The notes below the pieces were generated by a model, which saw only the letters and a program-made list of their open reading frames with translations, was not told the DNA's origin and ran no database searches. Position numbers and translations under genes: made by a program. DNA of 64,000 bases, from contig NZ_LT899436.1 in NCBI RefSeq assembly GCF_900198195.1, positions 3,129,001 to 3,193,000 on the forward strand. Reading direction: 5' to 3'. Below are positions 1-64,000 of this stretch, piece by piece (within the stretch, counting starts at the first letter, position 1; each line of letters opens with the position of its first letter). The stretch comes from Tenacibaculum jejuense (GTDB taxonomy: Bacteria > Bacteroidota > Bacteroidia > Flavobacteriales > Flavobacteriaceae).

Positions 1-855
1 GATCAACTTATGGTTACTAATAAAACTTCTTATTTTAATCATGGAAGAAGAAGAGTTACAACACAACAAACATTACATGAAGATGTTTTAAAACAACCGG
101 TTTTAGAAGTTCTTCAAGCTAAATTAGTTAAGAAAGATAAAAGTTATGCTATTATAGGTACCATTCAAAATGTTGATAATGTTCCAGCTGATGTTGTCAT
201 AAAAGCTACTTTATATAATGATGATAATAAATTATTAGCTCAATTTAATGCTAAACATCATATAAAACATAAATTGATGCCTAAGGAAGCTTCAAATTTC
301 AGAATTGATTTTGAAGGTATTGCTTGGTCTAAAACAAAAGACTCTATTCCTAAAATTTTTAATCCAGATGAGTTTACTCCTACAGAATTTGAAGAACAAC
401 CAACTCTTTTTAACTTGCATTGTGAAGGTAATGTTGCTAAAACTGATTTATATAAAAAAGTAAGCTTAAATGCAATACATGTAACTTCTAAAGAAATTTC
501 AGGTAACTTATTTAACACAGGCACTCAAGAAGCTACAATAACACAACTTTTATTATCGTATTACAATGCTGACAAAGAACTAATCTGGGTAGATCATAAC
601 TTTTTAAAAGAAAGTGTTCGTCAACAAAGAAGACAAAATTTTAGTTTTAAACCACCTGTTCTAGATAGTGTTAAAATAATTTACGACAAACTAGATTTTT
701 GTTTTGTTAATGGATTACCAAATGAAGCTATTTCTGAAAAAATGGTTCCTGGGCGTTTTACGTATCACTTAAAAAATAATCTTATTAAAGCTGAGGGAAA
801 AGGCTTTAATTTTATTAAAATTGAAACTGATAATTATATTGGAAATCCTAATTAA
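1..855 (+). CDS. Hypothetical protein, 5' end probably outside the window
   Basis: The reading frame is open from base 1, and the first ATG at 10 is preceded by in-frame codons without a stop, so the protein may begin upstream of the window. The visible 281-285 residues are soluble-looking. They contain two beta-rich segments (roughly residues 30-110 and 140-220) of the kind seen in small Ig-like or FxLYD-type extracytoplasmic domains. I do not recognise a family. The stop overlaps the next start by one base (TAATG), which implies translational coupling with the following membrane-anchored protein. The neighbourhood (glycosidase, glycosyltransferase, flippase) suggests a role in making or exporting a surface polysaccharide. 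That role is inference from context only. Confidence 0.6.
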   Translation, partial: DQLMVTNKTSYFNHGRRRVTTQQTLHEDVLKQPVLEVLQAKLVKKDKSYAIIGTIQNVDNVPADVVIKATLYNDDNKLLAQFNAKHHIKHKLMPKEASNFRIDFEGIAWSKTKDSIPKIFNPDEFTPTEFEEQPTLFNLHCEGNVAKTDLYKKVSLNAIHVTSKEISGNLFNTGTQEATITQLLLSYYNADKELIWVDHNFLKESVRQQRRQNFSFKPPVLDSVKIIYDKLDFCFVNGLPNEAISEKMVPGRFTYHLKNNLIKAEGKGFNFIKIETDNYIGNPN

Positions 856-2075
856 TGAAGTATCGATCACTACATATAATTTTTCAAATTTCACTAATTA
901 TTGTGTTTTTCTCTTTTAGAATACTAGTGCAAAAAAAAGATAAGACAGTATCATTTTTAAGTAAAAAAACAACAGTTTTAGCTGGCGAATCTGTAAAATT
1001 AGAGTTTTCTGCTAGTGATGATAATATTCAACTTTTTTGTACAAGCTCATATTCAACAGTAATTTTAACACCTAAACGCGTAGATAAAATATATCAGTTT
1101 GACTTACCTAAACATTTAACAAACAAACGAGGCGATATAGTTTGGAATGTAATACATCAAAATAAAACTTTACTGACAGGAAATATTACAGTCTTGCCTT
1201 CTAAAGAAAAAACAATTATGGAATCGTATGCAGGACCACCTAGTATTGTAGCTGGCGGTGAAGATTACTTTATGCTTACAGTTTGCCCAACAGACGAATA
1301 TGACAACCCCTTGTTAGATGATACTAATGTTTTGATAAATTATCAATTCGACTCTAAAATTGTTTCTTCAAATGAAAAGATTAAAAATTTAACTGCTTGG
1401 AAAACTATTTTTTCTTATGAAAAATCTGGACGGTTTTTGGTTAATTCAGAATGTAATGGCGTTTCTTCAAAAGAAATTACAACTGAAGTGTACCCTAACA
1501 ATGCTGTAAGATTTAAAATCACATCATCTAGATATCATGACTATGCAGATGGAAATCAAATCGCGAGTTTTAAAACATCAGTAATAAAAGATTCTTATGG
1601 CAATATTGTTAGCGATGGAACTCATGTTGTTTTTGTTACTAAAAATATTTCTGGTGATTTACTCACTTCTTATGGAAATACCATCGCCGGTGTCGCAACT
1701 GGAAAAATGTTACACCCAGACAGAAAAGAGTCTTGGAAAACATTTGCTTATGTTGATGGTATAGCTGAAAGCGATACACTTAACATTAAATTCAAAGAAC
1801 TTTTTACTGATTTTCAAGTTAAGTTTTCAGAAGATAATAGAGAAATTACTGTTGGCCCTATAAAAAGTTTTATGAATCAGTTGATACCAGACGGTTTTGT
1901 TACTAAATTGAATATTTACCAAAAAGATACCTTACTAGAAATTAAAGAAGTGCCAACAAGAAAAGGATATGCCAAGTTTTACTTACATCCAGATTTTTAT
2001 ATTGAAAATTCTTACGGATTAAAAATAGAAACAGGCGGAATTACCAAAAACTTCATTAAAGCATTAAAAAATTAA
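855..2075 (+). CDS. Membrane-anchored protein with Ig-like domains, unknown function
   Basis: This 406-residue protein has an N-terminal hydrophobic segment (about residues 8-24) followed by a beta-rich exported region. The stretch around residues 210-290 (an A(V/I)xFK... strand, then YGNIVSDGTHVVF and a glycine-rich turn) resembles bacterial Ig-like repeats of the invasin/Big_1 type. No catalytic motif is visible. It overlaps the upstream gene by one base and is followed one base later by a glycosidase gene, so the three form a tight operon. It probably acts in the periplasm or at the outer face as a binding or scaffold subunit of the polysaccharide system. The exact function is unknown. Confidence 0.55.
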   Translation: MKYRSLHIIFQISLIIVFFSFRILVQKKDKTVSFLSKKTTVLAGESVKLEFSASDDNIQLFCTSSYSTVILTPKRVDKIYQFDLPKHLTNKRGDIVWNVIHQNKTLLTGNITVLPSKEKTIMESYAGPPSIVAGGEDYFMLTVCPTDEYDNPLLDDTNVLINYQFDSKIVSSNEKIKNLTAWKTIFSYEKSGRFLVNSECNGVSSKEITTEVYPNNAVRFKITSSRYHDYADGNQIASFKTSVIKDSYGNIVSDGTHVVFVTKNISGDLLTSYGNTIAGVATGKMLHPDRKESWKTFAYVDGIAESDTLNIKFKELFTDFQVKFSEDNREITVGPIKSFMNQLIPDGFVTKLNIYQKDTLLEIKEVPTRKGYAKFYLHPDFYIENSYGLKIETGGITKNFIKALKN

Positions 2076-2076
2076 T

Positions 2077-3618
2077 ATGACTACTAAAAAAAGACACAAA
2101 ACACTACTTGTTTTCCTTTTTGTTTCTCTTTGTTCTATCTGTTTATACGGAATAAGTATCATTTTTAATTTTTTAAATACTGGTGCAGACAGAGCTTCTA
2201 TTTTACATTTATCTGTAGAAAGTAATGATGTGTATTTACCCAAAGTTACTTGGAGCTCTATAGATAATCCTGGTAGACCTATGGAAGAACAAACGTTGAA
2301 AGAAATACAAAAAGATTATTTAAATGCGTGGCATATTAAAAATATAGCATATCGAGAAAATAATCCGTACGGAATTAAAGATTACTATACAGATAGTGTT
2401 CAAAAAAAACTGATCAATACAATTAATTATAACAAATTAAACAAGGTACAAGTTGAAACTACTACACTTCAGCATGAACCAAAACTTAATTTTTACAGTG
2501 CAGATGGACAATTAGTAACTTTTACTGATGAAAATGTTGTAGAATATCAGAGAATACATAAAGATGGAAAATTTCTTTTTGAAACTGAACTAGCTTCAAC
2601 ATATAAAATCATGATGTTGCTTGAAGATGGATTTTGGAGAATTAGACATTTTGTAAAACAAAGAAACCCTGCAAAAAAAATCGAAAAAGAGACTTCAAAA
2701 TACGCTACAACTAGAAATGATTCTATTTTTTTAAACAATATTCCTTATAAAATTAAAGGCATAAATTATTACCCTCAAGATACTCCATGGGATATGTTTG
2801 GAAATAAATTTGACACTGATATTATTGAAAAGGATTTTAAGTTAATTCGTAGTCTCAAATTAAATACTATTCGAATTTTTATTCAATATGAGGATTTTGG
2901 AAAAGCAAATATAAAGCTCGAGAAAATCAAAAAATTAAAAGAAACTATTCGTATTGCTAAAAATAACGACTTAAAGGTAATTGTTACTCTGTTTGACTTT
3001 TATGGTGATTACTCAGTGCAAGATTGGACTTTAACGCACCGACACGCAGAAGCAATTGTAACTGCTTTTAAAAATAACGAAACAATTATAGCATGGGATA
3101 TTAAAAATGAACCCGACTTAGATTTTAAAAATCGTGGTGAAAAGAATGTATTAAAATGGTTGGAATACATAGCTAAAGAAATAAAAAAACACGATAAAAA
3201 TCACTTAATAACTATTGGATGGTCTAATTTTGAAGCTGCAAAAAAACTAACAAATATTGTAGATTTTGTTTCTTTCCATCATTTTAATGACAACTTTGAA
3301 AATGATTTCTCTTCTTTAAAGAAAGCTACTAAAAAACCTATTCTAGTTGAAGAATTTGGTGTGCCTTCCTATAAAAGTATTTGGAATTTATTTACTGGTG
3401 ATTCAAAAAAATCACAAGCAACATATCATAAAAAAATGCAAGAACATTTTAGAAAGTATAATGTTTCACATATGGCTTGGACATTATATGACTTTTCTAA
3501 AATTCCAACCGCTGTTGCTGGAAAACTTCCTTGGAAAAGAAACAAACAAAAACACTTTGGTTTTATCGATAAAAATGGGAAACAAAAACCTTCTTATAAA
3601 TTTATTGCTCCTGAGTAA
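2077..3618 (+). CDS. Membrane-anchored clan GH-A (GH5-like) glycoside hydrolase
   Basis: This 513-residue protein has an N-terminal transmembrane anchor (about residues 9-33), a linker domain of about 170 residues, and a C-terminal TIM-barrel glycosidase. Clan GH-A hallmarks are visible: an N-E-P motif with the probable acid/base Glu345, and E-E-F-G near the end with the probable nucleophile Glu426. An early barrel strand carries IKGINYYP, typical of GH5-like enzymes. The linker (DYYTDS, TYKIMMLLEDGFWRIRHF) resembles NTF2-like accessory regions. Its place beside a glycosyltransferase and a flippase fits trimming or editing of an exported polysaccharide rather than nutrient degradation. Substrate specificity cannot be read from the sequence. 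Confidence 0.75.
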   Translation: MTTKKRHKTLLVFLFVSLCSICLYGISIIFNFLNTGADRASILHLSVESNDVYLPKVTWSSIDNPGRPMEEQTLKEIQKDYLNAWHIKNIAYRENNPYGIKDYYTDSVQKKLINTINYNKLNKVQVETTTLQHEPKLNFYSADGQLVTFTDENVVEYQRIHKDGKFLFETELASTYKIMMLLEDGFWRIRHFVKQRNPAKKIEKETSKYATTRNDSIFLNNIPYKIKGINYYPQDTPWDMFGNKFDTDIIEKDFKLIRSLKLNTIRIFIQYEDFGKANIKLEKIKKLKETIRIAKNNDLKVIVTLFDFYGDYSVQDWTLTHRHAEAIVTAFKNNETIIAWDIKNEPDLDFKNRGEKNVLKWLEYIAKEIKKHDKNHLITIGWSNFEAAKKLTNIVDFVSFHHFNDNFENDFSSLKKATKKPILVEEFGVPSYKSIWNLFTGDSKKSQATYHKKMQEHFRKYNVSHMAWTLYDFSKIPTAVAGKLPWKRNKQKHFGFIDKNGKQKPSYKFIAPE

Positions 3619-3620
3619 GT

Positions 3621-4817
3621 TTATGCTGTTTTTACAACTCCTTTTTTAACTAAAAGTTTATCAAAATAATTTAAATACATATCTGCTACTTCAGACATAG
3701 GAAGGGATGCTGCAGCTTTATAATTTGCTCTTGCCAATTCTAAACGATAAACATCGTTAGTTACTACATTTTTTATTGCTGTTGCTAAAGACTCTACATG
3801 ATTTGGTTCAAAAAACTCTCCTCTGTAGCCTTCATCTTGAATTAAATCTGTTAAATCACCCAAGTTAGGCATAATCACAGCTTTACCATAACTTCCAGCC
3901 TGATGCAAAACTCCTGAACTACCAGTAGTTGAAGTATACGGAAAAACAACAACTGTGCTTTCACCAAAAATAACAGGAACATCCTCTTCTGCAACATAAC
4001 CTGTAAAATGTAAACCTGATACATGAGCGTATTTTTGTTTCATTTCTTCTATATAACCAGGCGTGTTAGGGCTATCAGTTCCAGCAACAACAATTTCTAA
4101 ACTCTCATTAGTTAACTCTCTAACTCTTTCAACAGCTTCTATCATCACTTCTACTCTTTTATATGTTCCAAATTTACCAAAGGCCATAACTTTTTTTGGA
4201 CCTTCAGGTAAGGAATAATCTGGCTCAGGAGGCATTTCAAAAGTTCCATGAGGTATTAATACAGCTTTATCTGTTTTGTATTTATCTTTAAGAGTATTCA
4301 CAAATTTTTGAATGGTTAATGCTACATAATCAGCCTTCAATAAAAATCGTGTTAATACAGTTCCTATTAACCCGTAAGTTTTTTGCAATAATTTATTTTT
4401 TGTAAATCCGGCGCTATTTAAATCCACCTGTTCTAAAATATTATGCAACAACACAATAGTTGGAATTCTTTTTAACTTACTTAAGTAAGGCATCATTAAA
4501 CCTAAAGCAGCCGGAACTTTTTTATCTCCAAATTTTAAAAATTGTAAATTATACAAAACGGCATCTGGTTTTGTTTCATTCAAAGCCTTGTTTACTGTGA
4601 TTAAATTTTTATAACTGTTAAACTTCCAACAGTTTTTTATAATCACTTTACAACCTTCTTCTTCAAAAAGTAAATGTTCATCTTTTACAGCTTCATCAGT
4701 TAATAAAATCAATTCTTCTACTCTATCGTTTAGTCGAAATTGTTTAACTAAATGATATCCATATTCATTTAATGTAACCTTACTTGGAGGAAATGCAGTA
4801 ACTATAGCTAATTTCAT
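3621..4817 (-). CDS. Glycosyltransferase family 4 (GT-B fold)
   Basis: This 398-residue cytoplasmic protein has the two Rossmann-like lobes of GT4 enzymes. The N-terminal acceptor lobe begins MKLAIVTAFPPSK. The C-terminal donor lobe has AFGKFGTYKRVEVMIEA, where the KR residues commonly contact the nucleotide-sugar phosphates, and the SSGVLHQAGSYGKAVI segment in the position of the usual E-x7-E loop. The family transfers a sugar from an activated donor with retention of configuration. The gene is convergent with the glycosidase, with two bases between their stops. It lies downstream of the flippase on the same strand with a gap of about 100 bases, so it is probably co-transcribed with it and adds a residue to the repeat unit being flipped. 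Confidence 0.8.
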   Translation of the reverse strand: MKLAIVTAFPPSKVTLNEYGYHLVKQFRLNDRVEELILLTDEAVKDEHLLFEEEGCKVIIKNCWKFNSYKNLITVNKALNETKPDAVLYNLQFLKFGDKKVPAALGLMMPYLSKLKRIPTIVLLHNILEQVDLNSAGFTKNKLLQKTYGLIGTVLTRFLLKADYVALTIQKFVNTLKDKYKTDKAVLIPHGTFEMPPEPDYSLPEGPKKVMAFGKFGTYKRVEVMIEAVERVRELTNESLEIVVAGTDSPNTPGYIEEMKQKYAHVSGLHFTGYVAEEDVPVIFGESTVVVFPYTSTTGSSGVLHQAGSYGKAVIMPNLGDLTDLIQDEGYRGEFFEPNHVESLATAIKNVVTNDVYRLELARANYKAAASLPMSEVADMYLNYFDKLLVKKGVVKTA

Positions 4818-4915
4818 ATGATTAAATTATTTAGAGTACTAATAAATATCTACCTTAATCTACTAGGAAAGGGCTGTTTTCGCTTGCGAGCACAAAACTA
4901 CAGACGAAACACAAC

Positions 4916-6172
4916 TTACTGTAGTTCAGTTTTTTTCTTTCTATAAGTTTTAAAAAAGAAAAAGAAAAGTTGCACTATTAACAATACTAACATAGCTAGT
5001 ATTTGTACGATAACAACCTCTTCTAAACTATTATGAAAGTAAATAATAAGAAGTACTTGAGTTATACCTAAAACACCAGTGATTACTACTGGTATATATT
5101 GATCTATTGATAAAAAGTAATATGCAAAAACATTCGATATAGCAAATATTGATGTTGCTAATGCATATTTCCATAATAAAGGAGCAATAGCTACGTAAGC
5201 TTCTCCGAATAAAACATTTACTACAAACTCTGGAAATAAATAACTTCCTAAAACTATCGTAAATGAAAGCACCGTAATATAACCTACATATTTTAAGAGT
5301 ATACTACCATGCGGTAAACCTTCTTTTTCTTTATTAACTACTGCTGGTAGTAGTAACATTACAAACATCCATGCAACAAAATAAACTACTCTTCCTATTA
5401 ACGCTAAAGAAGCATATAAGCCTGCTTTATAATTATCAAAATAATGTTTTACTAAAAGTATATCACTATTGTTGATAATAATTTGCGTACACTCATAAAA
5501 AGCTGTGAGTATAAAAAACTTCATCACTAGTTTTTTTTCTGCTTCATTTAATTGTAAAGTTGGTTTAAAAGCTTTTTTTAATGTAAACGGAAACAAGCTA
5601 AAAAATAATGAAATTAAAATACCTGTAGCTATTATTACAGACGATTGTATGTTACTTAGTATGTATAATAAAAATAATGTTATAATTAATCTACTTAGCA
5701 TTTCTGCTTGATAAGTAATCGATAAATCAACAAATTTTTTATTTCCTTGAAAAACTCCTCGATTTACACTCATTAAAAAGTAAATAGGTACACCTAGCCC
5801 AAAAATTAAAAACATTGAAGAAGTGCTAGTATTGAAAATTTGTTGGAGATATCCAGATGATAAAACTATAATAACTCCAAAAATTATTCCTGCTATTAGA
5901 GTTCTTTTGGTAATAAGATGTATAAAACTTTTTTCAATTTCATCATCAAAAATAACTGTGTATTTAGCTGTAACTAGTTGAAAAGTCATTGCTACAAAAG
6001 ATAGAACTAATAAAAAAGTAATTAGTATTGCGGCATCAGCAAATGCTGTAGGACCTAGTATGCGACCTACAATTAAATTGTACAGATAATTTCCAGCATT
6101 AACAAATAATGCACTTAGCATAAACACTTGCTCCGGACGAATTGACTTCGGGGGTAATAACTTCAATTTCAT
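4916..6172 (-). CDS. Polysaccharide flippase, Wzx/MATE-like (MOP superfamily)
   Basis: This 418-residue integral membrane protein has about twelve hydrophobic helices across its whole length and a short basic C-terminal tail. The N-terminal pattern (VFMLSALFVNAGNYLYNLIVGRILGP) matches the first two helices of polysaccharide export proteins of the MOP superfamily, which flip undecaprenyl-linked oligosaccharides across the inner membrane. The glycosyltransferase gene follows on the same strand. The divergent TPR/outer-membrane gene begins 126 bases away, so this interval should contain promoters for both directions. The transported glycan is unknown. Confidence 0.8.
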   Translation of the reverse strand: MKLKLLPPKSIRPEQVFMLSALFVNAGNYLYNLIVGRILGPTAFADAAILITFLLVLSFVAMTFQLVTAKYTVIFDDEIEKSFIHLITKRTLIAGIIFGVIIVLSSGYLQQIFNTSTSSMFLIFGLGVPIYFLMSVNRGVFQGNKKFVDLSITYQAEMLSRLIITLFLLYILSNIQSSVIIATGILISLFFSLFPFTLKKAFKPTLQLNEAEKKLVMKFFILTAFYECTQIIINNSDILLVKHYFDNYKAGLYASLALIGRVVYFVAWMFVMLLLPAVVNKEKEGLPHGSILLKYVGYITVLSFTIVLGSYLFPEFVVNVLFGEAYVAIAPLLWKYALATSIFAISNVFAYYFLSIDQYIPVVITGVLGITQVLLIIYFHNSLEEVVIVQILAMLVLLIVQLFFFFFKTYRKKKTELQ

Positions 6173-6298
6173 ACGTTTTACTCTTTTCCAATTTACATAA
6201 ATTAAATTTATTAAACGATAAAATTTTCAAAAATGGGTGTTTTTCTTAAGAAGAAATAAAGTATATTTAGAAGTACATTACTATTTAAAACTTCGTAG

Positions 6299-8359
6299 AT
6301 GAAAGAAAAAATGTCCCTCGCCATTATTATCATTTGTTTTAATATCCCTTATCTACTTGCTCAAGTAAACATGGACAAAGGTTTTAAAATGCTTGAAACA
6401 GGTGACTTTAAAAATGCTAAGTTATTTTTTGAAAATGTACTAAAACAAACTCCTAATAATAAAACAGCCAAGCTCTGTTATGGTAGAGCTTTAGGTTTAA
6501 CAGGTGAGACAGAAAAAGCAACTTCATTATTTACTGAATTATTAAATGGTTATCCTAATGATTTTGAAATCAAACTAAACTATGCAGAATCTTTACTCTG
6601 GGATAAAAGATTTCTGAAAGCAAAAAATTATTATGAGAAACTTCTTAAAGAAAAATCTAATAGTTTTAATGCACTTTTAGGATATGCAAATACTTTATCT
6701 AATTTAAAAGAATATAATTCAGCTCTTAAATTTGTAAATAAAGCTCTTGATGTTTCTCCCAACAACCCTAACGCTATGATATCTCGAAAATATATTAGAT
6801 TAGGATTAGCAGATACTCTTTTTAAGCAAGAAAAATTGGAAGAAGCCATGTTTTTTTTAAATGAAAACTTTAAAGATTTTAAGGATGATAAAGAATCTTT
6901 ACAATTACAAACAAATATTTTTTTAGCTAAAAAAGAGTATGAAAATGCAAAACTTAATTACTCCAAAAATTTAACAACTAAAAAAGACTCTGTTGTTTCT
7001 CTTAATGGTTTGTCGTTAATTGCTCATTTGCAAAAAAAGGATAGAAAAGCGTTACAATTTGCTGAAAAAGCTTTAGTAAAACTACCTCAAAATAAAAATC
7101 AACCATATGTAGAAAGAACTAAAGAACGATATGTACAAGCCTTAATCTGGAACAAGAAAAATAAAAAAGCTAAGCGAGAAATTAAGAAACTTTATGAAGA
7201 ATATGGAGATAGAAATTGGATTCATGCTTTGAATGCAACACTTCAAACTTACAGAGGAAATTCATCTGAAAGCGTAAAATATTATCAAAAAATACTAGAT
7301 CAGGATAAAACATCTTTTGATGGAAATTTAGGTTTAGCCAATGCTTTATTTGCAAACGATGAGCATAAAAAATCTTATAAAGCAGTACAGGAAACTTTAC
7401 AGGTTTTTCCTCGACAAAAAGATGCTATGGCACTTGAAAAAAAGCTATTATTAAAATTTACACCACATGTAAAACAACGTTTTAATTATAGTTTTGATAG
7501 TGGTGATAACATTTCTTACGCGTCTAATACTTCCATGGAATATCCATTAAATACTAGGCTAACTTTAACTTCTAGCTTGAACTTAAGAGACACAGAAAAT
7601 AAAAACTCTGGAGTTTCTACCAGTGCTATTAACTTTAGTGGAGGATTGAATTATATCATTTTACCTAAATTAAAATTAGTTTCTAGCATAGGATTAAATA
7701 AAGTTGGCTCTGAAAATTCAAATTACAATCAGTTTTCTGCAAATATTGCTTTACACATAAAACCTTTTAACCTTCAAAATGTTGAGATTGGTTACAGTAA
7801 GCAATTAGAAAATTTTAATGCTGATCTATTAAATAGAAGAATTGTAAATGATAATTATTTTATCAATTATAATATCAATACTAATTTCAACTTAGGGTGG
7901 TTTAATCAATATTTTTTAACACAATTAAGTGACGGTAATCAAAGAAATTTATTCTTCACTTCTTTGTATTACAACTTTATTTCAGATCCTGTGTTAAAAG
8001 GAGGTTTAAATTATCAATTTATAACTTTCAATCAACAAGTTCCTTCAATATACTTTAGTCCAGAACGATTTAACAATGCTGAAGTTTTCCTAGAACTACT
8101 TAAAGACGAAAATAACATCGCTCCAAAAAACTGGTATTATTGGCTTAGTGGTGCTACTGGTCTTCAATTTATTGATGATAACTCTAAACAATTAACGTAT
8201 AGAATACAATCTAGATTAGGATATAAGTTTTCTTCTCGATTTTTCCTACATGTCTTTGGACAACATACAAATATTGCATCTGCAACTGTAGGAGGCTTTA
8301 CTTTTACCAATTTAGGTATTTGTTTAAAATGGTATTTAAAAAATAGTGCGCTAAAATAA
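6299..8359 (+). CDS. TPR-repeat protein with C-terminal outer-membrane beta-barrel (YaiO-like)
   Basis: This 686-residue protein has an N-terminal signal peptide (residues 1-21, ending in LLAQ). Many tetratricopeptide repeats follow over residues 25-380 (for example NNKTAKLCYGRALGLTGETEKA). The C-terminal 300 residues alternate polar and aromatic strands and end in a barrel-like strand (LGICLKWYLKNSALK). This layout, periplasmic TPR followed by an outer-membrane barrel, is that of exopolysaccharide export proteins such as PgaA and BcsC and of YaiO-type barrels. It is likely the export port of the neighbouring locus. A strong hairpin terminator follows the stop directly at 8361-8388. Confidence 0.7.
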   Translation: MKEKMSLAIIIICFNIPYLLAQVNMDKGFKMLETGDFKNAKLFFENVLKQTPNNKTAKLCYGRALGLTGETEKATSLFTELLNGYPNDFEIKLNYAESLLWDKRFLKAKNYYEKLLKEKSNSFNALLGYANTLSNLKEYNSALKFVNKALDVSPNNPNAMISRKYIRLGLADTLFKQEKLEEAMFFLNENFKDFKDDKESLQLQTNIFLAKKEYENAKLNYSKNLTTKKDSVVSLNGLSLIAHLQKKDRKALQFAEKALVKLPQNKNQPYVERTKERYVQALIWNKKNKKAKREIKKLYEEYGDRNWIHALNATLQTYRGNSSESVKYYQKILDQDKTSFDGNLGLANALFANDEHKKSYKAVQETLQVFPRQKDAMALEKKLLLKFTPHVKQRFNYSFDSGDNISYASNTSMEYPLNTRLTLTSSLNLRDTENKNSGVSTSAINFSGGLNYIILPKLKLVSSIGLNKVGSENSNYNQFSANIALHIKPFNLQNVEIGYSKQLENFNADLLNRRIVNDNYFINYNINTNFNLGWFNQYFLTQLSDGNQRNLFFTSLYYNFISDPVLKGGLNYQFITFNQQVPSIYFSPERFNNAEVFLELLKDENNIAPKNWYYWLSGATGLQFIDDNSKQLTYRIQSRLGYKFSSRFFLHVFGQHTNIASATVGGFTFTNLGICLKWYLKNSALK

Positions 8360-8360
8360 A

Positions 8361-8388
8361 AACCCTTTTGTAAAGCTACAAAAGGGTT
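8361..8388. terminator. Hairpin terminator after the TPR gene; first unit of the repeat array
   Basis: A perfect 12-bp stem (AACCCTTTTGTA / TACAAAAGGGTT) with a four-base AAGC loop starts two bases after the stop codon. It is flanked by A/T runs, so it can terminate in both directions. It is the leftmost of eleven related hairpins in the array and the only one whose loop lacks a C-run on the minus strand. Confidence 0.75.
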
Positions 8389-10452
8389 TATCAACCAAAT
8401 AAATCTAAATGCTTCTTAACGAAGCGGGTTTTTCAAATAATGAAAAATGAAATTTTTAAGATTTGGGGTACTTCTATCTATTAAAAAACTATTCTAAAAA
8501 ACTTATTTACACTTCAAAAGTAAGTTAGCTTATCATCTTATTTTCTTTTAAATCGACACTTACTGTTTTATGTATAGTTAAAATAACATTTACATTCGAC
8601 GAACAGTTTTTAGATAAAAACTCACACCTTTAACAATTCATAACTTAATCTATATAACTAATTGAATCTCCTGAAACAACATTCGTTTAAAAGACTAATT
8701 ATAATTAAATTACATTTGACTGTTCTTTGCTCAATTAACTGTTTAGATAGTATAAATTAAAAAACCTTCTGCTACTTGGAGTTGCAAAAGGTTTCTTATT
8801 AATCAACCAAATAATTTTTTGAGTCTTCAAATTTAAAGAAGGGAATTATTTATAATGAGAAAACATAAACGTTTATAAATAGTTTGGGATAATTACTACT
8901 TACTTCTTACACTTCAAAAATACTACAGATATCAATTTATTTCTTGAAAAATCGCTTATACGGAGTAATCTTAAGACTAATAACGAGTGTAGATCGTTAA
9001 CTTGTTTATCATTGATAACTAATCCATTTTTAAGTAATATTAAAAAACTAAAAAACCTTTTACAGTTGGGAGTTGTAAAAGGTTTTTAAATTGAAAACAA
9101 ACATATACTTTCTAAATTTATCTTAAATGGAATTCACTAAAAAAACATAAACTTTTATAAATAGTTAGGGATAATTACTACTTACTTCTTACACTTCAAA
9201 AATACTACAGATATCATATTTATTTCTTGAAAAATCGCTTATACGGAGTAATCTCAAGACTAATAACAAATGTAGATCGTTAACTTGTTTATCATTGAAA
9301 CTAACCTATTTTCAAGTAATACTTAAAAACTAAAAAACCTTTTACAGTTGGGAGTTGTAAAAGGTTTTTAAATTGAAAACAAACATATACTTTCTAAATT
9401 TATCTTAAATGGAATTCACTTAAAAAAACATAAACTTTTATAAATAGTTAGGGATAATTACTACTTACTTCTTACACTTCAAAAATACTATAGATATCGT
9501 GTTTATTTCCTGAAAAATCGCTTATACGGAGTAATCTTAAGACTAATAACGAGTGTAAGATCGTTTACTTGTTTATCATTGAAACTAACCCATCTTTAAG
9601 TGATATTTAAAAACTAAAAAACCTTTTACAGTTGGGAGTTGTAAAAGGTTTTTAAATTGAAGATAAACGTATATTTTCTAAATTTATCTTGAATGGAATT
9701 CACTCAAAAAAACATAAACTTTTATAAATAGTTAGGGATAATTACTACTTACTTCTTACACTTCAAAAATACTATGGATATCATATTTATTTCTCAAAAA
9801 TCGTTTAGTTGGAGTATTGTATAGATTAACTACTTACATAAATCGTTCGCAAGTTTTTATCAAAAAAATTACATAGTATAAAACATAAAACCTTTTGCAA
9901 TTGGGGTCTGCAAAAGGTTTTATTAATCAACCAAATAAATCTAAAAACCTTCAAATAATGAAGGGCGTTTTTATAATGAAAAAAACAAAAAACTTTTATG
10001 TATTGTAAAACTTTTAATTCTTATTTACACTTCAAAGATACTGATAACAAACGCTTTAAACTTTGCATTTTAGCTATAAAGTAGTTTACTTTAGATGAAT
10101 GGTTTAAACCACTCGTTAAATCGATTTAAACACCTAAAAATCAAACAACTGAAACATCTACAAATAAAAAACCTTTTGCAATTGGGGTCTGCAAAAGGTT
10201 TTTATTAATCAACCAAATAAATCTAAAAAACCTTCAATTTTTAGAAGGATGTTTTTCTATAATGAAAAAAACAAAAAAACTTTTATGTATTGTAAAACTT
10301 TTAATTCTTATTTACACTTCAAAGATACTGATAACAAGCTCCTTAAAACTTAATTTTTAGTTATGAAGTAGTTTACTTTAGATGAATGGTTTAAACCACT
10401 CGTTAAATCGATTTAAACACCTAAAAATCAAATAACTGAAACATCTACAAAT

Positions 10453-10600
10453 AAAAAACCTTTTGCAATTGGGGTCTGCAAAAGGTTTTTATTAATCAAC
10501 CAAATAAATCTAAAAAACCTTCAATTTTTAGAAGGATGTTTTTCTATAATGAAAAAAACAAAAAAACTTTTATGTATTGTAAAACTTTTAATTCTTATTT
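10453..10600 (-). ncRNA. Candidate small RNA of about 150 nt (representative unit 8 of the array)
   Basis: On the minus strand a TATCTTTG box (10614-10607) matches the Bacteroidota -7 consensus TAnnTTTG, putting the start near 10600. The predicted RNA contains a small hairpin (CCTTCTAAAAATTGAAGG, 10518-10535), a conserved unpaired GATTTATTTGGTTGATTA segment, and a terminal hairpin with loop GACCCCAATT followed by U residues at about 10453. The other ten units give equivalent 140-150-nt predictions. A canonical -33 TTG is not evident, so the promoter would need help. All units carry TCG (mostly TCGTT) 71-74 nt upstream of the box. Strand and expression are inferred, not shown. Confidence 0.45.
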
Positions 10601-11605
10601 ACACTTCAAAGATACTGATAACAAGCTCCTTAAAACTTAATTTTTAGTTATGAAGTAGTTTACTTTAGACGAATGGTTTAAACCACTCGTTAAATCGATT
10701 TAAACACCTAAAAATCAAACAACTGAAACATCTACAAATAAAAAACCTTTTGCAATTGGGGTCTGCAAAAGGTTTTTATTAATCAACCAAATAAATCTAA
10801 AAAACCTTCAATTTTTAGAAGGATGTTTTTCTATAATGAAAAAAACAAAAAAACTTTTATGTATTGTAAAACTTTTAATTCTTATTTATACTTCAAAGAT
10901 ACTGATAACAAGCTCCTTAAAACTTAATTTTTAGTTATGAAGTAGTTTACTTTAGATAAATGGTTTAAACCACTCGTTAAACCAACATAAACACTTAAAA
11001 ATCAAAAAAACTGAAACATCTACAAATAAAAAACCTTTTGCAATTGGGGTCTGCAAAAGGTTTTATTAATCAACCAAATAAATCTAAAATCCTTCAACTT
11101 AATGAAGGGTGTTTTCTATAATGAAAAAAACAAAAAAACTTTTATGTATTTTAAAACTTTTAATTCTTATTTACACTCCAAAGATACTGATAACAAGTTC
11201 TTTAAAACTGAATATTTAGTTATGAAGTAGCTTACTTTAGATGAATGGTATAAACGATTCGGTAAGCTGATTTACTATTATTGAATTACATTGATATTAA
11301 TCTAATTTTTCGGTTTATGAAATAAAAAAATCCTTCTTTTAAGAAGGATTTTATAATCAACCAAATAAATCTAAAAAACTCCACTTGTTTGTGAAGTGGG
11401 GAATTCAAATAATGAAAAAAACAAAATTTTAAGAGGTACCTCTAATATATTTAATTCGAACTTTTAATTTAAATACACTTTAAAGATATGGTAGATTTAA
11501 ACTAAATAATTAAATATTCGGTATGTAGATGTTGTTACATCGACTAAAGCAAGAGCTTAAGTCGATGAATAGTAAAACTTTGTAAATGTGTTGATTATAA
11601 AAAAC

Positions 11606-12325
11606 CTATAATAAGTTTAGCCTTTTCATGAGCTCTGATCGATTCGATCTACTTACTGGAATAACATCTTTTTCTATAAGTACACTATTATCTTCTATAT
11701 CTACAATTTTCTTTAAATTGATAATATAAGATCTATGCACTTTTAAAAATAAATCGTTAGGTAGTTTCTCTTCTATTTTCTTTAAGGTAGAATGAACCGT
11801 GTAGTTTTTATCTTTTGTCTTAATTAAAATATAATCTCCTTTTGCTTCTACTATATTGATACTAGGAATTTCAATTTTAATTAACCTTCTATCTATGTTT
11901 ATATACAGCTGCTGGTCTTCATCTTTTGCTTCCTCTTTTCCAGATGTATTAGCTTCTTGATTTTGATTACTAAATGTAAACTTTTTTGCTTTTTCTATTG
12001 CTTTCACAAAACGTGGTAAAGTAATAGGTTTTACTAAATAATCTACAATACATTCGTACTCAAAAGCATCTATTGCGAATTTTTGATCTGAAGTTGTTAA
12101 AATAATTCTTGGAGGTTTTTTAAGTGTTTGAATTAAATCAAATCCCGTAAAATCTGGCATGTGTATATCTAAAAAAATAAGATCTACTTCATTTTGATTT
12201 AAATACTTTATTGCTTCTATAGCGTTTGAAAATTCCTCTATAACGTTTAAAGATCCTTCAGTTTTACATAGCTGGCTTACTATTGTTCTTGCTGTGGATT
12301 CATCATCAATGATTAAACAATTCAT
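11606..12325 (-). CDS. LytTR-family response regulator
   Basis: This 239-residue protein has an N-terminal receiver domain (residues 1-120). It shows an acidic pocket at Asp7/Asp8, phospho-acceptor Asp53 in LIFLDIHMP, and a conserved Lys in YLVKPI. The C-terminal LytTR DNA-binding domain (about residues 135-239) has the typical FLKVHRSYIINLKKI core. It lies 14 bases downstream of the HPt gene and on the same strand as the kinase, so it is the likely output of the relay. The 3' end faces the small-RNA-like array 118 bases away with no strong terminator of its own. LytTR proteins elsewhere often control a few nearby genes or RNAs, which makes the array a candidate target (inference). Confidence 0.9.
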   Translation of the reverse strand: MNCLIIDDESTARTIVSQLCKTEGSLNVIEEFSNAIEAIKYLNQNEVDLIFLDIHMPDFTGFDLIQTLKKPPRIILTTSDQKFAIDAFEYECIVDYLVKPITLPRFVKAIEKAKKFTFSNQNQEANTSGKEEAKDEDQQLYINIDRRLIKIEIPSINIVEAKGDYILIKTKDKNYTVHSTLKKIEEKLPNDLFLKVHRSYIINLKKIVDIEDNSVLIEKDVIPVSRSNRSELMKRLNLL

Positions 12326-12339
12326 GTATTTAAATAATT

Positions 12340-12663
12340 TTACGCATTGTCTAAAAAATTAGACATCTTAGTTAATAATTCCAAGAAATCAGTGTGTCCT
12401 TTCATATCTCCTTCTAAGAGTTCTTTTTCGTATGCTACAGCTGATTCATATGATTTTTCTAAGCCTAAAATACTAATTTTATGTTTAATTTTATGAACTA
12501 TCTCTGCTATTTGTTTAAAATCCTGTTTTTCAACATGATTGTTATACGTATTTACCTCTTCTGGTAATTCACTTTTTAAAATTGACAGCATTTTTGCTTC
12601 AAACTCTTTGTCTCCTCCGGAAAGTTCGCTGATGTAGTTTAAATTTGGTTGTTCTGAATTCAT
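12340..12663 (-). CDS. Histidine phosphotransfer (HPt) protein
   Basis: This small helical protein of 107 residues has the HPt signature IAEIVHKIKHKISILGL, with the probable phospho-accepting His57. It has no other domain. HPt proteins shuttle phosphate between a kinase-linked receiver and a terminal regulator. Here it sits between a histidine kinase gene (6 bases upstream) and a LytTR regulator (15 bases downstream), and a free receiver protein is encoded just upstream of the kinase. All parts of a four-step relay are therefore present as separate proteins. The order of transfer is inferred. Confidence 0.8.
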   Translation of the reverse strand: MNSEQPNLNYISELSGGDKEFEAKMLSILKSELPEEVNTYNNHVEKQDFKQIAEIVHKIKHKISILGLEKSYESAVAYEKELLEGDMKGHTDFLELLTKMSNFLDNA

Positions 12664-12668
12664 TTTAT

Positions 12669-15035
12669 TTATTTCTTAAATTCGATGTAAAATGTTGTTC
12701 CTATCCTCTCTACACTTTCTAACCATATTTTCCCGCCATAAACATCTACAATTTTCTTTACTATAGAAAGACCTATACCTGTAGAATCTTTATGATTTCC
12801 TAATGATTGGAATACTTCAAAAATTTTTGCGTGATATTCTTTCTTTATTCCAATACCGTTATCTTGAACACTAAATATATAGCTTTTCTTTTTTTCTTTA
12901 ACATTAATTTTTATTAATCCTTCTTCTTTATCGATATAATTTACAGCATTACTCATTAAATTTTGAAAAAGTTGCTGGATTCTCACCTTATCTGCCTTAA
13001 TAATCGGTAAGTTTTTATCTATTTCAATTTTAATATGCTTTGGAACATAAATTAATTTACTAATTCCTTTTATGACTTCATAAGTATTTACATTTTCAAA
13101 AGCTTCATCATCGTTATTAATACTCGAATAATTAAGAATATCATTAATTAAACGTTCCATTTTCTCTACGACTTCCTGGATCATATCAACATTCTGCACA
13201 CCACCTTTTCCTAGATTTTCTCCATAGTCTTCTTTCAACCAACTTGTTAATGCGGAAATACTTCGTAATGGAGATTTTAGATCATGAGAAACTATATGAG
13301 CATATTCTTCAAGCTCAACATTACGTTGTTCTAGCTTTTTAAGCAACTCTTCTTTCTGTGATTCTAATTTTTTGATATGAGTAATATCTAGAACGATACC
13401 TATTGAACCTGTAATCTCTCCTTGTATATCAAAATTGGGTGCAGCACTTACTAATAAAACTTTTTCTTGATTAAGGTTATTTATAAATTTAAATTCATAG
13501 GATCCTGACTTTTGACCTTTTTTATCTTTATTTCTTTGTTGAATAAAATCAATAATCTTTTCTTTCTTAAAAAGCTCTCTAACATCTTGATTCAAAATTT
13601 TCTCTTCATCAAAACCAGTCATTTTCATGAAGTTACTATTGGTTGATAAAATTTTATTTCTTCGATCTAATTCTACTAATCCTAACTTCAAATTTGCTAT
13701 AATGTTGCTATATCTTTTTTTGTGTGTTTCTAGGCTTTTTCTGTAATTCCTAGATAAAGTTACATCTCGGTACGTCCAAAGGTGTCCTTTGTATTCATTA
13801 TTCTTTGATATCGGTATGTAATCTCGCTCTAATATTCTTCCATCCACCAATCTTAATTCGTCTCCTAAAACTACTTTCTTATCTTTTATTAATTTATTGA
13901 TTCGATTTGCAAAATATTCTGGTCGTTCAAAAAGATGCTTTGTCTGGCTTAGTAATTTCAGGCAATTTTGACCTAATAATTCTGATGGTTTTAGTGGAAT
14001 TGAAAAAATCTCGCACATTTTTTTATTAGAAATAACAATCTCTCTCTTTTCATTTTCTAATAAAACGGCACTATCTAAATGAGAAATTAAAGATGTTAAT
14101 CTATTTTCTGATTCAATTAGCCTTTGTTCTGCTAATTTATTTTCAGTAATATCTTCAACCGTTGCTACTTGAAATTTCACTTTACTTTCAGGACTTCTTA
14201 CAGAATTCACAATTGTTTTAGCCCATAAGATATCACCATCTTTTTTTATGTATCTTTTCTCTTGAGTAAAATTATTTATTTCTCCAGAGGAAATTTTATT
14301 TCTTAATTTTTTTGAAGCTTCACGATCGTCTGGATGAGTAAATTCATTTACTGTTAAGGCTCTCATTTCTTCTAACGTATAACCTAACATTTTTGTAATC
14401 GTGTTATTAGCAAAAACAAAATCATCGTCTTGCTCTTGTGATAAAACAATACCTATAGGAGAATTATTAAAAATAATATCTAATTGATGTTTTTGTTCTT
14501 CTAATAATTCTTGAATTGCAATTTCTTCTGTAATATCTCTAGCTATACCTTGCGCTCCTGCTACTTCTCCATTTGTGTTACATATTAAACTACAATTAAC
14601 TTCTAAAGTTTTAATTGTTTTGTTTTTGGTAATAATTCTAGATCTATACTTAGTATAAAAACCTTCTTGTATTAAATTTTTAAAAGCACCTATGGTGTAT
14701 CCATAATCGTCAGGATGAACGATTTTCATTAAGTTAAGTGGAGTACCTTCTGTATAATCATAACCAAACATAGTTATGGCTATATCATTCATTTTTATAA
14801 CATTGCCTCTAAGATCTATCTGTACAAAGGCATCATTAATATTTTCAAAAATTCCTTTAAGTTCAGAATCTTTTTTTGATAATTCTTCTTCTAAGTGTTT
14901 TGTTTTGGTCTCTAGCTTGTTGATTAAGTTTTCAGATTCTTTAGTAAAACTGTTGAGTTTTTCTTCTGCAGCTAGTCTTGCTTTTTTCTCATTTTCTAAA
15001 GCCCGTTTCAAATCGTTACTCACAATATCACTCAT
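12669..15035 (-). CDS. Multi-PAS sensor histidine kinase
   Basis: This 788-residue cytoplasmic protein has no transmembrane segment. It has an N-terminal coiled coil (residues 8-60) and then about four PAS/PAC domains (roughly 60-175, 182-305, 310-425 and 435-560; motifs such as GYTLEEMRAL and GSIGIVLDITHIKK). A HisKA dimerisation domain follows with His584 in IVSHDLKSPLRSI, then an HATPase domain with N (NLMSNAVNYI), G1 (DNGIGI) and G2 (GIGLSIVKKI) boxes. It lacks a receiver domain of its own, so it is not a hybrid kinase. The adjacent receiver, HPt and LytTR genes supply the missing relay steps. The signal is unknown; soluble PAS kinases commonly sense redox state, oxygen or small ligands. 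Confidence 0.9.
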   Translation of the reverse strand: MSDIVSNDLKRALENEKKARLAAEEKLNSFTKESENLINKLETKTKHLEEELSKKDSELKGIFENINDAFVQIDLRGNVIKMNDIAITMFGYDYTEGTPLNLMKIVHPDDYGYTIGAFKNLIQEGFYTKYRSRIITKNKTIKTLEVNCSLICNTNGEVAGAQGIARDITEEIAIQELLEEQKHQLDIIFNNSPIGIVLSQEQDDDFVFANNTITKMLGYTLEEMRALTVNEFTHPDDREASKKLRNKISSGEINNFTQEKRYIKKDGDILWAKTIVNSVRSPESKVKFQVATVEDITENKLAEQRLIESENRLTSLISHLDSAVLLENEKREIVISNKKMCEIFSIPLKPSELLGQNCLKLLSQTKHLFERPEYFANRINKLIKDKKVVLGDELRLVDGRILERDYIPISKNNEYKGHLWTYRDVTLSRNYRKSLETHKKRYSNIIANLKLGLVELDRRNKILSTNSNFMKMTGFDEEKILNQDVRELFKKEKIIDFIQQRNKDKKGQKSGSYEFKFINNLNQEKVLLVSAAPNFDIQGEITGSIGIVLDITHIKKLESQKEELLKKLEQRNVELEEYAHIVSHDLKSPLRSISALTSWLKEDYGENLGKGGVQNVDMIQEVVEKMERLINDILNYSSINNDDEAFENVNTYEVIKGISKLIYVPKHIKIEIDKNLPIIKADKVRIQQLFQNLMSNAVNYIDKEEGLIKINVKEKKKSYIFSVQDNGIGIKKEYHAKIFEVFQSLGNHKDSTGIGLSIVKKIVDVYGGKIWLESVERIGTTFYIEFKK

Positions 15036-15134
15036 AATTGTTTATTGGATATAGTATAAAAAAGTAATGTATCCTGTTGATACAACAGAATATATTAAAT
15101 AAAGATTATAACTAATGAAAAAGACTTATACGAC

Positions 15135-15548
15135 TTAAACTGAAATCAACTCATTAGCGCTCCAGTAAGATAACACTTTTATTAGTTTATTTTGATAATC
15201 TTCATATTTAAGAGGTTTAACCATGTAGCCCGCAATTCCTATTCTATAACATTCTAACATATCTTTTTGATTTGTAGATGTTGTTAATATAATAGTAGGT
15301 AAATATTTTAATACTTCGTCATCCTTAAGAATTTTAAGGAATTCGATACCATTTATTTTAGGCATGTTCAAATCTAGAAGTATAATATTTGGTAAATTGT
15401 CTTTATCTTCTAAAATTTTCAAAGCTTCTTCTCCATTATTTGCTTCAATAACTCGATGCTTTGAATCTAGCTTAGATAAAATCCGATTGAATTTCATTAC
15501 TTCTATTTGGTCATCTTCAATTAACAATATTGTTAATTTTCTTTGCAT
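15135..15548 (-). CDS. Single-domain response regulator (CheY/Rcp1-like)
   Basis: This 137-residue stand-alone receiver has acidic residues at Glu11-Asp12-Asp13, phospho-acceptor Asp59 in IILLDLNMPKINGIEFL, switch Thr in IILTTS, and Lys in YMVKPLKYEDY. It has no output domain. The long alpha4-beta5 region (NQKDMLECYRIGIAGYMVKP) is typical of phytochrome-type Rcp1 receivers common in Bacteroidota. It lies 99 bases upstream of the kinase on the same strand and is a plausible intermediate between kinase and HPt. It is divergent from the DUF255 gene. Confidence 0.88.
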   Translation of the reverse strand: MQRKLTILLIEDDQIEVMKFNRILSKLDSKHRVIEANNGEEALKILEDKDNLPNIILLDLNMPKINGIEFLKILKDDEVLKYLPTIILTTSTNQKDMLECYRIGIAGYMVKPLKYEDYQNKLIKVLSYWSANELISV

Positions 15549-15699
15549 TTTTTTATATTTTAGGTAGCTTAATCTGCAATTTAAGATAATAGTGCTTGCA
15601 ATATATTTTCTTTAGTTTAAACCGTTATATTTAACGATAAAATGTAGAAAAGTATAGACGAATAGTTTTTACCGTTAACATATGTTTACAGAACAACAC

Positions 15700-17829
15700 A
15701 TGAAAAAACCATTACTAATTATTTCTAAAATCTGTTTGATATTTATTCTATTGATTGCTTTTAATTGCAAATCAAAAGAAAAGAATAAAATTACAGAAAA
15801 ACTTGAGTATACTAACGCTTTAATTAACGAATCTAGCCCGTATTTATTGCAACATGCTCATAATCCTGTTAACTGGTTTCCTTGGGATAAGCAGTATTTA
15901 GATCAAGCAAAAGAGGAAAATAAATTAGTGTTACTTTCTATTGGATATGCATCATGTCATTGGTGTCATGTTATGGAAAAAGAAACTTTTGAAGACAAAG
16001 AAGTGGCTGATTTTATGAACAAAAATTTTATTAATATTAAAATTGATAGAGAAGAACATCCAAACGTTGATAAAACCTATTTAAAAGCTGTTCAAATAAT
16101 GACAGGAAATGGTGGCTGGCCATTAAACTGTGTGATCTTACCTGATGGAAAACCTATTTGGGGTGGAACTTATTTCAATAAAGAAAATTGGTTAACATCT
16201 TTAAAAGAGATACAACGTCTTTACCAAGAAAATCCTGGGCGAGCAAAAGGTTTTGCAAATAAATTAACAGAAGACTTAAAATCGCTACAAGAATTTGATA
16301 ACACTAATTTAAATCAGGAGTTCTCAAGAGATAAACTCGATAACTTTATAGCTGAATGGAAAACTAAATTAGACTCTATTAACGGTGGTTTAATTGGTAA
16401 AAGTCAATTCCCTAGAGCTAGTAATTATCAGTTTTTATTGAGATATGCTTATCAAAAAGAAGATAAAAAACTAGAAAATTTTGTTTATAAAACACTAGAT
16501 AAAATTGCTAATGGTGGATTGAATGATCATTTAGCTGGTGGTTTCGCAAGGTATACTGTAGATAACAAATGGCATATTCCTCATTTTGAGAAAATGCTAT
16601 ATGATAATGCACAATTAATCTCTCTTTTTTCTTACGCTTATCAACTCACTAAAAACAAACAATATAAAGCTGTTGTGTATAGAACTTTTGATTTCATAGA
16701 TAAAGAACTTTATAACGATGGGTTATATTTTTCTTCTTTAAATGCTGATAGTATGAATGAAAATGGAGAATTAGAAGAAGGCGCATATTACACCTGGAAA
16801 AAGGAAGAATTACAGCAATTAATCACAAGTGATTTTGATCTTTTTAAATCTTATTTTGGAATTGATAGTATTGAAACTGTTGAAGGAAAACATGCCTTAG
16901 TTAAAATTTATAATGACGAAGTTTTCAGTAAAAAACATCAACTTTCTTTAGATGATGTAAAGCTTAAAATTAATTCTTGGACCTCTACTTTATTAAATGC
17001 TAGAAATAAAAGAATTAAACCTACTACAGATCAAAAGATTTTAACGTCATGGAATGCTTTACTATTACAATCATTTGTTGATGCTTATAAAGTTTTTGGT
17101 GACGATAAATTTAAAACTAAAGCTTTAGAATGTGCAGAAACTATTAAAAGAAAGGCAATTTCTAATACCGGGGAAATTACAAGAAGTATTACAACTTCTA
17201 ATAAAGATATTAAAGGGTATTTAGAAGATTATGCTTTATTAGCTCAGAGTTTTATTTCTCTTTATGAAATCTATTTAGATGAAAAGTGGCTTCAGGAAGC
17301 TAAAAAAATTACAGAGATTTCTTTTACCAACTTTTTTAATACAGAAATTGGATTCTTTAACTACACAGCTAAAAATAGCGACCAATTGATCTCTGATAAT
17401 TTTGAAATTGAAGATTTAGTAATTCCCTCTTCAAACTCTGTAATCTGTAAAAATCTTTTTAAACTCGGTCATTATTTCAGCAATGATAATTACTTAGATT
17501 TGAGTGAAAAAATGTTGCAGAAAATGTTACCTAAAATAGAAAAACATCCACACGTCTACTCTAATTGGATAGATACGTATTTAAACCTTAGCTACCCTTT
17601 CTATGAAACTGCTATTTCTGGCAAAAATGCCATAGAAAAGCTTAAAAAGCTGAACCAAAATTACATTCCGAACCATTTGATAATTGGAAGTACTGAAAAT
17701 AGTGACTTACCTTTGTTAAAAGGTAAATATAACAATGACAAAACACTAATTTATATATGCATGAACAAGACATGCAAATTACCTACAGAAAACATTAACA
17801 CAGCTGTTTCTATGTTAAAAAAGAACTGA
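15700..17829 (+). CDS. DUF255 / YyaL-like thioredoxin-domain lipoprotein
   Basis: The family (DUF255, spermatogenesis-associated protein 20-like) joins an N-terminal thioredoxin fold to a C-terminal alpha/alpha toroid related to glycan epimerases. Here the thioredoxin part carries [17 protein letters not shown] with a C-x-x-C motif, and the C-terminal region spans residues 200-700. I prefer the ATG at 15700 over the in-frame ATG at 15682. It yields a clean lipoprotein signal ([11 protein letters not shown]... LIAFNC), so the protein is predicted to be anchored outside the cytoplasm. Its biochemical function is not established. It ends exactly where the convergent gene's stop begins, with no room for a terminator between them. 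Confidence 0.85.
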
Positions 17830-18531
17830 TTAATCGTTTTGAAGAAATATTGAGTAATCATACATATTCATAATACCTGAAGTATATGGCGCATTACTTT
17901 CTTCACTTGTTTCATCTATACTTTCAATAAATTGATTTAAACTTTTTAATTGAATTTTTCCTTCTTTAATATTTGGAAAATAATACAGCTTCGTTTGAGT
18001 GTCTTCTTTCTGAATAATAAGATTACTCTGCTCTGATTTTGAATAGTAATTCACTCCTATTTCCGATTCTTCTTGAAGTTGAAAGATCCCTGTTCTTGAA
18101 ATTTCTTTTTCTATTCCACAACCTTCTTCAATAAAACTAAAAGGTATTGTTTTCGGAAATGAAATAGGAGCAGCATAAGGAATTTTAAACTTTATTATTG
18201 TTCTGTAACAATCTGGAGCTCCACAGTCAAAACCGTGTAAATCGAACACTAAATTAAATCCTAAAGTATTTTCATGTCTATGAACTAAATTTCTTAAATA
18301 TAGTTCAGCTAGTAGACTATTTTTAAGGTTTTCGTCTGGTTTAGACGCTAACAATTTTTGACGAAGCTCTTTTCGTTCTTTTTCTAAACGTTGTTCCTCC
18401 TCTAGAAGTTTTTCTTTAAGTTGATTTACCTCTTCTTTTTCTTTAGTAACTTTTTGTACCACTTTATGTTCTTGCTTCTTTTCACCACAAGAAAATAAGA
18501 TATAAATTACTAGAACTAAAGCTACTCTCAT
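17830..18531 (-). CDS. Lipoprotein with N-terminal coiled coil, unknown function
   Basis: This 233-residue protein has a lipobox at MRVALVLVIYILFSC, a highly charged coiled coil (residues 20-65, rich in Lys/Glu), and a globular region with several cysteines (FDCGAPDC, EEGCG). I do not recognise the family. The start overlaps the stop of the upstream jelly-roll lipoprotein by four bases (ATGA), which indicates translational coupling. It is the last gene of the long minus-strand operon. Its cell-envelope location is supported by the lipobox; any role in glycan use is inferred from operon membership. Confidence 0.65.
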   Translation of the reverse strand: MRVALVLVIYILFSCGEKKQEHKVVQKVTKEKEEVNQLKEKLLEEEQRLEKERKELRQKLLASKPDENLKNSLLAELYLRNLVHRHENTLGFNLVFDLHGFDCGAPDCYRTIIKFKIPYAAPISFPKTIPFSFIEEGCGIEKEISRTGIFQLQEESEIGVNYYSKSEQSNLIIQKEDTQTKLYYFPNIKEGKIQLKSLNQFIESIDETSEESNAPYTSGIMNMYDYSIFLQND

Positions 18532-19259
18532 AATTTTTCTTTCGATAAAACTACATCATCTATCCAAACTTTTCTATTACCTCCTCCTTTTTGATAATCT
18601 ATCCAACCTAACGTAACTTTTTCAAAGACTGGGAAAGTCCATTCTCCATTATTTCCATTTTCTAAACAACCTTTATCAAAAGATTGATGCTCTTTTAAAT
18701 CGTGAACTAACTCTTCATTAATCCACAATCGCATATTGTTAGTTTTTCTATTTACATACCAATTCACAACAAACCACTCATTTTCTGGGATTTTCACTTT
18801 TGTATGATCCCAGCAATCTGACTTTATCGGATTTGTATCGTAATTCGCCATGAAACGTTTGTGATGTTGTCCACCGTAACGAACCTCAGCATGAAAACCT
18901 TGAGCTGTTTTTCCACTAGTTTGAACCATTGTCCAATGAATTCCATTTGGTGAAGCTTCTTCAACAAACATTTTTAAACTTCCATAATATTCATCTAGTT
19001 TCATCAATTTCTCACTTGAAAAAGATAAAAATGCACGATTATCATATCCTTCCCCTGAAATAAACTTTAAAGATTTATTTCCTGAAACATATTTTAAGGA
19101 ATCTATTTCTATTGTCCCGTTACCTGAAGTTTCCCAAGGAAAAAAAGTAGTTTGACCAACGGTGTAGGTTTCAAAATTATCTTCAATAATAATCTGATCT
19201 CTAAACTCTTTACAAGAACTCAAACATAATAAAACTAAAATTACACTAAGTCTTTTCAT
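18528..19259 (-). CDS. Jelly-roll (polysaccharide lyase/LamG-like) lipoprotein
   Basis: I choose the start at 19259 because it gives a lipoprotein signal (MKRLSVILVLLCLSSC). A longer in-frame opening to 19331 would run into the epimerase gene and lacks a signal. The mature part of about 225 residues is a beta-sandwich. Strands include NFETYTVGQ, SGNKSLKF, GIHWTMVQTSG, GFHAEVRYGG, WFVVNWYVNR, MRLWINEELV and VTLGWIDYQKGGGNRKVWIDDV, the pattern of heparin-lyase-I/glucuronan-lyase-like or concanavalin-like jelly rolls. Residues such as His and Arg in AEVRYGGQHHKR could form a lyase site, but catalysis is not proven. It may equally be a surface glycan-binding protein of the utilisation locus. Confidence 0.65.
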   Translation of the reverse strand: MKRLSVILVLLCLSSCKEFRDQIIIEDNFETYTVGQTTFFPWETSGNGTIEIDSLKYVSGNKSLKFISGEGYDNRAFLSFSSEKLMKLDEYYGSLKMFVEEASPNGIHWTMVQTSGKTAQGFHAEVRYGGQHHKRFMANYDTNPIKSDCWDHTKVKIPENEWFVVNWYVNRKTNNMRLWINEELVHDLKEHQSFDKGCLENGNNGEWTFPVFEKVTLGWIDYQKGGGNRKVWIDDVVLSKEKL

Positions 19260-19263
19260 AATT

Positions 19264-20400
19264 TTACATAAATGAAGTACACATTCTAACAATATGATAT
19301 GGTGATTTCCACATGGCAACTTTGGGAACAACTATTGGTTTTCTGTCTACAGATAACTTTTCGTACCACTCCCCATGTTTATCATCAATAAAATATTCTC
19401 TAGCAAAATTAAATAACTTGTCTCTATATTCTAAATATTTTTTTTCTTTCGTAAACTCGTATAATTTTTGAAATGCAATAATAGTTTCGGTTTGCATCCA
19501 CCATTGAAACTCTTTGGTAAAATCTTTACTTTTTACATTCTGAAACATATACAAACCCCCAACTTTATCAATTAATTTCATTGAAAATTGACAATAATTT
19601 TCAAGTTTAAAAATTAACTTTTCTTGGAGTTTATGATTATCATCTAGTAACTTCGAAAAATCTAACAACATAGAAGGAACTTCAGCATTATGTCCAATTG
19701 AAATATTTTCGGTTTTTGATTTCCAGTTTTTATCAAAATCCAATTCGCAAAACTCATTTTGATGTAGAAATTTACTAATTAAAATTTCAAATAAATTCTG
19801 AATTCGATCTTTAAGTTGATCTGTTTTATAAAATTGATAAAGATTAGTATATGCCTCTAAAAGATGTAAATGTGTACCTAAACTTTTACTTTCAAAATCA
19901 ATAAGATTTAATTCACGAGTAAGCTCGTTGTAATAAAAATTAAACTCTTTGTTATAAAAATTGTCTTCGATATGTAGAAATAACTCAATACACTTATTTT
20001 TGACTTTTTCTTCTTTTGAAACTAGATAATATTCAGATACCCCGAGTAAAGTATAGGCTTGAGCTATAGCTTTTTTTTCAGCATCTATAACATTGCCTTG
20101 ATCATCTAATTCCCAAAAAACTCCATTATATTTTTCATCAAAAAAATGCTGTTCTACATATGCATAACTTCTTTGTAAAACATCTGAAAAATCATTACTT
20201 TTTGTATGATTTGCAACTTTTGCAAAAGACCACAATAAACGAGCATTTAAAATGATTCCTTTATTACTATTAGCTACAGGATTTCCATAAAAATCAAGTT
20301 CTCCATAAAAACCTCCATGATTAAAATCAGCAGTTTTTTCAGACCAAAAATTCATGACTTCTGAAAGCACAGCAATCATTTCTTCTTTTAAAGAATCCAT
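19264..20400 (-). CDS. AGE-family sugar epimerase (cellobiose/mannobiose 2-epimerase-like)
   Basis: This 378-residue cytoplasmic protein has the (alpha/alpha)6-barrel pattern of the N-acylglucosamine 2-epimerase family. The start FWSEKTADFNHGGFYGELDF and later GHNAEVPSMLLDF, QWWMQTETIIAF and HGEWYEKLSVD carry the His, Arg and Glu/Trp positions typical of the active site. Family members interconvert glucose and mannose at the reducing end of free sugars or beta-disaccharides. In this operon it sits after a GPH disaccharide symporter (13-base gap) and could epimerise an imported beta-disaccharide before cleavage. Distinguishing cellobiose, mannobiose or monosaccharide substrates needs assay or phylogeny. 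Confidence 0.8.
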   Translation of the reverse strand: MDSLKEEMIAVLSEVMNFWSEKTADFNHGGFYGELDFYGNPVANSNKGIILNARLLWSFAKVANHTKSNDFSDVLQRSYAYVEQHFFDEKYNGVFWELDDQGNVIDAEKKAIAQAYTLLGVSEYYLVSKEEKVKNKCIELFLHIEDNFYNKEFNFYYNELTRELNLIDFESKSLGTHLHLLEAYTNLYQFYKTDQLKDRIQNLFEILISKFLHQNEFCELDFDKNWKSKTENISIGHNAEVPSMLLDFSKLLDDNHKLQEKLIFKLENYCQFSMKLIDKVGGLYMFQNVKSKDFTKEFQWWMQTETIIAFQKLYEFTKEKKYLEYRDKLFNFAREYFIDDKHGEWYEKLSVDRKPIVVPKVAMWKSPYHIVRMCTSFM

Positions 20401-20413
20401 TATTTATGTAAAA

Positions 20414-21808
20414 TTATTCGTTAGCTTCTGCTCTTTGAATTTTTAACTCTTCTTCGATTTCTTTCATTCTTTTTTGAGTTAACGGATAAGCTAATAATGC
20501 CACAACACCTAACAACACAAATACAGCCGGAACAATACTCATGTTCAGTTTAATTCCCTGTAACATTTCTACTGTTTTAACAGTTGCTTGTCCGTCGTAA
20601 TTGTATAAATTCAGAACTGCTAAAGTGATAGCTCCTGCTACACCTCCACCGAATTTCATTGCAAAAGTTCCTGCTGAAAAAATTAATCCCGTGGCTCTTC
20701 TTCCGTTTTTTAATTCAGAATAATCAGCTGCGTCACCTAGCATTGCAAAGAATAAAATAGGCATTAAACCTGCTCCGAATTCTGAGATAATTCCTAAAGT
20801 AAAAATGGAACCAATTTGATTTGCTTCTAACCAATACATTGCAGCGACAGAAGCTGCTGAAAATAAAATACTATAAATGAATAATTTTACTTTTCCAAAA
20901 AACTTAGTTAAAGCTGGAGCAAAAAATGTAGAAATCATAGAAATAACTAACAATGATAATAAATACAAACCTGCTAATCCGTTTTTACCACCCCAACTCG
21001 TTAAACTTCCGAAGAAATTATTTTCATCATTCACATAATGTGTAAAATAGAACATTATTGAACTTTGCTTAATAATGTTATATGTAACAAATACAAAACC
21101 AATAAATAATAAAATTAACCACGGTTTGTTACTTGCTAAATCTTTATAATCTTTTGATAAATCACCCGTTTCAACAGATTTTACACGCTCTCTTGTGGTA
21201 TAAAAAGTGATAAAAGAAAAAGAAACTAAAACAAATGCCAACACATACATAGTGTATTGGTAACCAGCATTTTTATCTCCATTTCCTAAAAAGTCAACTA
21301 AAGTAATTACACCGATAGTAGCAATTACACCTCCTAAATAGGCTCCAAAGAAGCGAAAAGAAGACAATACTGTTCTTTCTTTCTGGCTAGTCGTCATTAC
21401 TCCCATCAAAGCAGAATATGGAACATTATTCGCCGTATATGCGAGAATATAAAATATAGAAGTTGCATACGCCCAGAAAATTTTCCCTCCCAAACTTAAA
21501 TCGGGAGTTGTAAAACGTAATACTAAAGCTACACCTAACGGTAAAGCTGTCCAAAGTAACCATGGCCTAAATTTCCCCCATTTTGTTCGGGTTCTATCAG
21601 CAATATTTCCCATGATTAAATCTGTTGCTCCGTCTCCTAAGCGAACTACCAATAATAATGTTGCTACAGCTGCCGTTCCTAATCCGAAAACATCGGTATA
21701 AAAAATTGGTAAAAAAGGTCCCATTGTCCTCCACGCAATATTAGCTGCTGTATCTCCTAAGGCATAGCCTATTTTTTCTTTTAATGATAGTTTACTTAAT
21801 TCTGACAT
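20414..21808 (-). CDS. GPH-family (MelB-like) sugar:cation symporter
   Basis: This 464-residue major-facilitator protein has twelve predicted helices. The N-terminal GPH signature is clear: KIGYALGDTAANIAW, then LLLVVRLGDGATDLIMGNIADRTRTKWGKFRPWLLW. The Asp residues of helices II and IV are the expected cation-coordinating positions. The family imports glycosides, pentosides or hexuronides with sodium or protons. Five bases separate it from the LacI regulator upstream, and the epimerase follows. It is a likely inner-membrane importer of the disaccharide released in the periplasm by this locus. Confidence 0.88.
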   Translation of the reverse strand: MSELSKLSLKEKIGYALGDTAANIAWRTMGPFLPIFYTDVFGLGTAAVATLLLVVRLGDGATDLIMGNIADRTRTKWGKFRPWLLWTALPLGVALVLRFTTPDLSLGGKIFWAYATSIFYILAYTANNVPYSALMGVMTTSQKERTVLSSFRFFGAYLGGVIATIGVITLVDFLGNGDKNAGYQYTMYVLAFVLVSFSFITFYTTRERVKSVETGDLSKDYKDLASNKPWLILLFIGFVFVTYNIIKQSSIMFYFTHYVNDENNFFGSLTSWGGKNGLAGLYLLSLLVISMISTFFAPALTKFFGKVKLFIYSILFSAASVAAMYWLEANQIGSIFTLGIISEFGAGLMPILFFAMLGDAADYSELKNGRRATGLIFSAGTFAMKFGGGVAGAITLAVLNLYNYDGQATVKTVEMLQGIKLNMSIVPAVFVLLGVVALLAYPLTQKRMKEIEEELKIQRAEANE

Positions 21809-21813
21809 ATACT

Positions 21814-22830
21814 TTATTTGTATTTGGTTGTTTCTCTATGTATTAAACTGGTATCAATAACTAAAGTTTTGTTTTCTGATACGTCTTTTTTTTCTATTCT
21901 GTCTATTAATAATTGTAAGGCTCTTTTTCCTATTTCCTCGGTATGCTGGCTTATTGTGGTTAATTTTGGATTGGTAAAAACCACTACATTCTTTCCTGAA
22001 AAACCTATGATAGAAAGTTTCGAAGGCATTGAAATGTTGAATTTCCTAGCAATGTTTAACGCAACCACACCTAACACATTATCGATTGCTATAATCGCAT
22101 CAATATCTTTATGTGTTGACATAATTTTTTCAATGCTATCATCGACATTAGCATCGTTGGTAACTTCAAAAATTATTGGTGAGTTTTTATATGAATTAGA
22201 TTCTTCAATTGCTTTTTTATAACCGTCTACTCTTAACTTTCCAACATTTAATCCTGTTAAAGAATCTAAGAGTATAATCTTTTTTCTTCCTTCAGAAATT
22301 AAATAATTAGTTGCTTCATAAACAGCTTTTAAATCGTCTATAATCACTTTATCACAATCGATAGATTTTATAAAACGATCGAACATTACCACAGGTAATC
22401 GATTGTATAACATTAGTTCTTCTAAATGTTCTACTTCACCTGAAGTTTGCGTTTCTTCTGCCACAGAAATTAAAAATCCATCTACACTTCCATCAGTTAA
22501 AAGCTCGATACTCTTTTTCTCTTTATCAATAGATTCATTTGAAATACAGGTAATAATACTGTAATCGTGCTTCGAAGCTTCTTGCTCTATACTATGCAGT
22601 GATCTTGCAAAAAATGGATTTAAAATATTTGGTAAAACAACACCAATCGTTCTTGTTTTACTTTTCTTTAGACTTAGCGCAGCCTTATTTGGCTTGTAAT
22701 TATACTTTTTTGCTAATTCTTTAACTTTAGCAATAGTATCTTCACTTATTTCGTAACTATTGTTTAATGCTTTAGAAACAGTAGATATCGATACATTTAA
22801 TTCTTTGGCTAAATCTTTTAGTGTAATCAT
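21814..22830 (-). CDS. LacI-family transcriptional regulator
   Basis: This 338-residue protein has an N-terminal LacI helix-turn-helix (ITLKDLAKELNVSISTVSKALNN), a hinge (ALSLKKSKTRTIGVVLPN) and a periplasmic-binding-protein-like effector domain. The gene lies between the gluconate permease and the GPH symporter inside the operon (gaps of 3-5 bases), so it probably controls the operon in response to an imported sugar or sugar acid. GntR-type LacI regulators in other bacteria sense gluconate or its phosphate. The same effector is plausible here given the neighbouring gluconate genes (inference). Confidence 0.9.
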   Translation of the reverse strand: MITLKDLAKELNVSISTVSKALNNSYEISEDTIAKVKELAKKYNYKPNKAALSLKKSKTRTIGVVLPNILNPFFARSLHSIEQEASKHDYSIITCISNESIDKEKKSIELLTDGSVDGFLISVAEETQTSGEVEHLEELMLYNRLPVVMFDRFIKSIDCDKVIIDDLKAVYEATNYLISEGRKKIILLDSLTGLNVGKLRVDGYKKAIEESNSYKNSPIIFEVTNDANVDDSIEKIMSTHKDIDAIIAIDNVLGVVALNIARKFNISMPSKLSIIGFSGKNVVVFTNPKLTTISQHTEEIGKRALQLLIDRIEKKDVSENKTLVIDTSLIHRETTKYK

Positions 22831-22833
22831 GGC

Positions 22834-24180
22834 TTAAACGAGTAATGATAAAATGGTTATTATAGTAAAACTTGTTAAAGCTAATATAGTTGTCATTACC
22901 GTCCAACTTTTAAACGTTTGTTTTTCTGTTAAACCTAAATATTTTCCAACGAGCCAAAATCCGCTATCGTTAACATGAGACATTATTGATGCTCCAGAAG
23001 CTACTGCAATTACTAATAATGCTTTACTAGGTTCACTTAAATCTGCTCGAATTAACAAAGGAGCGGTAACTCCTGCTGCTGTAATCATTGCAACAGTTGC
23101 TGAACCTTGAAGAATACGAACTAAAACTGCGATAAAAAATCCGAAGAATAAAACTCCGATTCCGATGGTTGAGAAATAATTTGCTAACATTTCTCCTGTT
23201 CCTGTATTCACTAACATTTGCTTAAAAACACCACCAGCTCCTGTTAATAAAATAATTAATCCGGCCGGAGCCATTGAGTTCGTTGCAATTTTCAGTAATT
23301 CATCTTTTGACAATCCTCTTTTAATTCCCAATACATACCAAGCGATTAAATTCGCTATGATTAATGCGATAAACGGATTACCAATCATTCCGATCCAATC
23401 TTTCACATTTTGAGAAACCAAATCTTCACCTATTAACGGACTATTTAGTAATGTATTTGCTACGATTAAAACTATTGGAATTCCAATAATCATAATAATT
23501 AATCGTACCGCTGGATAATTTTGAATTTCAGTTGTATCGGAAGATAATTTTGGTGCTTCAATATGAATTTTATTCGCAATATAATTTGCAAATATTGGTC
23601 CGCATACCACAGCTGTTGGAACTCCAACAATAAAACCGAAGAGAATTACCCAACCTAAATCAGCTTTTAAAATATCAGAAACTGCAACTGGACCTGGTGT
23701 TGGTGGAATAAATGAATGTGTAATTGCTAAACCAGCTAATAACGGAATTGCATACAACAACAATGACTTTTTTGTTCTTCTCTGTAATGAATATACCAAT
23801 GGAATTAAAATGATAAACGCTACATCAAAAAATACTGGTATAGCAACTAAGAATCCAGTTAACATTAATGCCCAAGATGCTCTTTTATCTCCAAATTTGG
23901 ATAACAAATAATTCGCTAAGGCTTCTGCTCCACCAGATTGTTCTAAAATAGAACCAAAAATTGCTCCCAATCCAACAACTAAAGCTACAAAACCTAATGT
24001 TCCTCCCATACCTTGTTGCATGGTTGTAATAATTTCTTTTGGAGGCATTCCTGAAAAAACTCCAACGAAAACACTGGCTATAAGTAACGATATAAATGCC
24101 TGAATTTTAAAACGTAAAATTAAAATCAGTAAAATGGCTACTCCACCTAAAACTGCAAGAACTAAATTAAAATCTAACAT
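22834..24180 (-). CDS. GntP-family gluconate:H+ symporter
   Basis: This integral membrane protein of about 448 residues has roughly twelve helices and GntP-family features: the N-terminal LGGVAILLILILRFKIQAF, a central HSFIPPTPGPVAVSDIL loop, and a C-terminal HVNDSGFWLVGKY motif. I start at the ATG at 24180, two bases after the stop of the kinase/dehydrogenase gene; the frame also contains an upstream TTG. The family takes up gluconate and related aldonates. Immediate linkage to a gluconokinase strongly supports gluconate or a close relative as substrate. Confidence 0.9.
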   Translation of the reverse strand: MLDFNLVLAVLGGVAILLILILRFKIQAFISLLIASVFVGVFSGMPPKEIITTMQQGMGGTLGFVALVVGLGAIFGSILEQSGGAEALANYLLSKFGDKRASWALMLTGFLVAIPVFFDVAFIILIPLVYSLQRRTKKSLLLYAIPLLAGLAITHSFIPPTPGPVAVSDILKADLGWVILFGFIVGVPTAVVCGPIFANYIANKIHIEAPKLSSDTTEIQNYPAVRLIIMIIGIPIVLIVANTLLNSPLIGEDLVSQNVKDWIGMIGNPFIALIIANLIAWYVLGIKRGLSKDELLKIATNSMAPAGLIILLTGAGGVFKQMLVNTGTGEMLANYFSTIGIGVLFFGFFIAVLVRILQGSATVAMITAAGVTAPLLIRADLSEPSKALLVIAVASGASIMSHVNDSGFWLVGKYLGLTEKQTFKSWTVMTTILALTSFTIITILSLLV

Positions 24181-24182
24181 AT

Positions 24183-26054
24183 CTAGCTCCAATTATGATG
24201 AAACGTTTCTTCTCCTTCAACATCGATTCTTTGATATCTATGCGCTCCAAAGAAATCTCGTTGTGCTTGAATGACATTTGCAGAAGATTTTTCTGTTGTC
24301 ATAGCTACCCAAAAATTATACGACTCGTATAAACAAGGAACATGAATTCTATTTAATAACGTATAATTTAAAACAGAAGCAATACTCGATTCGTTTTTGA
24401 ACAATTCTAAGATTGTTTTTTCATCATCGAAAAGTGTAGTTACTTCTTTTAAAATCTTACTGTATTCTTTTATTTTTTCGGATTTAATGATACATCCACT
24501 AGACCAAACTCTACAGATTTCAGCTAAGTCTAAATTCCAATTGTGTTCTTTAGAAGCTTCTTGTAATAACTGAAAACCTTGATGTAAATTTATAGTTCTT
24601 GCAAAATCATATGCTTCTTCTAATTGTTTCAGACCCACTGGTTCTTTTGGAGTTAGATCTTGTTTATAAGCTGATAATCGTTTACGCTCACCTTTAAAAG
24701 AAGACGTATAACGCGCATGGACTGCTGCTGTTTTTACTGTTGTTGGAATTCCTAATTGTAATGATGCAATGCTAGACCATGACCCTGTTCCTTTGTTTCC
24801 TGCTCTATCTAAAATGGTGTCTAAAACATAGGTTTCATTCTCTTGTTCTTCTAGAATTTTTGTTGTGATTTCCAATAAGTAACTCGAATGTTTGCCTGAA
24901 TTCCATTGTTTTAAAAGTGAAGCAATCTCTTCATAACTCATAGTTTTAGACAAAATCGCATACACCTCAGCCAAAAGTTGCATGTCTCCATACTCTATTC
25001 CATTGTGAACCATTTTCACAAAATGACCCGCTCCGTCTGGACCAATATAATTGCAACACGCTTGTCCGTTTTCATCTTTAGCAGCTATTGCTTCTAAAAA
25101 TTTAGTAACTTTATCGTAACTCGATTTATTTCCTCCAGGCATTAAAGACGGACCTTTTAAAGCTCCTTCTTCTCCTCCAGAAACACCTAAACCTATAAAT
25201 TCTATATTTTTTTTCTGAAGATTATCACTTCTCTTTTTTGTATTTTCATAATGAGAATTTCCACCATCAATTAAAATATCACCTTCATCTAAAAAAGGCA
25301 CAATACTATCAATAACAGCATCTGTAACTTTTCCAGCTTTAATCATCATTAAAATCTTACGAGGCCTTTCTATAGAATCCACAAAATCTTTTAACACTGT
25401 AAATCCTAAAACTTTATCATAAGAGTTGGCATCTACAAAAGCTTCAACTATTCCTTCTTCTCCTTGAGTTTCTCTATTATATACTGATAATGAAAAACCA
25501 TTATTTAAGATATTTTTTGCTAGGCTTTTCCCCATTACACCTAAACCTAGTACACCAAAAGATGATTTATCCATAACCTTTGTTATTGTTTTTATAATTT
25601 CTGAAGGATCTTTATCTATATCGATATGAGTTCCGTAAGAAGGAACTTCCAAACAGTCAAATTGAGATTTTAGCATTGCTGAACCCATAAAATGCCCAGA
25701 TCTTTCCTCCATTCTATTCTTTATCAATTCATATGTTCCGTTTAAAATACACCAATGAATATTGGCTATATTTTTAGCAAGAATTTGTCGATACGATTCT
25801 TTTAATGCAGAACAACCTAAAATTATCCCTTGATTTCCTTCAGCTTTTATTAATTCTTGATTTAAAATTTCGAGCCATGGTTTCCTATCCTCATCATTTA
25901 AAGGAATTCCATTGCTCATTTTTTCAACATTTGACTTCGGATGAAAATCATCTGCATCTATAAAAGGAATAGCGATTTCTTCAGAAAGCAATTTTCCAAT
26001 AGTAGATTTTCCGCTACCACTTACTCCCATTAAGATGATAATTTTACTACTCAT
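24183..26054 (-). CDS. Gluconokinase / 6-phosphogluconate dehydrogenase fusion protein
   Basis: Two complete enzymes are joined in one 623-residue chain. Residues 1 to about 160 form a GntK-type gluconokinase with P-loop GVSGSGKST, then FIDADDFHP and GIPLNDEDRKPWL. Residues about 163-623 form 6-phosphogluconate dehydrogenase. It has the Rossmann start FGVLGLGVMGKSLA (GxGxxG), substrate motif GLGVSGGEEGAL, and catalytic GAGHFVKMVHNGIEY, where Lys347 corresponds to position about 183 of stand-alone enzymes. The chain would phosphorylate gluconate and then oxidise and decarboxylate the product to ribulose 5-phosphate. The ATG at 26054 overlaps the GH3 stop by eight bases; a TTG six bases upstream is an alternative. 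I see no frameshift or stop at the junction. Confidence 0.92.
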   Translation of the reverse strand: MSSKIIILMGVSGSGKSTIGKLLSEEIAIPFIDADDFHPKSNVEKMSNGIPLNDEDRKPWLEILNQELIKAEGNQGIILGCSALKESYRQILAKNIANIHWCILNGTYELIKNRMEERSGHFMGSAMLKSQFDCLEVPSYGTHIDIDKDPSEIIKTITKVMDKSSFGVLGLGVMGKSLAKNILNNGFSLSVYNRETQGEEGIVEAFVDANSYDKVLGFTVLKDFVDSIERPRKILMMIKAGKVTDAVIDSIVPFLDEGDILIDGGNSHYENTKKRSDNLQKKNIEFIGLGVSGGEEGALKGPSLMPGGNKSSYDKVTKFLEAIAAKDENGQACCNYIGPDGAGHFVKMVHNGIEYGDMQLLAEVYAILSKTMSYEEIASLLKQWNSGKHSSYLLEITTKILEEQENETYVLDTILDRAGNKGTGSWSSIASLQLGIPTTVKTAAVHARYTSSFKGERKRLSAYKQDLTPKEPVGLKQLEEAYDFARTINLHQGFQLLQEASKEHNWNLDLAEICRVWSSGCIIKSEKIKEYSKILKEVTTLFDDEKTILELFKNESSIASVLNYTLLNRIHVPCLYESYNFWVAMTTEKSSANVIQAQRDFFGAHRYQRIDVEGEETFHHNWS

Positions 26055-28302
26055 AAACAAAACTACCTTTTAATCCTTCTGCAGCGTTTTTTCCGATCCA
26101 AACATTAAAATTTCCCTTTTCTACTCCGTAAATAAGTTCGCTGTTGTAATATTTTAAATCTTTCACACCAATTGAAAAACTTACTTTTTGTTCTTCTCCT
26201 TGCTTTAAACTTACCCTCTTAAATCCTTTTAATTCTTTCACAGGTCTTGTAATGCTTCCAACAACATCTTGCACATAAAACTGTACTAATTCTTCCCCAT
26301 CTCTTTTACCAATATTCTTCACAGTAACCTCAACAGTTATTTCATTTGCATCAGTTAATTTATTCGTTGATAATTTTAAATTACTGTACTCAAAAGAAGT
26401 GTAACTTAAACCATAACCAAAAGGAAAATGAGGCGTGTAACCCGCATCTAAATAATGAGAAGTATTACCTAATGAACTTTGCCAAGCTCCTACAGGAATA
26501 TCGTTCATTTGCACAAACTCTTCAGGAATTGCTGGTCTTCCTGTGTTTTTATGATTATAATACAATGGCAATTGACCTGCTACCTTTGGCCATGTAACTG
26601 GTAAACGCCCTTGTGGCTCTTTTACACCAAACAGCATGTCGTGAATAGCAGGTCCTCCCATAGTTCCTGGATGCCAAGCCATTAAAACAGCATCGACATT
26701 GTTAATTATATTTGTTAATGTAATTGGTCTACCTGCCATGATAACCAACACAATTGGTTTTCCTGTTTTTGCTAATTCTTTAATTAATTTTTCTTGCGCT
26801 CCCGGTAAATCTATATTCGCTCTACTATGCGCTTCACCAGAAAGGATTGCTTCTTCTCCACCAATAAAAACGATAACATCTGATTTTTTTCCTGCGGCGA
26901 TTGCCTTTTGAAAATCTTTTTCAGACAGATCTCTACTGTACGATAATCCTTCTACGAAGTTGTGATTTACATTTGCTTTTTTAAAACTTGCGACTGGAGT
27001 TATCGTATGTGTTTTATCTCCATCGAAAGTCCAAGTTCCTAACTGTTCTCTCGGTTTATCAGCTAATGGTCCGATTACGGCAATTTTGGTTTCTTTACTG
27101 AAAGGCAAAATATTTCCTTCATTCTTTAATAAAACAGAACTTTCAATTGCTGATTTTTTTGCCAATTCTAAATGTGATTCAGCATATAAATTTCCAGTAT
27201 GATTTTTATCTCTATTCGGATTGTCAAATAATCCCATTCTAAATTTTACTCGTAAAATCTCAGCTACTAAACTGTTGATTTGAGTTTCATTTAGTTTTCC
27301 TTCTTTTAATAAATCTTTTACATGATTTTCATACGATTTACTGGTCATTTCCATATTTAATCCAGCAGTGATTCCTATTTCAGCAGCATGTTTTTCATTT
27401 TTGGCAAATCCATGAGGAATCATTTCAGTTACGGAATTCCAATCACTTACTACAAAACCGTCAAACTTCAATTGCTTTCTTAAAATATCTTGCAATAACT
27501 TTTTATCACCAGAAGCTGGAATTCCGTTAGTTTCATTAAACGAAGTCATTACCGTTTGACTTCCTGCTTCAAAAGCTGCTTTAAAAGGAGGTAAATACAC
27601 ATTTTGCATTAACTCTTTATTAATGATTGCTGTGTTGTAATCTCGACCACCAATAGCTGCTCCGTAACCAATAAAATGCTTTGCACAAGTAATCATGCTT
27701 GTAGAACTTTTTAAATCTTCTCCTTGAAAACCTTTTATATATGCAGTTGATAATTTTGATGCTAAAAACGGATCTTCACCAGGCGATTCTGCAATTCTTC
27801 CCCAACGACTATCTCTAGCAATATCTAACATTGGAGCGAATGTCCATCGAATACCTGAAGATGAAGCTTCTACTGCAGCTACTCTTGAAGAAGCTTCTAC
27901 AGTTTCTGGATTCCAAGACGCTGCCAATCCTAAAGGAATTGGAAAAATTGTTTTAAAACCATGAATGACATCTCTAGCAAAAATTAATGGAATTTTATTC
28001 GGACTTTCCTCTGTTGCAATTTTTTGTAATTCATCTACATAATCTGTATTCATTACATTTAAAAAAGCTCCTACTTTACCATCTCTCACTGCTTGTTTTA
28101 ATTCTTCTGGTAATGAACCTTTTACCCTACTTGATGTTCCTCTTAAATTTAATTGTCCTATTTTTTCTTCAATGGTCATTTTAGCCAATAAAGCTTGAAC
28201 TTTCTCTTCAACAGGATTATTACTTGTATTTTTTGTTTCTTCATTTTTACATGAAACCAACACTAATGCAAGTGTAAATATGATTAATTTGGTTATTTTC
28301 AT
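26047..28302 (-). CDS. GH3 beta-glucosidase, lipoprotein (BglX-like)
   Basis: This 751-residue protein has a lipobox signal (MKITKLIIFTLALVLVSC). It has the three GH3 parts: an (alpha/beta)8 domain with probable nucleophile Asp287 in FVVSDWNS, an alpha/beta sandwich with GGEEAILSGEAHSRANIDLPG supplying the likely acid/base region, and a fibronectin-like C-terminal domain (EITVEVTVKNIGKRDGEELVQFYVQD). The family removes terminal beta-linked glucose or xylose. Anchored in the envelope, it would cleave oligosaccharides imported by the SusC/SusD pair. It is 12 bases from the lactonase gene upstream and overlaps the kinase/dehydrogenase fusion downstream. Confidence 0.92.
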   Translation of the reverse strand: MKITKLIIFTLALVLVSCKNEETKNTSNNPVEEKVQALLAKMTIEEKIGQLNLRGTSSRVKGSLPEELKQAVRDGKVGAFLNVMNTDYVDELQKIATEESPNKIPLIFARDVIHGFKTIFPIPLGLAASWNPETVEASSRVAAVEASSSGIRWTFAPMLDIARDSRWGRIAESPGEDPFLASKLSTAYIKGFQGEDLKSSTSMITCAKHFIGYGAAIGGRDYNTAIINKELMQNVYLPPFKAAFEAGSQTVMTSFNETNGIPASGDKKLLQDILRKQLKFDGFVVSDWNSVTEMIPHGFAKNEKHAAEIGITAGLNMEMTSKSYENHVKDLLKEGKLNETQINSLVAEILRVKFRMGLFDNPNRDKNHTGNLYAESHLELAKKSAIESSVLLKNEGNILPFSKETKIAVIGPLADKPREQLGTWTFDGDKTHTITPVASFKKANVNHNFVEGLSYSRDLSEKDFQKAIAAGKKSDVIVFIGGEEAILSGEAHSRANIDLPGAQEKLIKELAKTGKPIVLVIMAGRPITLTNIINNVDAVLMAWHPGTMGGPAIHDMLFGVKEPQGRLPVTWPKVAGQLPLYYNHKNTGRPAIPEEFVQMNDIPVGAWQSSLGNTSHYLDAGYTPHFPFGYGLSYTSFEYSNLKLSTNKLTDANEITVEVTVKNIGKRDGEELVQFYVQDVVGSITRPVKELKGFKRVSLKQGEEQKVSFSIGVKDLKYYNSELIYGVEKGNFNVWIGKNAAEGLKGSFVYE

Positions 28303-28314
28303 TTAAGTAGTTGT

Positions 28315-29292
28315 TTATTTTAATTCAGCAATTTGAATACTTGGTTTCTTAAAAAAGTTGCTTTTAACTCCTTTTTCTTTTAGTTTAATTTTGAATACCG
28401 AACCTGCTAAAGGAAATTGTTTTTTCTCTTCATCTGTCATATCTACAGAAGCTGTAGTTATGTATAATTCGTCAAAATTATCACCACCAAAAGCACATGA
28501 TGTTACATTGTGTGCTGGTACTTGAATTTTCTTCTCTAAATTTCCTGTTTTTGGATTGTATTTTGCCACAGCATTTCCATTCCACATACCAACCCATAAC
28601 ATATCTTGATCGTCGATAGCCATCCCATCAGGAAAACCATCTTTTGGATCGACAGTTACCACAACTCTTTCATTAGAAATTTCACTTGTTTTTTTATCAT
28701 AATCGAAAGCACGAATTGTTCCTTTAGGTGTGTCGATGTAGTACATAGTAGATTTATCTTTTGACCAAACAATTCCATTAGAAATTGTAATTCCATCTAG
28801 CATTTTATCACTCTCTCCTTTTTCATTAATTTTATACAAGTTCGCATTTGGTTTATTTTGTGCTAAATGCATTGAACCTACCCAAAGATTTCCATTCGGA
28901 TCACATTTTCCATCGTTAAAACGATTCTCTGTAATATCTGATTCAACATCAGACAATAACATTAATTCTTCTGTTAATGTATCAACTATATAAACACCAT
29001 CTTCTAAAGCTACTATGGCTTTATTTTCTTCTTCACTAGGCACAACAGTACCAATTCTACAAGGCAATGTTATTGTTTTATTCTTCTTCGTTCCTGGATG
29101 ATATACATGAAGTTTTTTTCCCTCAATATCTATCCAATATAATTCCTTAGAAACATGATTCCATATTGCTCCTTCTCCTAAATCTGCATTAATTTGATAT
29201 TCTAAAACTGCAACCTCGGCAGTTTTTTTATCTTCTTGTTTACAAGCTACCACACAAAAAGCTAAAAGTCCAATTATAATATTTCTCATCAT
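28315..29292 (-). CDS. SMP-30/gluconolactonase-like lipoprotein
   Basis: This 325-residue protein has a lipobox (MMRNIIIGLLAFCVVAC) and a six-bladed propeller of the SMP-30/gluconolaconase/LRE family. Metal-site positions expected in the family are present in LGEGAIWN (Glu), TISNGIVWS (Asn) and FPDGMAIDDQD (Asp). Such enzymes hydrolyse sugar lactones to the acids, for example glucono-1,5-lactone to gluconate. The gene begins one base before the stop region of the VCBS gene and precedes GH3 and gluconate genes. That makes an envelope lactonase step before gluconate uptake a coherent reading. Confidence 0.85.
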   Translation of the reverse strand: MMRNIIIGLLAFCVVACKQEDKKTAEVAVLEYQINADLGEGAIWNHVSKELYWIDIEGKKLHVYHPGTKKNKTITLPCRIGTVVPSEEENKAIVALEDGVYIVDTLTEELMLLSDVESDITENRFNDGKCDPNGNLWVGSMHLAQNKPNANLYKINEKGESDKMLDGITISNGIVWSKDKSTMYYIDTPKGTIRAFDYDKKTSEISNERVVVTVDPKDGFPDGMAIDDQDMLWVGMWNGNAVAKYNPKTGNLEKKIQVPAHNVTSCAFGGDNFDELYITTASVDMTDEEKKQFPLAGSVFKIKLKEKGVKSNFFKKPSIQIAELK

Positions 29293-32200
29293 TTATTTTC
29301 TTTGCTCTATAAACTGTACGTAATCGTTATTTTTTATAGACATTATATATTTTTTACTTGCTATTTTAATTCGCTGTAAATCTTTCACATCACCATTTGT
29401 AAAGAAACCACTTTCTGTAACTGGAACAGGATTAAAATCACCTTTCCCATCACCATGCAATAGTAATCCGTAACCTGCATCGTTTCTAGGTGTTTCTACT
29501 TCTGAATTATGTAAATTCCCTGCGATTAAAATGTCTTTATTACCATCATCATTATAATCATCTACAAGAATTTGATTAATACTCGACAACTGTGCTTCTA
29601 CAGGAAGTTTTTTTATCTCGAATTTTCCATTCTTATTTTCTAAATAAATACTGGCAAATGATTTTACTTGGTAATGCAACGAGTTTTCTAAATTCTTTTT
29701 CCCATAAACATCAATTAAAGTTGCTCTAGAAAACTCATCATAATTTTTAAATTTCTTTTTTATCCCAGGAACTTGTTCAGAAGAACATTGTCTTCCTCTT
29801 ACAGGATATTGCTTTCCTTTATTGTAATAACTTAATACGATATCTGACTTTCTATTTTTATCAAAATCTTTCATGTAGATATCAAAAGTTTCATCTTCAG
29901 TAGCTTTATATTTATAGTTTAATCCGTTGTTTCCTAATACAAAATCTAAATCTCCATCATTATCGAAATCACCAGAAGCAATACTCCACCACCAACCTGT
30001 AGTATCTTTTGATAAACCTAATTTTTCGGAAACATCTGTAAACTTTCCTTTATTATTTTTAAACACTTTTATTGGCATCCATTCGCCAACAATGATAATA
30101 TCGTCCCAACTATCATTATCAAAATCTACAACTAAAGCACTAGTTGCCATTCCTAAATCTTGAAAACTAGCTGCGATATTCTCTGTAACATTATTAAATT
30201 GAACTGAAGTATTTGTAGATGTATTCTCGAGAATAAAAGAAGATGTTGGCATTGGATATTTCCCTGCTAATTGTCTTCCTAAAACTAAAACATCTTGTTT
30301 TCCATCTTTATTAAAATCAATTTTATACGCTTTAGAACCACTAATTTTTAATTCTGGAATTGATTTCGATTTCGAGAATTTTCCATTTCCATCATTTATA
30401 TATAACCTATCTATAAACCTCTTAGAATCTGAAGAAAATTCGTAACCTCCACTAACTACATATAAATCTTGATCTCCATCATTATCAGCATCAAAGAATA
30501 AAGTTCCTGTGTCTTCTGATAATTCATCTTTTTTGAAAATTGTGGTTTTATCTTCTTGAAAACCATCTTTATTTTGAATAAATAATTTTGCTGATTTTCC
30601 GTAAGAACCTCCAATGTAAATATCTTCTAAACCATCGTTATTTACATCTGCAACCCCAACAGCTGGGCCTAAAGTCGACATTTTATGCGGTAACAAAACT
30701 TGAGTTTGAAAATCGTCGTGTTCGTTCTCAAAATGTTTGATTTCTTTAGATAATTTTTGATTGGTAGTAAATGATAAATCTGTATTTTCTTTACTTGATT
30801 TAACTTTTACTACTGCTTTTTCTTTACTAAAAAATAATGTTTGGTTGGATTTTATATTTTTTACAACCTCAATATTTTTTGTGTCCCAAATAACTTTTGC
30901 ACTATCTATTTTTGAAATATTTCCTAACCCGAATAATAATTCTGGAGCAACTGAAGATTGAAAACCTCTAGTTAATGTTAACTCTTGAACTTGTTTTTGA
31001 TTTTTAGTAAAAACGTGGACTCTCGCATTTATTCCGAAAGGATTTTGATGACCTCCTTTAAGTTTCACTTTTAAGAAGTTATTTTTTTCAGAAGCATTAT
31101 TCTTAAAAATCGTGGCAACCTCATCGATATTATTCACAACTAAATCTAAATCTCCATCATTATCTAAATCTCCATAAGCTACACCATTTGAAAAACCTTT
31201 ATGTTCAATTCCCCATTCTTGATTGACTTTTGAAAATTCTAATCCGTTATGATTTTGAAACATAAAATTATCAATCTTCTCACTTGGTATTTTTTTTGTT
31301 TTATCTAATAAGGTAAGATTATCGTATTTTTCATCTCCAATACTATTAAAGAAATCTTTATTATTTACTTCTCTTCTTGTTCCATTTGTGATATATAAAT
31401 CTTTATAACCATCGTTATCAAAATCAGCAAATAATGGAGCCCAACTCCAGTCTGTAGAAGAAGTTCCGGTTAAACGCGAAACATTAGAAAATTTTGGGAT
31501 TCCATTTTCAATATATCCAGAATTTAACTGTAAGCAATTGTGCATATACTGATAATGAAAACCGTATAAAACTGTTTCATAAAATAACCTTGGATTCATA
31601 CTAGACATGTTGGCTTTTTGACGACGATTATCATCAGAATCCATATCTGCCTGAAAAACATCCATAAAACCATCGTTATTGATATCTGCAATATCGATTC
31701 CCATACCATAAAAAGCTGTTTGTGAAGTAGCTTCTTTGATCACTTCTTTAAAAGTTCCATCTTGATTGTTGATGTATAAGAAATCTGGCACACTATAATC
31801 ATTAGAAACATATAAATCTGTCCATCCATCATTATTGATATCTGAAGCTGTAATTCCTAATGAAAAACTATAGTTCTGAACTCCGCTTTCTTTAGAAATA
31901 TCAGTGAATTTTCCATCATCATTTCTATACAACCTATCTGATTCTTCAGGTTTAATATTTTCCATACGATGTTTGTACACCATATTTGAAGTTGAAGGAT
32001 GTGCTCTTGGATAGTTAGCTATGTACGCATCTAAATCTCCATCATTATCATAATCGAAAAAAGTAGCTTGTACAGAATTCCCTGCATCAGCTAAACCATA
32101 TTCTTCAGCTTTTTCTGTGAATGTATTGTCTTTATTATTGACAAATAATTGATTTTTTGTATCACCATCGATACCTGAAACGGAACAATAAATATCCATA

Positions 32201-32580
32201 TAACCATCGTTATTGATATCGATCATTGTAGTTCCTGTATACCATCTATTATCTCCAGAAATTCCTGAAGTATCTGTAATATCTTCGAATTTTAAATCAC
32301 CTTTATTTAAGTATAATTTATTAGAAACTTGATTTCCTGTAAAAAAAACATCTAACAACCCATCATTATTAATATCCCCAATAGAAATTCCCCCTCCCAT
32401 ATAAATAGAGGTATAAGTGAAATAATTTAATTTTTCTGTTTCCTTTAAATCATTACTAAAATTAATATTTGTATTCTTAGACGCTATCTTAGAAAACATT
32501 TTAAAATTTTTCTTTTTTTCAGTTTGATTTTTACATCCTACTAATAGGATAACAAGAAAAAAACTCAGAAGACTTCTCAT
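29293..32580 (-). CDS. Giant FG-GAP/VCBS-repeat lipoprotein with ASPIC/UnbV domain
   Basis: This 1095-residue lipoprotein (MRSLLSFFLVILLVGC) carries at least a dozen DxNxDGxxD calcium-binding-like motifs (for example DINNDGLLDVFF, DYDNDGDLDAYI, DVNNDGLEDIYI) arranged as FG-GAP/VCBS propeller blades. A central ASPIC/UnbV-type segment (FGINARVHVF... LTLTRGFQSS) lies around residues 515-590. Proteins of this type are frequent in marine Bacteroidota glycan loci, but their molecular function is not established; surface glycan capture is the usual suggestion. It occupies the position after SusD where a SusE/F-like binding protein is often found, 109 bases downstream of SusD. Confidence 0.85.
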   Translation of the reverse strand: MRSLLSFFLVILLVGCKNQTEKKKNFKMFSKIASKNTNINFSNDLKETEKLNYFTYTSIYMGGGISIGDINNDGLLDVFFTGNQVSNKLYLNKGDLKFEDITDTSGISGDNRWYTGTTMIDINNDGYMDIYCSVSGIDGDTKNQLFVNNKDNTFTEKAEEYGLADAGNSVQATFFDYDNDGDLDAYIANYPRAHPSTSNMVYKHRMENIKPEESDRLYRNDDGKFTDISKESGVQNYSFSLGITASDINNDGWTDLYVSNDYSVPDFLYINNQDGTFKEVIKEATSQTAFYGMGIDIADINNDGFMDVFQADMDSDDNRRQKANMSSMNPRLFYETVLYGFHYQYMHNCLQLNSGYIENGIPKFSNVSRLTGTSSTDWSWAPLFADFDNDGYKDLYITNGTRREVNNKDFFNSIGDEKYDNLTLLDKTKKIPSEKIDNFMFQNHNGLEFSKVNQEWGIEHKGFSNGVAYGDLDNDGDLDLVVNNIDEVATIFKNNASEKNNFLKVKLKGGHQNPFGINARVHVFTKNQKQVQELTLTRGFQSSVAPELLFGLGNISKIDSAKVIWDTKNIEVVKNIKSNQTLFFSKEKAVVKVKSSKENTDLSFTTNQKLSKEIKHFENEHDDFQTQVLLPHKMSTLGPAVGVADVNNDGLEDIYIGGSYGKSAKLFIQNKDGFQEDKTTIFKKDELSEDTGTLFFDADNDGDQDLYVVSGGYEFSSDSKRFIDRLYINDGNGKFSKSKSIPELKISGSKAYKIDFNKDGKQDVLVLGRQLAGKYPMPTSSFILENTSTNTSVQFNNVTENIAASFQDLGMATSALVVDFDNDSWDDIIIVGEWMPIKVFKNNKGKFTDVSEKLGLSKDTTGWWWSIASGDFDNDGDLDFVLGNNGLNYKYKATEDETFDIYMKDFDKNRKSDIVLSYYNKGKQYPVRGRQCSSEQVPGIKKKFKNYDEFSRATLIDVYGKKNLENSLHYQVKSFASIYLENKNGKFEIKKLPVEAQLSSINQILVDDYNDDGNKDILIAGNLHNSEVETPRNDAGYGLLLHGDGKGDFNPVPVTESGFFTNGDVKDLQRIKIASKKYIMSIKNNDYVQFIEQRK

Positions 32581-32606
32581 AAATAAATGACAAATAAATA
32601 ATTAAT

Positions 32607-32633
32607 AAAGCAGCATGAAAAACACACTGCTTT
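32607..32633 (-). other. Intercistronic hairpin between SusD and VCBS genes
   Basis: Inverted arms AAAGCAG and CTGCTTT (7 bp, 13-base loop) lie in the 109-base gap after the SusD stop. On the minus strand the hairpin is followed by an A/T-rich run. It could act as a partial terminator or an RNA end protector that keeps SusC/SusD mRNA more abundant than the enzyme genes; this role is inferred. Confidence 0.45.
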
Positions 32634-32689
32634 ACTAAATTTAGATTATTAATTCAAATACAATCTACAGCTATGATATTTTATCAGGA

Positions 32690-34228
32690 TTAATATCCTG
32701 GATTTTGATCTGCATCAGTAAGCTCAGTATTCTTATCAATTTCAGTTTGTGGAATCGGGAACAAATTGTTTTTAGATGTGTATCCAGTACCAGCTAATTC
32801 AGTAGCTGCTCTACCCCATCTTACTAAGTCCCAAAAACGTTGGCCTTCGTGAGCTAATTCTAAGAATTTTTCATTCACAATAGCATCAAATAAATTGCTT
32901 CCAGCTGTTGCAGGGTCTATATCTGCCAATCCAGCTCTTTGTCTAACTTTGTTTAACTCAGCTCTAGCTGCTGGGTCATTTCCTGCTTGATTATAAGCTT
33001 CTGCAGCTAATAATAAAACCTCTGCATAACGGAATAAACGGAAATTAGTTGTGTAATTTAATTCACGAACTCCACCATCACTTGTATCTTCAGATCTAGT
33101 TGCATATTTTAAACGAATAGCTCCTTCATAATCCCAAATTGTCCCTCCTGGTGCAACGGCAGCGTTCACTCCACCTCCAGCAGCAGCAAGTTCCGCTTCA
33201 GTCATTAAAGTTGCTCTTTTCCTAACAACATCACCACTAGCATCAAATGCCATAGCTAATTTATTTGTTGGTAAATTGAATCCCCAACCGTTTAATAATC
33301 CGATAGAATTAACATTAAAAATCCCATCTCCTCTAGGTCCCATTAACTGGATGTGTAGATTACTTTCGTTTCTACCTCCCCAAGCAATATTTCCCCAGTC
33401 TCTCCCTGTAGTTGAAATATATCCTAACTCTAACAATGATTCTTTTCCAAATTCATTATCAACAGACCAAACGTCAGCTGGAGTAGCTTCTAAATCGTGC
33501 GCTGGATCATTAATTACTGATTCAAAAAATGGAATAGCTTGATTGTAATTTCCTTCGAACACTAAAACTTTACCCATTAACGCCTGAGCAGCTCCTTTTG
33601 AAACTCTAAATGCATCTGAAATACCAGATTTTGATGGTAAGAAATCAATAGCATCATTTAAATCAGCTTTGATCTGAGTATAGATTTCTGCTTGAGTTGA
33701 CTTTCCTATTGCAAAATCAGAAGCACTTGTTGGTAACTTTAAACGTAATGGAATATCTCCAAACATAGTAGTTAGCTCAAAATAACACCAAGCTCTAAAG
33801 AACTTAGCTTCAGCTGCTGCTCTATCTTTATTACTTACAGTAGTACCTTCCAAGCTTTCAATTACTAAATTAGATAAGGCAATAGTTCTATAATATAAAT
33901 CCCAAATACTCTGTATTGAAGAATTTGATGTAGATACATTTGCATAATCATCGATATCTTGTAATTGCTGTTGATCACTTGAGTTTCCTCCAGCAGCATT
34001 TGCATCATCTCCTGGTAATAACTTCACCAAAAATGCACTATGCCAATCTCTAGCATAATTAAACTGCATTAAATCATAAATTCCAATAACAGCTTGCTCA
34101 ACATTACCTTCTTCTAAAAAGAAGGTATCAAGATCCTGAACATTTTCTGGAGGATTAGTCGTAAAATCCTCGCTACATGCAATAATTCCTAAGCAAATAA
34201 ATGCTAATCCAAAAATTATTTTTTTCAT
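32690..34228 (-). CDS. susD: SusD/RagB-family starch-binding-like outer membrane lipoprotein
   Basis: This 512-residue lipoprotein (MKKIIFGLAFICLGIIAC) has the RagB/SusD layout: an N-terminal TPR-like helical region (FFLEEGNVEQAVIGIYDLM, AEAKFFRAWCYFELTTMFGDIPL) and the family C-terminus (FRYAEVLLLAAEAYNQAG, LNKVRQRAG, FLELAHEGQRFWDLVRWG). It forms the lid of a SusC porin and binds the incoming glycan at the cell surface. It lies 26 bases downstream of the SusC gene. The ligand cannot be inferred from sequence alone; the linked enzymes point to a beta-glucoside. Confidence 0.93.
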   Translation of the reverse strand: MKKIIFGLAFICLGIIACSEDFTTNPPENVQDLDTFFLEEGNVEQAVIGIYDLMQFNYARDWHSAFLVKLLPGDDANAAGGNSSDQQQLQDIDDYANVSTSNSSIQSIWDLYYRTIALSNLVIESLEGTTVSNKDRAAAEAKFFRAWCYFELTTMFGDIPLRLKLPTSASDFAIGKSTQAEIYTQIKADLNDAIDFLPSKSGISDAFRVSKGAAQALMGKVLVFEGNYNQAIPFFESVINDPAHDLEATPADVWSVDNEFGKESLLELGYISTTGRDWGNIAWGGRNESNLHIQLMGPRGDGIFNVNSIGLLNGWGFNLPTNKLAMAFDASGDVVRKRATLMTEAELAAAGGGVNAAVAPGGTIWDYEGAIRLKYATRSEDTSDGGVRELNYTTNFRLFRYAEVLLLAAEAYNQAGNDPAARAELNKVRQRAGLADIDPATAGSNLFDAIVNEKFLELAHEGQRFWDLVRWGRAATELAGTGYTSKNNLFPIPQTEIDKNTELTDADQNPGY

Positions 34229-34254
34229 TTAATTAATTTGTTTGTTAAAAATGA

Positions 34255-37200
34255 TTAAAAGTTAACCGAAAATCCAAAAAGCGCTCTTGCGGCAGTTGGA
34301 TAAAAACCTCTATCTACACCTGTATCGTTAAAACTGAAGTTACCTACCTCTGGATCTAAACCGTTATATCCAGTAAAAGTGAAAAAGTCATCTAAAGATA
34401 CGTATAATCTTACTCTATTCATACGTAATTTGTTTGTAAAACTTTCTGGTAATGTGTAACCTAATTGAATTTGTTTAATTCTCATAAAAGAACCATCTTC
34501 TACAACTAAATCTGTATCATATGAATCTAAGACAGGCGTTCCTGGAGCTGGAAATCTAGCATCAGTATCACCTGGACCAGTCCATCTTCCTTCAAAAAAT
34601 TGAATTGGTTTATTGGTAATCTGTCTTGAAGGCTGGTGATATGTTGCAAAAATTTCATTTCCGATAGTACCTTGAAATTGTATATTGAAATCAAATGACT
34701 TGTAACCTAATTTGATATTACCTCCAAATAAAATATCTGGGTGAGGTGAACCAATAAAAGTTTTATCTGCATTATTGATAATACCATCTTCATTAGTATC
34801 TACCTTAATCACTTGACCGGTTGCTGGATCTATACCATCAGTTTTAAATCCATAAAAATACCATGCTGGAAATCCTTCAGAGAATCTAGTAACACCATCA
34901 TCATTCTGTGGAGCTCCCGCTCCTATCAAACCAGCTCCCTGTGGTAAAAATTTAATTTCTGTAACTTCATTATCTAAGGTAGATAAGTTAGCATTTATTT
35001 GATAACTAAAATCACCCGAAGTAGTATCAGAATATCCTATCTCTATTTCAAAACCTTTATTTACAACTGTTCCTGCATTAAACGGTGCAAAAGGAAATCC
35101 TGCTGAACCTGGAGTTATTAAACTTCCGTCACCTACAATAAGATCTCTTGTTGTTTTTTGATAGTAATCAGCAGATACATTTAATCTATTTTCAAATGCA
35201 CTTGCATCAACACCAAACCCTAGTTGTTCTGAAGTTTCCCAAACTAAATCTGGATTTCCAAAAGTTGTGATTTGAGCTCCAATATTACCTAAATAACTTA
35301 ATGTAGCACCATTATCTTCTGTAGTTATCGCTGTAATTCCAGTACCGACTGGCAATCCGTTTTTATTACCGTTTTGCCCCCAACTTGCTCTAACTTTAAG
35401 AGTGTTAACTAAGAAATCATCTGCCCAAAAATCTTCTTTAGAAACTACCCATCCTGCTGAAAACGAAGGAAAAACAGCTGACTTGTTATTATCAGTAAAT
35501 TTATCTGATTTATCGCTTCTTACTGTAGCTTCAAATAAATATTTTTCATCGTAATCATAAGATAAACGTCCATACATAGAGACTAAATTATCTCTAAAAG
35601 CTCTATTTATTGGTGATGCTGGATCAAAAGTAAAAGCAGATGAGTTAGAATTGAATCCTCTAAATTGATCTACTGGTGCAGAAAAACGTCTTGTCGTAAA
35701 AGTTGGTCTTCTACTTTGTTCTGCTGAAAAACCTGCTAATAATTTAAAATTATGATTTTCAAAAGATTTTTCGTAAGATGCGAAATTTTCCCATAACCAT
35801 CTACTAAAACGAACCTTTTGTTCACTTAAATTGTATTGTGTATTTGACGCTTCTGAAGTCACGTAATATGCATTGGTCGTAGTTTTATTTAAGAATAAAT
35901 TTTGTTCTACACCATATCTTGTTGTAAAATTTAATCCTTCGATTATTTTTGCCTTTAAATATAATGTTGACAAAAACTGACTAGTACTACTAATATTTTG
36001 TTGGATATCATTGGCAAATGCTACTGGATTTAAAACCTCTCCAGTTGAATATGTAGGATACCCGTAAACATTACCGTTACTATCTCTTAAAACTGGTACT
36101 CCATTATCTGCAGATCTTTGAGTTACACTAGCTGGAACATTACCTGGTTCATATGTCACTGGAGTTAAAGGATCAATTATTAACATGTTCTGAATAACAC
36201 CTCTTGTATCACTATTTTCTGGAATTCCTCTTCTTTTGATGAATGCTGCATTCGCATTCGCTCCTGCTTCTAACCATTCTGTTATATCTGATTTAATATT
36301 TAATCGCATCGAATTTCTTTGGAAGTTTGAATTATCACCTCCCACGATACCATCTTGATCTGTGTGTCCAACAGAAAAATAGTAAGACGTACTTTCAGTT
36401 GCTCCAGACATACTAAAATCGTAACGTTGCATAAAAGCTGAATCAAAAGTTTCTTCGATCCAGTCTGTGTTTATACCGTTGTCTACCACTGTAGCATTTC
36501 CTCCTTCATTTAAATATGTCACAAATTGTTCAGCATTCATTAACTCCATTTTGTTAAAATAATACTGCATACCTAACTGTGAACTAAAAGAAAACTGAGG
36601 ACCACCTACACGTCCTTTTTTAGTAGTTACAATCACAACTCCATTTGCTCCTTCTGTACCATAAATCGCTGCAGATGCACCATCTTTTAAAACTTCAATA
36701 TTTGCAATATCTGAAGGTGCTATATTATCAATTGTAGTTACCTTCATTCCATCTACAATAAATAAAGGACTAGAATTACCACTTGAACCCGTACCTCTAA
36801 TTCGAATCTTAGTTTGTGCACCAGGAGATCCAGAAGATGCAGAAACTGTTACACCAGAAGCACGTCCTTGTAAAACCTGATCTACACGTTGATTCGAAAC
36901 ACTTTGTATCTCTTTACTATCTATACTAGAAATAGCACCGGTAACTAAGCTTTTCTTTTTAGTACCATAACCTACTACCACCACCTCTTCTAATGTACTC
37001 GAATCTTCTTCCAGACTTACATTGATAGTATTTCTACCATTTACTGCGATTTCAATCGTTTTATAACCTACATAACTGAAAATTAAAACATCATTTGATT
37101 TAATATCATTTATGGTATATTTTCCATTAAAATCTGTCTCAGCCCCTCGAGTAGTACCTTTGACTATAACATTAACCCCAGGGAGTGGGCCGGAGTTGTC

Positions 37201-37293
37201 GGATACAACTCCATTTACATTTTGTGCATTTAAGCCAAATGTTGATATCAGCATAAATGTTAGCAAGAAAAACGAAAAGATATTTTTTTTCAT
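34255..37293 (-). CDS. susC: SusC/RagA-family TonB-linked outer membrane transporter
   Basis: I start at 37293 because that ATG gives a signal peptide (MKKNIFSFFLLTFMLIS... LNAQ); the frame opens 45 bases earlier without one. The 1012-residue protein has a carboxypeptidase-D-like N-terminal domain (VNGVVSDNSGPLPGVNVIVKG), a TonB-box region, a plug with SusC signatures (GYGTKKKSLVTGAISSI, LQGRASGVTV, IRIRGTGSS, PLFIVDGM, IEVLKDGASAAIYG) and a 22-strand barrel ending in FGFSVNF. It drives TonB-dependent uptake of oligosaccharides together with SusD. It is the first gene of the minus-strand operon. Confidence 0.95.
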   Translation of the reverse strand: MKKNIFSFFLLTFMLISTFGLNAQNVNGVVSDNSGPLPGVNVIVKGTTRGAETDFNGKYTINDIKSNDVLIFSYVGYKTIEIAVNGRNTINVSLEEDSSTLEEVVVVGYGTKKKSLVTGAISSIDSKEIQSVSNQRVDQVLQGRASGVTVSASSGSPGAQTKIRIRGTGSSGNSSPLFIVDGMKVTTIDNIAPSDIANIEVLKDGASAAIYGTEGANGVVIVTTKKGRVGGPQFSFSSQLGMQYYFNKMELMNAEQFVTYLNEGGNATVVDNGINTDWIEETFDSAFMQRYDFSMSGATESTSYYFSVGHTDQDGIVGGDNSNFQRNSMRLNIKSDITEWLEAGANANAAFIKRRGIPENSDTRGVIQNMLIIDPLTPVTYEPGNVPASVTQRSADNGVPVLRDSNGNVYGYPTYSTGEVLNPVAFANDIQQNISSTSQFLSTLYLKAKIIEGLNFTTRYGVEQNLFLNKTTTNAYYVTSEASNTQYNLSEQKVRFSRWLWENFASYEKSFENHNFKLLAGFSAEQSRRPTFTTRRFSAPVDQFRGFNSNSSAFTFDPASPINRAFRDNLVSMYGRLSYDYDEKYLFEATVRSDKSDKFTDNNKSAVFPSFSAGWVVSKEDFWADDFLVNTLKVRASWGQNGNKNGLPVGTGITAITTEDNGATLSYLGNIGAQITTFGNPDLVWETSEQLGFGVDASAFENRLNVSADYYQKTTRDLIVGDGSLITPGSAGFPFAPFNAGTVVNKGFEIEIGYSDTTSGDFSYQINANLSTLDNEVTEIKFLPQGAGLIGAGAPQNDDGVTRFSEGFPAWYFYGFKTDGIDPATGQVIKVDTNEDGIINNADKTFIGSPHPDILFGGNIKLGYKSFDFNIQFQGTIGNEIFATYHQPSRQITNKPIQFFEGRWTGPGDTDARFPAPGTPVLDSYDTDLVVEDGSFMRIKQIQLGYTLPESFTNKLRMNRVRLYVSLDDFFTFTGYNGLDPEVGNFSFNDTGVDRGFYPTAARALFGFSVNF

Positions 37294-37314
37294 ATTAATA
37301 AGTAATTTGGTCAT

Positions 37315-37414
37315 TTTTTGATCAAAAAGCAATTTCAAAACATATTAATTATCATAATATCAATTTGTTTTGATACACTTTTAACTGCAAAAATTATTGT
37401 TTAAGACAAAAGTA
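37315..37414 (-). promoter_or_regulatory. SusC upstream control region with palindromes and a -7 box
   Basis: In the 234-base divergent interval between SusC and the AraC gene I see a 14-bp perfect palindrome TTTTTGATCAAAAA (37315-37328) in the SusC leader. An inverted repeat TATCAA-N6-TTGATA lies at 37358-37375. CAAAAGTA (37407-37414) reads TACTTTTG on the minus strand and matches the Bacteroidota TAnnTTTG box. A -33 TTG is not clear. The palindromes are candidate sites for the LacI or AraC regulator encoded in the locus. Confidence 0.45.
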
Positions 37415-37527
37415 TATTCAATATTAACTAAACGTTAATATAATTTTGTCATTCATTAATAATTTTTTAATATTATTGACTATTAAAAATTACAAACAAC
37501 GCAAAAACACATACAAATTTTTACAAA

Positions 37528-38400
37528 ATGAATAAAAATATACACAGAGAGATCACTCAATTATCTCCTTCAGACAGCTTTCTTGTTTACTATAGAATAA
37601 AAGACGATTTTGATTTCCCTATTCACTTTCATCCTGAGTATGAATTAAACTTTATTCACAAAGGATCTGGTGTTAGACGTGTCATTGGCGACCATATTGG
37701 TGAAATAAATGATTATGAACTTGTATTGGTAGGCCCCAACCTACCACATTGCTGGGAATTGCATAATTGTAAAGAGAAAGAAATTCATGAAATCACTATA
37801 CATATACATAATGATTTACTAGACGAAAAACTATTATCTCGAAGAGTTTTTAAATCTGTTAGAGACATGTTAAATAGATCTATTCATGGAATTTCTTTCT
37901 CAGAAAAAACCATAAAAGAAATTATGCCTAGACTACTAGAACTCCCGAAAATATCTGGAATAGATTACTTTTTGGAATTTATTTCTATACTACATGACTT
38001 ATCGATATCTAGAAACCAAAAATTACTATCCACTTCTTTCTCTAACTATAACGACTTTGAAAATAGTGAAAAAATTAAAAAAGTATACGAATACATTCAA
38101 AATAATTTTAACAGAAAAATATCACTAGATGAAATTTCTGAACTTGTAAATATGACACCTGTTTCTTTTAACCGATTTATTAAAAAACGAACCGGAAAAA
38201 CCTTTGTATCTTACATCAATAACACTAGAGTAAGTTACGCTAGCAGACTATTGCTAGAAACTGATTTAAGTGTCGGTGAGATTGCTTACAAATGCGGATT
38301 TAACAACCTTGCTAACTTTAATAGAATGTTTAAAAAAATAAAAAATAATACACCTAGTGAATTTAGATCAGAATTTAACGGGATTCAAAAAGTATTGTAA
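37528..38400 (+). CDS. AraC-family regulator with N-terminal cupin domain
   Basis: This 290-residue protein has an N-terminal cupin sensor (residues 20-110; FPIHFHPEYELNFIHKGSG and GPNLPHCWEL supply the usual histidines). The C-terminal AraC double helix-turn-helix spans residues 185-285 (KISLDEISELVNMTPVSFNRFIKKRTGKTF, then SVGEIAYKCGFNNLANFNRMFKK). It is divergent from SusC and upstream of the second GH3 gene. A role as sugar-responsive activator of one or both is likely. A hairpin terminator follows the gene. Confidence 0.9.
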   Translation: MNKNIHREITQLSPSDSFLVYYRIKDDFDFPIHFHPEYELNFIHKGSGVRRVIGDHIGEINDYELVLVGPNLPHCWELHNCKEKEIHEITIHIHNDLLDEKLLSRRVFKSVRDMLNRSIHGISFSEKTIKEIMPRLLELPKISGIDYFLEFISILHDLSISRNQKLLSTSFSNYNDFENSEKIKKVYEYIQNNFNRKISLDEISELVNMTPVSFNRFIKKRTGKTFVSYINNTRVSYASRLLLETDLSVGEIAYKCGFNNLANFNRMFKKIKNNTPSEFRSEFNGIQKVL

Positions 38401-38454
38401 TACTTTTTTATCATTTTAATAACACAAAAAAGTTAATTAATTAAAAAAAATACC

Positions 38455-38490
38455 AAACTTTGATCATTTGAGTAAACAAATCAAAGGTTT
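38455..38490 (+). terminator. Hairpin between AraC and GH3 genes
   Basis: Arms AAACTTTGAT and ATCAAAGGTTT pair with one bulge around a short loop region and are followed by TTTTCT. The element lies 55 bases after the AraC stop and 45 bases before the GH3 start. It may terminate the regulator mRNA. Its TTTGATC core resembles the palindrome upstream of SusC, so it could also be an operator. Confidence 0.45.
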
Positions 38491-38534
38491 TCTATTATAA
38501 TTTTACATCACTTTTCTAAAACTATAGATTACAC

Positions 38535-40832
38535 ATGAAACATCACCTAAGAAAATCAACAATATATTGTATATCTGCATTATTTCTTTTCGGATGTTCC
38601 AATAAAAAAAACAACAACTCAATGATTGATACTAAAAAAGAAACCATTAAGGAAAAAGTAGATTCTTTACTATCTAAAATGACTTTAGAAGAAAAGGTAG
38701 GACAAATGAATCAATACAATGGTTTTTGGGATGTTACCGGACCTGTTCCAGAAGGAGGAACTGCTAAAATCAAATTCGAACATCTTAAAAAAGGATGGGT
38801 TGGATCAATGTTAAATGTTAGAGGAACAGAAAACGTAAAAGAAGTTCAAAGAATCGCCGTTGAAGAAACTAGATTAGGAATACCTTTAATCATTGGATTT
38901 GATGTTATACATGGCTACAAAACATTAAGCCCAATTCCTTTAGCAGAAGCAGCCAGCTGGGATTTACAAGCAATAGAAAAATCTGCTAGAATAGCTGCTA
39001 TAGAAGCATCAGCTTCAGGAATAAATTGGACTTTCGCACCTATGGTAGACATATCAAGAGATCCAAGATGGGGAAGAGTTATGGAAGGCGCAGGTGAAGA
39101 TCCGTTTTTAGGAGCTAAAATAGCAAAAGCCAGAGTTCAAGGATTCCAAGGTGACGACTTATCTAAAAACAATACTATTGCCGCTTGTGCTAAACACTTT
39201 GCAGCTTATGGGTTTTCTGAAGCTGGCCGTGACTACAACACTGTCGATATCGGAACATCAACACTATACAATTCTGTATTACCACCATTTAAATCCGCTG
39301 TAGACGCAGGCGTAAAAACACTAATGAATTCTTTTAACGAATTAAACGGTGTTCCTGTTACCGCTAGTAAGTTCCTACAGAGAGATATACTAAAAGACAA
39401 ATGGGGTTTCAATGGGTTTGTAGTTTCTGACTGGGCTTCAATAAATGAAATCATTATTTGGGGACATGCTGAGAATAAAAGGCAAGCTGCTAAATTAGCA
39501 TCAACAGCAGGATCTGACATGGATATGGAAGGATACGTTTATGTTCGTGAATTAGCACAATTAGTAAAAGATGGTATTGTTAAGGAAGAAATCATAGATG
39601 ACGCTACTAGACGTATTTTAACTGTAAAGTTTGAATTAGGTTTATTTGATGATCCATACAAATATTGTGATCCTGAGAACGAAAAACAAAATATAGGAAA
39701 CAAAGAACATCATGATGCAGTTTTAGATGTTGCTAAAAAATCTATTGTTTTACTTAAAAACGAAAACAACCTACTTCCACTTAAAAAGAATGGTCAAAAG
39801 ATTGCCCTTATTGGTCCATTAGCAAATGAAAAAAACAGTCCTTTAGGAAGCTGGAGACTCGGATCTGACGATAATACAGCTATTTCAGTTCTTGAAGGAA
39901 TGCAACAATACAAAGGAAACACCCTTTTATTTGAAAAAGGTTTAGATTTAATAGAAGGTGAAGCATCTTTCACTCAACATGTGAACATCAACACAACAAA
40001 TAGATCAGAAATTAAAAAAGCGGTAAACACAGCTAAAAATGTTGATGTAGTAATTATGGTTCTTGGAGAACACGGATTTCAAAGCGGAGAAGGAAGAAGT
40101 AGAACTGAATTAAATTTACCTGGATTACAACAAGAATTACTTGAAGAAGTATACAAAGCAAATAAAAATATTGTTTTAGTACTGACTAACGGTAGGCCTT
40201 TAACTATAGAGTGGGCAGACAAAAACATCCCAACAATTGTTGAAGCATGGCAACTAGGAAGCCAATCAGGAAACGCTATTGCAAGTGTTCTTTACGGAGA
40301 TTATAATCCAAGTGGAAAACTACCAATGACTTTCCCTAGAAATGTAGGACAAGTACCAATTTATTACAACTATAAAAACACAGGTAGACCAAAAGAAGAA
40401 CCTAACGTTTTTTGGTCGCACTACATAGACTCAAAAAACACTCCTTTGTACCCGTTTGGTCATGGTTTAAGCTACAGTACTTTTGAGTACAGTAACTTTA
40501 AAGTTCATGGTAGCAGTTTTAACATAAATGACTTTATAAAAATTACAGTAGACCTAAAAAATACTGGAGAATTTGATGGAAAAGAAGTTGTTCAGCTATA
40601 CATTAGAGATTTAGTAGGAAGCATAACAAGACCTGTTAGAGAACTTAAAGGCTTTGAACTTGTGAATCTAAAGAAAGATGAAACTAAAACCATAGAATTC
40701 AACCTTTCAAAGAAAGAACTTGGATTTTACAACAATGATGGTAAGTTCATCGTAGAACCAGGGAAATTCGAAGTATTTGTAGGTGGTAGTTCAGTTACAA
40801 AACTAAAACAAGAGTTTGAACTAACTAAATAA
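38535..40832 (+). CDS. GH3 beta-glucosidase, lipoprotein (second paralogue)
   Basis: This 765-residue protein has a lipobox (…ALFLFGC) and full GH3 architecture. Asp299 in FVVSDWASI is the predicted nucleophile. The alpha/beta sandwich includes LGEHGFQSGEGRSRTELNLPG, and the fibronectin-like tail includes KITVDLKNTGEFDGKEVVQLYIRD. It is a clear paralogue of the GH3 enzyme at 26047-28302 but lies on the other strand under its own promoter, after the AraC gene. Two GH3 enzymes in one locus may divide labour by linkage or chain length. Confidence 0.92.
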   Translation: MKHHLRKSTIYCISALFLFGCSNKKNNNSMIDTKKETIKEKVDSLLSKMTLEEKVGQMNQYNGFWDVTGPVPEGGTAKIKFEHLKKGWVGSMLNVRGTENVKEVQRIAVEETRLGIPLIIGFDVIHGYKTLSPIPLAEAASWDLQAIEKSARIAAIEASASGINWTFAPMVDISRDPRWGRVMEGAGEDPFLGAKIAKARVQGFQGDDLSKNNTIAACAKHFAAYGFSEAGRDYNTVDIGTSTLYNSVLPPFKSAVDAGVKTLMNSFNELNGVPVTASKFLQRDILKDKWGFNGFVVSDWASINEIIIWGHAENKRQAAKLASTAGSDMDMEGYVYVRELAQLVKDGIVKEEIIDDATRRILTVKFELGLFDDPYKYCDPENEKQNIGNKEHHDAVLDVAKKSIVLLKNENNLLPLKKNGQKIALIGPLANEKNSPLGSWRLGSDDNTAISVLEGMQQYKGNTLLFEKGLDLIEGEASFTQHVNINTTNRSEIKKAVNTAKNVDVVIMVLGEHGFQSGEGRSRTELNLPGLQQELLEEVYKANKNIVLVLTNGRPLTIEWADKNIPTIVEAWQLGSQSGNAIASVLYGDYNPSGKLPMTFPRNVGQVPIYYNYKNTGRPKEEPNVFWSHYIDSKNTPLYPFGHGLSYSTFEYSNFKVHGSSFNINDFIKITVDLKNTGEFDGKEVVQLYIRDLVGSITRPVRELKGFELVNLKKDETKTIEFNLSKKELGFYNNDGKFIVEPGKFEVFVGGSSVTKLKQEFELTK

Positions 40833-40873
40833 GAAAATTTAAATTAATTTGTTTGGCATAGTTTATGCTATAT

Positions 40874-40907
40874 AAAAAGTACAGTACGGAAGACGTTCTG
40901 TACTTTT
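40874..40907 (+). terminator. Rho-independent terminator of the GH3 gene
   Basis: Perfect 10-bp arms AAAAGTACAG / CTGTACTTTT enclose a 14-base loop and are followed by CTTTTT, 42 bases after the GH3 stop. Confidence 0.8.
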
Positions 40908-40925
40908 CTTTTTCATAGCAATTTT

Positions 40926-40949
40926 CCCACTCATACTTTTATGAGTGGG
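40926..40949. terminator. Second convergent hairpin, near the repressor 3' end
   Basis: Arms CCCACTCATA / TATGAGTGGG surround a CTTT loop with TTTTATTTT after it on the plus strand. It lies 15 bases from the repressor stop. The T-run favours plus-strand termination; on the minus strand it may only stabilise the repressor mRNA. It marks the visible left border of the tail element. Confidence 0.65.
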
Positions 40950-40963
40950 TTTTATTTTAAAAA

Positions 40964-41680
40964 TCAACCCATAGAGTTCATCCTTACTGAAGCTTTTACC
41001 AAAGCCATAGCTCTTATTTTAGACATTTTAATATCTTTAGGCTGATGGTGCTTATTTTGAGAAACTAACTTAATATAACCCTCTCCTCTTTCTGATTTCT
41101 GAATATATTTAACGCTTATAAACTCCTCTTCTGCCACTTCAACCGAAATCAAATACATTTCCCCCCAGAAAATCTCAGAGTAAAAATCATAAATCTGCTT
41201 ATAAGCAACAATATCTCCACTTTTCAACAAAGGATACATACTATCTCCCGTAACAAAAACAGCTCCATCACATTTCGGAAGATTAGGAATATTTAATGTA
41301 CCAACTGGCTGCGTATCTCCATGAGACTGAAACAACTCCACCAAACCTGCAGCAGCTTCAACATTATACAAAGGAACTGATTGCTTTCTAATAGAATGAT
41401 CTGTCTTTAATTTAAAAACATTATTTGCAACTACAACCTCATCCGTATTCATTGACAGATTTTCTCTAACCAACATACTCCCTTTTCCAGTCAACAACCA
41501 CAACGAATCAAAATGGGGATAATTTTCAATTATTTTAGTTAACCATTTACTTTGGATATCTGTTTTATTATTAAAAGCCCTACTTAAAACTCCTTTACTT
41601 GCCCCTATCTGCTTTTCTAATGCTGTAATTTTAATATCCTCATGATCAGCTAAAATTTTTATCCTATCTATTGTACTCAT
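40964..41680 (-). CDS. S24/LexA-like phage repressor
   Basis: This 238-residue protein has an N-terminal helix-turn-helix (residues 5-55; TALEKQIGASKGVLSRAFNN) and a C-terminal S24 peptidase fold. The Ala111-Gly112 bond in EAAAGLVE is a plausible self-cleavage site, with catalytic Ser147 in VTGDSMYPLL and Lys191 in ISVKYIQKSE. All key residues are intact, so RecA-stimulated autocleavage and SOS induction are expected from the family. It is divergent from the rest of the element and faces a 500-base control region with repeated 12-17-base sites. It most likely keeps the tail and lysis genes silent until DNA damage. Confidence 0.88.
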   Translation of the reverse strand: MSTIDRIKILADHEDIKITALEKQIGASKGVLSRAFNNKTDIQSKWLTKIIENYPHFDSLWLLTGKGSMLVRENLSMNTDEVVVANNVFKLKTDHSIRKQSVPLYNVEAAAGLVELFQSHGDTQPVGTLNIPNLPKCDGAVFVTGDSMYPLLKSGDIVAYKQIYDFYSEIFWGEMYLISVEVAEEEFISVKYIQKSERGEGYIKLVSQNKHHQPKDIKMSKIRAMALVKASVRMNSMG

Positions 41681-42179
41681 AACAAACTTACTTTTATTTC
41701 CATATTCAACTATTATTCTATATATAATGTAACGAAAGGAACTTTTAAAACAAAAAAGTTTTTAAACCTACCTAAACTAAACTTACTTTTTAATCTTTTG
41801 AAGAATTTACGGGGGAAACACTAGCAAACTAAAAATTGAACCAAAAAAAGAAATAATTTTCTTCTAATTTCTTTTTTTGTTGAAAATTATCTACTATATT
41901 TGTCGTGTAAATAATTCCGAAGACAAATATATGTAAATATAACTCTTAAAAAAATATTTACACCCTAAAAATTGAAAATTATCTATAAACACAACAACTA
42001 TGCTTAAATCTTAATGATTTATAAAAACTCATTAATTAAGGCAATAAATTCATTAAAAACTATCCAATTAACGAATGTATAAAATAGATTTATTATTAAT
42101 AAAAAAAGATAATTTTCAACAAATTAAAAAACTATGAAGAATCAATTAAAAATTAACAACTCCTTAAAAATTAAAAATT
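41681..42179. promoter_or_regulatory. Divergent control region with repeated operator-like sites
   Basis: The 12-mer TTGAAAATTATC occurs at 41880-41891, 41972-41983 and, inverted, at 42108-42119. The first two share a further TA, and the first and third share the 17-mer TTTGTTGAAAATTATCT in opposite orientation. TATATTTG at 41895-41902 matches a TAnnTTTG promoter box just after the first site. An inverted repeat AAAAAAAGAAAT / ATTTCTTTTTTT lies at 41843-41878. The arrangement fits a repressor that binds near early promoters; no protein gene of convincing length is present before 42180. Confidence 0.6.
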
Positions 42180-42344
42180 ATGAAAACACAAAAAAAACTA
42201 AGAAAACGAATAGAAGAATATGATTTAATGCTTTCCCAAAATTTTGACGATGAAATTTATGCTGCATTATTAAAAGACAAAAATGAAATTGAATTAGAAC
42301 TTAAAAAAAACCAACAAAATGAGATTAAGAGAAATAGAAACTAG
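42180..42344 (+). CDS. Small charged protein, unknown (54 aa)
   Basis: This short open frame begins MKTQKKLRKRIEEYDLML and is rich in Lys and Glu, probably a helical coiled coil. It overlaps the next gene (ATG at 42319) by 26 bases. It is the first frame downstream of the operator region. Function unknown; small overlapping genes are usual in phage early regions. Confidence 0.45.
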   Translation: MKTQKKLRKRIEEYDLMLSQNFDDEIYAALLKDKNEIELELKKNQQNEIKRNRN

Positions 42345-42570
42345 AATTAAAGAGTTAAGAAACGCTATTGCTTACAGTAGAAATGAGCAAAAAATTATGA
42401 CTATCGGTGAAGGTATTTGCTGTAATCTTGAAATAGCTTCATGGTTTAGAGTACTTGATGGTCAGAGTTCACAGCCTAGATACACCATTAGCGAAATTGT
42501 TAATGACAAAGTACTGGATATAAACGACTGTATCATTGAAGAAAACTGGGTAAAACCTGAAATAATTTAA
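42319..42570 (+). CDS. Early-region hypothetical protein (83 aa)
   Basis: This 83-residue protein starts with a basic helix (MRLREIETRIKELRNAIAY), followed by a small beta-rich part (GQSSQPRYTISEIVNDKV). No family is recognised. It lies between the operator region and the DUF3164 gene, in the order expected of small early phage genes. Confidence 0.55.
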   Translation: MRLREIETRIKELRNAIAYSRNEQKIMTIGEGICCNLEIASWFRVLDGQSSQPRYTISEIVNDKVLDINDCIIEENWVKPEII

Positions 42571-42591
42571 TACAACTAAAAAAATAAGCTT

Positions 42592-43239
42592 ATGAATACC
42601 TTAATTAACCTCGACACATTAACCGAACATCAATTAGCTATTGCTTTAGCTAAAAAACAACAAGAAAGAAAATTAGTTTATCAAAACAAAAGAGCTCAAT
42701 TAGAAAAAGAAAATGAAAAGTTTTGTAATAAAACAGCAGAGAAATTTTCTAATCTTTCATCTCAATTAAAATTACTTAAAGAAGAAACCATTAAAGAAGC
42801 TAATAGATTATACAGAGAAATGTATAATTTAAATGGAAAAAAACCTAAAGATGTAAAATCATTTTCAAGGAAAAACAAAGAAGGAAACATCATGATAACA
42901 GTCGATTATCAAGAAAGAATTGAATTTACTGAAGAGGCAAACGTTCATATTAATGCTATCAAAGAAATCTTCAGAAACAAGTTTGCCAATCGAAATAAAG
43001 GTTTATACAATATTCTAGATGGTTTATTGATCAAAGGAAATAAAGGTGAGTATGACCCGAAACTACTTGCTAAAGCCCGTAAACAAGTAAAAGACATGGG
43101 AGACGAAAAACTAATCGAAGAATTTGAAAAACTAAGTGATTGTCAGCGTGTTTCAGGCTCATCTAAATACTGTAGAGTAAAGACTAGGGATGAAAACAAT
43201 AAATGGAAAGATATTAATATTCAATTCTCTAGCTTGTAA
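42592..43239 (+). CDS. DUF3164-like protein of Mu-like phages
   Basis: This 215-residue protein has an N-terminal coiled coil (residues 15-75). The C-terminal part (NAIKEIFRNKFANRNKGLYNILDGLL, then QRVSGSSKYCRVKTRDENNKW) matches the pattern of DUF3164. To my knowledge that family occurs in the early region of Mu-like transposable phages next to transposition genes. No MuA or MuB homologue is present here. Its presence suggests descent of the element from a Mu-like ancestor. Its biochemical function is not known to me. Confidence 0.65.
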   Translation: MNTLINLDTLTEHQLAIALAKKQQERKLVYQNKRAQLEKENEKFCNKTAEKFSNLSSQLKLLKEETIKEANRLYREMYNLNGKKPKDVKSFSRKNKEGNIMITVDYQERIEFTEEANVHINAIKEIFRNKFANRNKGLYNILDGLLIKGNKGEYDPKLLAKARKQVKDMGDEKLIEEFEKLSDCQRVSGSSKYCRVKTRDENNKWKDINIQFSSL

Positions 43240-43241
43240 AT

Positions 43242-43433
43242 ATGGAAAATTTTAGACTCATTATCATTGGAATATCATGCATTGCATTATTAATTACAGT
43301 AATCTTAATACAGTTAACCTCAATAGATGTAAGTATGTTACTAAAAATACAAGCAAATACAGCGATGGTTATGATTTGTGCTATCGTGATACATTTCCTC
43401 TTAGAAGAGAAAAACAGTAAGAAAAATCTATAA
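43242..43433 (+). CDS. Small two-helix membrane protein (63 aa), possible holin
   Basis: Two hydrophobic segments (about residues 5-25 and 38-54) are separated by a short polar loop, with a basic tail (EEKNSKKNL). It starts two bases after the DUF3164 stop. Size and topology are compatible with a class II holin, but it is 1.3 kb from the amidase and no sequence match supports the idea. It may be an unrelated early membrane protein. Confidence 0.45.
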   Translation: MENFRLIIIGISCIALLITVILIQLTSIDVSMLLKIQANTAMVMICAIVIHFLLEEKNSKKNL

Positions 43434-43490
43434 ATAAAAACAAAATTGTATGATTCATTCATACTCAAAACCTCCAAAAAATAAAGATCT

Positions 43491-43688
43491 ATGGCAAGAA
43501 ATAACAATTTGATTGCATTAAGAAACCAAAAAGTAAAACAACGCTTCAGTCAAATTTCAACAAAATATCCAAAATGGAAATACGATGCAGTTTTAGAAAC
43601 TTTATCTCTTGAATTTTTTATCAGTAAACGAACTATTTCTGCAATATTAAATAATGAAGGCGCTTATAAAAGCGCCTTTTTAAACTAG
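43491..43688 (+). CDS. Small helix-turn-helix protein, possible late-gene activator
   Basis: This 65-residue basic protein has a C-terminal helix-turn-helix-like part (YDAVLETLSLEFFISKRTISAILNN). It is the last gene of the early plus-strand block, and its final codons lie inside a terminator hairpin. By position it could be the Mor/C-type switch that turns on the promoter with 21-base iterons at 44523-44612; this is inference. A 20-codon frame (43450-43512) overlaps its start. Confidence 0.55.
   Translation: MARNNNLIALRNQKVKQRFSQISTKYPKWKYDAVLETLSLEFFISKRTISAILNNEGAYKSAFLN
43657..43680. terminator. Terminator hairpin overlapping the 3' end of the HTH gene
   Basis: AAGGCGCTT / AAGCGCCTT with a four-base ATAA loop, followed by TTTT; it is G/C-rich compared with its surroundings. 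It lies inside the last codons of the HTH gene and between it and the convergent tail genes, so it may serve both directions. Confidence 0.75.
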
Positions 43689-44143
43689 TTTAAAATATAA
43701 TTAACAGCATCTACTTTTTTATAAATATTTGTAGAAAACGTTATTTTATAAACTGGCCTTTTATAAGTAGGGGTTAAATCTTCTTCAGCAGTTTGTGTTA
43801 AATCTGTGAAGAAATTACCAGATGTACTCTGTATAGACTCGACCACATTATCTATGGTAGACAAAATAGCAAGAGATAACTCCTGGTTACTAGCTCCTAC
43901 TTTTGTATCTGTATTTTGTTCAAAAAAAACATATACATCTAAAAGTAAACTTCCCTCTAGTACATTAAGCACCATATCTTCGTAACTTATACTTCCAATA
44001 GAAATATAGGCTGCTGGAAAACTACTTAAATCATCACTGCTTTCTTCATCGAACTGACCTTTATATAGATCTATTTCATTAAATGTTCCCAATGCAGCTA
44101 ACTTTGTAGATACTAACTCGTAAATTTCTTTTCTTACACTCAT
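43685..44143 (-). CDS. Tail terminator/completion-like protein
   Basis: This 152-residue protein has the alpha/beta pattern of tail-completion proteins: an N-terminal helix (VRKEIYELVSTKLAAL), FPAAYISIGS, a long strand LLLDVYVFFEQ, helix LAILSTIDNVVESI and a last strand VYKITFSTNIYKK. Such proteins cap the tail tube and sheath at the head-proximal end; tailocins retain them. It is on the minus strand together with the W-like gene, opposite to all other tail genes. The assignment is by fold pattern and neighbours, not by a diagnostic motif. Confidence 0.55.
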   Translation of the reverse strand: MSVRKEIYELVSTKLAALGTFNEIDLYKGQFDEESSDDLSSFPAAYISIGSISYEDMVLNVLEGSLLLDVYVFFEQNTDTKVGASNQELSLAILSTIDNVVESIQSTSGNFFTDLTQTAEEDLTPTYKRPVYKITFSTNIYKKVDAVNYILN

Positions 44144-44163
44144 ATTTTTATTTTTTTTAAAAA

Positions 44164-44457
44164 TTATAAATCACCATACGGAGCATCAATAATAATATCT
44201 CCTTCTGGATTAAAATCTAATTGTTTTACTTCCATACCATCATATTCAAAATTTCTTCTAATCTGAGTAATAATATCTCTTGGATTTTCATCATTAAGCA
44301 TATTAGAAATTCCTACTCCTATTTCTGGATACTCTTTATACTCTCCTTTCTGTGCCAAAATAATGTGTTCTTGATGCTGTAAAGTAGCGTCTGTGATTAC
44401 AAAATCTCCATTTACTATTAATAGATCACCTGTTTCATCTAATTTAAAATCGTTCAT
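44164..44457 (-). CDS. Baseplate wedge protein, gpW/gp25-like
   Basis: This 97-residue protein resembles small gp25/gpW-type baseplate proteins (GDFVITDATLQHQEHIILAQKGEYKEYPEIGVGISNML). The pattern of a beta hairpin, then a helix with E-H, then KGEYKEYPEIGVG is common in Bacteroidota members. In Mu and P2 the gene lies between the spike and J genes. Here it is on the opposite strand, more than 9 kb away. The stop is followed 20 bases later by the start of the tail-terminator gene, so the two form an operon. Confidence 0.7.
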   Translation of the reverse strand: MNDFKLDETGDLLIVNGDFVITDATLQHQEHIILAQKGEYKEYPEIGVGISNMLNDENPRDIITQIRRNFEYDGMEVKQLDFNPEGDIIIDAPYGDL

Positions 44458-44522
44458 ATTTTTTTAGTTTAAATTCTGATACAAAGTTGCTTTAACTACA
44501 TGGATTTTTAAAACGTAAAATC

Positions 44523-44612
44523 AACCATTGTAAATCAAAATACAACCATTGCAAATCAAAACGCAAGCACTGATAATCAAGTTGTCAGAACCTTAATTCT
44601 GTCCCATCTTTG
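44523..44612 (+). promoter_or_regulatory. Candidate late promoter with 21-bp iterons
   Basis: Three head-to-tail 21-base units (44523-44543, 44544-44564 and a degenerate one at 44565-44585) share AAcCAtTGtAAATCAAAA. They abut TTG at 44582-44584, which is followed after exactly 20 bases by CATCTTTG (44605-44612), a near match to TAnnTTTG. This is the layout of an activator-dependent promoter reading into the lysis and tail genes. Confidence 0.6.
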
Positions 44613-44671
44613 CATCGTCAAACAACTCAAACGAAGTATAAAAACTATACTATTTAAGAGTCAACAAAAAG

Positions 44672-44718
44672 GCAGTTTTCCTCCTCTTATGAATGAGGAA
44701 GCTGCAAACCCTTCGGGG
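44672..44718 (+). other. Structured leader of the lysis/tail operon
   Basis: A bulged 11-bp hairpin (GCAGTTTTCCTC / GAGGAAGCTGC, loop CTCTTATGAAT) is followed by a small CCC-TTC-GGG hairpin before the amidase start at 44737. An alternative ATG (44689) lies in the loop. The leader shares the AAAAGGCA ... CTCTTA ... AATGAG ... TGC pattern with the 155-bp repeats at 61905-62521. Confidence 0.5.
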
Positions 44719-44736
44719 AAATCAAAAAGAAAAAGA

Positions 44737-45186
44737 ATGAGAAAAATTACACACATTGTTATTCATTGTACTGCCACTGTATCAGGAAGAGAATTTTCAA
44801 CAAAAGATATTGATTTGTGGCATAAAAAAAGAGGTTGGAAAGGAATAGGATACCATTATGTTATTAAGCTAGACGGAACTATAGAACAAGGACGACCTGA
44901 ATACAAAATTGGAGCTCATGTTAAAGGACACAACAGAAACTCAATTGGCATTGTATATGTTGGCGGATTAAATAAAAGACTATCTCCAAAAGACACAAGA
45001 AACAGAAAACAAAAAAGAGCTTTAAAGAGTTTGCTATTAAACTTAAAAGAAAAATATCCACAAGCAGAGATTCTTGGACATAGAGATTTTTCGAGAGACA
45101 TTAATAAAAATGGCATTATAGAACCTTTTGAATTTATAAAAGCTTGCCCTTGTTTTGATGCTCAAAAAGAGTATTGCGATCTATAA
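44737..45186 (+). CDS. N-acetylmuramoyl-L-alanine amidase (endolysin, Amidase_2)
   Basis: This 149-residue T7-lysozyme-type amidase has zinc ligands expected at His10 (HIVIHCTAT), His115 (ILGHRDFS) and Cys137 (KACPCFDA), with Tyr40 and Lys135 in the usual catalytic places. It cleaves the amide bond between muramic acid and the peptide stem. No signal peptide is present, so release needs a holin. The frame opens at 44689 and an ATG there would add a basic 16-residue tail. I prefer 44737 because the upstream part forms RNA hairpins. It is the first gene after the candidate late promoter and is followed six bases later by the spanin. Confidence 0.9.
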   Translation: MRKITHIVIHCTATVSGREFSTKDIDLWHKKRGWKGIGYHYVIKLDGTIEQGRPEYKIGAHVKGHNRNSIGIVYVGGLNKRLSPKDTRNRKQKRALKSLLLNLKEKYPQAEILGHRDFSRDINKNGIIEPFEFIKACPCFDAQKEYCDL

Positions 45187-45192
45187 AAATAT

Positions 45193-45687
45193 ATGAAGAG
45201 AAAAATTAAGCTTTTAAGCTATTTCATATTTCTCTCTCTTTTAAGCAATTCTTGTAAAAGTTTTAAAAAGCTACCTGCAACACAAAAGACTATTAAGATT
45301 AAAGATTCTATCCACAGAGAATCTCACACAATAGACACCATTGTGATTGCGAGAAAAGCTGATACTGTAAAACTTAAAGAGACTATCAATAAACTTACTA
45401 AAGAAGCTATTGTAAAACGCTCTAAACACACACAATTAAGCATTAAAAGAGTAGGAAATACTATTGAAGCCGAATGTATAGCAGATGAACTAAAAGAACT
45501 TTTAGCACTACAAAAAGAAATTATAAGACACTATAAAGAGATTAACCAACATCATCAGGAAACTATAATTATACCCGAAAAATACATTCCTGAACTGTTG
45601 AAGCCTCTGATTTGGATTGGCGGTATTGTGCTACTGCTTTTCCTAGGAGGAACGATTATGAAATTTGTTAAACCAAAAATCCTATAA
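45193..45687 (+). CDS. Candidate one-piece spanin (u-spanin): lipoprotein with C-terminal TM helix
   Basis: This 164-residue protein has an N-terminal lipoprotein signal with lipobox LLSNSC (Cys21), a charged helical periplasmic part (residues 22-135), and one C-terminal transmembrane helix (about residues 138-158, LIWIGGIVLLLFLGGTIM) with a basic tail. An outer-membrane lipid anchor at one end and an inner-membrane helix at the other is the architecture of unimolecular spanins, which fuse the two membranes in the last step of lysis. Its place right after the amidase supports this. Sequence similarity to a known spanin was not tested. Confidence 0.7.
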   Translation: MKRKIKLLSYFIFLSLLSNSCKSFKKLPATQKTIKIKDSIHRESHTIDTIVIARKADTVKLKETINKLTKEAIVKRSKHTQLSIKRVGNTIEAECIADELKELLALQKEIIRHYKEINQHHQETIIIPEKYIPELLKPLIWIGGIVLLLFLGGTIMKFVKPKIL

Positions 45688-45691
45688 AAAA

Positions 45692-46861
45692 ATGAATGGA
45701 TTACCTAAAGTAAAAATTAATGTAAACAATGATGGTTTAGGGCAAGTTGCTCAAACCGAAGATGGCGTATCTGCTATGATTTTAACAGGAGTTTCTGTTG
45801 TAGATGGCGCTCAAATTGGAAAATCTTTCCAAGTATTTAGCTTAGATGAAGCTGAAGCTGCTGGTATCACAGCAGATGACAATCCTTATGCTTATAAACA
45901 CGTAAAACAATTCTACGAAGAAGCTGGTAATGGTACTCAACTTTGGTTAATGTTAGTAGCTGACACTGTATCTATGGAAGATATGGTATCTGCTGACCAA
46001 GATTTCGCTAAGAAATTATTAGATGATGCCAAAGGAGCTGTAAGATTAATCGCTGTATCTAGAGAATCTTCAGGAACTGTAACACTTGCAAATGGTGTTG
46101 ATGAAGACGTAGATAACGCAGTTACAAAGGCACAAACTCTTATTAAAGGTTACGCTAGTAAATACAAAGAAGCTTCAGTTATTATTGACGGAAAAGATTT
46201 TAATGGAACCGTAGGTGACTTAAAAGATTATACCGAATCTGATAAAGAGTTTGTTTCAATTTTATTAGCAAATACTGACGGAGGCAAAAACGCTGCTGTA
46301 GGGTTGTTATTAGGTCGATTAGCTAAAGATCCTGTTATGAGAAATCCTGGGCGAGTTAAATCAGGATCGCTACCTGCAACTAAGGGTTATTTCACTAACG
46401 AACAAGCTATTGAAGAGTTAGAAAACGCATGGGATAACATTCATGACAAAGGTTACATCTTCTTAAGATCTTTTGTAGGTCGTTCTGGATATTTCTTCAA
46501 CGATGCTCCAACTTGTACTAACGGAAATGATGATTTAAACAACATCACAAGAGTTCGTACAATCTACAAAGCCAGACGTGTAGCTTATGATGTATTCGTA
46601 AACGAAATCTTAGATGAAATCCCTTTAGAGGCTAACGGAAAAATTGCTCCAGCTTTAATTAAGAGTTGGGAAGGTTTAGTTGATAATGCAATCAATTTAA
46701 CTATGACTCAAAATGGTGAAATCTCTGCTGTTAGAACTTCTATTGATCCAGCTCAAGACGTATTAGCAACCAACGAAGTAAAAGTATCATTAGATATTTT
46801 ACCTGTAGGATATGCGAAGTATATCACTGTTGAATTAGGCTTTACAACTAGCTTATCGTAA
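45692..46861 (+). CDS. Contractile tail sheath protein (DUF2586-like)
   Basis: I start at the ATG at 45692, five bases after the spanin stop; the frame opens 27 bases earlier within that gene. The 389-residue protein shows the DUF2586/sheath pattern of Bacteroidota. It has an N-terminal beta domain (GVSAMILTGVSVVDGAQIGKSFQVFSLDEAEAAGI), a central domain with VSILLANTDGGKNAAVGLLLGRLA, and a C-terminal domain (ITRVRTIYKARRVAYDVFVNEILDEIP, ending SLDILPVGYAKYITVELGFTT) of the kind that polymerises around the tube. It is followed by the tube gene as in other contractile tails. Confidence 0.85.
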   Translation: MNGLPKVKINVNNDGLGQVAQTEDGVSAMILTGVSVVDGAQIGKSFQVFSLDEAEAAGITADDNPYAYKHVKQFYEEAGNGTQLWLMLVADTVSMEDMVSADQDFAKKLLDDAKGAVRLIAVSRESSGTVTLANGVDEDVDNAVTKAQTLIKGYASKYKEASVIIDGKDFNGTVGDLKDYTESDKEFVSILLANTDGGKNAAVGLLLGRLAKDPVMRNPGRVKSGSLPATKGYFTNEQAIEELENAWDNIHDKGYIFLRSFVGRSGYFFNDAPTCTNGNDDLNNITRVRTIYKARRVAYDVFVNEILDEIPLEANGKIAPALIKSWEGLVDNAINLTMTQNGEISAVRTSIDPAQDVLATNEVKVSLDILPVGYAKYITVELGFTTSLS

Positions 46862-46902
46862 GCAACAAAAAATAACGTATTAACTTATTAATAATTTAAA
46901 AA

Positions 46903-47328
46903 ATGACTTTTGATAGTAAAAGCCCTGAGTATCGTTGGGCAGACGTACAAATTGTAATGTTAGGTAGAATTCTTACTCGTGTTCGTGGAGTAAAGTTTTC
47001 CGTAAAAAGAGAAAAAGAATACTTAATGGCAAGAGGAGAAGATCCTCATGCGATTCAATACGGTAATAAAACTCCAGAAGGAGAATTAACATTATTACAA
47101 AGCGAAGTAGAAGCTTTACAATTATTATTATCTCCGGAAGAAGATTTAACAGATTTACCTCCATTCGATATTACTGTTTCTTTTGTAAGAAATTCTGCAC
47201 CAGATAAAATTGCAACATACATGTTGAAAGGAGTAGAATTCACTGAAGATAACAGAGAATTAAAACAAGGTGATAAATTCATGGAAATCACTTTACCAAT
47301 CATGTACTTACGCAGATTAGCTGCATAA
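46903..47328 (+). CDS. Tail tube protein
   Basis: This 141-residue protein sits directly after the sheath, with beta strands and one helix as in tube proteins (WADVQIVMLGRILTRVRGVKFSVKREKEYLM; EGELTLLQSEVEALQLLL; DITVSFVR; ATYMLKGVEFTEDNREL; FMEITLPIMYLRR). Tube proteins form hexameric rings stacked inside the sheath. Identification relies on gene order and the beta pattern; length fits the family. A hairpin at 47402-47447 separates it from the chaperone gene. Confidence 0.8.
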   Translation: MTFDSKSPEYRWADVQIVMLGRILTRVRGVKFSVKREKEYLMARGEDPHAIQYGNKTPEGELTLLQSEVEALQLLLSPEEDLTDLPPFDITVSFVRNSAPDKIATYMLKGVEFTEDNRELKQGDKFMEITLPIMYLRRLAA

Positions 47329-47401
47329 ACACCAACACTCGGTAATTAGTGTTTGTGAACAAAAGATTAGTTTTTTAGCTAGTGTATTTGTTTCATTCTT
47401 C

Positions 47402-47447
47402 AGGAGCAGGGCTAATAATAAGCTCTTTATTAGAAAGCCTTGCTCCT
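47402..47447 (+). terminator. Hairpin between tube and chaperone genes, possible leaky terminator
   Basis: Outer arms AGGAGCA / TGCTCCT and inner arms GGCTAATAA / TTATTAGAAAGCC form a long hairpin followed by TTTCTTC. It lies in a 195-base gap inside the tail operon. A partial terminator here would keep sheath and tube mRNA higher than downstream genes. Confidence 0.6.
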
Positions 47448-47523
47448 TTCTTCAACAAACATCTTTTTACCAATGAATTAGATTCAAAACACAAATACTT
47501 TAAAACTATAAACATTTACAATT

Positions 47524-47814
47524 ATGAAAATCAATAAAGAACAAATCAACAGCTGGAAGCAACAACACGGAGAAGTATTCGAAGTAGCCGTAGACGGAAA
47601 AAAGGGTTACTTAAAAAAACCAGACCGTAAAACACTTTCATATGCAATGACAAATGCGCAAACAAACCCATTAGGTTTTGCTGAAGTAGTTCTAGAAAAC
47701 TGTTGGTTAGGTGGAGATGAAGACATTAAAACTAATGATAGTTTATTCTTCGCAGCAGCAGGTCAAATTGATAAACTAATCGAAATAAAAGAGGCTGAGC
47801 TAAAAAAGTGCTAG
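47524..47814 (+). CDS. Tail assembly chaperone, short product (gpG-like)
   Basis: This 96-residue soluble protein sits between the tube and tape-measure genes, the standard place of tail chaperones (KINKEQINSWKQQHGEVFEVAVDGKKGYLKKPDRKTLSYAM). It ends shortly after a slippery A AAA AAG site (47802-47808). Chaperones of this class bind and protect the tape measure during assembly. The short form should be the more abundant product. Confidence 0.8.
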   Translation: MKINKEQINSWKQQHGEVFEVAVDGKKGYLKKPDRKTLSYAMTNAQTNPLGFAEVVLENCWLGGDEDIKTNDSLFFAAAGQIDKLIEIKEAELKKC

Positions 47815-47978
47815 AGGGTGCCAAAGGGGACCCGAAACATAACTGGATTACTTATGTAGATACACTTATGCAGTATCACTTGAATATTGAACCCTCTGCC
47901 CTAACTGATAAACAGTGGGCAGAGAAGTTCAAACAACTTGAAGATATTAGACAAAAAGAAGCTAAAGCCGCGAGTTAA
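47524..47978 (+). CDS. Tail assembly chaperone, -1 frameshift product (gpG-T-like)
   Basis: The zero frame reads CTA AAA AAG TGC TAG. The heptamer A AAA AAG at 47802-47808 is in the correct phase for a -1 slip. It is followed after seven bases by a hairpin (GGGTGCC / GGGGACCC, 47816-47833). After slipping, translation continues from 47808 (GTG CTA GAG GGT) for 56 codons to TAA at 47976-47978, giving about 151 residues. The extra part (NWITYVDTLMQYHLNIEP ... LTDKQWAEKFKQLEDIRQKEAK) looks like a genuine helical domain. Fused chaperones made by frameshift are conserved in lambda, P2 and Mu tails. Confidence 0.85.
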
Positions 47979-47992
47979 ACTATATCATAACC

Positions 47993-50413
47993 ATGGAAGA
48001 ATTAATAAAAGTATTTAAAAATCTTACTTCTACAATTGGAGATTTAGATAAGGGCATTAACAATGCTTCTAAAAACACTGTTACATATCAAGAACATTTA
48101 GATGATTTAAAGAGTGGATTTGATGATATTCAAAAAGCAGTTGAGAAAACCTCTGATGCTTTTAAACCTCTTGGAGAAGCTATTAGCAAAACCATAGAGC
48201 CACACGTAAAAAAGGCTAAAGATTCTTTTGGAAAACTAGCAGAATCTGCAAATAAACGATATGAGGAAGCTACAAAAAGAATTACTGATTTCTCTTCAAG
48301 AGTTAATGAAAAGTATGAAAAAGTACTAAAAAGCATCAACTCTAGAACACAGGTAATCTTTAGCAAAATACAAAATAGGTTTTCTGACTTATCTAAAATT
48401 ACGAAACCCTATATTGATGATTTTAAGGAAAACTTAATCACTTTTGCACGTGTCGCTAACAAAAACTTTAATGTAGTAGCTAAATCTGTTGAAAATTTAG
48501 GTAATAAAATTAAATCAAGCTTTAGAAAAGCTTACACAATTATAGATTTTAGAACACAAAAAGTTTCAAAATATATTCAAGAAAAATTTTCGATTCTATC
48601 TAATAAACTTAAACCTCACATAGATAAAATTAAAAATGGATTAAATACAATAGCTGATACTGCAAAAAAGAAATATAATCTTGCTAGTAAGACTATTATC
48701 GATTTTGCAAGTAAAGTAAACAAAAAATACGTAGAGACGTTAACTAAGGTTCAAAAAAGAATAAACAGCTTTACTAAATTTTTACCTAGTAAAAGTCAAA
48801 TACAAGATATCGTAGAAACTTTTGGTTCTGGTATAAAAAAGATTGCCAATTCATCTGTTAATATTATTAAAAAGGGATTAGGTGATTTAGGAAATGCCGC
48901 TAAATCAAGGCTCAACTCAGTATCTAACTTACTAAAAACAGCTGCCATAAACCTTGTTATACTTAGTGAAAAAACATCAAAAAAATTACAACTTTTAGGC
49001 AATGCTTTAAAAACAGTAGGAGGACGATTAGTATCGTTGGCTAACAAAGCTTTAGGAGCTGCAAAAAAAGCAGCATCAGCTGTAAAAAAAGTACTTCAAT
49101 CACCTTTTAAACTGATTAAAACTGTTGTTGAAAAGTACGGAAAGTTTAAAGAGAAATATGAAGCATTTCAAAAGAAGTATGCAGTCCCTTCTTTAAATTT
49201 CAAAGGTGTAAAAGGAAAGCTAAAGTCAGCTTATGACAGTGTAAGTAAGTTTGTGAAAAAATTTGGAGATAAAAAGAAACTGGATAATCTGAATAAGCTC
49301 TACAAAAAAGAATTTAGCAGAATTACTAGTGTATTTAAACCAGTCGCGAATAAACTTATTGATTTTGCTACCGAATTTGTAAAAGGTTTCAAAACAATAT
49401 CTAAAGCCGCCGAGCCAATTATTAGTATGATTGTTAATCTTGCTGGAACTATTGGAGGCTTCTTAAGAGCAATGTTCGGACTTAAAGAAGGAACTTCTGC
49501 TGCTGCCGGAGCAATAAGTATTTTCAAAAAAGTATTAGACTTCTTAGTAACTCCGATTTCATACATCGCTTTAGGTTTAAATACTTTATTCGAAGTTTTA
49601 AAACCTGCCGCACCAATTATTGGAGCTGTCGCTGGCGCTTGGTTAATTTGGAATATAATTATGGGCTTAAGTCCAATCACATGGATTGTTCTTGGAATTG
49701 TAGCTCTAATTGCAGTAATAGCTGTTGTTATTAAATACACCAAAGGATGGGCGACAGCATGGCAAGGATTTAAAGATATACTTAGTGCCGTTTGGAGTCA
49801 GTTAAAAGAGAACTTTAGCTTCTTTATAGATTCTATTGTGTACGGTTTTCAAAAAGCTTGGTATAACGTTGTTGATTTTGGACAAAGAGCTATTCAATAT
49901 GTAAAAAATGTTGGCGCAGCTATAAAACTTGCATGGGATGGAGATTTTTCTGGAGCACGTGCTAAGCTGAATGAAAAAATAACAACCGAAGCTGAAGTAA
50001 AACTCAAGAAAATTGAGGAAGAAAGACAGCAAAGAGTAAATGATTTTAAACAAAAAACTGCATCAAATGCTTTACAAGTACTTAATGGAGTTAAAAAGAT
50101 GGGAAGTCTTTCTTTTGATTCTAAAGGTTTAAAATCTGATCTCAAAAAAATGCAAAAAGGGTTCAAATTCCCTGATAAAGCACCTAATAGTTCAACAACA
50201 AACAACACTACAACTCAAGGTATAAATAACATTACTGATGGTGGTAAAAAACAAACCCACATCAATGTTCATTTCGATCGTTTAATAGAAAATATGGTGA
50301 TTCAATCTCAAAACTTGGAAGAAGGCACAAATGAAATGGAAGATGCTGTAACAGTTTCATTATTAAGAGTATTAAATTCAATAAACCATATGCAAACAAA
50401 TGATATAGCATGA
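47993..50413 (+). CDS. Tape measure protein
   Basis: This 806-residue, highly basic, helical protein repeats a pattern of about 80 residues in its first half (KPHVKKAKDSFGKLAESANKRYEEATKRI and KPHIDKIKNGLNTIADTAKKKYNLASKTI). Hydrophobic segments lie around residues 490-590 (for example GAVAGAWLIWNIIMGLSPITWIVLGIVALIAVIAVVI). This is typical of tape measures, which set tail length and line the tube lumen. With the usual rule of about 0.15 nm per residue a tail near 120 nm is expected (estimate). The stop overlaps the next start by four bases. Confidence 0.9.
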   Translation: MEELIKVFKNLTSTIGDLDKGINNASKNTVTYQEHLDDLKSGFDDIQKAVEKTSDAFKPLGEAISKTIEPHVKKAKDSFGKLAESANKRYEEATKRITDFSSRVNEKYEKVLKSINSRTQVIFSKIQNRFSDLSKITKPYIDDFKENLITFARVANKNFNVVAKSVENLGNKIKSSFRKAYTIIDFRTQKVSKYIQEKFSILSNKLKPHIDKIKNGLNTIADTAKKKYNLASKTIIDFASKVNKKYVETLTKVQKRINSFTKFLPSKSQIQDIVETFGSGIKKIANSSVNIIKKGLGDLGNAAKSRLNSVSNLLKTAAINLVILSEKTSKKLQLLGNALKTVGGRLVSLANKALGAAKKAASAVKKVLQSPFKLIKTVVEKYGKFKEKYEAFQKKYAVPSLNFKGVKGKLKSAYDSVSKFVKKFGDKKKLDNLNKLYKKEFSRITSVFKPVANKLIDFATEFVKGFKTISKAAEPIISMIVNLAGTIGGFLRAMFGLKEGTSAAAGAISIFKKVLDFLVTPISYIALGLNTLFEVLKPAAPIIGAVAGAWLIWNIIMGLSPITWIVLGIVALIAVIAVVIKYTKGWATAWQGFKDILSAVWSQLKENFSFFIDSIVYGFQKAWYNVVDFGQRAIQYVKNVGAAIKLAWDGDFSGARAKLNEKITTEAEVKLKKIEEERQQRVNDFKQKTASNALQVLNGVKKMGSLSFDSKGLKSDLKKMQKGFKFPDKAPNSSTTNNTTTQGINNITDGGKKQTHINVHFDRLIENMVIQSQNLEEGTNEMEDAVTVSLLRVLNSINHMQTNDIA

Positions 50414-50985
50414 TAAATATTTTTAAAATTAGAGAGTTTGTTGAAAAAGCTCATAACAAGTCTGGAAAAGAGTTTGATAAATCTTTATTAAAACAAAGTA
50501 TTACCAATAAAAACAGTATCGGAACTGCTAAAATTGGAAGAACTCATTTAGGAACTCCATTTTTTATGGATGTTGAAATTGATAAAACGCGACTACCTAA
50601 TGAACCTCTTTTAACCTTTAGTACTCAAAAAAGAATCATACAAACTGTAGTTGTTGGTAGTCAAAACAGAGGAACTGTTAAAGAACTGATTAGTGCTAAT
50701 GACTTCAAAATTAAAATTGAAGGAGTTTGTATAGAACCAGGAAAACGAGAATATCCAGTAAATCAAGTAAACCAAATTATTGCTTTATGTCAAAAACAAG
50801 AAGCTTTAGAATTTAATAATGAACTAGGAGAATTACTAGGAATTAAAAAAATCGTAATTACTGGGTATAATATAGATAAGATGCAAGGTCAACCTTATTC
50901 ACAGCGATATTCTATTGACGCTATAAGTGATGATGATTTCTATGCAGAATTAAACAATAGAGAGAAACAAAACGTATTAAGTTAA
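50410..50985 (+). CDS. Baseplate/tail protein after tape measure (DUF6046-like)
   Basis: This 191-residue protein occupies the position of Mu gpN or LysM baseplate proteins, between tape measure and hub. It contains a beta-rich core (KRIIQTVVVGSQNRGTVKELISANDFKIKIEGVCIEPGKREYPVNQVNQIIALC) like that of the first beta-barrel of tail hub connectors. I think it belongs to the Bacteroidota family DUF6046 but this is from memory of the pattern. It overlaps the tape measure stop by four bases. Confidence 0.6.
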   Translation: MINIFKIREFVEKAHNKSGKEFDKSLLKQSITNKNSIGTAKIGRTHLGTPFFMDVEIDKTRLPNEPLLTFSTQKRIIQTVVVGSQNRGTVKELISANDFKIKIEGVCIEPGKREYPVNQVNQIIALCQKQEALEFNNELGELLGIKKIVITGYNIDKMQGQPYSQRYSIDAISDDDFYAELNNREKQNVLS

Positions 50986-50988
50986 GCT

Positions 50989-52059
50989 ATGTTTGTATTA
51001 GATTGTAACATTAAAATAGGCGACTACACCTTTAAACGTGTGCACGATGTACAAATAGTCAAATCTGTTGATTTACTATCTGATACTGCTGTGATTAAAA
51101 TGCCTGCCAGCGCGTTTTTTGACTCTGGTAATAAAACCAAAGAGCGCAAACAGTTGGAAAATGAAATTAAAGTGGGAATGCCAGTAAGCATTACTTTATC
51201 TTATAAAAATGTATTTGAAGAAGAAGAATTTACTGGATTTGTAAGACACGTAAGACCTAAAAATCATATTGTACATATAGAATGTGAAGACGCTGTTTAT
51301 CATATCAGAAAAACAAGAATCAATAAAAATTTTAAAAAAACAACACTAAAAGAGGTTCTTGCTCATATTCTTGATGAAACCAACAATAATCAAGAAGATG
51401 CTAATATTGAATTAGGCGGAAATATTCCAGATGTAAACTTTGAAAAATTTGCCATAAAAAGTAAAAATGGCGCACAAGCGTTAAAGAAAATCAAAGACGA
51501 GTATGGTTTATCTATTTTCTTAGATGATGAAGGAAAACTTCATGCAGGATTAAGAATGGATATTAATCTAGGGAAATCTTCTAGTTATCATGTGCAAAAA
51601 AATGTAGTTAGCCACGATTTAAAATACGTTAAAAAAGAAGATGTAGAGCTTTATGTTAAAGTAATTGGAGTCCAAAAAGATAACACAAAAATTGAAACTG
51701 TTGTTGGAGAACAAACAGGCGAACAACGAACACTCCATTTCTATAATTTAAAGTCTGAAAAAGAATTAAAAAAACGTGGAGAAGCTGAATTAGACAAGTT
51801 AAAATATACCGGATACCGTGGAGATTTAACAAGTTTTTTAATTCCATATACCACACGTGGAATGGGGGTTTCTATAACTGATAATAGATATCCTTCAAGA
51901 AACGGACAGCAAAGTAGTGAAACTTCAAATGCTACATCATCTAAAAATAAACCTGTAGAATATTTTGTTCCAAAAGTTACAACAACGTTCGGTCAAAATG
52001 GCGCTAGAAGAAAAGTTGAACTAGGAGCAATTATTCTTCCTAAAGATAAAATTGGATAA
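50989..52059 (+). CDS. Baseplate hub protein, gpD/gp27-like
   Basis: This 356-residue protein has the late-control-D/hub pattern: an N-terminal beta domain (CNIKIGDYTFKRVHDVQIVKS), a second beta part EEEFTGFVRHVRPKNHIVHIECEDAVYHIRK, a helical insertion (TLKEVLAHILDETNN) and a C-terminal AELDKLKYTGYRGDLTSFLIPYTTRGM. Hub trimers connect the tube to the spike. It begins three bases after the preceding stop and overlaps the spike gene by eight bases. Confidence 0.75.
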   Translation: MFVLDCNIKIGDYTFKRVHDVQIVKSVDLLSDTAVIKMPASAFFDSGNKTKERKQLENEIKVGMPVSITLSYKNVFEEEEFTGFVRHVRPKNHIVHIECEDAVYHIRKTRINKNFKKTTLKEVLAHILDETNNNQEDANIELGGNIPDVNFEKFAIKSKNGAQALKKIKDEYGLSIFLDDEGKLHAGLRMDINLGKSSSYHVQKNVVSHDLKYVKKEDVELYVKVIGVQKDNTKIETVVGEQTGEQRTLHFYNLKSEKELKKRGEAELDKLKYTGYRGDLTSFLIPYTTRGMGVSITDNRYPSRNGQQSSETSNATSSKNKPVEYFVPKVTTTFGQNGARRKVELGAIILPKDKIG

Positions 52060-52639
52060 TATGGGAAGAGATAAAGATTTACAAGACGCATTTAAACATT
52101 TAGTTGCACGAGACCCAGAAACATTTATTGCTACTGTCACTAAAGTAGATAAAGAAACCAAGACCATTGAAATAGTTGACACTGATGGTTTCGATTTTGA
52201 TGAAGTTCGATTAACTAGTGTAATAGATGACACCAACAAAGTGGTTCAGTACCCAAAAGAAGAAACTTCTGTTCTAGTAACTAGAATAGGCGGTGATGAA
52301 AACACCTTATTTGTAAGTGCTATGAGTGAAGTAGAAAGTATAGAAGGTACAATTGAAGAAACTCATTTTCTCATCGATAAAGATGGTTACACAATTGAAA
52401 AAGGAGAAGATGATGTTCTTTTAAATATTTCTGATGACGGATATCTTATTAAAAAAGGCAATGTGCGTTTAAAAGATATCATTAATGAAATTCAAAATCA
52501 GATTGGAAGTCTATGTGACGAAGTAAATAAAATTGTTGTTTCCATTGGAGTTACTCCAAATGTAGCTGCGATAACACAGATTAAAACTGCTGTTACCGAT
52601 ACCTTGAATACTGAAATAGATAAAATTTTAAAACCTTAG
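52052..52639 (+). CDS. Baseplate spike, gpV/Mu gp45-like
   Basis: This 195-residue protein has an N-terminal OB-like domain (FIATVTKVDKETKTIEIVDTDGFDFDEVRLTSVID ... SVLVTRIGGDENTLFVSAMSEVES). A short beta-prism with repeated glycine turns follows (IDKDGYTIEKGEDDVLLNISDDGYLIKKGNVRL), then a C-terminal helix. This matches central spike proteins that pierce the outer membrane of the target. Size is like Mu gp45 (about 197 residues). Gene order hub-spike is as in Mu and P2. Confidence 0.8.
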   Translation: MDNMGRDKDLQDAFKHLVARDPETFIATVTKVDKETKTIEIVDTDGFDFDEVRLTSVIDDTNKVVQYPKEETSVLVTRIGGDENTLFVSAMSEVESIEGTIEETHFLIDKDGYTIEKGEDDVLLNISDDGYLIKKGNVRLKDIINEIQNQIGSLCDEVNKIVVSIGVTPNVAAITQIKTAVTDTLNTEIDKILKP

Positions 52640-52641
52640 CT

Positions 52642-52827
52642 ATGCCATTAAATAAAGTTGCTTTAGAAGCTCAAATCAAAAGTATTTTGGCTCCTTCTAA
52701 TAACACAGAAAACAACTACGAACAAGTTGCTTCTCAATTAGCAAGCGCTATAGACACTTACGTAAAAACAATGACAATAATTGGACTTGGAAATCAAGGT
52801 GCTCCATTAAGCCTAACTGTTACATAG
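52642..52827 (+). CDS. Small tail-associated protein (61 aa)
   Basis: This 61-residue protein (helix ALEAQIKSIL, then YEQVASQLASAIDTYV and a short hydrophobic tail) is encoded between the spike and the membrane-anchored coiled-coil gene. No family recognised. Two-base and one-base spacings to its neighbours indicate a real gene in the operon. Confidence 0.55.
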   Translation: MPLNKVALEAQIKSILAPSNNTENNYEQVASQLASAIDTYVKTMTIIGLGNQGAPLSLTVT

Positions 52828-52828
52828 T

Positions 52829-53149
52829 ATGAGAGAGTTCTTAGAAAATCACATAGATATTATCATTGGATATCTATTTGGAGCTGGAGGAATCATAACA
52901 GCCTTAACAGAAAGAAAAAAAAGAAGACAAGAGCTTGTAAAAGGAGAAACTCAAAACCAACAACAAGTAGTGGATTTATATCAAGAAGCCTTAGACGATT
53001 TGAAAAAGAGATATGATGAAAAATTTAGTGAATTGGAATGTGAAATAAAACAATTGAGAACCAATTTAGATTTATGGAAAGGCAAGTATCTCGATTTAAA
53101 AGACGAGTTTGAAAAATATAAAAGTGATGATCTCACTAGTGAAGTATAA
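52829..53149 (+). CDS. Single-TM coiled-coil protein, holin- or Rz-like candidate
   Basis: This 106-residue protein has one N-terminal membrane segment (about residues 7-26, IDIIIGYLFGAGGIITAL), a strongly basic patch (ERKKRRQE) and a long coiled coil (residues 40-100). Such architecture occurs in phage lysis accessory proteins and membrane-tethered tail proteins. Position in the middle of baseplate genes gives no decision. Function unknown. Confidence 0.55.
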   Translation: MREFLENHIDIIIGYLFGAGGIITALTERKKRRQELVKGETQNQQQVVDLYQEALDDLKKRYDEKFSELECEIKQLRTNLDLWKGKYLDLKDEFEKYKSDDLTSEV

Positions 53150-53260
53150 AACTGAGAAAAGTAGTTAAAACAAACCAACGAAAAAGTTAAAAATAAGCTA
53201 ATTATAATACCAAAACAGCTTACAAATCTTAATATAGCTTACTCGTTAAACCAAATAAAA

Positions 53261-53674
53261 ATGAAAATGAAAATTAACTACTTAGAGTGCCCTAAGAAAA
53301 TCCCTTTAATCTATTCTTCTGAAAAAAATCATTTTATGATGACAGAATCTATTGAAGTTAGACTATCTGATGGCAGATTATTACTAATTCCGAAAGGATA
53401 CACCACCCGATTATTTAGTAAAGCTAATCCCTGGAAATTAAACTCTCCTTTATCACGAAGGAGAGTGATTTCCAAATTAATTCACAAAAGACTATGGACA
53501 GAAAAAATTAGTGAAATAGAATATTTCGGAAGCATTTACGAAGCTTTTGTCTTCTCTAATACAGAATATTACAAGTGGAAAATAGGATTAATACCTAGAC
53601 TAAAAATTTTACATTTTTTAGAGAATCTTTATTACAAACACCTTTCAATAAATAGCTATATAAAAACAAGATAA
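53261..53674 (+). CDS. DUF1353-like phage protein
   Basis: This 137-residue protein has a pattern (SDGRLLLIPKGYTTRLFSK, PLSRRRVISKLIHKRLW) that recalls DUF1353, in which an IPxGYxTD segment is followed by a conserved His-containing helix. The usual Asp after the Thr is replaced by Arg, so the site may be degenerate. DUF1353 genes are common next to phage baseplate and lysis genes; their role is uncertain. The 111 bases before it contain no gene. Confidence 0.45.
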   Translation: MKMKINYLECPKKIPLIYSSEKNHFMMTESIEVRLSDGRLLLIPKGYTTRLFSKANPWKLNSPLSRRRVISKLIHKRLWTEKISEIEYFGSIYEAFVFSNTEYYKWKIGLIPRLKILHFLENLYYKHLSINSYIKTR

Positions 53675-53676
53675 CC

Positions 53677-54513
53677 ATGGCTACTGTACAAGAAATTAAA
53701 AATAAAATGATTTTAGCTAAAGACAATGAAATTGATTTAGCTGAACTAAATAGCAAAAGTAAAACCTCTATATGGAATTTAATACTTTACATAGTAGCAG
53801 TAAGTTTTCAAGACATCAAAACTTATTTTGATGCGCATAGAAAAAATGTAGACACTGCATTGAAAAATGAAAAATACGGAACTTTAGCATGGTATAGAAA
53901 GAAAGCTTTAGATTTTCAAAACGGATTTGATTTAATCACAGATAGTGATCTTTTCGATAATACCGATGCTACTGAAGAAGAAATTGAGGATTCAAAGATT
54001 ATCAAATATGCTGCAGTTACTGAAGGTGATAATTTAGGAACAGTTGTTATAAAAATAGCTACAGAAGAAAATAGCAAACTTAAACCTATTACTAATGAAG
54101 TAGAAAAAGCTGTACAAGCTTACTTTGAAGAAATTAAAATTGCAGGAACTCGAATATCTGTCACCAATTCATTCCCAGATAAATTGTTTTTGAATATGGA
54201 AATTCAGATAGATCCTTTAGTCTTAAACTCCAATGGTTTACACAAACGAGATGGTAATAATCCGGTAGAAGAAACTATTATTCAATTTTTAAAAGAACTT
54301 CCTTTTAATGGTGAATTAGTTCTTCAAGATTTAGAAATCAGATTACGAAAAATCGATGGTATAAAAATAGCTGAAATTCAAAGAGCTATGAGTAGCTGGA
54401 TTAATCCTGTGCTGGGAGAATATGGTGTACCCAATGAGATAGACACCAAACGTATTCCAGAAAGTGGATATTTTGAAATCGTAAATTTTAATGATATTAA
54501 ATATGTGGTATAG
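53677..54513 (+). CDS. Baseplate J-like protein, first copy
   Basis: This 278-residue wedge protein has the N-terminal helix pair KTSIWNLILYIVAVSFQDIKTYFDAHRKNVD, then TLAWYRKKALDFQ, a middle beta domain, and the C-terminal NPVEETIIQFLKELPFNGELVLQDLEIRLRKIDGI typical of J/gp47. J proteins form the baseplate wedges that connect the hub to fibres and trigger contraction. A paralogue with the same layout lies at 62550-63419. It starts three bases after the DUF1353-like gene and overlaps the I gene. Confidence 0.85.
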   Translation: MATVQEIKNKMILAKDNEIDLAELNSKSKTSIWNLILYIVAVSFQDIKTYFDAHRKNVDTALKNEKYGTLAWYRKKALDFQNGFDLITDSDLFDNTDATEEEIEDSKIIKYAAVTEGDNLGTVVIKIATEENSKLKPITNEVEKAVQAYFEEIKIAGTRISVTNSFPDKLFLNMEIQIDPLVLNSNGLHKRDGNNPVEETIIQFLKELPFNGELVLQDLEIRLRKIDGIKIAEIQRAMSSWINPVLGEYGVPNEIDTKRIPESGYFEIVNFNDIKYVV

Positions 54514-54967
54514 AATAGACATTTTTAAATGGACTACTCTATTATTACCTACACATTTAAGAAAGCCTAAAATTATAGCTTTTTTAAAAGTATTAATTAC
54601 TCCTTTGAGTAGTCTTTACGATAAATTTATAATCGATCAACAAGATGACTTTTTCTACTTAAAACATAACGCTCAAGTATGTTATTTAAGAAAGGCTCTA
54701 AACGATCAGTTTGATCCTGTAAATCGCGAAATTACACTCTCTGACGGTAATAGATTCGAAAGAATTTACATTTACACAAGAGCAGAAGAAACACCACTGT
54801 TTTTAACGAAACTCACATTAAACTCAAGAGACGATTATTCAGATACTGGTGTAGATTACATTGTAGGAATTCCTAATAATTTATCAAATCAAGAAAACGA
54901 AATAAATGCATTAATAAACCGATTTAATGCAGCAACCAAACGATATAAACTAGTAACAAATGAATAG
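54503..54967 (+). CDS. Baseplate I-like (gpI/Mu gp48) tail protein, first copy
   Basis: I choose the ATG at 54503, which aligns with the second copy (MWYRIDIFKW versus MSRYKIYDTDFYKQ); the frame opens 12 bases earlier. The 154-residue protein has the helix LLPTHLRKPKIIAFLKVLITPLSSLYDKFI, followed by a beta part (VCYLRKALNDQFDPVNREITL). This fits gpI-type proteins that link J to fibres. It overlaps J by 11 bases and the collar gene by eight. Confidence 0.75.
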   Translation: MWYRIDIFKWTTLLLPTHLRKPKIIAFLKVLITPLSSLYDKFIIDQQDDFFYLKHNAQVCYLRKALNDQFDPVNREITLSDGNRFERIYIYTRAEETPLFLTKLTLNSRDDYSDTGVDYIVGIPNNLSNQENEINALINRFNAATKRYKLVTNE

Positions 54968-55943
54968 AATAAACTTTCAACAAAGCATTGGTTTTCCATT
55001 AGAAACTAATACGCTTCATGAAATGCAAAATACATATTCCATCTTTAATGAATTAGGTGAAATTACAGGAAATAAATCTATTATAAAAGGATGTATTGAA
55101 ACTGGTCAAGATATAAGTGATGGTATAGTATACATAAATGGAGAATTATTAGAATTTAAAGGTGGCTTAAAGCAATCAACAATAATTATTGTAGAGGAAA
55201 TTACTCAAGTTGAATTTGAAGACGGACAAAGTAGAGATACATATTTTAAAAGGTATGCAAAATTTGGATCTGGTATAGATAGTATAGCTTGGAGCGAATT
55301 AAAAAGAATTGATAACCTTCAAGTGACTAAGAATAACATCAATACTTTAAATAATCGCATTAATGTTACTAACAACAATGTTGATACGTTAGAAAATAAT
55401 ACTCAAACCAATTTCAATACTCTTGAAAATCAATTTCAAAGTGAAATAAACACACTTGAAACGAATATACAGAACCTTCAAAATCAATTAAATAACACAA
55501 ACACTAAAATTCAACAATTAGAAGTTCAAACGATACACAAAGAAGTTAAATGGGTAGGTAGAAATGTTACTAATAGAGATTTACCTAATAACTGGTTTAT
55601 TGCTAATGGACAAAATGGAACTGATAATATTCTAGGTAAAATGATTGTAGGATATAATAGTAGCGAAATAGAATTTGATACTATAGGAAAAACAGGTGGT
55701 GAGAAAGAAGTTGTTTTAACAGTGCCTCAGTTACCTCGTCACGGTCACAGACTTACTATTGGAGGTACAAGCCTTAATTGGTGGGACGAAGGTGATAATA
55801 GACTTTCTGGTCACGACCATGAAGCTAGTGACAACTCCAATCTAATTGATACTCTGGGAACTGGTATTACTGGAGAAGACCAACCACACAACAACCTTCC
55901 TCCTTACATCACAATGCTTCCTATTCAATTTATTAAACCTTAG
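54960..55943 (+). CDS. Collar-type tail fibre, first copy
   Basis: This 327-residue protein has an N-terminal attachment domain (residues 1-115), a trimeric coiled coil with regular NNI/NNV heptads (residues 118-190), and a C-terminal tail-collar/receptor-binding tip (QLPRHGHRLTIGG, GHDHEASDN, QPHNNLPPYITMLPIQFIKP). His pairs of the HGH/HDH type coordinate metal in short-fibre tips of myophages. It is the likely receptor-binding protein of the first module. The same N-terminal pattern begins again at 63887. Confidence 0.85.
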   Translation: MNRINFQQSIGFPLETNTLHEMQNTYSIFNELGEITGNKSIIKGCIETGQDISDGIVYINGELLEFKGGLKQSTIIIVEEITQVEFEDGQSRDTYFKRYAKFGSGIDSIAWSELKRIDNLQVTKNNINTLNNRINVTNNNVDTLENNTQTNFNTLENQFQSEINTLETNIQNLQNQLNNTNTKIQQLEVQTIHKEVKWVGRNVTNRDLPNNWFIANGQNGTDNILGKMIVGYNSSEIEFDTIGKTGGEKEVVLTVPQLPRHGHRLTIGGTSLNWWDEGDNRLSGHDHEASDNSNLIDTLGTGITGEDQPHNNLPPYITMLPIQFIKP

Positions 55944-55967
55944 TTAAATCAAATATGTTTTTTACTT

Positions 55968-56345
55968 ATGAAAAATCAAGTAACAGTTAGAAACAATCAG
56001 TCGTTTTTCGATATCGCTATACAAACCACAGGAATTGCTTCAAACGCTATATTAATCGCGCAAGCAAATAACTTATCTCCAACAGATAAGTTGGTAGTTG
56101 GCACTTCACTGATCATTCCAGATGAAGCAACAACAGATCCTACTATCAAAAATTATTACGATCGTCAGAGTTTATTACCTGCATCTGGATTAACAAAAAA
56201 CGAAGAAGATATAACTCAAGGACTTCAAGGGATTGGATATTGGACTATTGGATCAAGTTTTAAAGTTGAAGGTCAAAGTAACATAGTTCTAGATGATGTA
56301 GACATTATTGTATCAGACAAATCCTTTTTATTAAAAAATAGTTAA
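55968..56345 (+). CDS. LysM-like small protein
   Basis: This 125-residue protein begins with a LysM-type pattern (VRNNQSFFDIAIQTTGIASNAILIAQANNLSPTDKLVVGTSLIIP), followed by a short linker and beta-rich tail. LysM domains bind glycan strands; in contractile tails they may hold the baseplate or touch peptidoglycan. It lies between the collar fibre and the first of three paralogous fibres. Confidence 0.7.
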   Translation: MKNQVTVRNNQSFFDIAIQTTGIASNAILIAQANNLSPTDKLVVGTSLIIPDEATTDPTIKNYYDRQSLLPASGLTKNEEDITQGLQGIGYWTIGSSFKVEGQSNIVLDDVDIIVSDKSFLLKNS

Positions 56346-56366
56346 AAAACCCATCAAAAAAGAAAA

Positions 56367-58298
56367 ATGAAAACTAGTATAGACATTTTAAAAACCTGGT
56401 TTCAGACTGGTGACAAACCTACAGAAACTCAATTCGAAAATTTAATAGACAGCTTTCATCACAAAGATGATGGTAACCTAATAAAAGACTATGAAATATT
56501 TGATAATGGAAATGTTTCATTCACTTTTTCCGATGGAAATACAGCCAAAATTGAAAAGTTTGTTCTTCCTAACACCATGCCTCAAAATTTTATTCAAGGC
56601 TTAGTAGAAACATTAAATAGTAAGGTAAACTTTGAAACTGGCAAACAATTATCTGATGAAAATTTTACTACTGCACTACAACAAAAACTTTTAGAGTTAA
56701 AAAATTATGTGCATCCAGAGTTTCATCAAATAACAGAGATAAAAGGATTACAAGAAGCTATTGAAAGTAAAGTAGATATAGTTGCTGGTAAGCAATTATC
56801 TGACGAAAACTTTAGTACTGAAGAAAAAGAAAAATTAGCAGGATTAGAAAATTACACAGCTCCAGACTCAAAACCAATAAGTTATATTGAAGAGCTTGAA
56901 GATACTTTAGCAAAAATCAACCAAGACCTTGAAACTAAAGTCGAAATCGTAGAAGGAAAACAACTTTCTGATGAAAACTTTACAATAGTAGAGAAAGAAA
57001 AACTAGCAAGTTTCAACATCAATACTTTCGCTTCCATTTCTGATGGAACAAACACTATAGAAGCTAATGGACAGGCTGATCAAATTGTTTTTGATGGAGT
57101 AACGATAGATCCTGATCTAAAAGTTATAAAAGTAGAAGGCGGTACTCTTCCAGAAAATATTCCCATGAGTAAGATTGAAGATCTTCAACAAGAAATTGAG
57201 AGTATTTATATGTCTATTGATGAAAAAGCGAGTCAAGAAGATATACAAATAGAATTAAACGCTATAAACGAAGATCTAAATAACAAAATTGATGAAGGAG
57301 GTTTAGAGCCTTATATTCAAAATTTAGAAGAGCAAATTAATGATAAAGTTGATAGTACTGAATTTTATGATGAACTAGATCAAATTAAATCTGATATAGA
57401 TAATAAATTAGATGAAAGTCAAGTTGATGACAAAATCGCTGATGTGAAATCTGAATTGGATTCTATAAACGAAGACTTAAATAATAAAATTGATGAAGCT
57501 GCCTTAGAGCCATACATTCAAAATTTAGAAGAGCAAATTAATGACAAAATTAGCGGTATTGAATTTCATGATGAGTTAGACCAAATTAAGTTAGATATAG
57601 ATAATAAATTAGATGAAAGTCAAGTTGACGATAAAATCGCTGATGTGAAATCTGAATTAGATAATAAGGTCGATAAAGTTCCAGGAAAACAATTATCTAC
57701 AAATGATTTTACAACAGCCGAAAAACAAAAACTTGCTGATTTAGGAAACCAAAGCTTAAAAATATATAAAGATTCAAAATCTGTGTTCCATGATCCTGAA
57801 GACTTAAAAGCTGGAAAAATAGATTTATTAGATCAATCTTTTATTGCATATGAGTTACTTAGAGGTTTTAACACAATAAAAATTAACTGTTCTATTCGAT
57901 GTTACATCCCTAATAACGTTCAGGTTACACAGGATAAGTTTAATTTTTCTGTAGAACTTGGCTTAATTAGAAATTTAAATTTTGCTTATCCATTATTTAA
58001 TGTATCAGTTATAAACTTTGATCAAACAAAGCTTAGTTACATAAACGATATCACTTTAATAACAGATTTGGTTACACATAATGCGAATGGTGTAAAATTC
58101 ATCACTCAAAATATTGAAATAGATTGTTCTAAGCCAATACAAACATCATATTCAAAAACAGAAACGTATCCAAGAGATTATTTCGATTATCCATTATCTG
58201 AAACTCCTAATAAAACTGATAAAAATAAATTACTACTAAACTTTACAAGCTCTCCATTTAGAATATGGGCACAGGCTTCAGCAGTTATGGTGTATTAA
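56367..58298 (+). CDS. Tail fibre A (643 aa), paralogue 1 of 3
   Basis: The first 250 residues form a domain shared with two downstream genes (MKTSIDILKTWFQTGDKP, FHHKDDGN, then several GKQLSDENF...EKEKLA motifs and an IHPEFHQ- or VHPEFHQ-type segment). Then come two near-identical 67-residue coiled-coil repeats (about 57264-57665) and a C-terminal domain of about 190 residues without similarity to fibres B and C. The layout fits a trimeric fibre with a conserved base and variable tip. Confidence 0.75.
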   Translation: MKTSIDILKTWFQTGDKPTETQFENLIDSFHHKDDGNLIKDYEIFDNGNVSFTFSDGNTAKIEKFVLPNTMPQNFIQGLVETLNSKVNFETGKQLSDENFTTALQQKLLELKNYVHPEFHQITEIKGLQEAIESKVDIVAGKQLSDENFSTEEKEKLAGLENYTAPDSKPISYIEELEDTLAKINQDLETKVEIVEGKQLSDENFTIVEKEKLASFNINTFASISDGTNTIEANGQADQIVFDGVTIDPDLKVIKVEGGTLPENIPMSKIEDLQQEIESIYMSIDEKASQEDIQIELNAINEDLNNKIDEGGLEPYIQNLEEQINDKVDSTEFYDELDQIKSDIDNKLDESQVDDKIADVKSELDSINEDLNNKIDEAALEPYIQNLEEQINDKISGIEFHDELDQIKLDIDNKLDESQVDDKIADVKSELDNKVDKVPGKQLSTNDFTTAEKQKLADLGNQSLKIYKDSKSVFHDPEDLKAGKIDLLDQSFIAYELLRGFNTIKINCSIRCYIPNNVQVTQDKFNFSVELGLIRNLNFAYPLFNVSVINFDQTKLSYINDITLITDLVTHNANGVKFITQNIEIDCSKPIQTSYSKTETYPRDYFDYPLSETPNKTDKNKLLLNFTSSPFRIWAQASAVMVY

Positions 58299-58317
58299 AC
58301 TTTTTTAAACTCAACAA

Positions 58318-59568
58318 ATGAAAACAAGTATCGATATTCTTAAAACCTGGTTTCAAACTGGTGATAAACCAACAGAAAATCAGTTCGAAAATCTTATTGA
58401 TAGTTTTTATCATAAAGATGATGGAAATATTATTACATCCTATAAAATATATGATAATGGAAATATTTCATTTACGTTCTCTGATGGTAATAACGCTTCT
58501 TTTGAAAAGTTCATTTTACCAAACACAATGCCTGTTAACTTTATTGATGGTCTTGTAAATACGTTAAATTCTAAAGTTAACACTGAAACAGGTAAGCAAC
58601 TATCTGAAGAGAACTTTACCTCAGAATTAAAACAGAAGTTAGAAGATCTGAATAATTATATTCATCCTGAATTTCATCAAATTACAGAAATAGAAGGACT
58701 TCAAGAAATCATTGAAAACAAAGTAGATATTACAGACGGTAAACAACTTTCAGACGAAAATTTCACTACTGAAGAAAAAGCCAAACTTGCTAGCTTAGAG
58801 AATTATGTTGCTCCAGATTCAAAACCCATAAGTTATATCGAAGAGCTTGAAGATTCTTTAACTAAAATAAATCAGGATTTAGATGGTAAAGTAGACAATA
58901 TCGACGGTAAACAACTCTCAGACGAGAACTTTACTACTGAAGAAAAAGAAAAACTAGCCAATTTTAATATCAATACTTTTTCTAGTGTTACTGATGGTGA
59001 AAATAGTATTGAGGCAAACGGGCAAGCAGATCAGCTAGTTTTTAAAGGAGCTAAAATCGATACTGATAATAACATAATTGTTGTAGAAAATAATAGTTCG
59101 ATTATTGAAATTGATATCGATCTAGAATATTTTAACACCAAAGATGATAAAGAAATAAAAACAATAACACTCTTAAAAAACCCTGAAAAAAATAGTGTTA
59201 TTATACCTAAAAACGTCACTATAGTTGGGTACACAGAACCTTTTACAGAATATGGATATGTTTTATCCTTAGCCTTTGCAGATTTAACTAAAGAATCACC
59301 ATATGAAAGAACATTTCATACATTTTTATTAGCTAATCTTAGTAATTATTCAGCTGAAAATCCATCTATTAATAACACACCTTTATTTATTAGGCATGAA
59401 GATTTAAAAGCATATACACGCAATTTTCAACAAGGAATAAAACTCATTGGTGAACCAAACAAAATAATAGATACGCTAAAAGGTAAACTAAAGATTAGAA
59501 TGGAATATTTCACTTTAAAAGTTAGAGAAGAATCTATTGATACGGGACCGGTTTCGGTAATTATTTAA
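58318..59568 (+). CDS. Tail fibre B (416 aa), paralogue 2 of 3
   Basis: The N-terminal 250 residues repeat those of fibre A (KTSIDILKTWFQTGDKPTEN, YHKDDGN, GKQLSEENF, PISYIEELEDSL). The coiled-coil part is missing, and a distinct C-terminal domain of about 160 residues follows (LKNPEKNSVIIPKNVTI...). It starts 19 bases after fibre A. It is probably the shortest of three alternative or co-assembled fibres. Confidence 0.75.
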   Translation: MKTSIDILKTWFQTGDKPTENQFENLIDSFYHKDDGNIITSYKIYDNGNISFTFSDGNNASFEKFILPNTMPVNFIDGLVNTLNSKVNTETGKQLSEENFTSELKQKLEDLNNYIHPEFHQITEIEGLQEIIENKVDITDGKQLSDENFTTEEKAKLASLENYVAPDSKPISYIEELEDSLTKINQDLDGKVDNIDGKQLSDENFTTEEKEKLANFNINTFSSVTDGENSIEANGQADQLVFKGAKIDTDNNIIVVENNSSIIEIDIDLEYFNTKDDKEIKTITLLKNPEKNSVIIPKNVTIVGYTEPFTEYGYVLSLAFADLTKESPYERTFHTFLLANLSNYSAENPSINNTPLFIRHEDLKAYTRNFQQGIKLIGEPNKIIDTLKGKLKIRMEYFTLKVREESIDTGPVSVII

Positions 59569-59590
59569 CGTTAACCCTTATAAAAATTAA

Positions 59591-61903
59591 ATGAAAACAA
59601 GTTTAGACATATTAAAGAGTTGGTTCCAAACTGGAGACAAACCTACTGAAAATCAATTTGCAAATCTTTTAGATAGTTTTCATCATAAAGATGATGGAAA
59701 TATTATCGCCGACTATACGATTTTTGATAATGGAAATGTATCTTTTACTTTTTCTGATGGTAAAACTGCAGAAATACAAAAATTTGTACTTCCTAATACT
59801 ATGCCTCAAAATTTTATTGATGGTTTAGTAGAAGTTTTAAATTCAAAGGTAAACAACGAAGCAGGAAAACAATTATCGGACGAAAATTTCACAACAGTTC
59901 TAAAGCAGAAACTAACTGAATTAGAAAATTATATACACCCTGAATTTCACGAAATCACTGATATTAATGGTTTACAAGAAGCCATAGAAAGCAAAGTTGA
60001 TTATGTTGAAGGAAAGCAATTATCTGATGAAAATTTTTCAAGCGAAGAAAAAGAAAAGTTAGCCAGTTTAAGTAATTATATAGCTCCAGAAACAAAACCA
60101 ATAAGTTATATTGAAGAACTTGAAGAAACATTAACTAAAATTAATCAAGATTTAGAGGACAAAGTTAATGCTGTAGATGGCAAACAACTTTCTGATGAAA
60201 ATTTTTCAACTGAAGAAAAAGAAAAGTTAGCTAATTTCAATAGTAATACATTTTCATCTATCTCTGACGGGGAAAATATAATTACTGCAAATGGACAAGC
60301 AGATAAACTTACTTTTGAAGGAGTTACGATAAATGTAGATGAAAAAATCATTACAATTAATCAACCAGAAATCCCTACTTCATTACCGATAAGTAGTATT
60401 GAAAATTTACAAGAAGAATTAGATGATTTAAACACATCACTTAGCGAAAAAATCGACTCTAGTGAACTTCGAAATGAATTAGACCAGGTAAATGAAGAAA
60501 TTAACAACAAAGTTGATTATGAAGATTTATCAAATACAGTTCAAGAAATTGAAGGTAATCTAGAAGAGAAAGTAGAACGTAGTGATTTCTCTATAATTGA
60601 GGATAAAATCAATGAAATTGAAGGTAACTTAGACGATAAACTAGATGTGAGTGAATTCACACCTACTCGTGACAAAATCAATGAAATTGAAAGCAATCTA
60701 GACGATAAATTAGATGTGAGTGAGTTCACTCCTACCCGTGATAAAATCAATGAAATTGAAAATAATTTAGACGATAAACTAGATGTGAGTGAGTTCACAC
60801 CTACCCGTGATAAAATCAATGAAATTGAAAATAATTTAGACAATAAATTAGATGTGAGTGAGTTTACTCCTACTCGCGATAAAATCAATGAAATTGAAAG
60901 TAATCTAGATGATAAATTAGATGTGAGTGAGTTCACTCCTACCCGTGATAAAATCAATGAAATTGAAAATAACTTAGACGACAAACTAAATGTGAGTGAG
61001 TTCACACCTACTCGCGATAAAATCAATGAAATTGAAAGTAATCTAGACGATAAACTAGACGTGAGTGAGTTCACACCTACTCGCGATAAAATCAATGAAA
61101 TTGAAAATAATTTAGACGATAAAGTAGATAAAGAAAGTGATAAACAACTATCTAGTAATGATTTTACAGATAAAGACAAAACAAAATTAGCCAATCTTAG
61201 TTTAAATAATTTTAGTAGAATTTCAGATGGTATTCGTACAATCAATGTTACTAAACCAAATGATCAGATTATTTTTAACGGTGCAACTGTAAACCCTGTT
61301 AATAATACTATAACTATTGATTCAACTAATAATCAGAACATTTTTCCAGAATTCAATTTTTCTTGGGGAAGTAAATCTAGAGATTATGTTAAAAATTATA
61401 GTAACGATCCTAAAAGCTCTTATTCAGGTAATGTTAATCTTTTAGAATGTGAATTGATCAATGGTTCAGATGATATTTTAAAGTATGATCCTAAAATATT
61501 ACTGTACCGATATAAATCAAAAAAGAAAATTACTTATTACGATAAAGTAACTAATAAACCTTTTCTTTTTACTAAAAAAGCAAGATTTTATCATTATGAA
61601 GATCAAGGTAAAAGAAACACCGTAATACCTATTTCTAGTCGTAAGGTTGTATTAGATTTTGGTTTAGAGCATTTTTTCAAAAAGGAACTTCCTCCTTCAA
61701 ATGTTCTATTTGCTCAAGGAATGAAAAATTCAAATGAGAGTACACTTTATAGAAAAAAAGGCCGTTCACAAGCACATTTTTATATCAAATTAAGATTACA
61801 ATTAACAAATAAAGAAAAAACAATTTTATCTCCTTTTTCTGAAACTCTGAGAGTTTTTATAGATCAAAATGAAGAGTATAAAATTAGTTTTGAAAGAACC
61901 TAA
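59591..61903 (+). CDS. Tail fibre C (770 aa) with 23-residue repeats, paralogue 3 of 3
   Basis: It has the same N-terminal domain as fibres A and B (KTSLDILKSWFQTGDKP). A long coiled coil follows with seven full copies of a 23-residue unit (DKINEIE.NLDDKLDVSEF plus TPTR) and a partial eighth, then a unique C-terminal tip of about 200 residues. The repeat probably sets shaft length. The 69-base DNA units are nearly identical, so copy number may vary by slippage or recombination without breaking the frame. Confidence 0.78.
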   Translation: MKTSLDILKSWFQTGDKPTENQFANLLDSFHHKDDGNIIADYTIFDNGNVSFTFSDGKTAEIQKFVLPNTMPQNFIDGLVEVLNSKVNNEAGKQLSDENFTTVLKQKLTELENYIHPEFHEITDINGLQEAIESKVDYVEGKQLSDENFSSEEKEKLASLSNYIAPETKPISYIEELEETLTKINQDLEDKVNAVDGKQLSDENFSTEEKEKLANFNSNTFSSISDGENIITANGQADKLTFEGVTINVDEKIITINQPEIPTSLPISSIENLQEELDDLNTSLSEKIDSSELRNELDQVNEEINNKVDYEDLSNTVQEIEGNLEEKVERSDFSIIEDKINEIEGNLDDKLDVSEFTPTRDKINEIESNLDDKLDVSEFTPTRDKINEIENNLDDKLDVSEFTPTRDKINEIENNLDNKLDVSEFTPTRDKINEIESNLDDKLDVSEFTPTRDKINEIENNLDDKLNVSEFTPTRDKINEIESNLDDKLDVSEFTPTRDKINEIENNLDDKVDKESDKQLSSNDFTDKDKTKLANLSLNNFSRISDGIRTINVTKPNDQIIFNGATVNPVNNTITIDSTNNQNIFPEFNFSWGSKSRDYVKNYSNDPKSSYSGNVNLLECELINGSDDILKYDPKILLYRYKSKKKITYYDKVTNKPFLFTKKARFYHYEDQGKRNTVIPISSRKVVLDFGLEHFFKKELPPSNVLFAQGMKNSNESTLYRKKGRSQAHFYIKLRLQLTNKEKTILSPFSETLRVFIDQNEEYKISFERT
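60602..61127 (+). repeat. 69-bp in-frame tandem repeats in fibre C
   Basis: Seven full units and a partial eighth of 69 bp encode the 23-residue shaft repeat. Each begins GATAAAATCAATGAAATTGA. Variation is mostly third-position plus Ser/Asn and Asp/Asn changes, suggesting recent expansion. Confidence 0.9.
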
Positions 61904-61904
61904 T

Positions 61905-62521
61905 ATTCATAACAAAGTCGCTCTTAAATGAGCTACTCCAAAAGGTAACTCTTAAATGAGATGCCCCACAAAATAGCTCTCGTAATGAGCTAAGTATTCT
62001 TGGAAAAAGACAGCTACACTAGTAGTTGTCTCCAAGGATACAAAATAGAAAACGAAATCATTCATAACAAAGTCGCTCTTAAATGAGCTACTCCAAAAGG
62101 CAACTCTTAAATGAGATGCCCCACAAAATAGCTCTCGTAATGAGCTAAGTATCCTTGGTAAAAGACAGCTACAATGGTAGCTGTCTCCAAGGATACAAAA
62201 CAGAAAACGAAATCATTCATAACAAAATCGCTCTTAAATGAGCTACTACAAAAGGCAACTCTTAAATGAGATGCCCCACAAAATAGCTCTCGTAATGAGC
62301 TAAGTATCCTTGGAAAAAGACAGCTACATTGGTAGTTGTCTCCGAGGATACAAAATAGAAAACAAAATCATTTACAAACAAAGTCGCTCTTAAATGAGCT
62401 ACTCCAAAAGGTAACTCTTAAATGAGATGCCCCACGAAATAGCTCTCGTAATGAGCTAAGTATCATTGGAAAAAGACAGCTACACTGGTAGTTGTCTCCG
62501 AGTATACAAAATAGAAAACAA
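61905..62521. repeat. Four structured 155-bp direct repeats between fibre C and J2
   Basis: Units start at 61905, 62060, 62215 and 62370, exactly 155 bases apart and about 95% identical. The length is not a multiple of three and no shared frame exists, so it is not coding. Each contains three small hairpins with a common CTC-loop-GAG core (GCTCTTAAATGAGC; GGCAACTCTTAAATGAGATGCC without its central pairs broken; TAGCTCTCGTAATGAGCTA). A long hairpin follows (GTATCCTTGG and GACAGCTAC pairing with GTAGTTGTC and CCAAGGATAC). Most substitutions keep pairing through G-U or compensate, as in unit 2. Possible roles include RNA protein-binding sites or recombination spots. Confidence 0.9.
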
Positions 62522-62549
62522 ATTAACATCTATTAAATAATTAAGCATC

Positions 62550-63419
62550 ATGGCAAGAAGTATTAATGAAATACAAGAAAGTATTCTTGAGGGTATTAAT
62601 TCCGATACTGAATTAAATGCACTAGAAGTATTAACAAATAATGAAAAAGATAGTTTAACAAGCAACTCTAAAGTCTCTATTTGGCGATTATTTGTATTTA
62701 TTATTTCAGTAAGCTTTTGGACAATAGAAAAGCTTTTCGACACATTAAAGCTAGAAATAGAAGAGTTATTATACTTATTAAAACCCCATAAACCTAGCTG
62801 GTACAGAAAAAAAGTACTTGATTTTCAGTTTGGTCATGAACTTAATGAAAAAGATGTTTATGACAATGATGGGTTAACTGTAAAACAAATTGAAGATGCA
62901 AAAGTTGTAAAATACGCAGCTGTAGTAGAAATTAACTCAATTTTATATGTAAAAGTTGCAGGAGAGAACAATACAGTTAGAACAAAACTTACAGATACTC
63001 AGGAAGCAGCACTTACACAATATATTAAATTGATTAGAGATGCTGGTGTAAAAGTAGTTGTTATTAATAGAGATGCAGATCTTTTACAACTTGAAATAGA
63101 CGCTTATTATAATCCTTTAGAAATTGATGCTAGTGGTGCTCGTTTAGATGGTTCTGATAATGAACCTCTACAAAACAAATTAAGACAGTACTTAAAAGAA
63201 TTTGAATTTAATGGTGAACTTGTTTTAACAAAACTTACAGATCAATTACAACAAGTACAAGGAATTGAAATGCCCGTTATAAAAGAAGCTTTCTACAAAT
63301 TTGGAAATCAAGAAGATTGGACGCCAATTAATGAAACATATCAATCTGATGCAGGGCATATGAAAATCAAAGAAGAAAACTTAACCATTAATTGGATACC
63401 TAGAGATGTCACGTTATAA
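62550..63419 (+). CDS. Baseplate J-like protein, second copy
   Basis: This 289-residue paralogue of the J gene at 53677 shares SKVSIWRLFVFIISVSFWTIEKLFD, PSWYRKKVLDFQFG, VKYAAVVE and the C-terminal PLQNKLRQYLKEFEFNGELVLTKLTDQLQQVQGI. Divergence in the middle domain is considerable, so the duplication is old or the copy was imported. It starts a second J-I-collar set after the structured repeats and overlaps the second I gene by 14 bases. Confidence 0.85.
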   Translation: MARSINEIQESILEGINSDTELNALEVLTNNEKDSLTSNSKVSIWRLFVFIISVSFWTIEKLFDTLKLEIEELLYLLKPHKPSWYRKKVLDFQFGHELNEKDVYDNDGLTVKQIEDAKVVKYAAVVEINSILYVKVAGENNTVRTKLTDTQEAALTQYIKLIRDAGVKVVVINRDADLLQLEIDAYYNPLEIDASGARLDGSDNEPLQNKLRQYLKEFEFNGELVLTKLTDQLQQVQGIEMPVIKEAFYKFGNQEDWTPINETYQSDAGHMKIKEENLTINWIPRDVTL

Positions 63420-63894
63420 AATATATGATACGGATTTTTATAAACAGATTAGTTTATTGCTTCCAACATTCAAACGAAAATCAAAGATTATAAATTTTCT
63501 AAAATCTCTGATAAAACCCTTGACTGAACTGTATCAAGTTTTTAAACGATATAGAACAGAAACATTATATAAAATAAACCATAATGGCCAGGTTGTATAC
63601 CTTCAAAAGGTATTAAATGATAGGTTTGATAAAACACAACGAAGAATATTTATCTCAGACGGATTGTTCAACAACCCAACTTATGTTTATCCACATGAAG
63701 ATCAAAAAGATATTTATTTAAATACACAATACATTTTCAATCAAACTGAATTAGAATTTAAAGATGTTGATTTTGTTGTTGTACTTCCTTCAGATATTTC
63801 TGTATCCGATGAAGAGGATATTCGAATGAGATCTTTAATAAATTATTATAAACTAGCTAGTAAAACATATAAAATAACTACACAAAATGAATAG
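63406..63894 (+). CDS. Baseplate I-like tail protein, second copy
   Basis: This 162-residue paralogue of the I gene at 54503 shares YKQISLLLPTFKRKSKIINFLKSLIKPLTELYQ and VVYLQKVLNDRFDKTQRRIFISDG. It overlaps the next collar-like gene by eight bases, the same coupling as in the first set. Confidence 0.8.
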   Translation: MSRYKIYDTDFYKQISLLLPTFKRKSKIINFLKSLIKPLTELYQVFKRYRTETLYKINHNGQVVYLQKVLNDRFDKTQRRIFISDGLFNNPTYVYPHEDQKDIYLNTQYIFNQTELEFKDVDFVVVLPSDISVSDEEDIRMRSLINYYKLASKTYKITTQNE

Positions 63895-64000
63895 ATTAGA
63901 TTTATTTGACGGAGGTTTTCCGTTAGCTACTGAAACTTTAGATTTCTTACAAGGTCAAAGTCAAATGGCTGCTACTTTAACTGCTTTGGGCGGAAGTGAC
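63887..64000 (+). CDS. Start of second collar/fibre gene (cut by window edge)
   Basis: The frame runs from ATG at 63887 to the window end (38 codons, MNRLDLFDGGFPLATETLDF ...). Its start (NR-hydrophobic, GFPLAT/ETLDF) matches the collar fibre at 54960 (MNRINFQQSIGFPLETNTL), so this is the fibre of the second module. The 3' part lies outside the window. Confidence 0.8.
   Translation, partial: MNRLDLFDGGFPLATETLDFLQGQSQMAATLTALGGSD

What the first reader, a model, noticed from the sequence alone, without database searches (positions are those of the whole stretch)
8361..11488. Eleven tandem units that look like a minus-strand small-RNA gene array
Each unit couples a terminator-type hairpin (minus-strand U-run) with a TAnnTTTG box. 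The hairpin-to-box distance is 146-154 in all eleven units, although total unit length varies from 271 to 400. A constant distance between a promoter box and a terminator is what selection for a fixed transcript would leave. The hairpin loops are C-rich on the minus strand in units 2-10 (CCCC, TCCC or TCC), a feature of regulatory RNAs that bind G-rich mRNA segments. I know of no named RNA family with this form. Strand and expression are inferred.
Basis: partly seen in the sequence, partly recalled or inferred. Interest (0 to 1): 0.88.

Follow-up and report, generated by a model that had tools for sequence, protein, structure and literature searches.

The report
Tandem small-RNA genes beside LytTR regulator
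A marine bacterium (probably Tenacibaculum) carries eleven near-copies in a row of what looks like a small regulatory RNA gene, each with its own switch site, just downstream of the sensor-regulator genes that probably turn them on; the RNA family appears undescribed.

Summary
In detail: eleven minus-strand units, each a sigma-A-type box followed 159-170 nt later by a U-run end. Comparison supports small-RNA genes. Relatives sharing a 20-nt core occur in 11 other Tenacibaculum genomes. Of 60 relatives, 48 have TAnnTTTG and 60 have TAnnTTT[G/A]; shuffles average 4.2 and 15.7. Terminator stems covary. No Rfam family matches.

In all 11 other genomes at least one unit lies 198-287 nt past a LytTR-regulator gene, same strand, with kinase and Hpt genes in 10. 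Fifteen of 26 non-carrier loci have this operator after LytTR; 19 of 26 have a protein frame there.

Most likely the LytTR phosphorelay transcribes redundant sRNAs. A conserved UUUCAUU (53 of 60) is antisense to AAUGAAA starts, so translational repression is favoured but barely tested. Transcription is not shown. It works like LhrC, csRNA, Qrr and FopS; no membership was established. Constant length is local: box-to-core distance is 71-143 nt elsewhere.

The parts
11325..11476 (-). sRNA unit 11 (first after the regulator gene); box TATCTTTA 11488-11481; terminator loop not C-rich
   Evidence: (85 bits); groups with the LytTR-side unit of 4 other genomes
11027..11174 (-). sRNA unit 10; box 11186-11179
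   Evidence: (102 bits)
10739..10889 (-). sRNA unit 9; box 10901-10894
   Evidence: (101 bits)
10452..10602 (-). sRNA unit 8; box 10614-10607
   Evidence: (101 bits)
10165..10315 (-). sRNA unit 7; box 10327-10320
   Evidence: (101 bits)
9884..10028 (-). sRNA unit 6; box 10040-10033
   Evidence: (98 bits)
9615..9759 (-). sRNA unit 5, divergent 3' part without UUUCAUU or the 20-nt core; box 9771-9764
   Evidence: (41 bits)
9331..9475 (-). sRNA unit 4, divergent type; box 9487-9480
   Evidence: (39 bits)
9049..9192 (-). sRNA unit 3, divergent type; box 9204-9197
   Evidence: (37 bits)
8758..8910 (-). sRNA unit 2; box 8922-8915
   Evidence: (71 bits)
8357..8510 (-). sRNA unit 1 (last); box 8522-8515; its hairpin lies at the 3' end of the convergent TPR gene; terminator loop not C-rich
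   Evidence: (83 bits); groups with TPR-side units of two genomes and with units of two more
11516..11576 (-). predicted three-site LytTR-type operator of unit 11
11214..11274 (-). predicted operator of unit 10
10929..10989 (-). predicted operator of unit 9
10642..10702 (-). predicted operator of unit 8 (region near-identical to units 7 and 9)
10355..10415 (-). predicted operator of unit 7 (region near-identical to units 8 and 9)
10068..10128 (-). predicted operator of unit 6
9799..9859 (-). predicted operator of unit 5 (poor match to consensus)
   Evidence: met by the looser pattern
9515..9575 (-). predicted operator of unit 4 (poor match)
9232..9292 (-). predicted operator of unit 3 (poor match)
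8950..9010 (-). predicted operator of unit 2 (poor match)
8550..8610 (-). predicted operator of unit 1
11606..12325 (-). LytTR response regulator (receiver + LytTR domain), proposed activator of the array
   Evidence: PF00072, PF04397; beside a unit in 11 of 11 other carrier genomes, 78-92% identical
12340..12663 (-). Hpt phosphotransfer protein
   Evidence: PF01627; seen in 10 of 11 other carriers
12669..15035 (-). PAS-domain histidine kinase
   Evidence: PAS, HisKA, HATPase_c; seen in 10 of 11 other carriers
15135..15548 (-). single-domain response regulator
   Evidence: PF00072; seen in 6 of 11 other carriers, the fetched loci of several others ending before that place
6299..8359 (+). TPR protein bounding the far end of the array, convergent with it
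   Evidence: relatives in L050, L051, L053, L065

Best explanation
The eleven units are tandem paralogous genes for small RNAs of about 142-158 nt, transcribed from the minus strand, each with its own sigma-A-type promoter (-7 box) and intrinsic terminator (about 0.9). The promoters carry a three-site operator for the LytTR response regulator encoded immediately upstream, fed by the adjacent PAS histidine kinase and Hpt protein, so a signal through this phosphorelay switches the units on together (about 0.8). The RNAs then act post-transcriptionally. The favoured mode is base-pairing of the conserved UUUUUCAUU segment with translation starts of the form AAUGAAAAA, common in exported proteins, to block translation, with the AGAUUUAUUUGGUUGAUUAA core serving as a protein-binding or second pairing site (about 0.4). 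Copy number would give dosage and redundancy; the two end units look like older, separate paralogs. Sequence, conservation, operator position and gene linkage are shown. Transcription, LytTR binding and repression are inferred.
For: Box, terminator and core recur in 11 other genomes. Hairpin + U-run found for 62 of 64 units; 7 of 11 terminator stem pairs have at least one sequence in which both sides changed and the pair is kept. UUUCAUU in 53 of 60 units versus shuffle mean 3.3, max 8; opposite-strand frames from the same site run 3-64 codons with no common length. No conserved sense frame: 7 of 11 window RNAs have no closed frame of 8 or more codons from ATG, GTG or TTG, and the longest ATG frame in 60 units ranges from 0 to 35 codons. 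Promoter footprint: conserved positions near -83/-80/-75, -62/-59/-54 and -33. LytTR-consensus matches with at most 1 mismatch: 25 at -85/-84 and 23 at -64/-63 among 55 promoters; largest count at any one position in 200 mononucleotide shuffles 6. LytTR gene same-strand, 198-287 nt before the core, in 11 of 11 other carrier genomes. Operator after LytTR in 15 of 26 non-carrier loci above the 99th percentile of 455 control windows. An operator-plus-box pattern found two further candidate units in this genome, one scoring 35 bits with the model.
Against: No expression data. Promoters are paralogous, so shuffles overstate significance. Total LytTR-consensus matches over the whole upstream regions are only slightly raised at 1 mismatch (126 against a shuffle mean of 97, max 119) and not at 2 (586 against 585); it is the positions that stand out. 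All three sites (2 mismatches or fewer) are found in 18 of 55 promoters, against 5-8 for windows shifted by 10-11 bp but 13 for a shift of -20, close to the repeat period. The third site fits the consensus poorly, and units 2-5 here match poorly. In 11 of 26 non-carrier loci the operator score was below the cut. Three window units lack UUUCAUU and the core. Antisense matches to the core outside the family are five, one of them in the first codons of a frame and none convincing. TTCAAANAATGAAAAAA-type sites are not clearly commoner than the reversed control (17 against 13). Nine of the 15 outside the array look like real starts, but such starts are ordinary for exported proteins.
Confidence: 0.72

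Rival explanations
1. The units are LytTR-controlled RNAs that act by sequestering an RNA-binding protein through the invariant core, as CsrB/RsmY-type RNAs do (recalled), rather than by pairing with mRNAs.
For: The 20-nt core is the most conserved stretch of the aligned 3' part, yet its antisense has only five non-family matches with up to 3 mismatches in the genome, none a convincing target. Many copies suit a titration role.
Against: The core was also the search key, so its invariance is partly by selection. There is one core per RNA rather than several. UUUCAUU, and in 35 of 62 a CCC loop, are conserved too. Three window units lack the core.
Confidence: 0.25
2. The array is a DNA decoy: tandem operators titrate LytTR, and the transcripts are by-products.
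For: The promoters share operator-like repeats and spacing is regular.
Against: The transcribed part is strongly conserved and its terminator stem covaries, while several operators here match poorly.
Confidence: 0.05
3. Plus-strand transcripts: short leader peptides starting MKK in each unit, with the hairpins as attenuators.
For: The conserved segment reads ATGAAA on the plus strand, and the terminators are near-palindromic.
Against: Frame lengths scatter from 3 to 64 codons in 53 units. Between 8300 and 11700 only one TAnnTTTG lies on the plus strand, against 14 on the minus strand.
Confidence: 0.03
4. Non-functional intergenic repeats (REP- or MITE-like) spread by duplication.
For: Recent local duplication of middle units.
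Against: Some units group by position across genomes; footprint conservation of promoter, operator and transcribed part; fixed link to one regulator.
Confidence: 0.04

Closest known systems
LhrC1-5 sRNAs of Listeria monocytogenes (PMC4132741, passages seen)
   Same: Five-copy sRNA family that depends on a two-component system (LisRK); [quoted passage not shown] represses translation of a surface adhesin.
   Different: Sequence not compared directly; no Rfam match. LisR is not a LytTR regulator (recalled). UCCC is said to bind Shine-Dalgarno sequences, which flavobacteria mostly lack (recalled).
CiaR-dependent csRNAs of streptococci (PMC3091779, passages seen)
   Same: Several similar sRNAs under one response regulator; many with two stem-loops; CAU as anti-AUG in 53 of 61 csRNAs; proposed to block translation initiation.
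   Different: Different regulator; csRNAs also carry anti-Shine-Dalgarno sequence; the word tandem does not occur in that paper's held text. Sequence not compared directly.
FopS/GibS sRNAs of Bacteroides thetaiotaomicron (PMC11697453, passages seen)
   Same: Same phylum; 14 FopS paralogs; sigma-ABfr promoters; pairing at the start region of exported (SusC) mRNAs.
   Different: About 65 and 70 nt, 5' seed, antagonised by RbpB; the passages name no response regulator. Sequence not compared directly.
Qrr1-5 sRNAs of Vibrio (search listing and abstract starts only; details recalled)
   Same: A phosphorelay (LuxU-LuxO) driving several redundant sRNAs.
   Different: LuxO acts with sigma-54 (recalled); none of 55 promoters here has a TGG-N8-10-TGC element. 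No Rfam match.
Rfp18 of Flavobacterium psychrophilum (PMC9723704, passages seen)
   Same: Flavobacterial sRNA; the paper gives TAnnTTTG as the sigma-A -7 box.
   Different: Described as one sRNA conserved in Flavobacterium; its sequence was not compared here.

Membership tests
Any Rfam 15 family (which includes Flavo-1) | covariance-model score at or above gathering | tested here: not met
   0 matches in the 64-kb window; at E up to 10 the best match in the array is a miRNA model at 29.3 bits against a cut of 90
LytTR-controlled promoters | 9-bp direct repeats about 12 bp apart (21 bp start to start), of the type ACCxxTTAx | tested here: met
   For the family: matches peak at -85/-84 and -64/-63 in 55 promoters; published form such as ACCACTTAT-12 bp-ACCGCTTAT in PMC6193735, passages. 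The 9-mer consensus scanned is recalled. Window units 2-5 match poorly
LytTR-controlled promoters | binding by the LytTR protein | not testable with these tools
   needs EMSA or ChIP
Intrinsically terminated sRNA gene | promoter box, hairpin and U-run with no conserved reading frame between | tested here: met
Intrinsically terminated sRNA gene | detected transcript | not testable with these tools
   no RNA data available
LhrC | UCCC/CU-rich loops pairing with Shine-Dalgarno | tested here: inconclusive
   CCC in 35 of 62 terminator loops; pairing partner unknown
csRNA | unpaired anti-AUG segment | tested here: inconclusive
   UUUCAUU in 53 of 60 units; predicted mean unpaired probability 0.49-0.84 in the 7 of 11 window units that have it
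csRNA | control by CiaR | not tested
   the linked regulator here is of LytTR type
FopS | 5' R1 seed, RbpB binding, sequence homology | not tested
   FopS sequences were not aligned; RbpB binding needs experiment
Qrr | sigma-54/LuxO promoter | tested here: not met
   0 of 55 promoters have TGG-N8-10-TGC between -60 and +20 of the box start, 2 have GG-N10-GC; TAnnTTT[G/A] box instead

The most novel reading that the evidence does not exclude
In one Tenacibaculum clade a LytTR phosphorelay swapped its adjacent output, in many sister genomes a protein gene behind the same operator, for an amplified tandem battery of sRNA genes, each with its own triple operator. The battery silences many exported proteins through an anti-start-codon seed: an RNA-based global output of a LytTR system.
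Probability: 0.35. Interest if true: 0.82.

Novelty: new variant of a known kind. Interest (0 to 1): 0.66.

Why it matters
From the papers seen and from recall, sRNA control in Bacteroidota is little studied outside Bacteroides and Flavobacterium. This would add an RNA family absent from Rfam with a predicted regulator, operator and linked kinase, hence a directly testable circuit. It also offers a natural series of copy numbers and paralogs (up to eleven in tandem) for asking why bacteria keep redundant sRNAs, and a case where the same regulatory place seems to control a protein in some species and sRNAs in others.

Tried and rejected
Antisense of the 20-nt core: 14 matches with up to 3 mismatches in the genome (control 1), 9 of them family members; of the other five, one lies in the first codons of a 508-codon frame, none is a convincing target. 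Anti-start seed by genome pattern: 17 matches (2 in the array), reversed control 13, so no clear enrichment. A looser operator pattern gave 17 hits against 62 in the control, one in the array and no new unit recognised; the other 16 were not examined further. Of the 5 hits of the tighter operator pattern, 2 looked like units; of the other three only the model scores were checked. The extended promoter pattern gave 14 hits (control 7), 8 at known units; the other 6 show no clear operator. A predicted pairing of the 5' end with the core is not credited: the 5' end varies (GTAAATAAG, GTAATTAAG, GTATTTAAG) while the core does not. Model search in the family: 1 of 249 genomes, the window's own. In the genus: 5 of 78, of which the weak hit in G073 lies before a frame that looks like dnaG (by eye) and is judged false. 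The model score of the candidate unit at 1407 kb is weak (20.4 bits, E 0.15). Hairpin 1: 49 of 60 fold at -3 kcal/mol or below against a shuffle mean of 32 and max of 41: modest support, and RNAalifold did not predict it on the MAFFT alignment.

Rows dropped: six non-Tenacibaculum matches (L049, L055, L056, L057, L070, L073), judged chance; 6 units cut by contig or locus ends or not delimited; 16 of the 60 delimited units, mainly near-duplicates or odd ones, left out of the 44-row model; 11 units without a clear extended box or with too little upstream sequence, left out of the 55 promoters. The start of alignment A1 was set by a fuzzy match to TTTTTCATTATTTGAA, so its conservation there is partly circular; one search is the unanchored test. 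Literature: searches listed no paper that appears to describe this family, judged from titles, abstract starts and passages; only open-access PMC text was searched.
Full report
WHAT IS THERE. The window lies in a 4.61-Mb single-contig genome. A genus-mate's contig has the length of a named Tenacibaculum record (G035:C6 and NZ_SLXM01000006.1, both 292,242 bases), so the host is taken to be a Tenacibaculum. Between a TPR gene ending at 8359 and a LytTR regulator gene ending (minus strand) at 11606 there is no ORF of 80 aa or more. The 3 kb hold eleven minus-strand units. Each has a TAnnTTTG box (TATCTTTA in one), a hairpin 148-157 nt away and a U-run ending 159-170 nt from the box start. The predicted RNA, taken to start about 12 nt after the box starts, is about 142-158 nt, depending on which T-run is taken as its end. 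The start point follows the -12 to -5 box position given for flavobacteria in PMC9723704 (passages).

FAMILY. An exact scan of one genome for each of 84,980 species for TTTAGATTTATTTGGTTGAT gave 33 stretches: 27 from Tenacibaculum (11 genomes: R3_Bin 240, L4_Bin 095, M341, 623-G, 4-47, 4-641-3Z, 607-3Z, T. skagerrakense, T. agarivorans, MAG-161, ALOHA_ZT_65) and 6 from elsewhere without a strict box. Thirteen of the 27 hold two to four exact matches each. Records of the window's own or a very near genome may be left out of that scan. In the own genome the covariance model finds nine copies at E up to 0.001, eight in the array and one at 175.7 kb; the three divergent array units are seen only in the smaller window search. 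Of 78 sampled genus members 5 match, 4 credibly, own included; of 249 sampled family members only the own genome does. Searches over 40 genomes used stricter filters, so weak relatives may be missed.

ANATOMY. From 5' to 3': box; AAGTGTAAATAAG-like start; a variable stretch; UUUUUCAUU; a variable hairpin; UUUUUAGAUUUAUUUGGUUGAUUAA; a terminator hairpin, often with CCCCAAU in the loop; U-run. Of 60 distinct Tenacibaculum units with at least 150 nt upstream, 48 have TAnnTTTG 60-145 nt before the core (shuffle mean 4.2, max 9; opposite strand 7) and 60 have TAnnTTT[G/A] (shuffle mean 15.7, max 24; opposite strand 17). UUUCAUU is in 53 of 60 (shuffle mean 3.3, max 8; control region 0). A hairpin with U-run is found for 62 of 64, with CCC in 35 apical loops. 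RNAalifold gives 11 terminator pairs, 7 with both-sided changes in at least one sequence. No reading frame is conserved on either strand.

REGULATION. Aligning 55 promoters on the box shows three conserved blocks upstream, about 21 bp apart, ending near -75, -54 and -33. The first two fit the LytTR consensus: 25 and 23 matches with at most one mismatch fall at two adjacent positions each, while no single position exceeded 6 in 200 shuffles. The third fits poorly; total matches without regard to position are barely raised; and all three sites at 2 mismatches or fewer are found in 18 of 55, against 5, 7, 8 and 13 for windows shifted by -10, +10, +11 and -20 bp. LytTR repeats of 9 bp separated by 12 bp are documented in PMC6193735 (passages). 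The array lies directly downstream, same strand, of kinase, Hpt and LytTR genes. In each of the 11 other carrier genomes a fetched locus has the LytTR gene, 78-92% identical, and on the same strand a unit whose core starts 198-287 nt beyond the LytTR match; Hpt and kinase are seen in 10 of 11, the eleventh locus being cut inside LytTR. In some of these only one unit is seen at that place. In 26 fetched loci from genus members without a credible array hit (LytTR identity 64-74%), the triple operator follows the LytTR gene above the 99th percentile of 455 control windows in 15. In 19 of 26 a frame of 70 or more codons starts 99-184 nt after LytTR. Three downstream proteins were examined and all carry a T9SS sorting domain: those of L182 and L183 directly after LytTR, and that of L185 further on. 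In L182 and L183 the gene sits between LytTR and a 47-50% identical TPR gene, the place the array takes here.

PREDICTIVE CHECK. The pattern ATCTA-N14-18-ATCGA-N26-30-TAnnTTT, built from operator and box, gave 5 hits in the own genome (reversed control 1). One, at 175.3 kb, heads an overlooked unit (TACTTTTG, UUUCAUU, CCCC-loop terminator; 35 bits) just upstream of the solitary copy. Another, at 1407.5 kb, heads a plausible but weakly scoring unit (20 bits). It found none of the eleven array units, whose operators deviate from this strict form, and a second, looser pattern was uninformative.

EVOLUTION. In a tree of 63 units (support values not examined) the unit next to LytTR groups with the LytTR-side units of four other genomes (T. 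agarivorans, 4-47, 4-641-3Z, 623-G). The unit next to the TPR gene groups with the TPR-side units of 4-641-3Z and 4-47 and with units of 623-G and T. agarivorans for which no TPR gene was found in the fetched stretch. TPR-side units of M341 fall elsewhere. Three-unit arrays of T. skagerrakense and 607-3Z and the four units of ALOHA also group largely by position. The middle units here, and several in other genomes, are local duplicates.

FUNCTION. UUUCAUU is antisense to AAUGAAA, a common start context for exported proteins; csRNAs (PMC3091779, passages) are proposed to work, and FopS (PMC11697453, passages) works, at translation starts. Target evidence here is weak: genome matches to the extended complement are not clearly enriched (17 against 13), though 9 of 15 outside the array look, by eye, like true starts, mostly of lipoproteins, secreted proteins or GG-leader peptides. 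The core has no clear antisense target, so a protein-binding role is a serious rival.

VERDICT. A real, apparently undescribed small-RNA gene family in tandem, with good comparative evidence for LytTR control. It works like response-regulator-driven redundant sRNAs (LhrC, csRNA, Qrr); membership in none of them was established, most of it not being testable here. Expression, binding and targets remain to be shown.

Noticed in passing
window 61905-62523: Four tandem 155-bp units, not covered by any ORF of 120 aa or more, with shorter AAATGAG-type sub-repeats and a TATCCTTGG...CCAAGGATA hairpin, between a 770-aa and a 289-aa ORF.
   Followed up: partly
window 57262-57662 and 60602-61129: Tandem repeats (201-bp x2; 69-bp x7.7) lying within large ORFs.
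   Followed up: no
L184 (minus strand, box at about 3556): In genus member G077 the LytTR gene is followed by the triple operator, a TATCTTTG box and a stretch of about 170 nt without a start-to-stop frame of note, holding three ACCCCTTA repeats and a terminator: possibly a different single-copy C-rich sRNA.
   Followed up: partly
L185 (box at 1236): In G005 an operator-like stretch and a TATATTTGAAGTATAATTAA promoter lead to a short stretch without a long frame that contains TTGGGGG and a terminator.
   Followed up: partly
L009 1060-1561 (G000:C1 about 175.3-175.8 kb): Two family units in tandem near a cupin gene; the place in G035 (T. skagerrakense, L042) with similar neighbouring proteins, compared by eye, also carries a unit.
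   Followed up: partly
L186 (G000:C1:3009209-3011731): A homologue (49%) of the T9SS/DUF6923 protein that takes the array's place in G091 is kept elsewhere in this genome, without an obvious operator upstream.
   Followed up: partly
L112, L114 (G020, G081): Two LytTR genes in tandem with a 121-aa frame between them.
   Followed up: no
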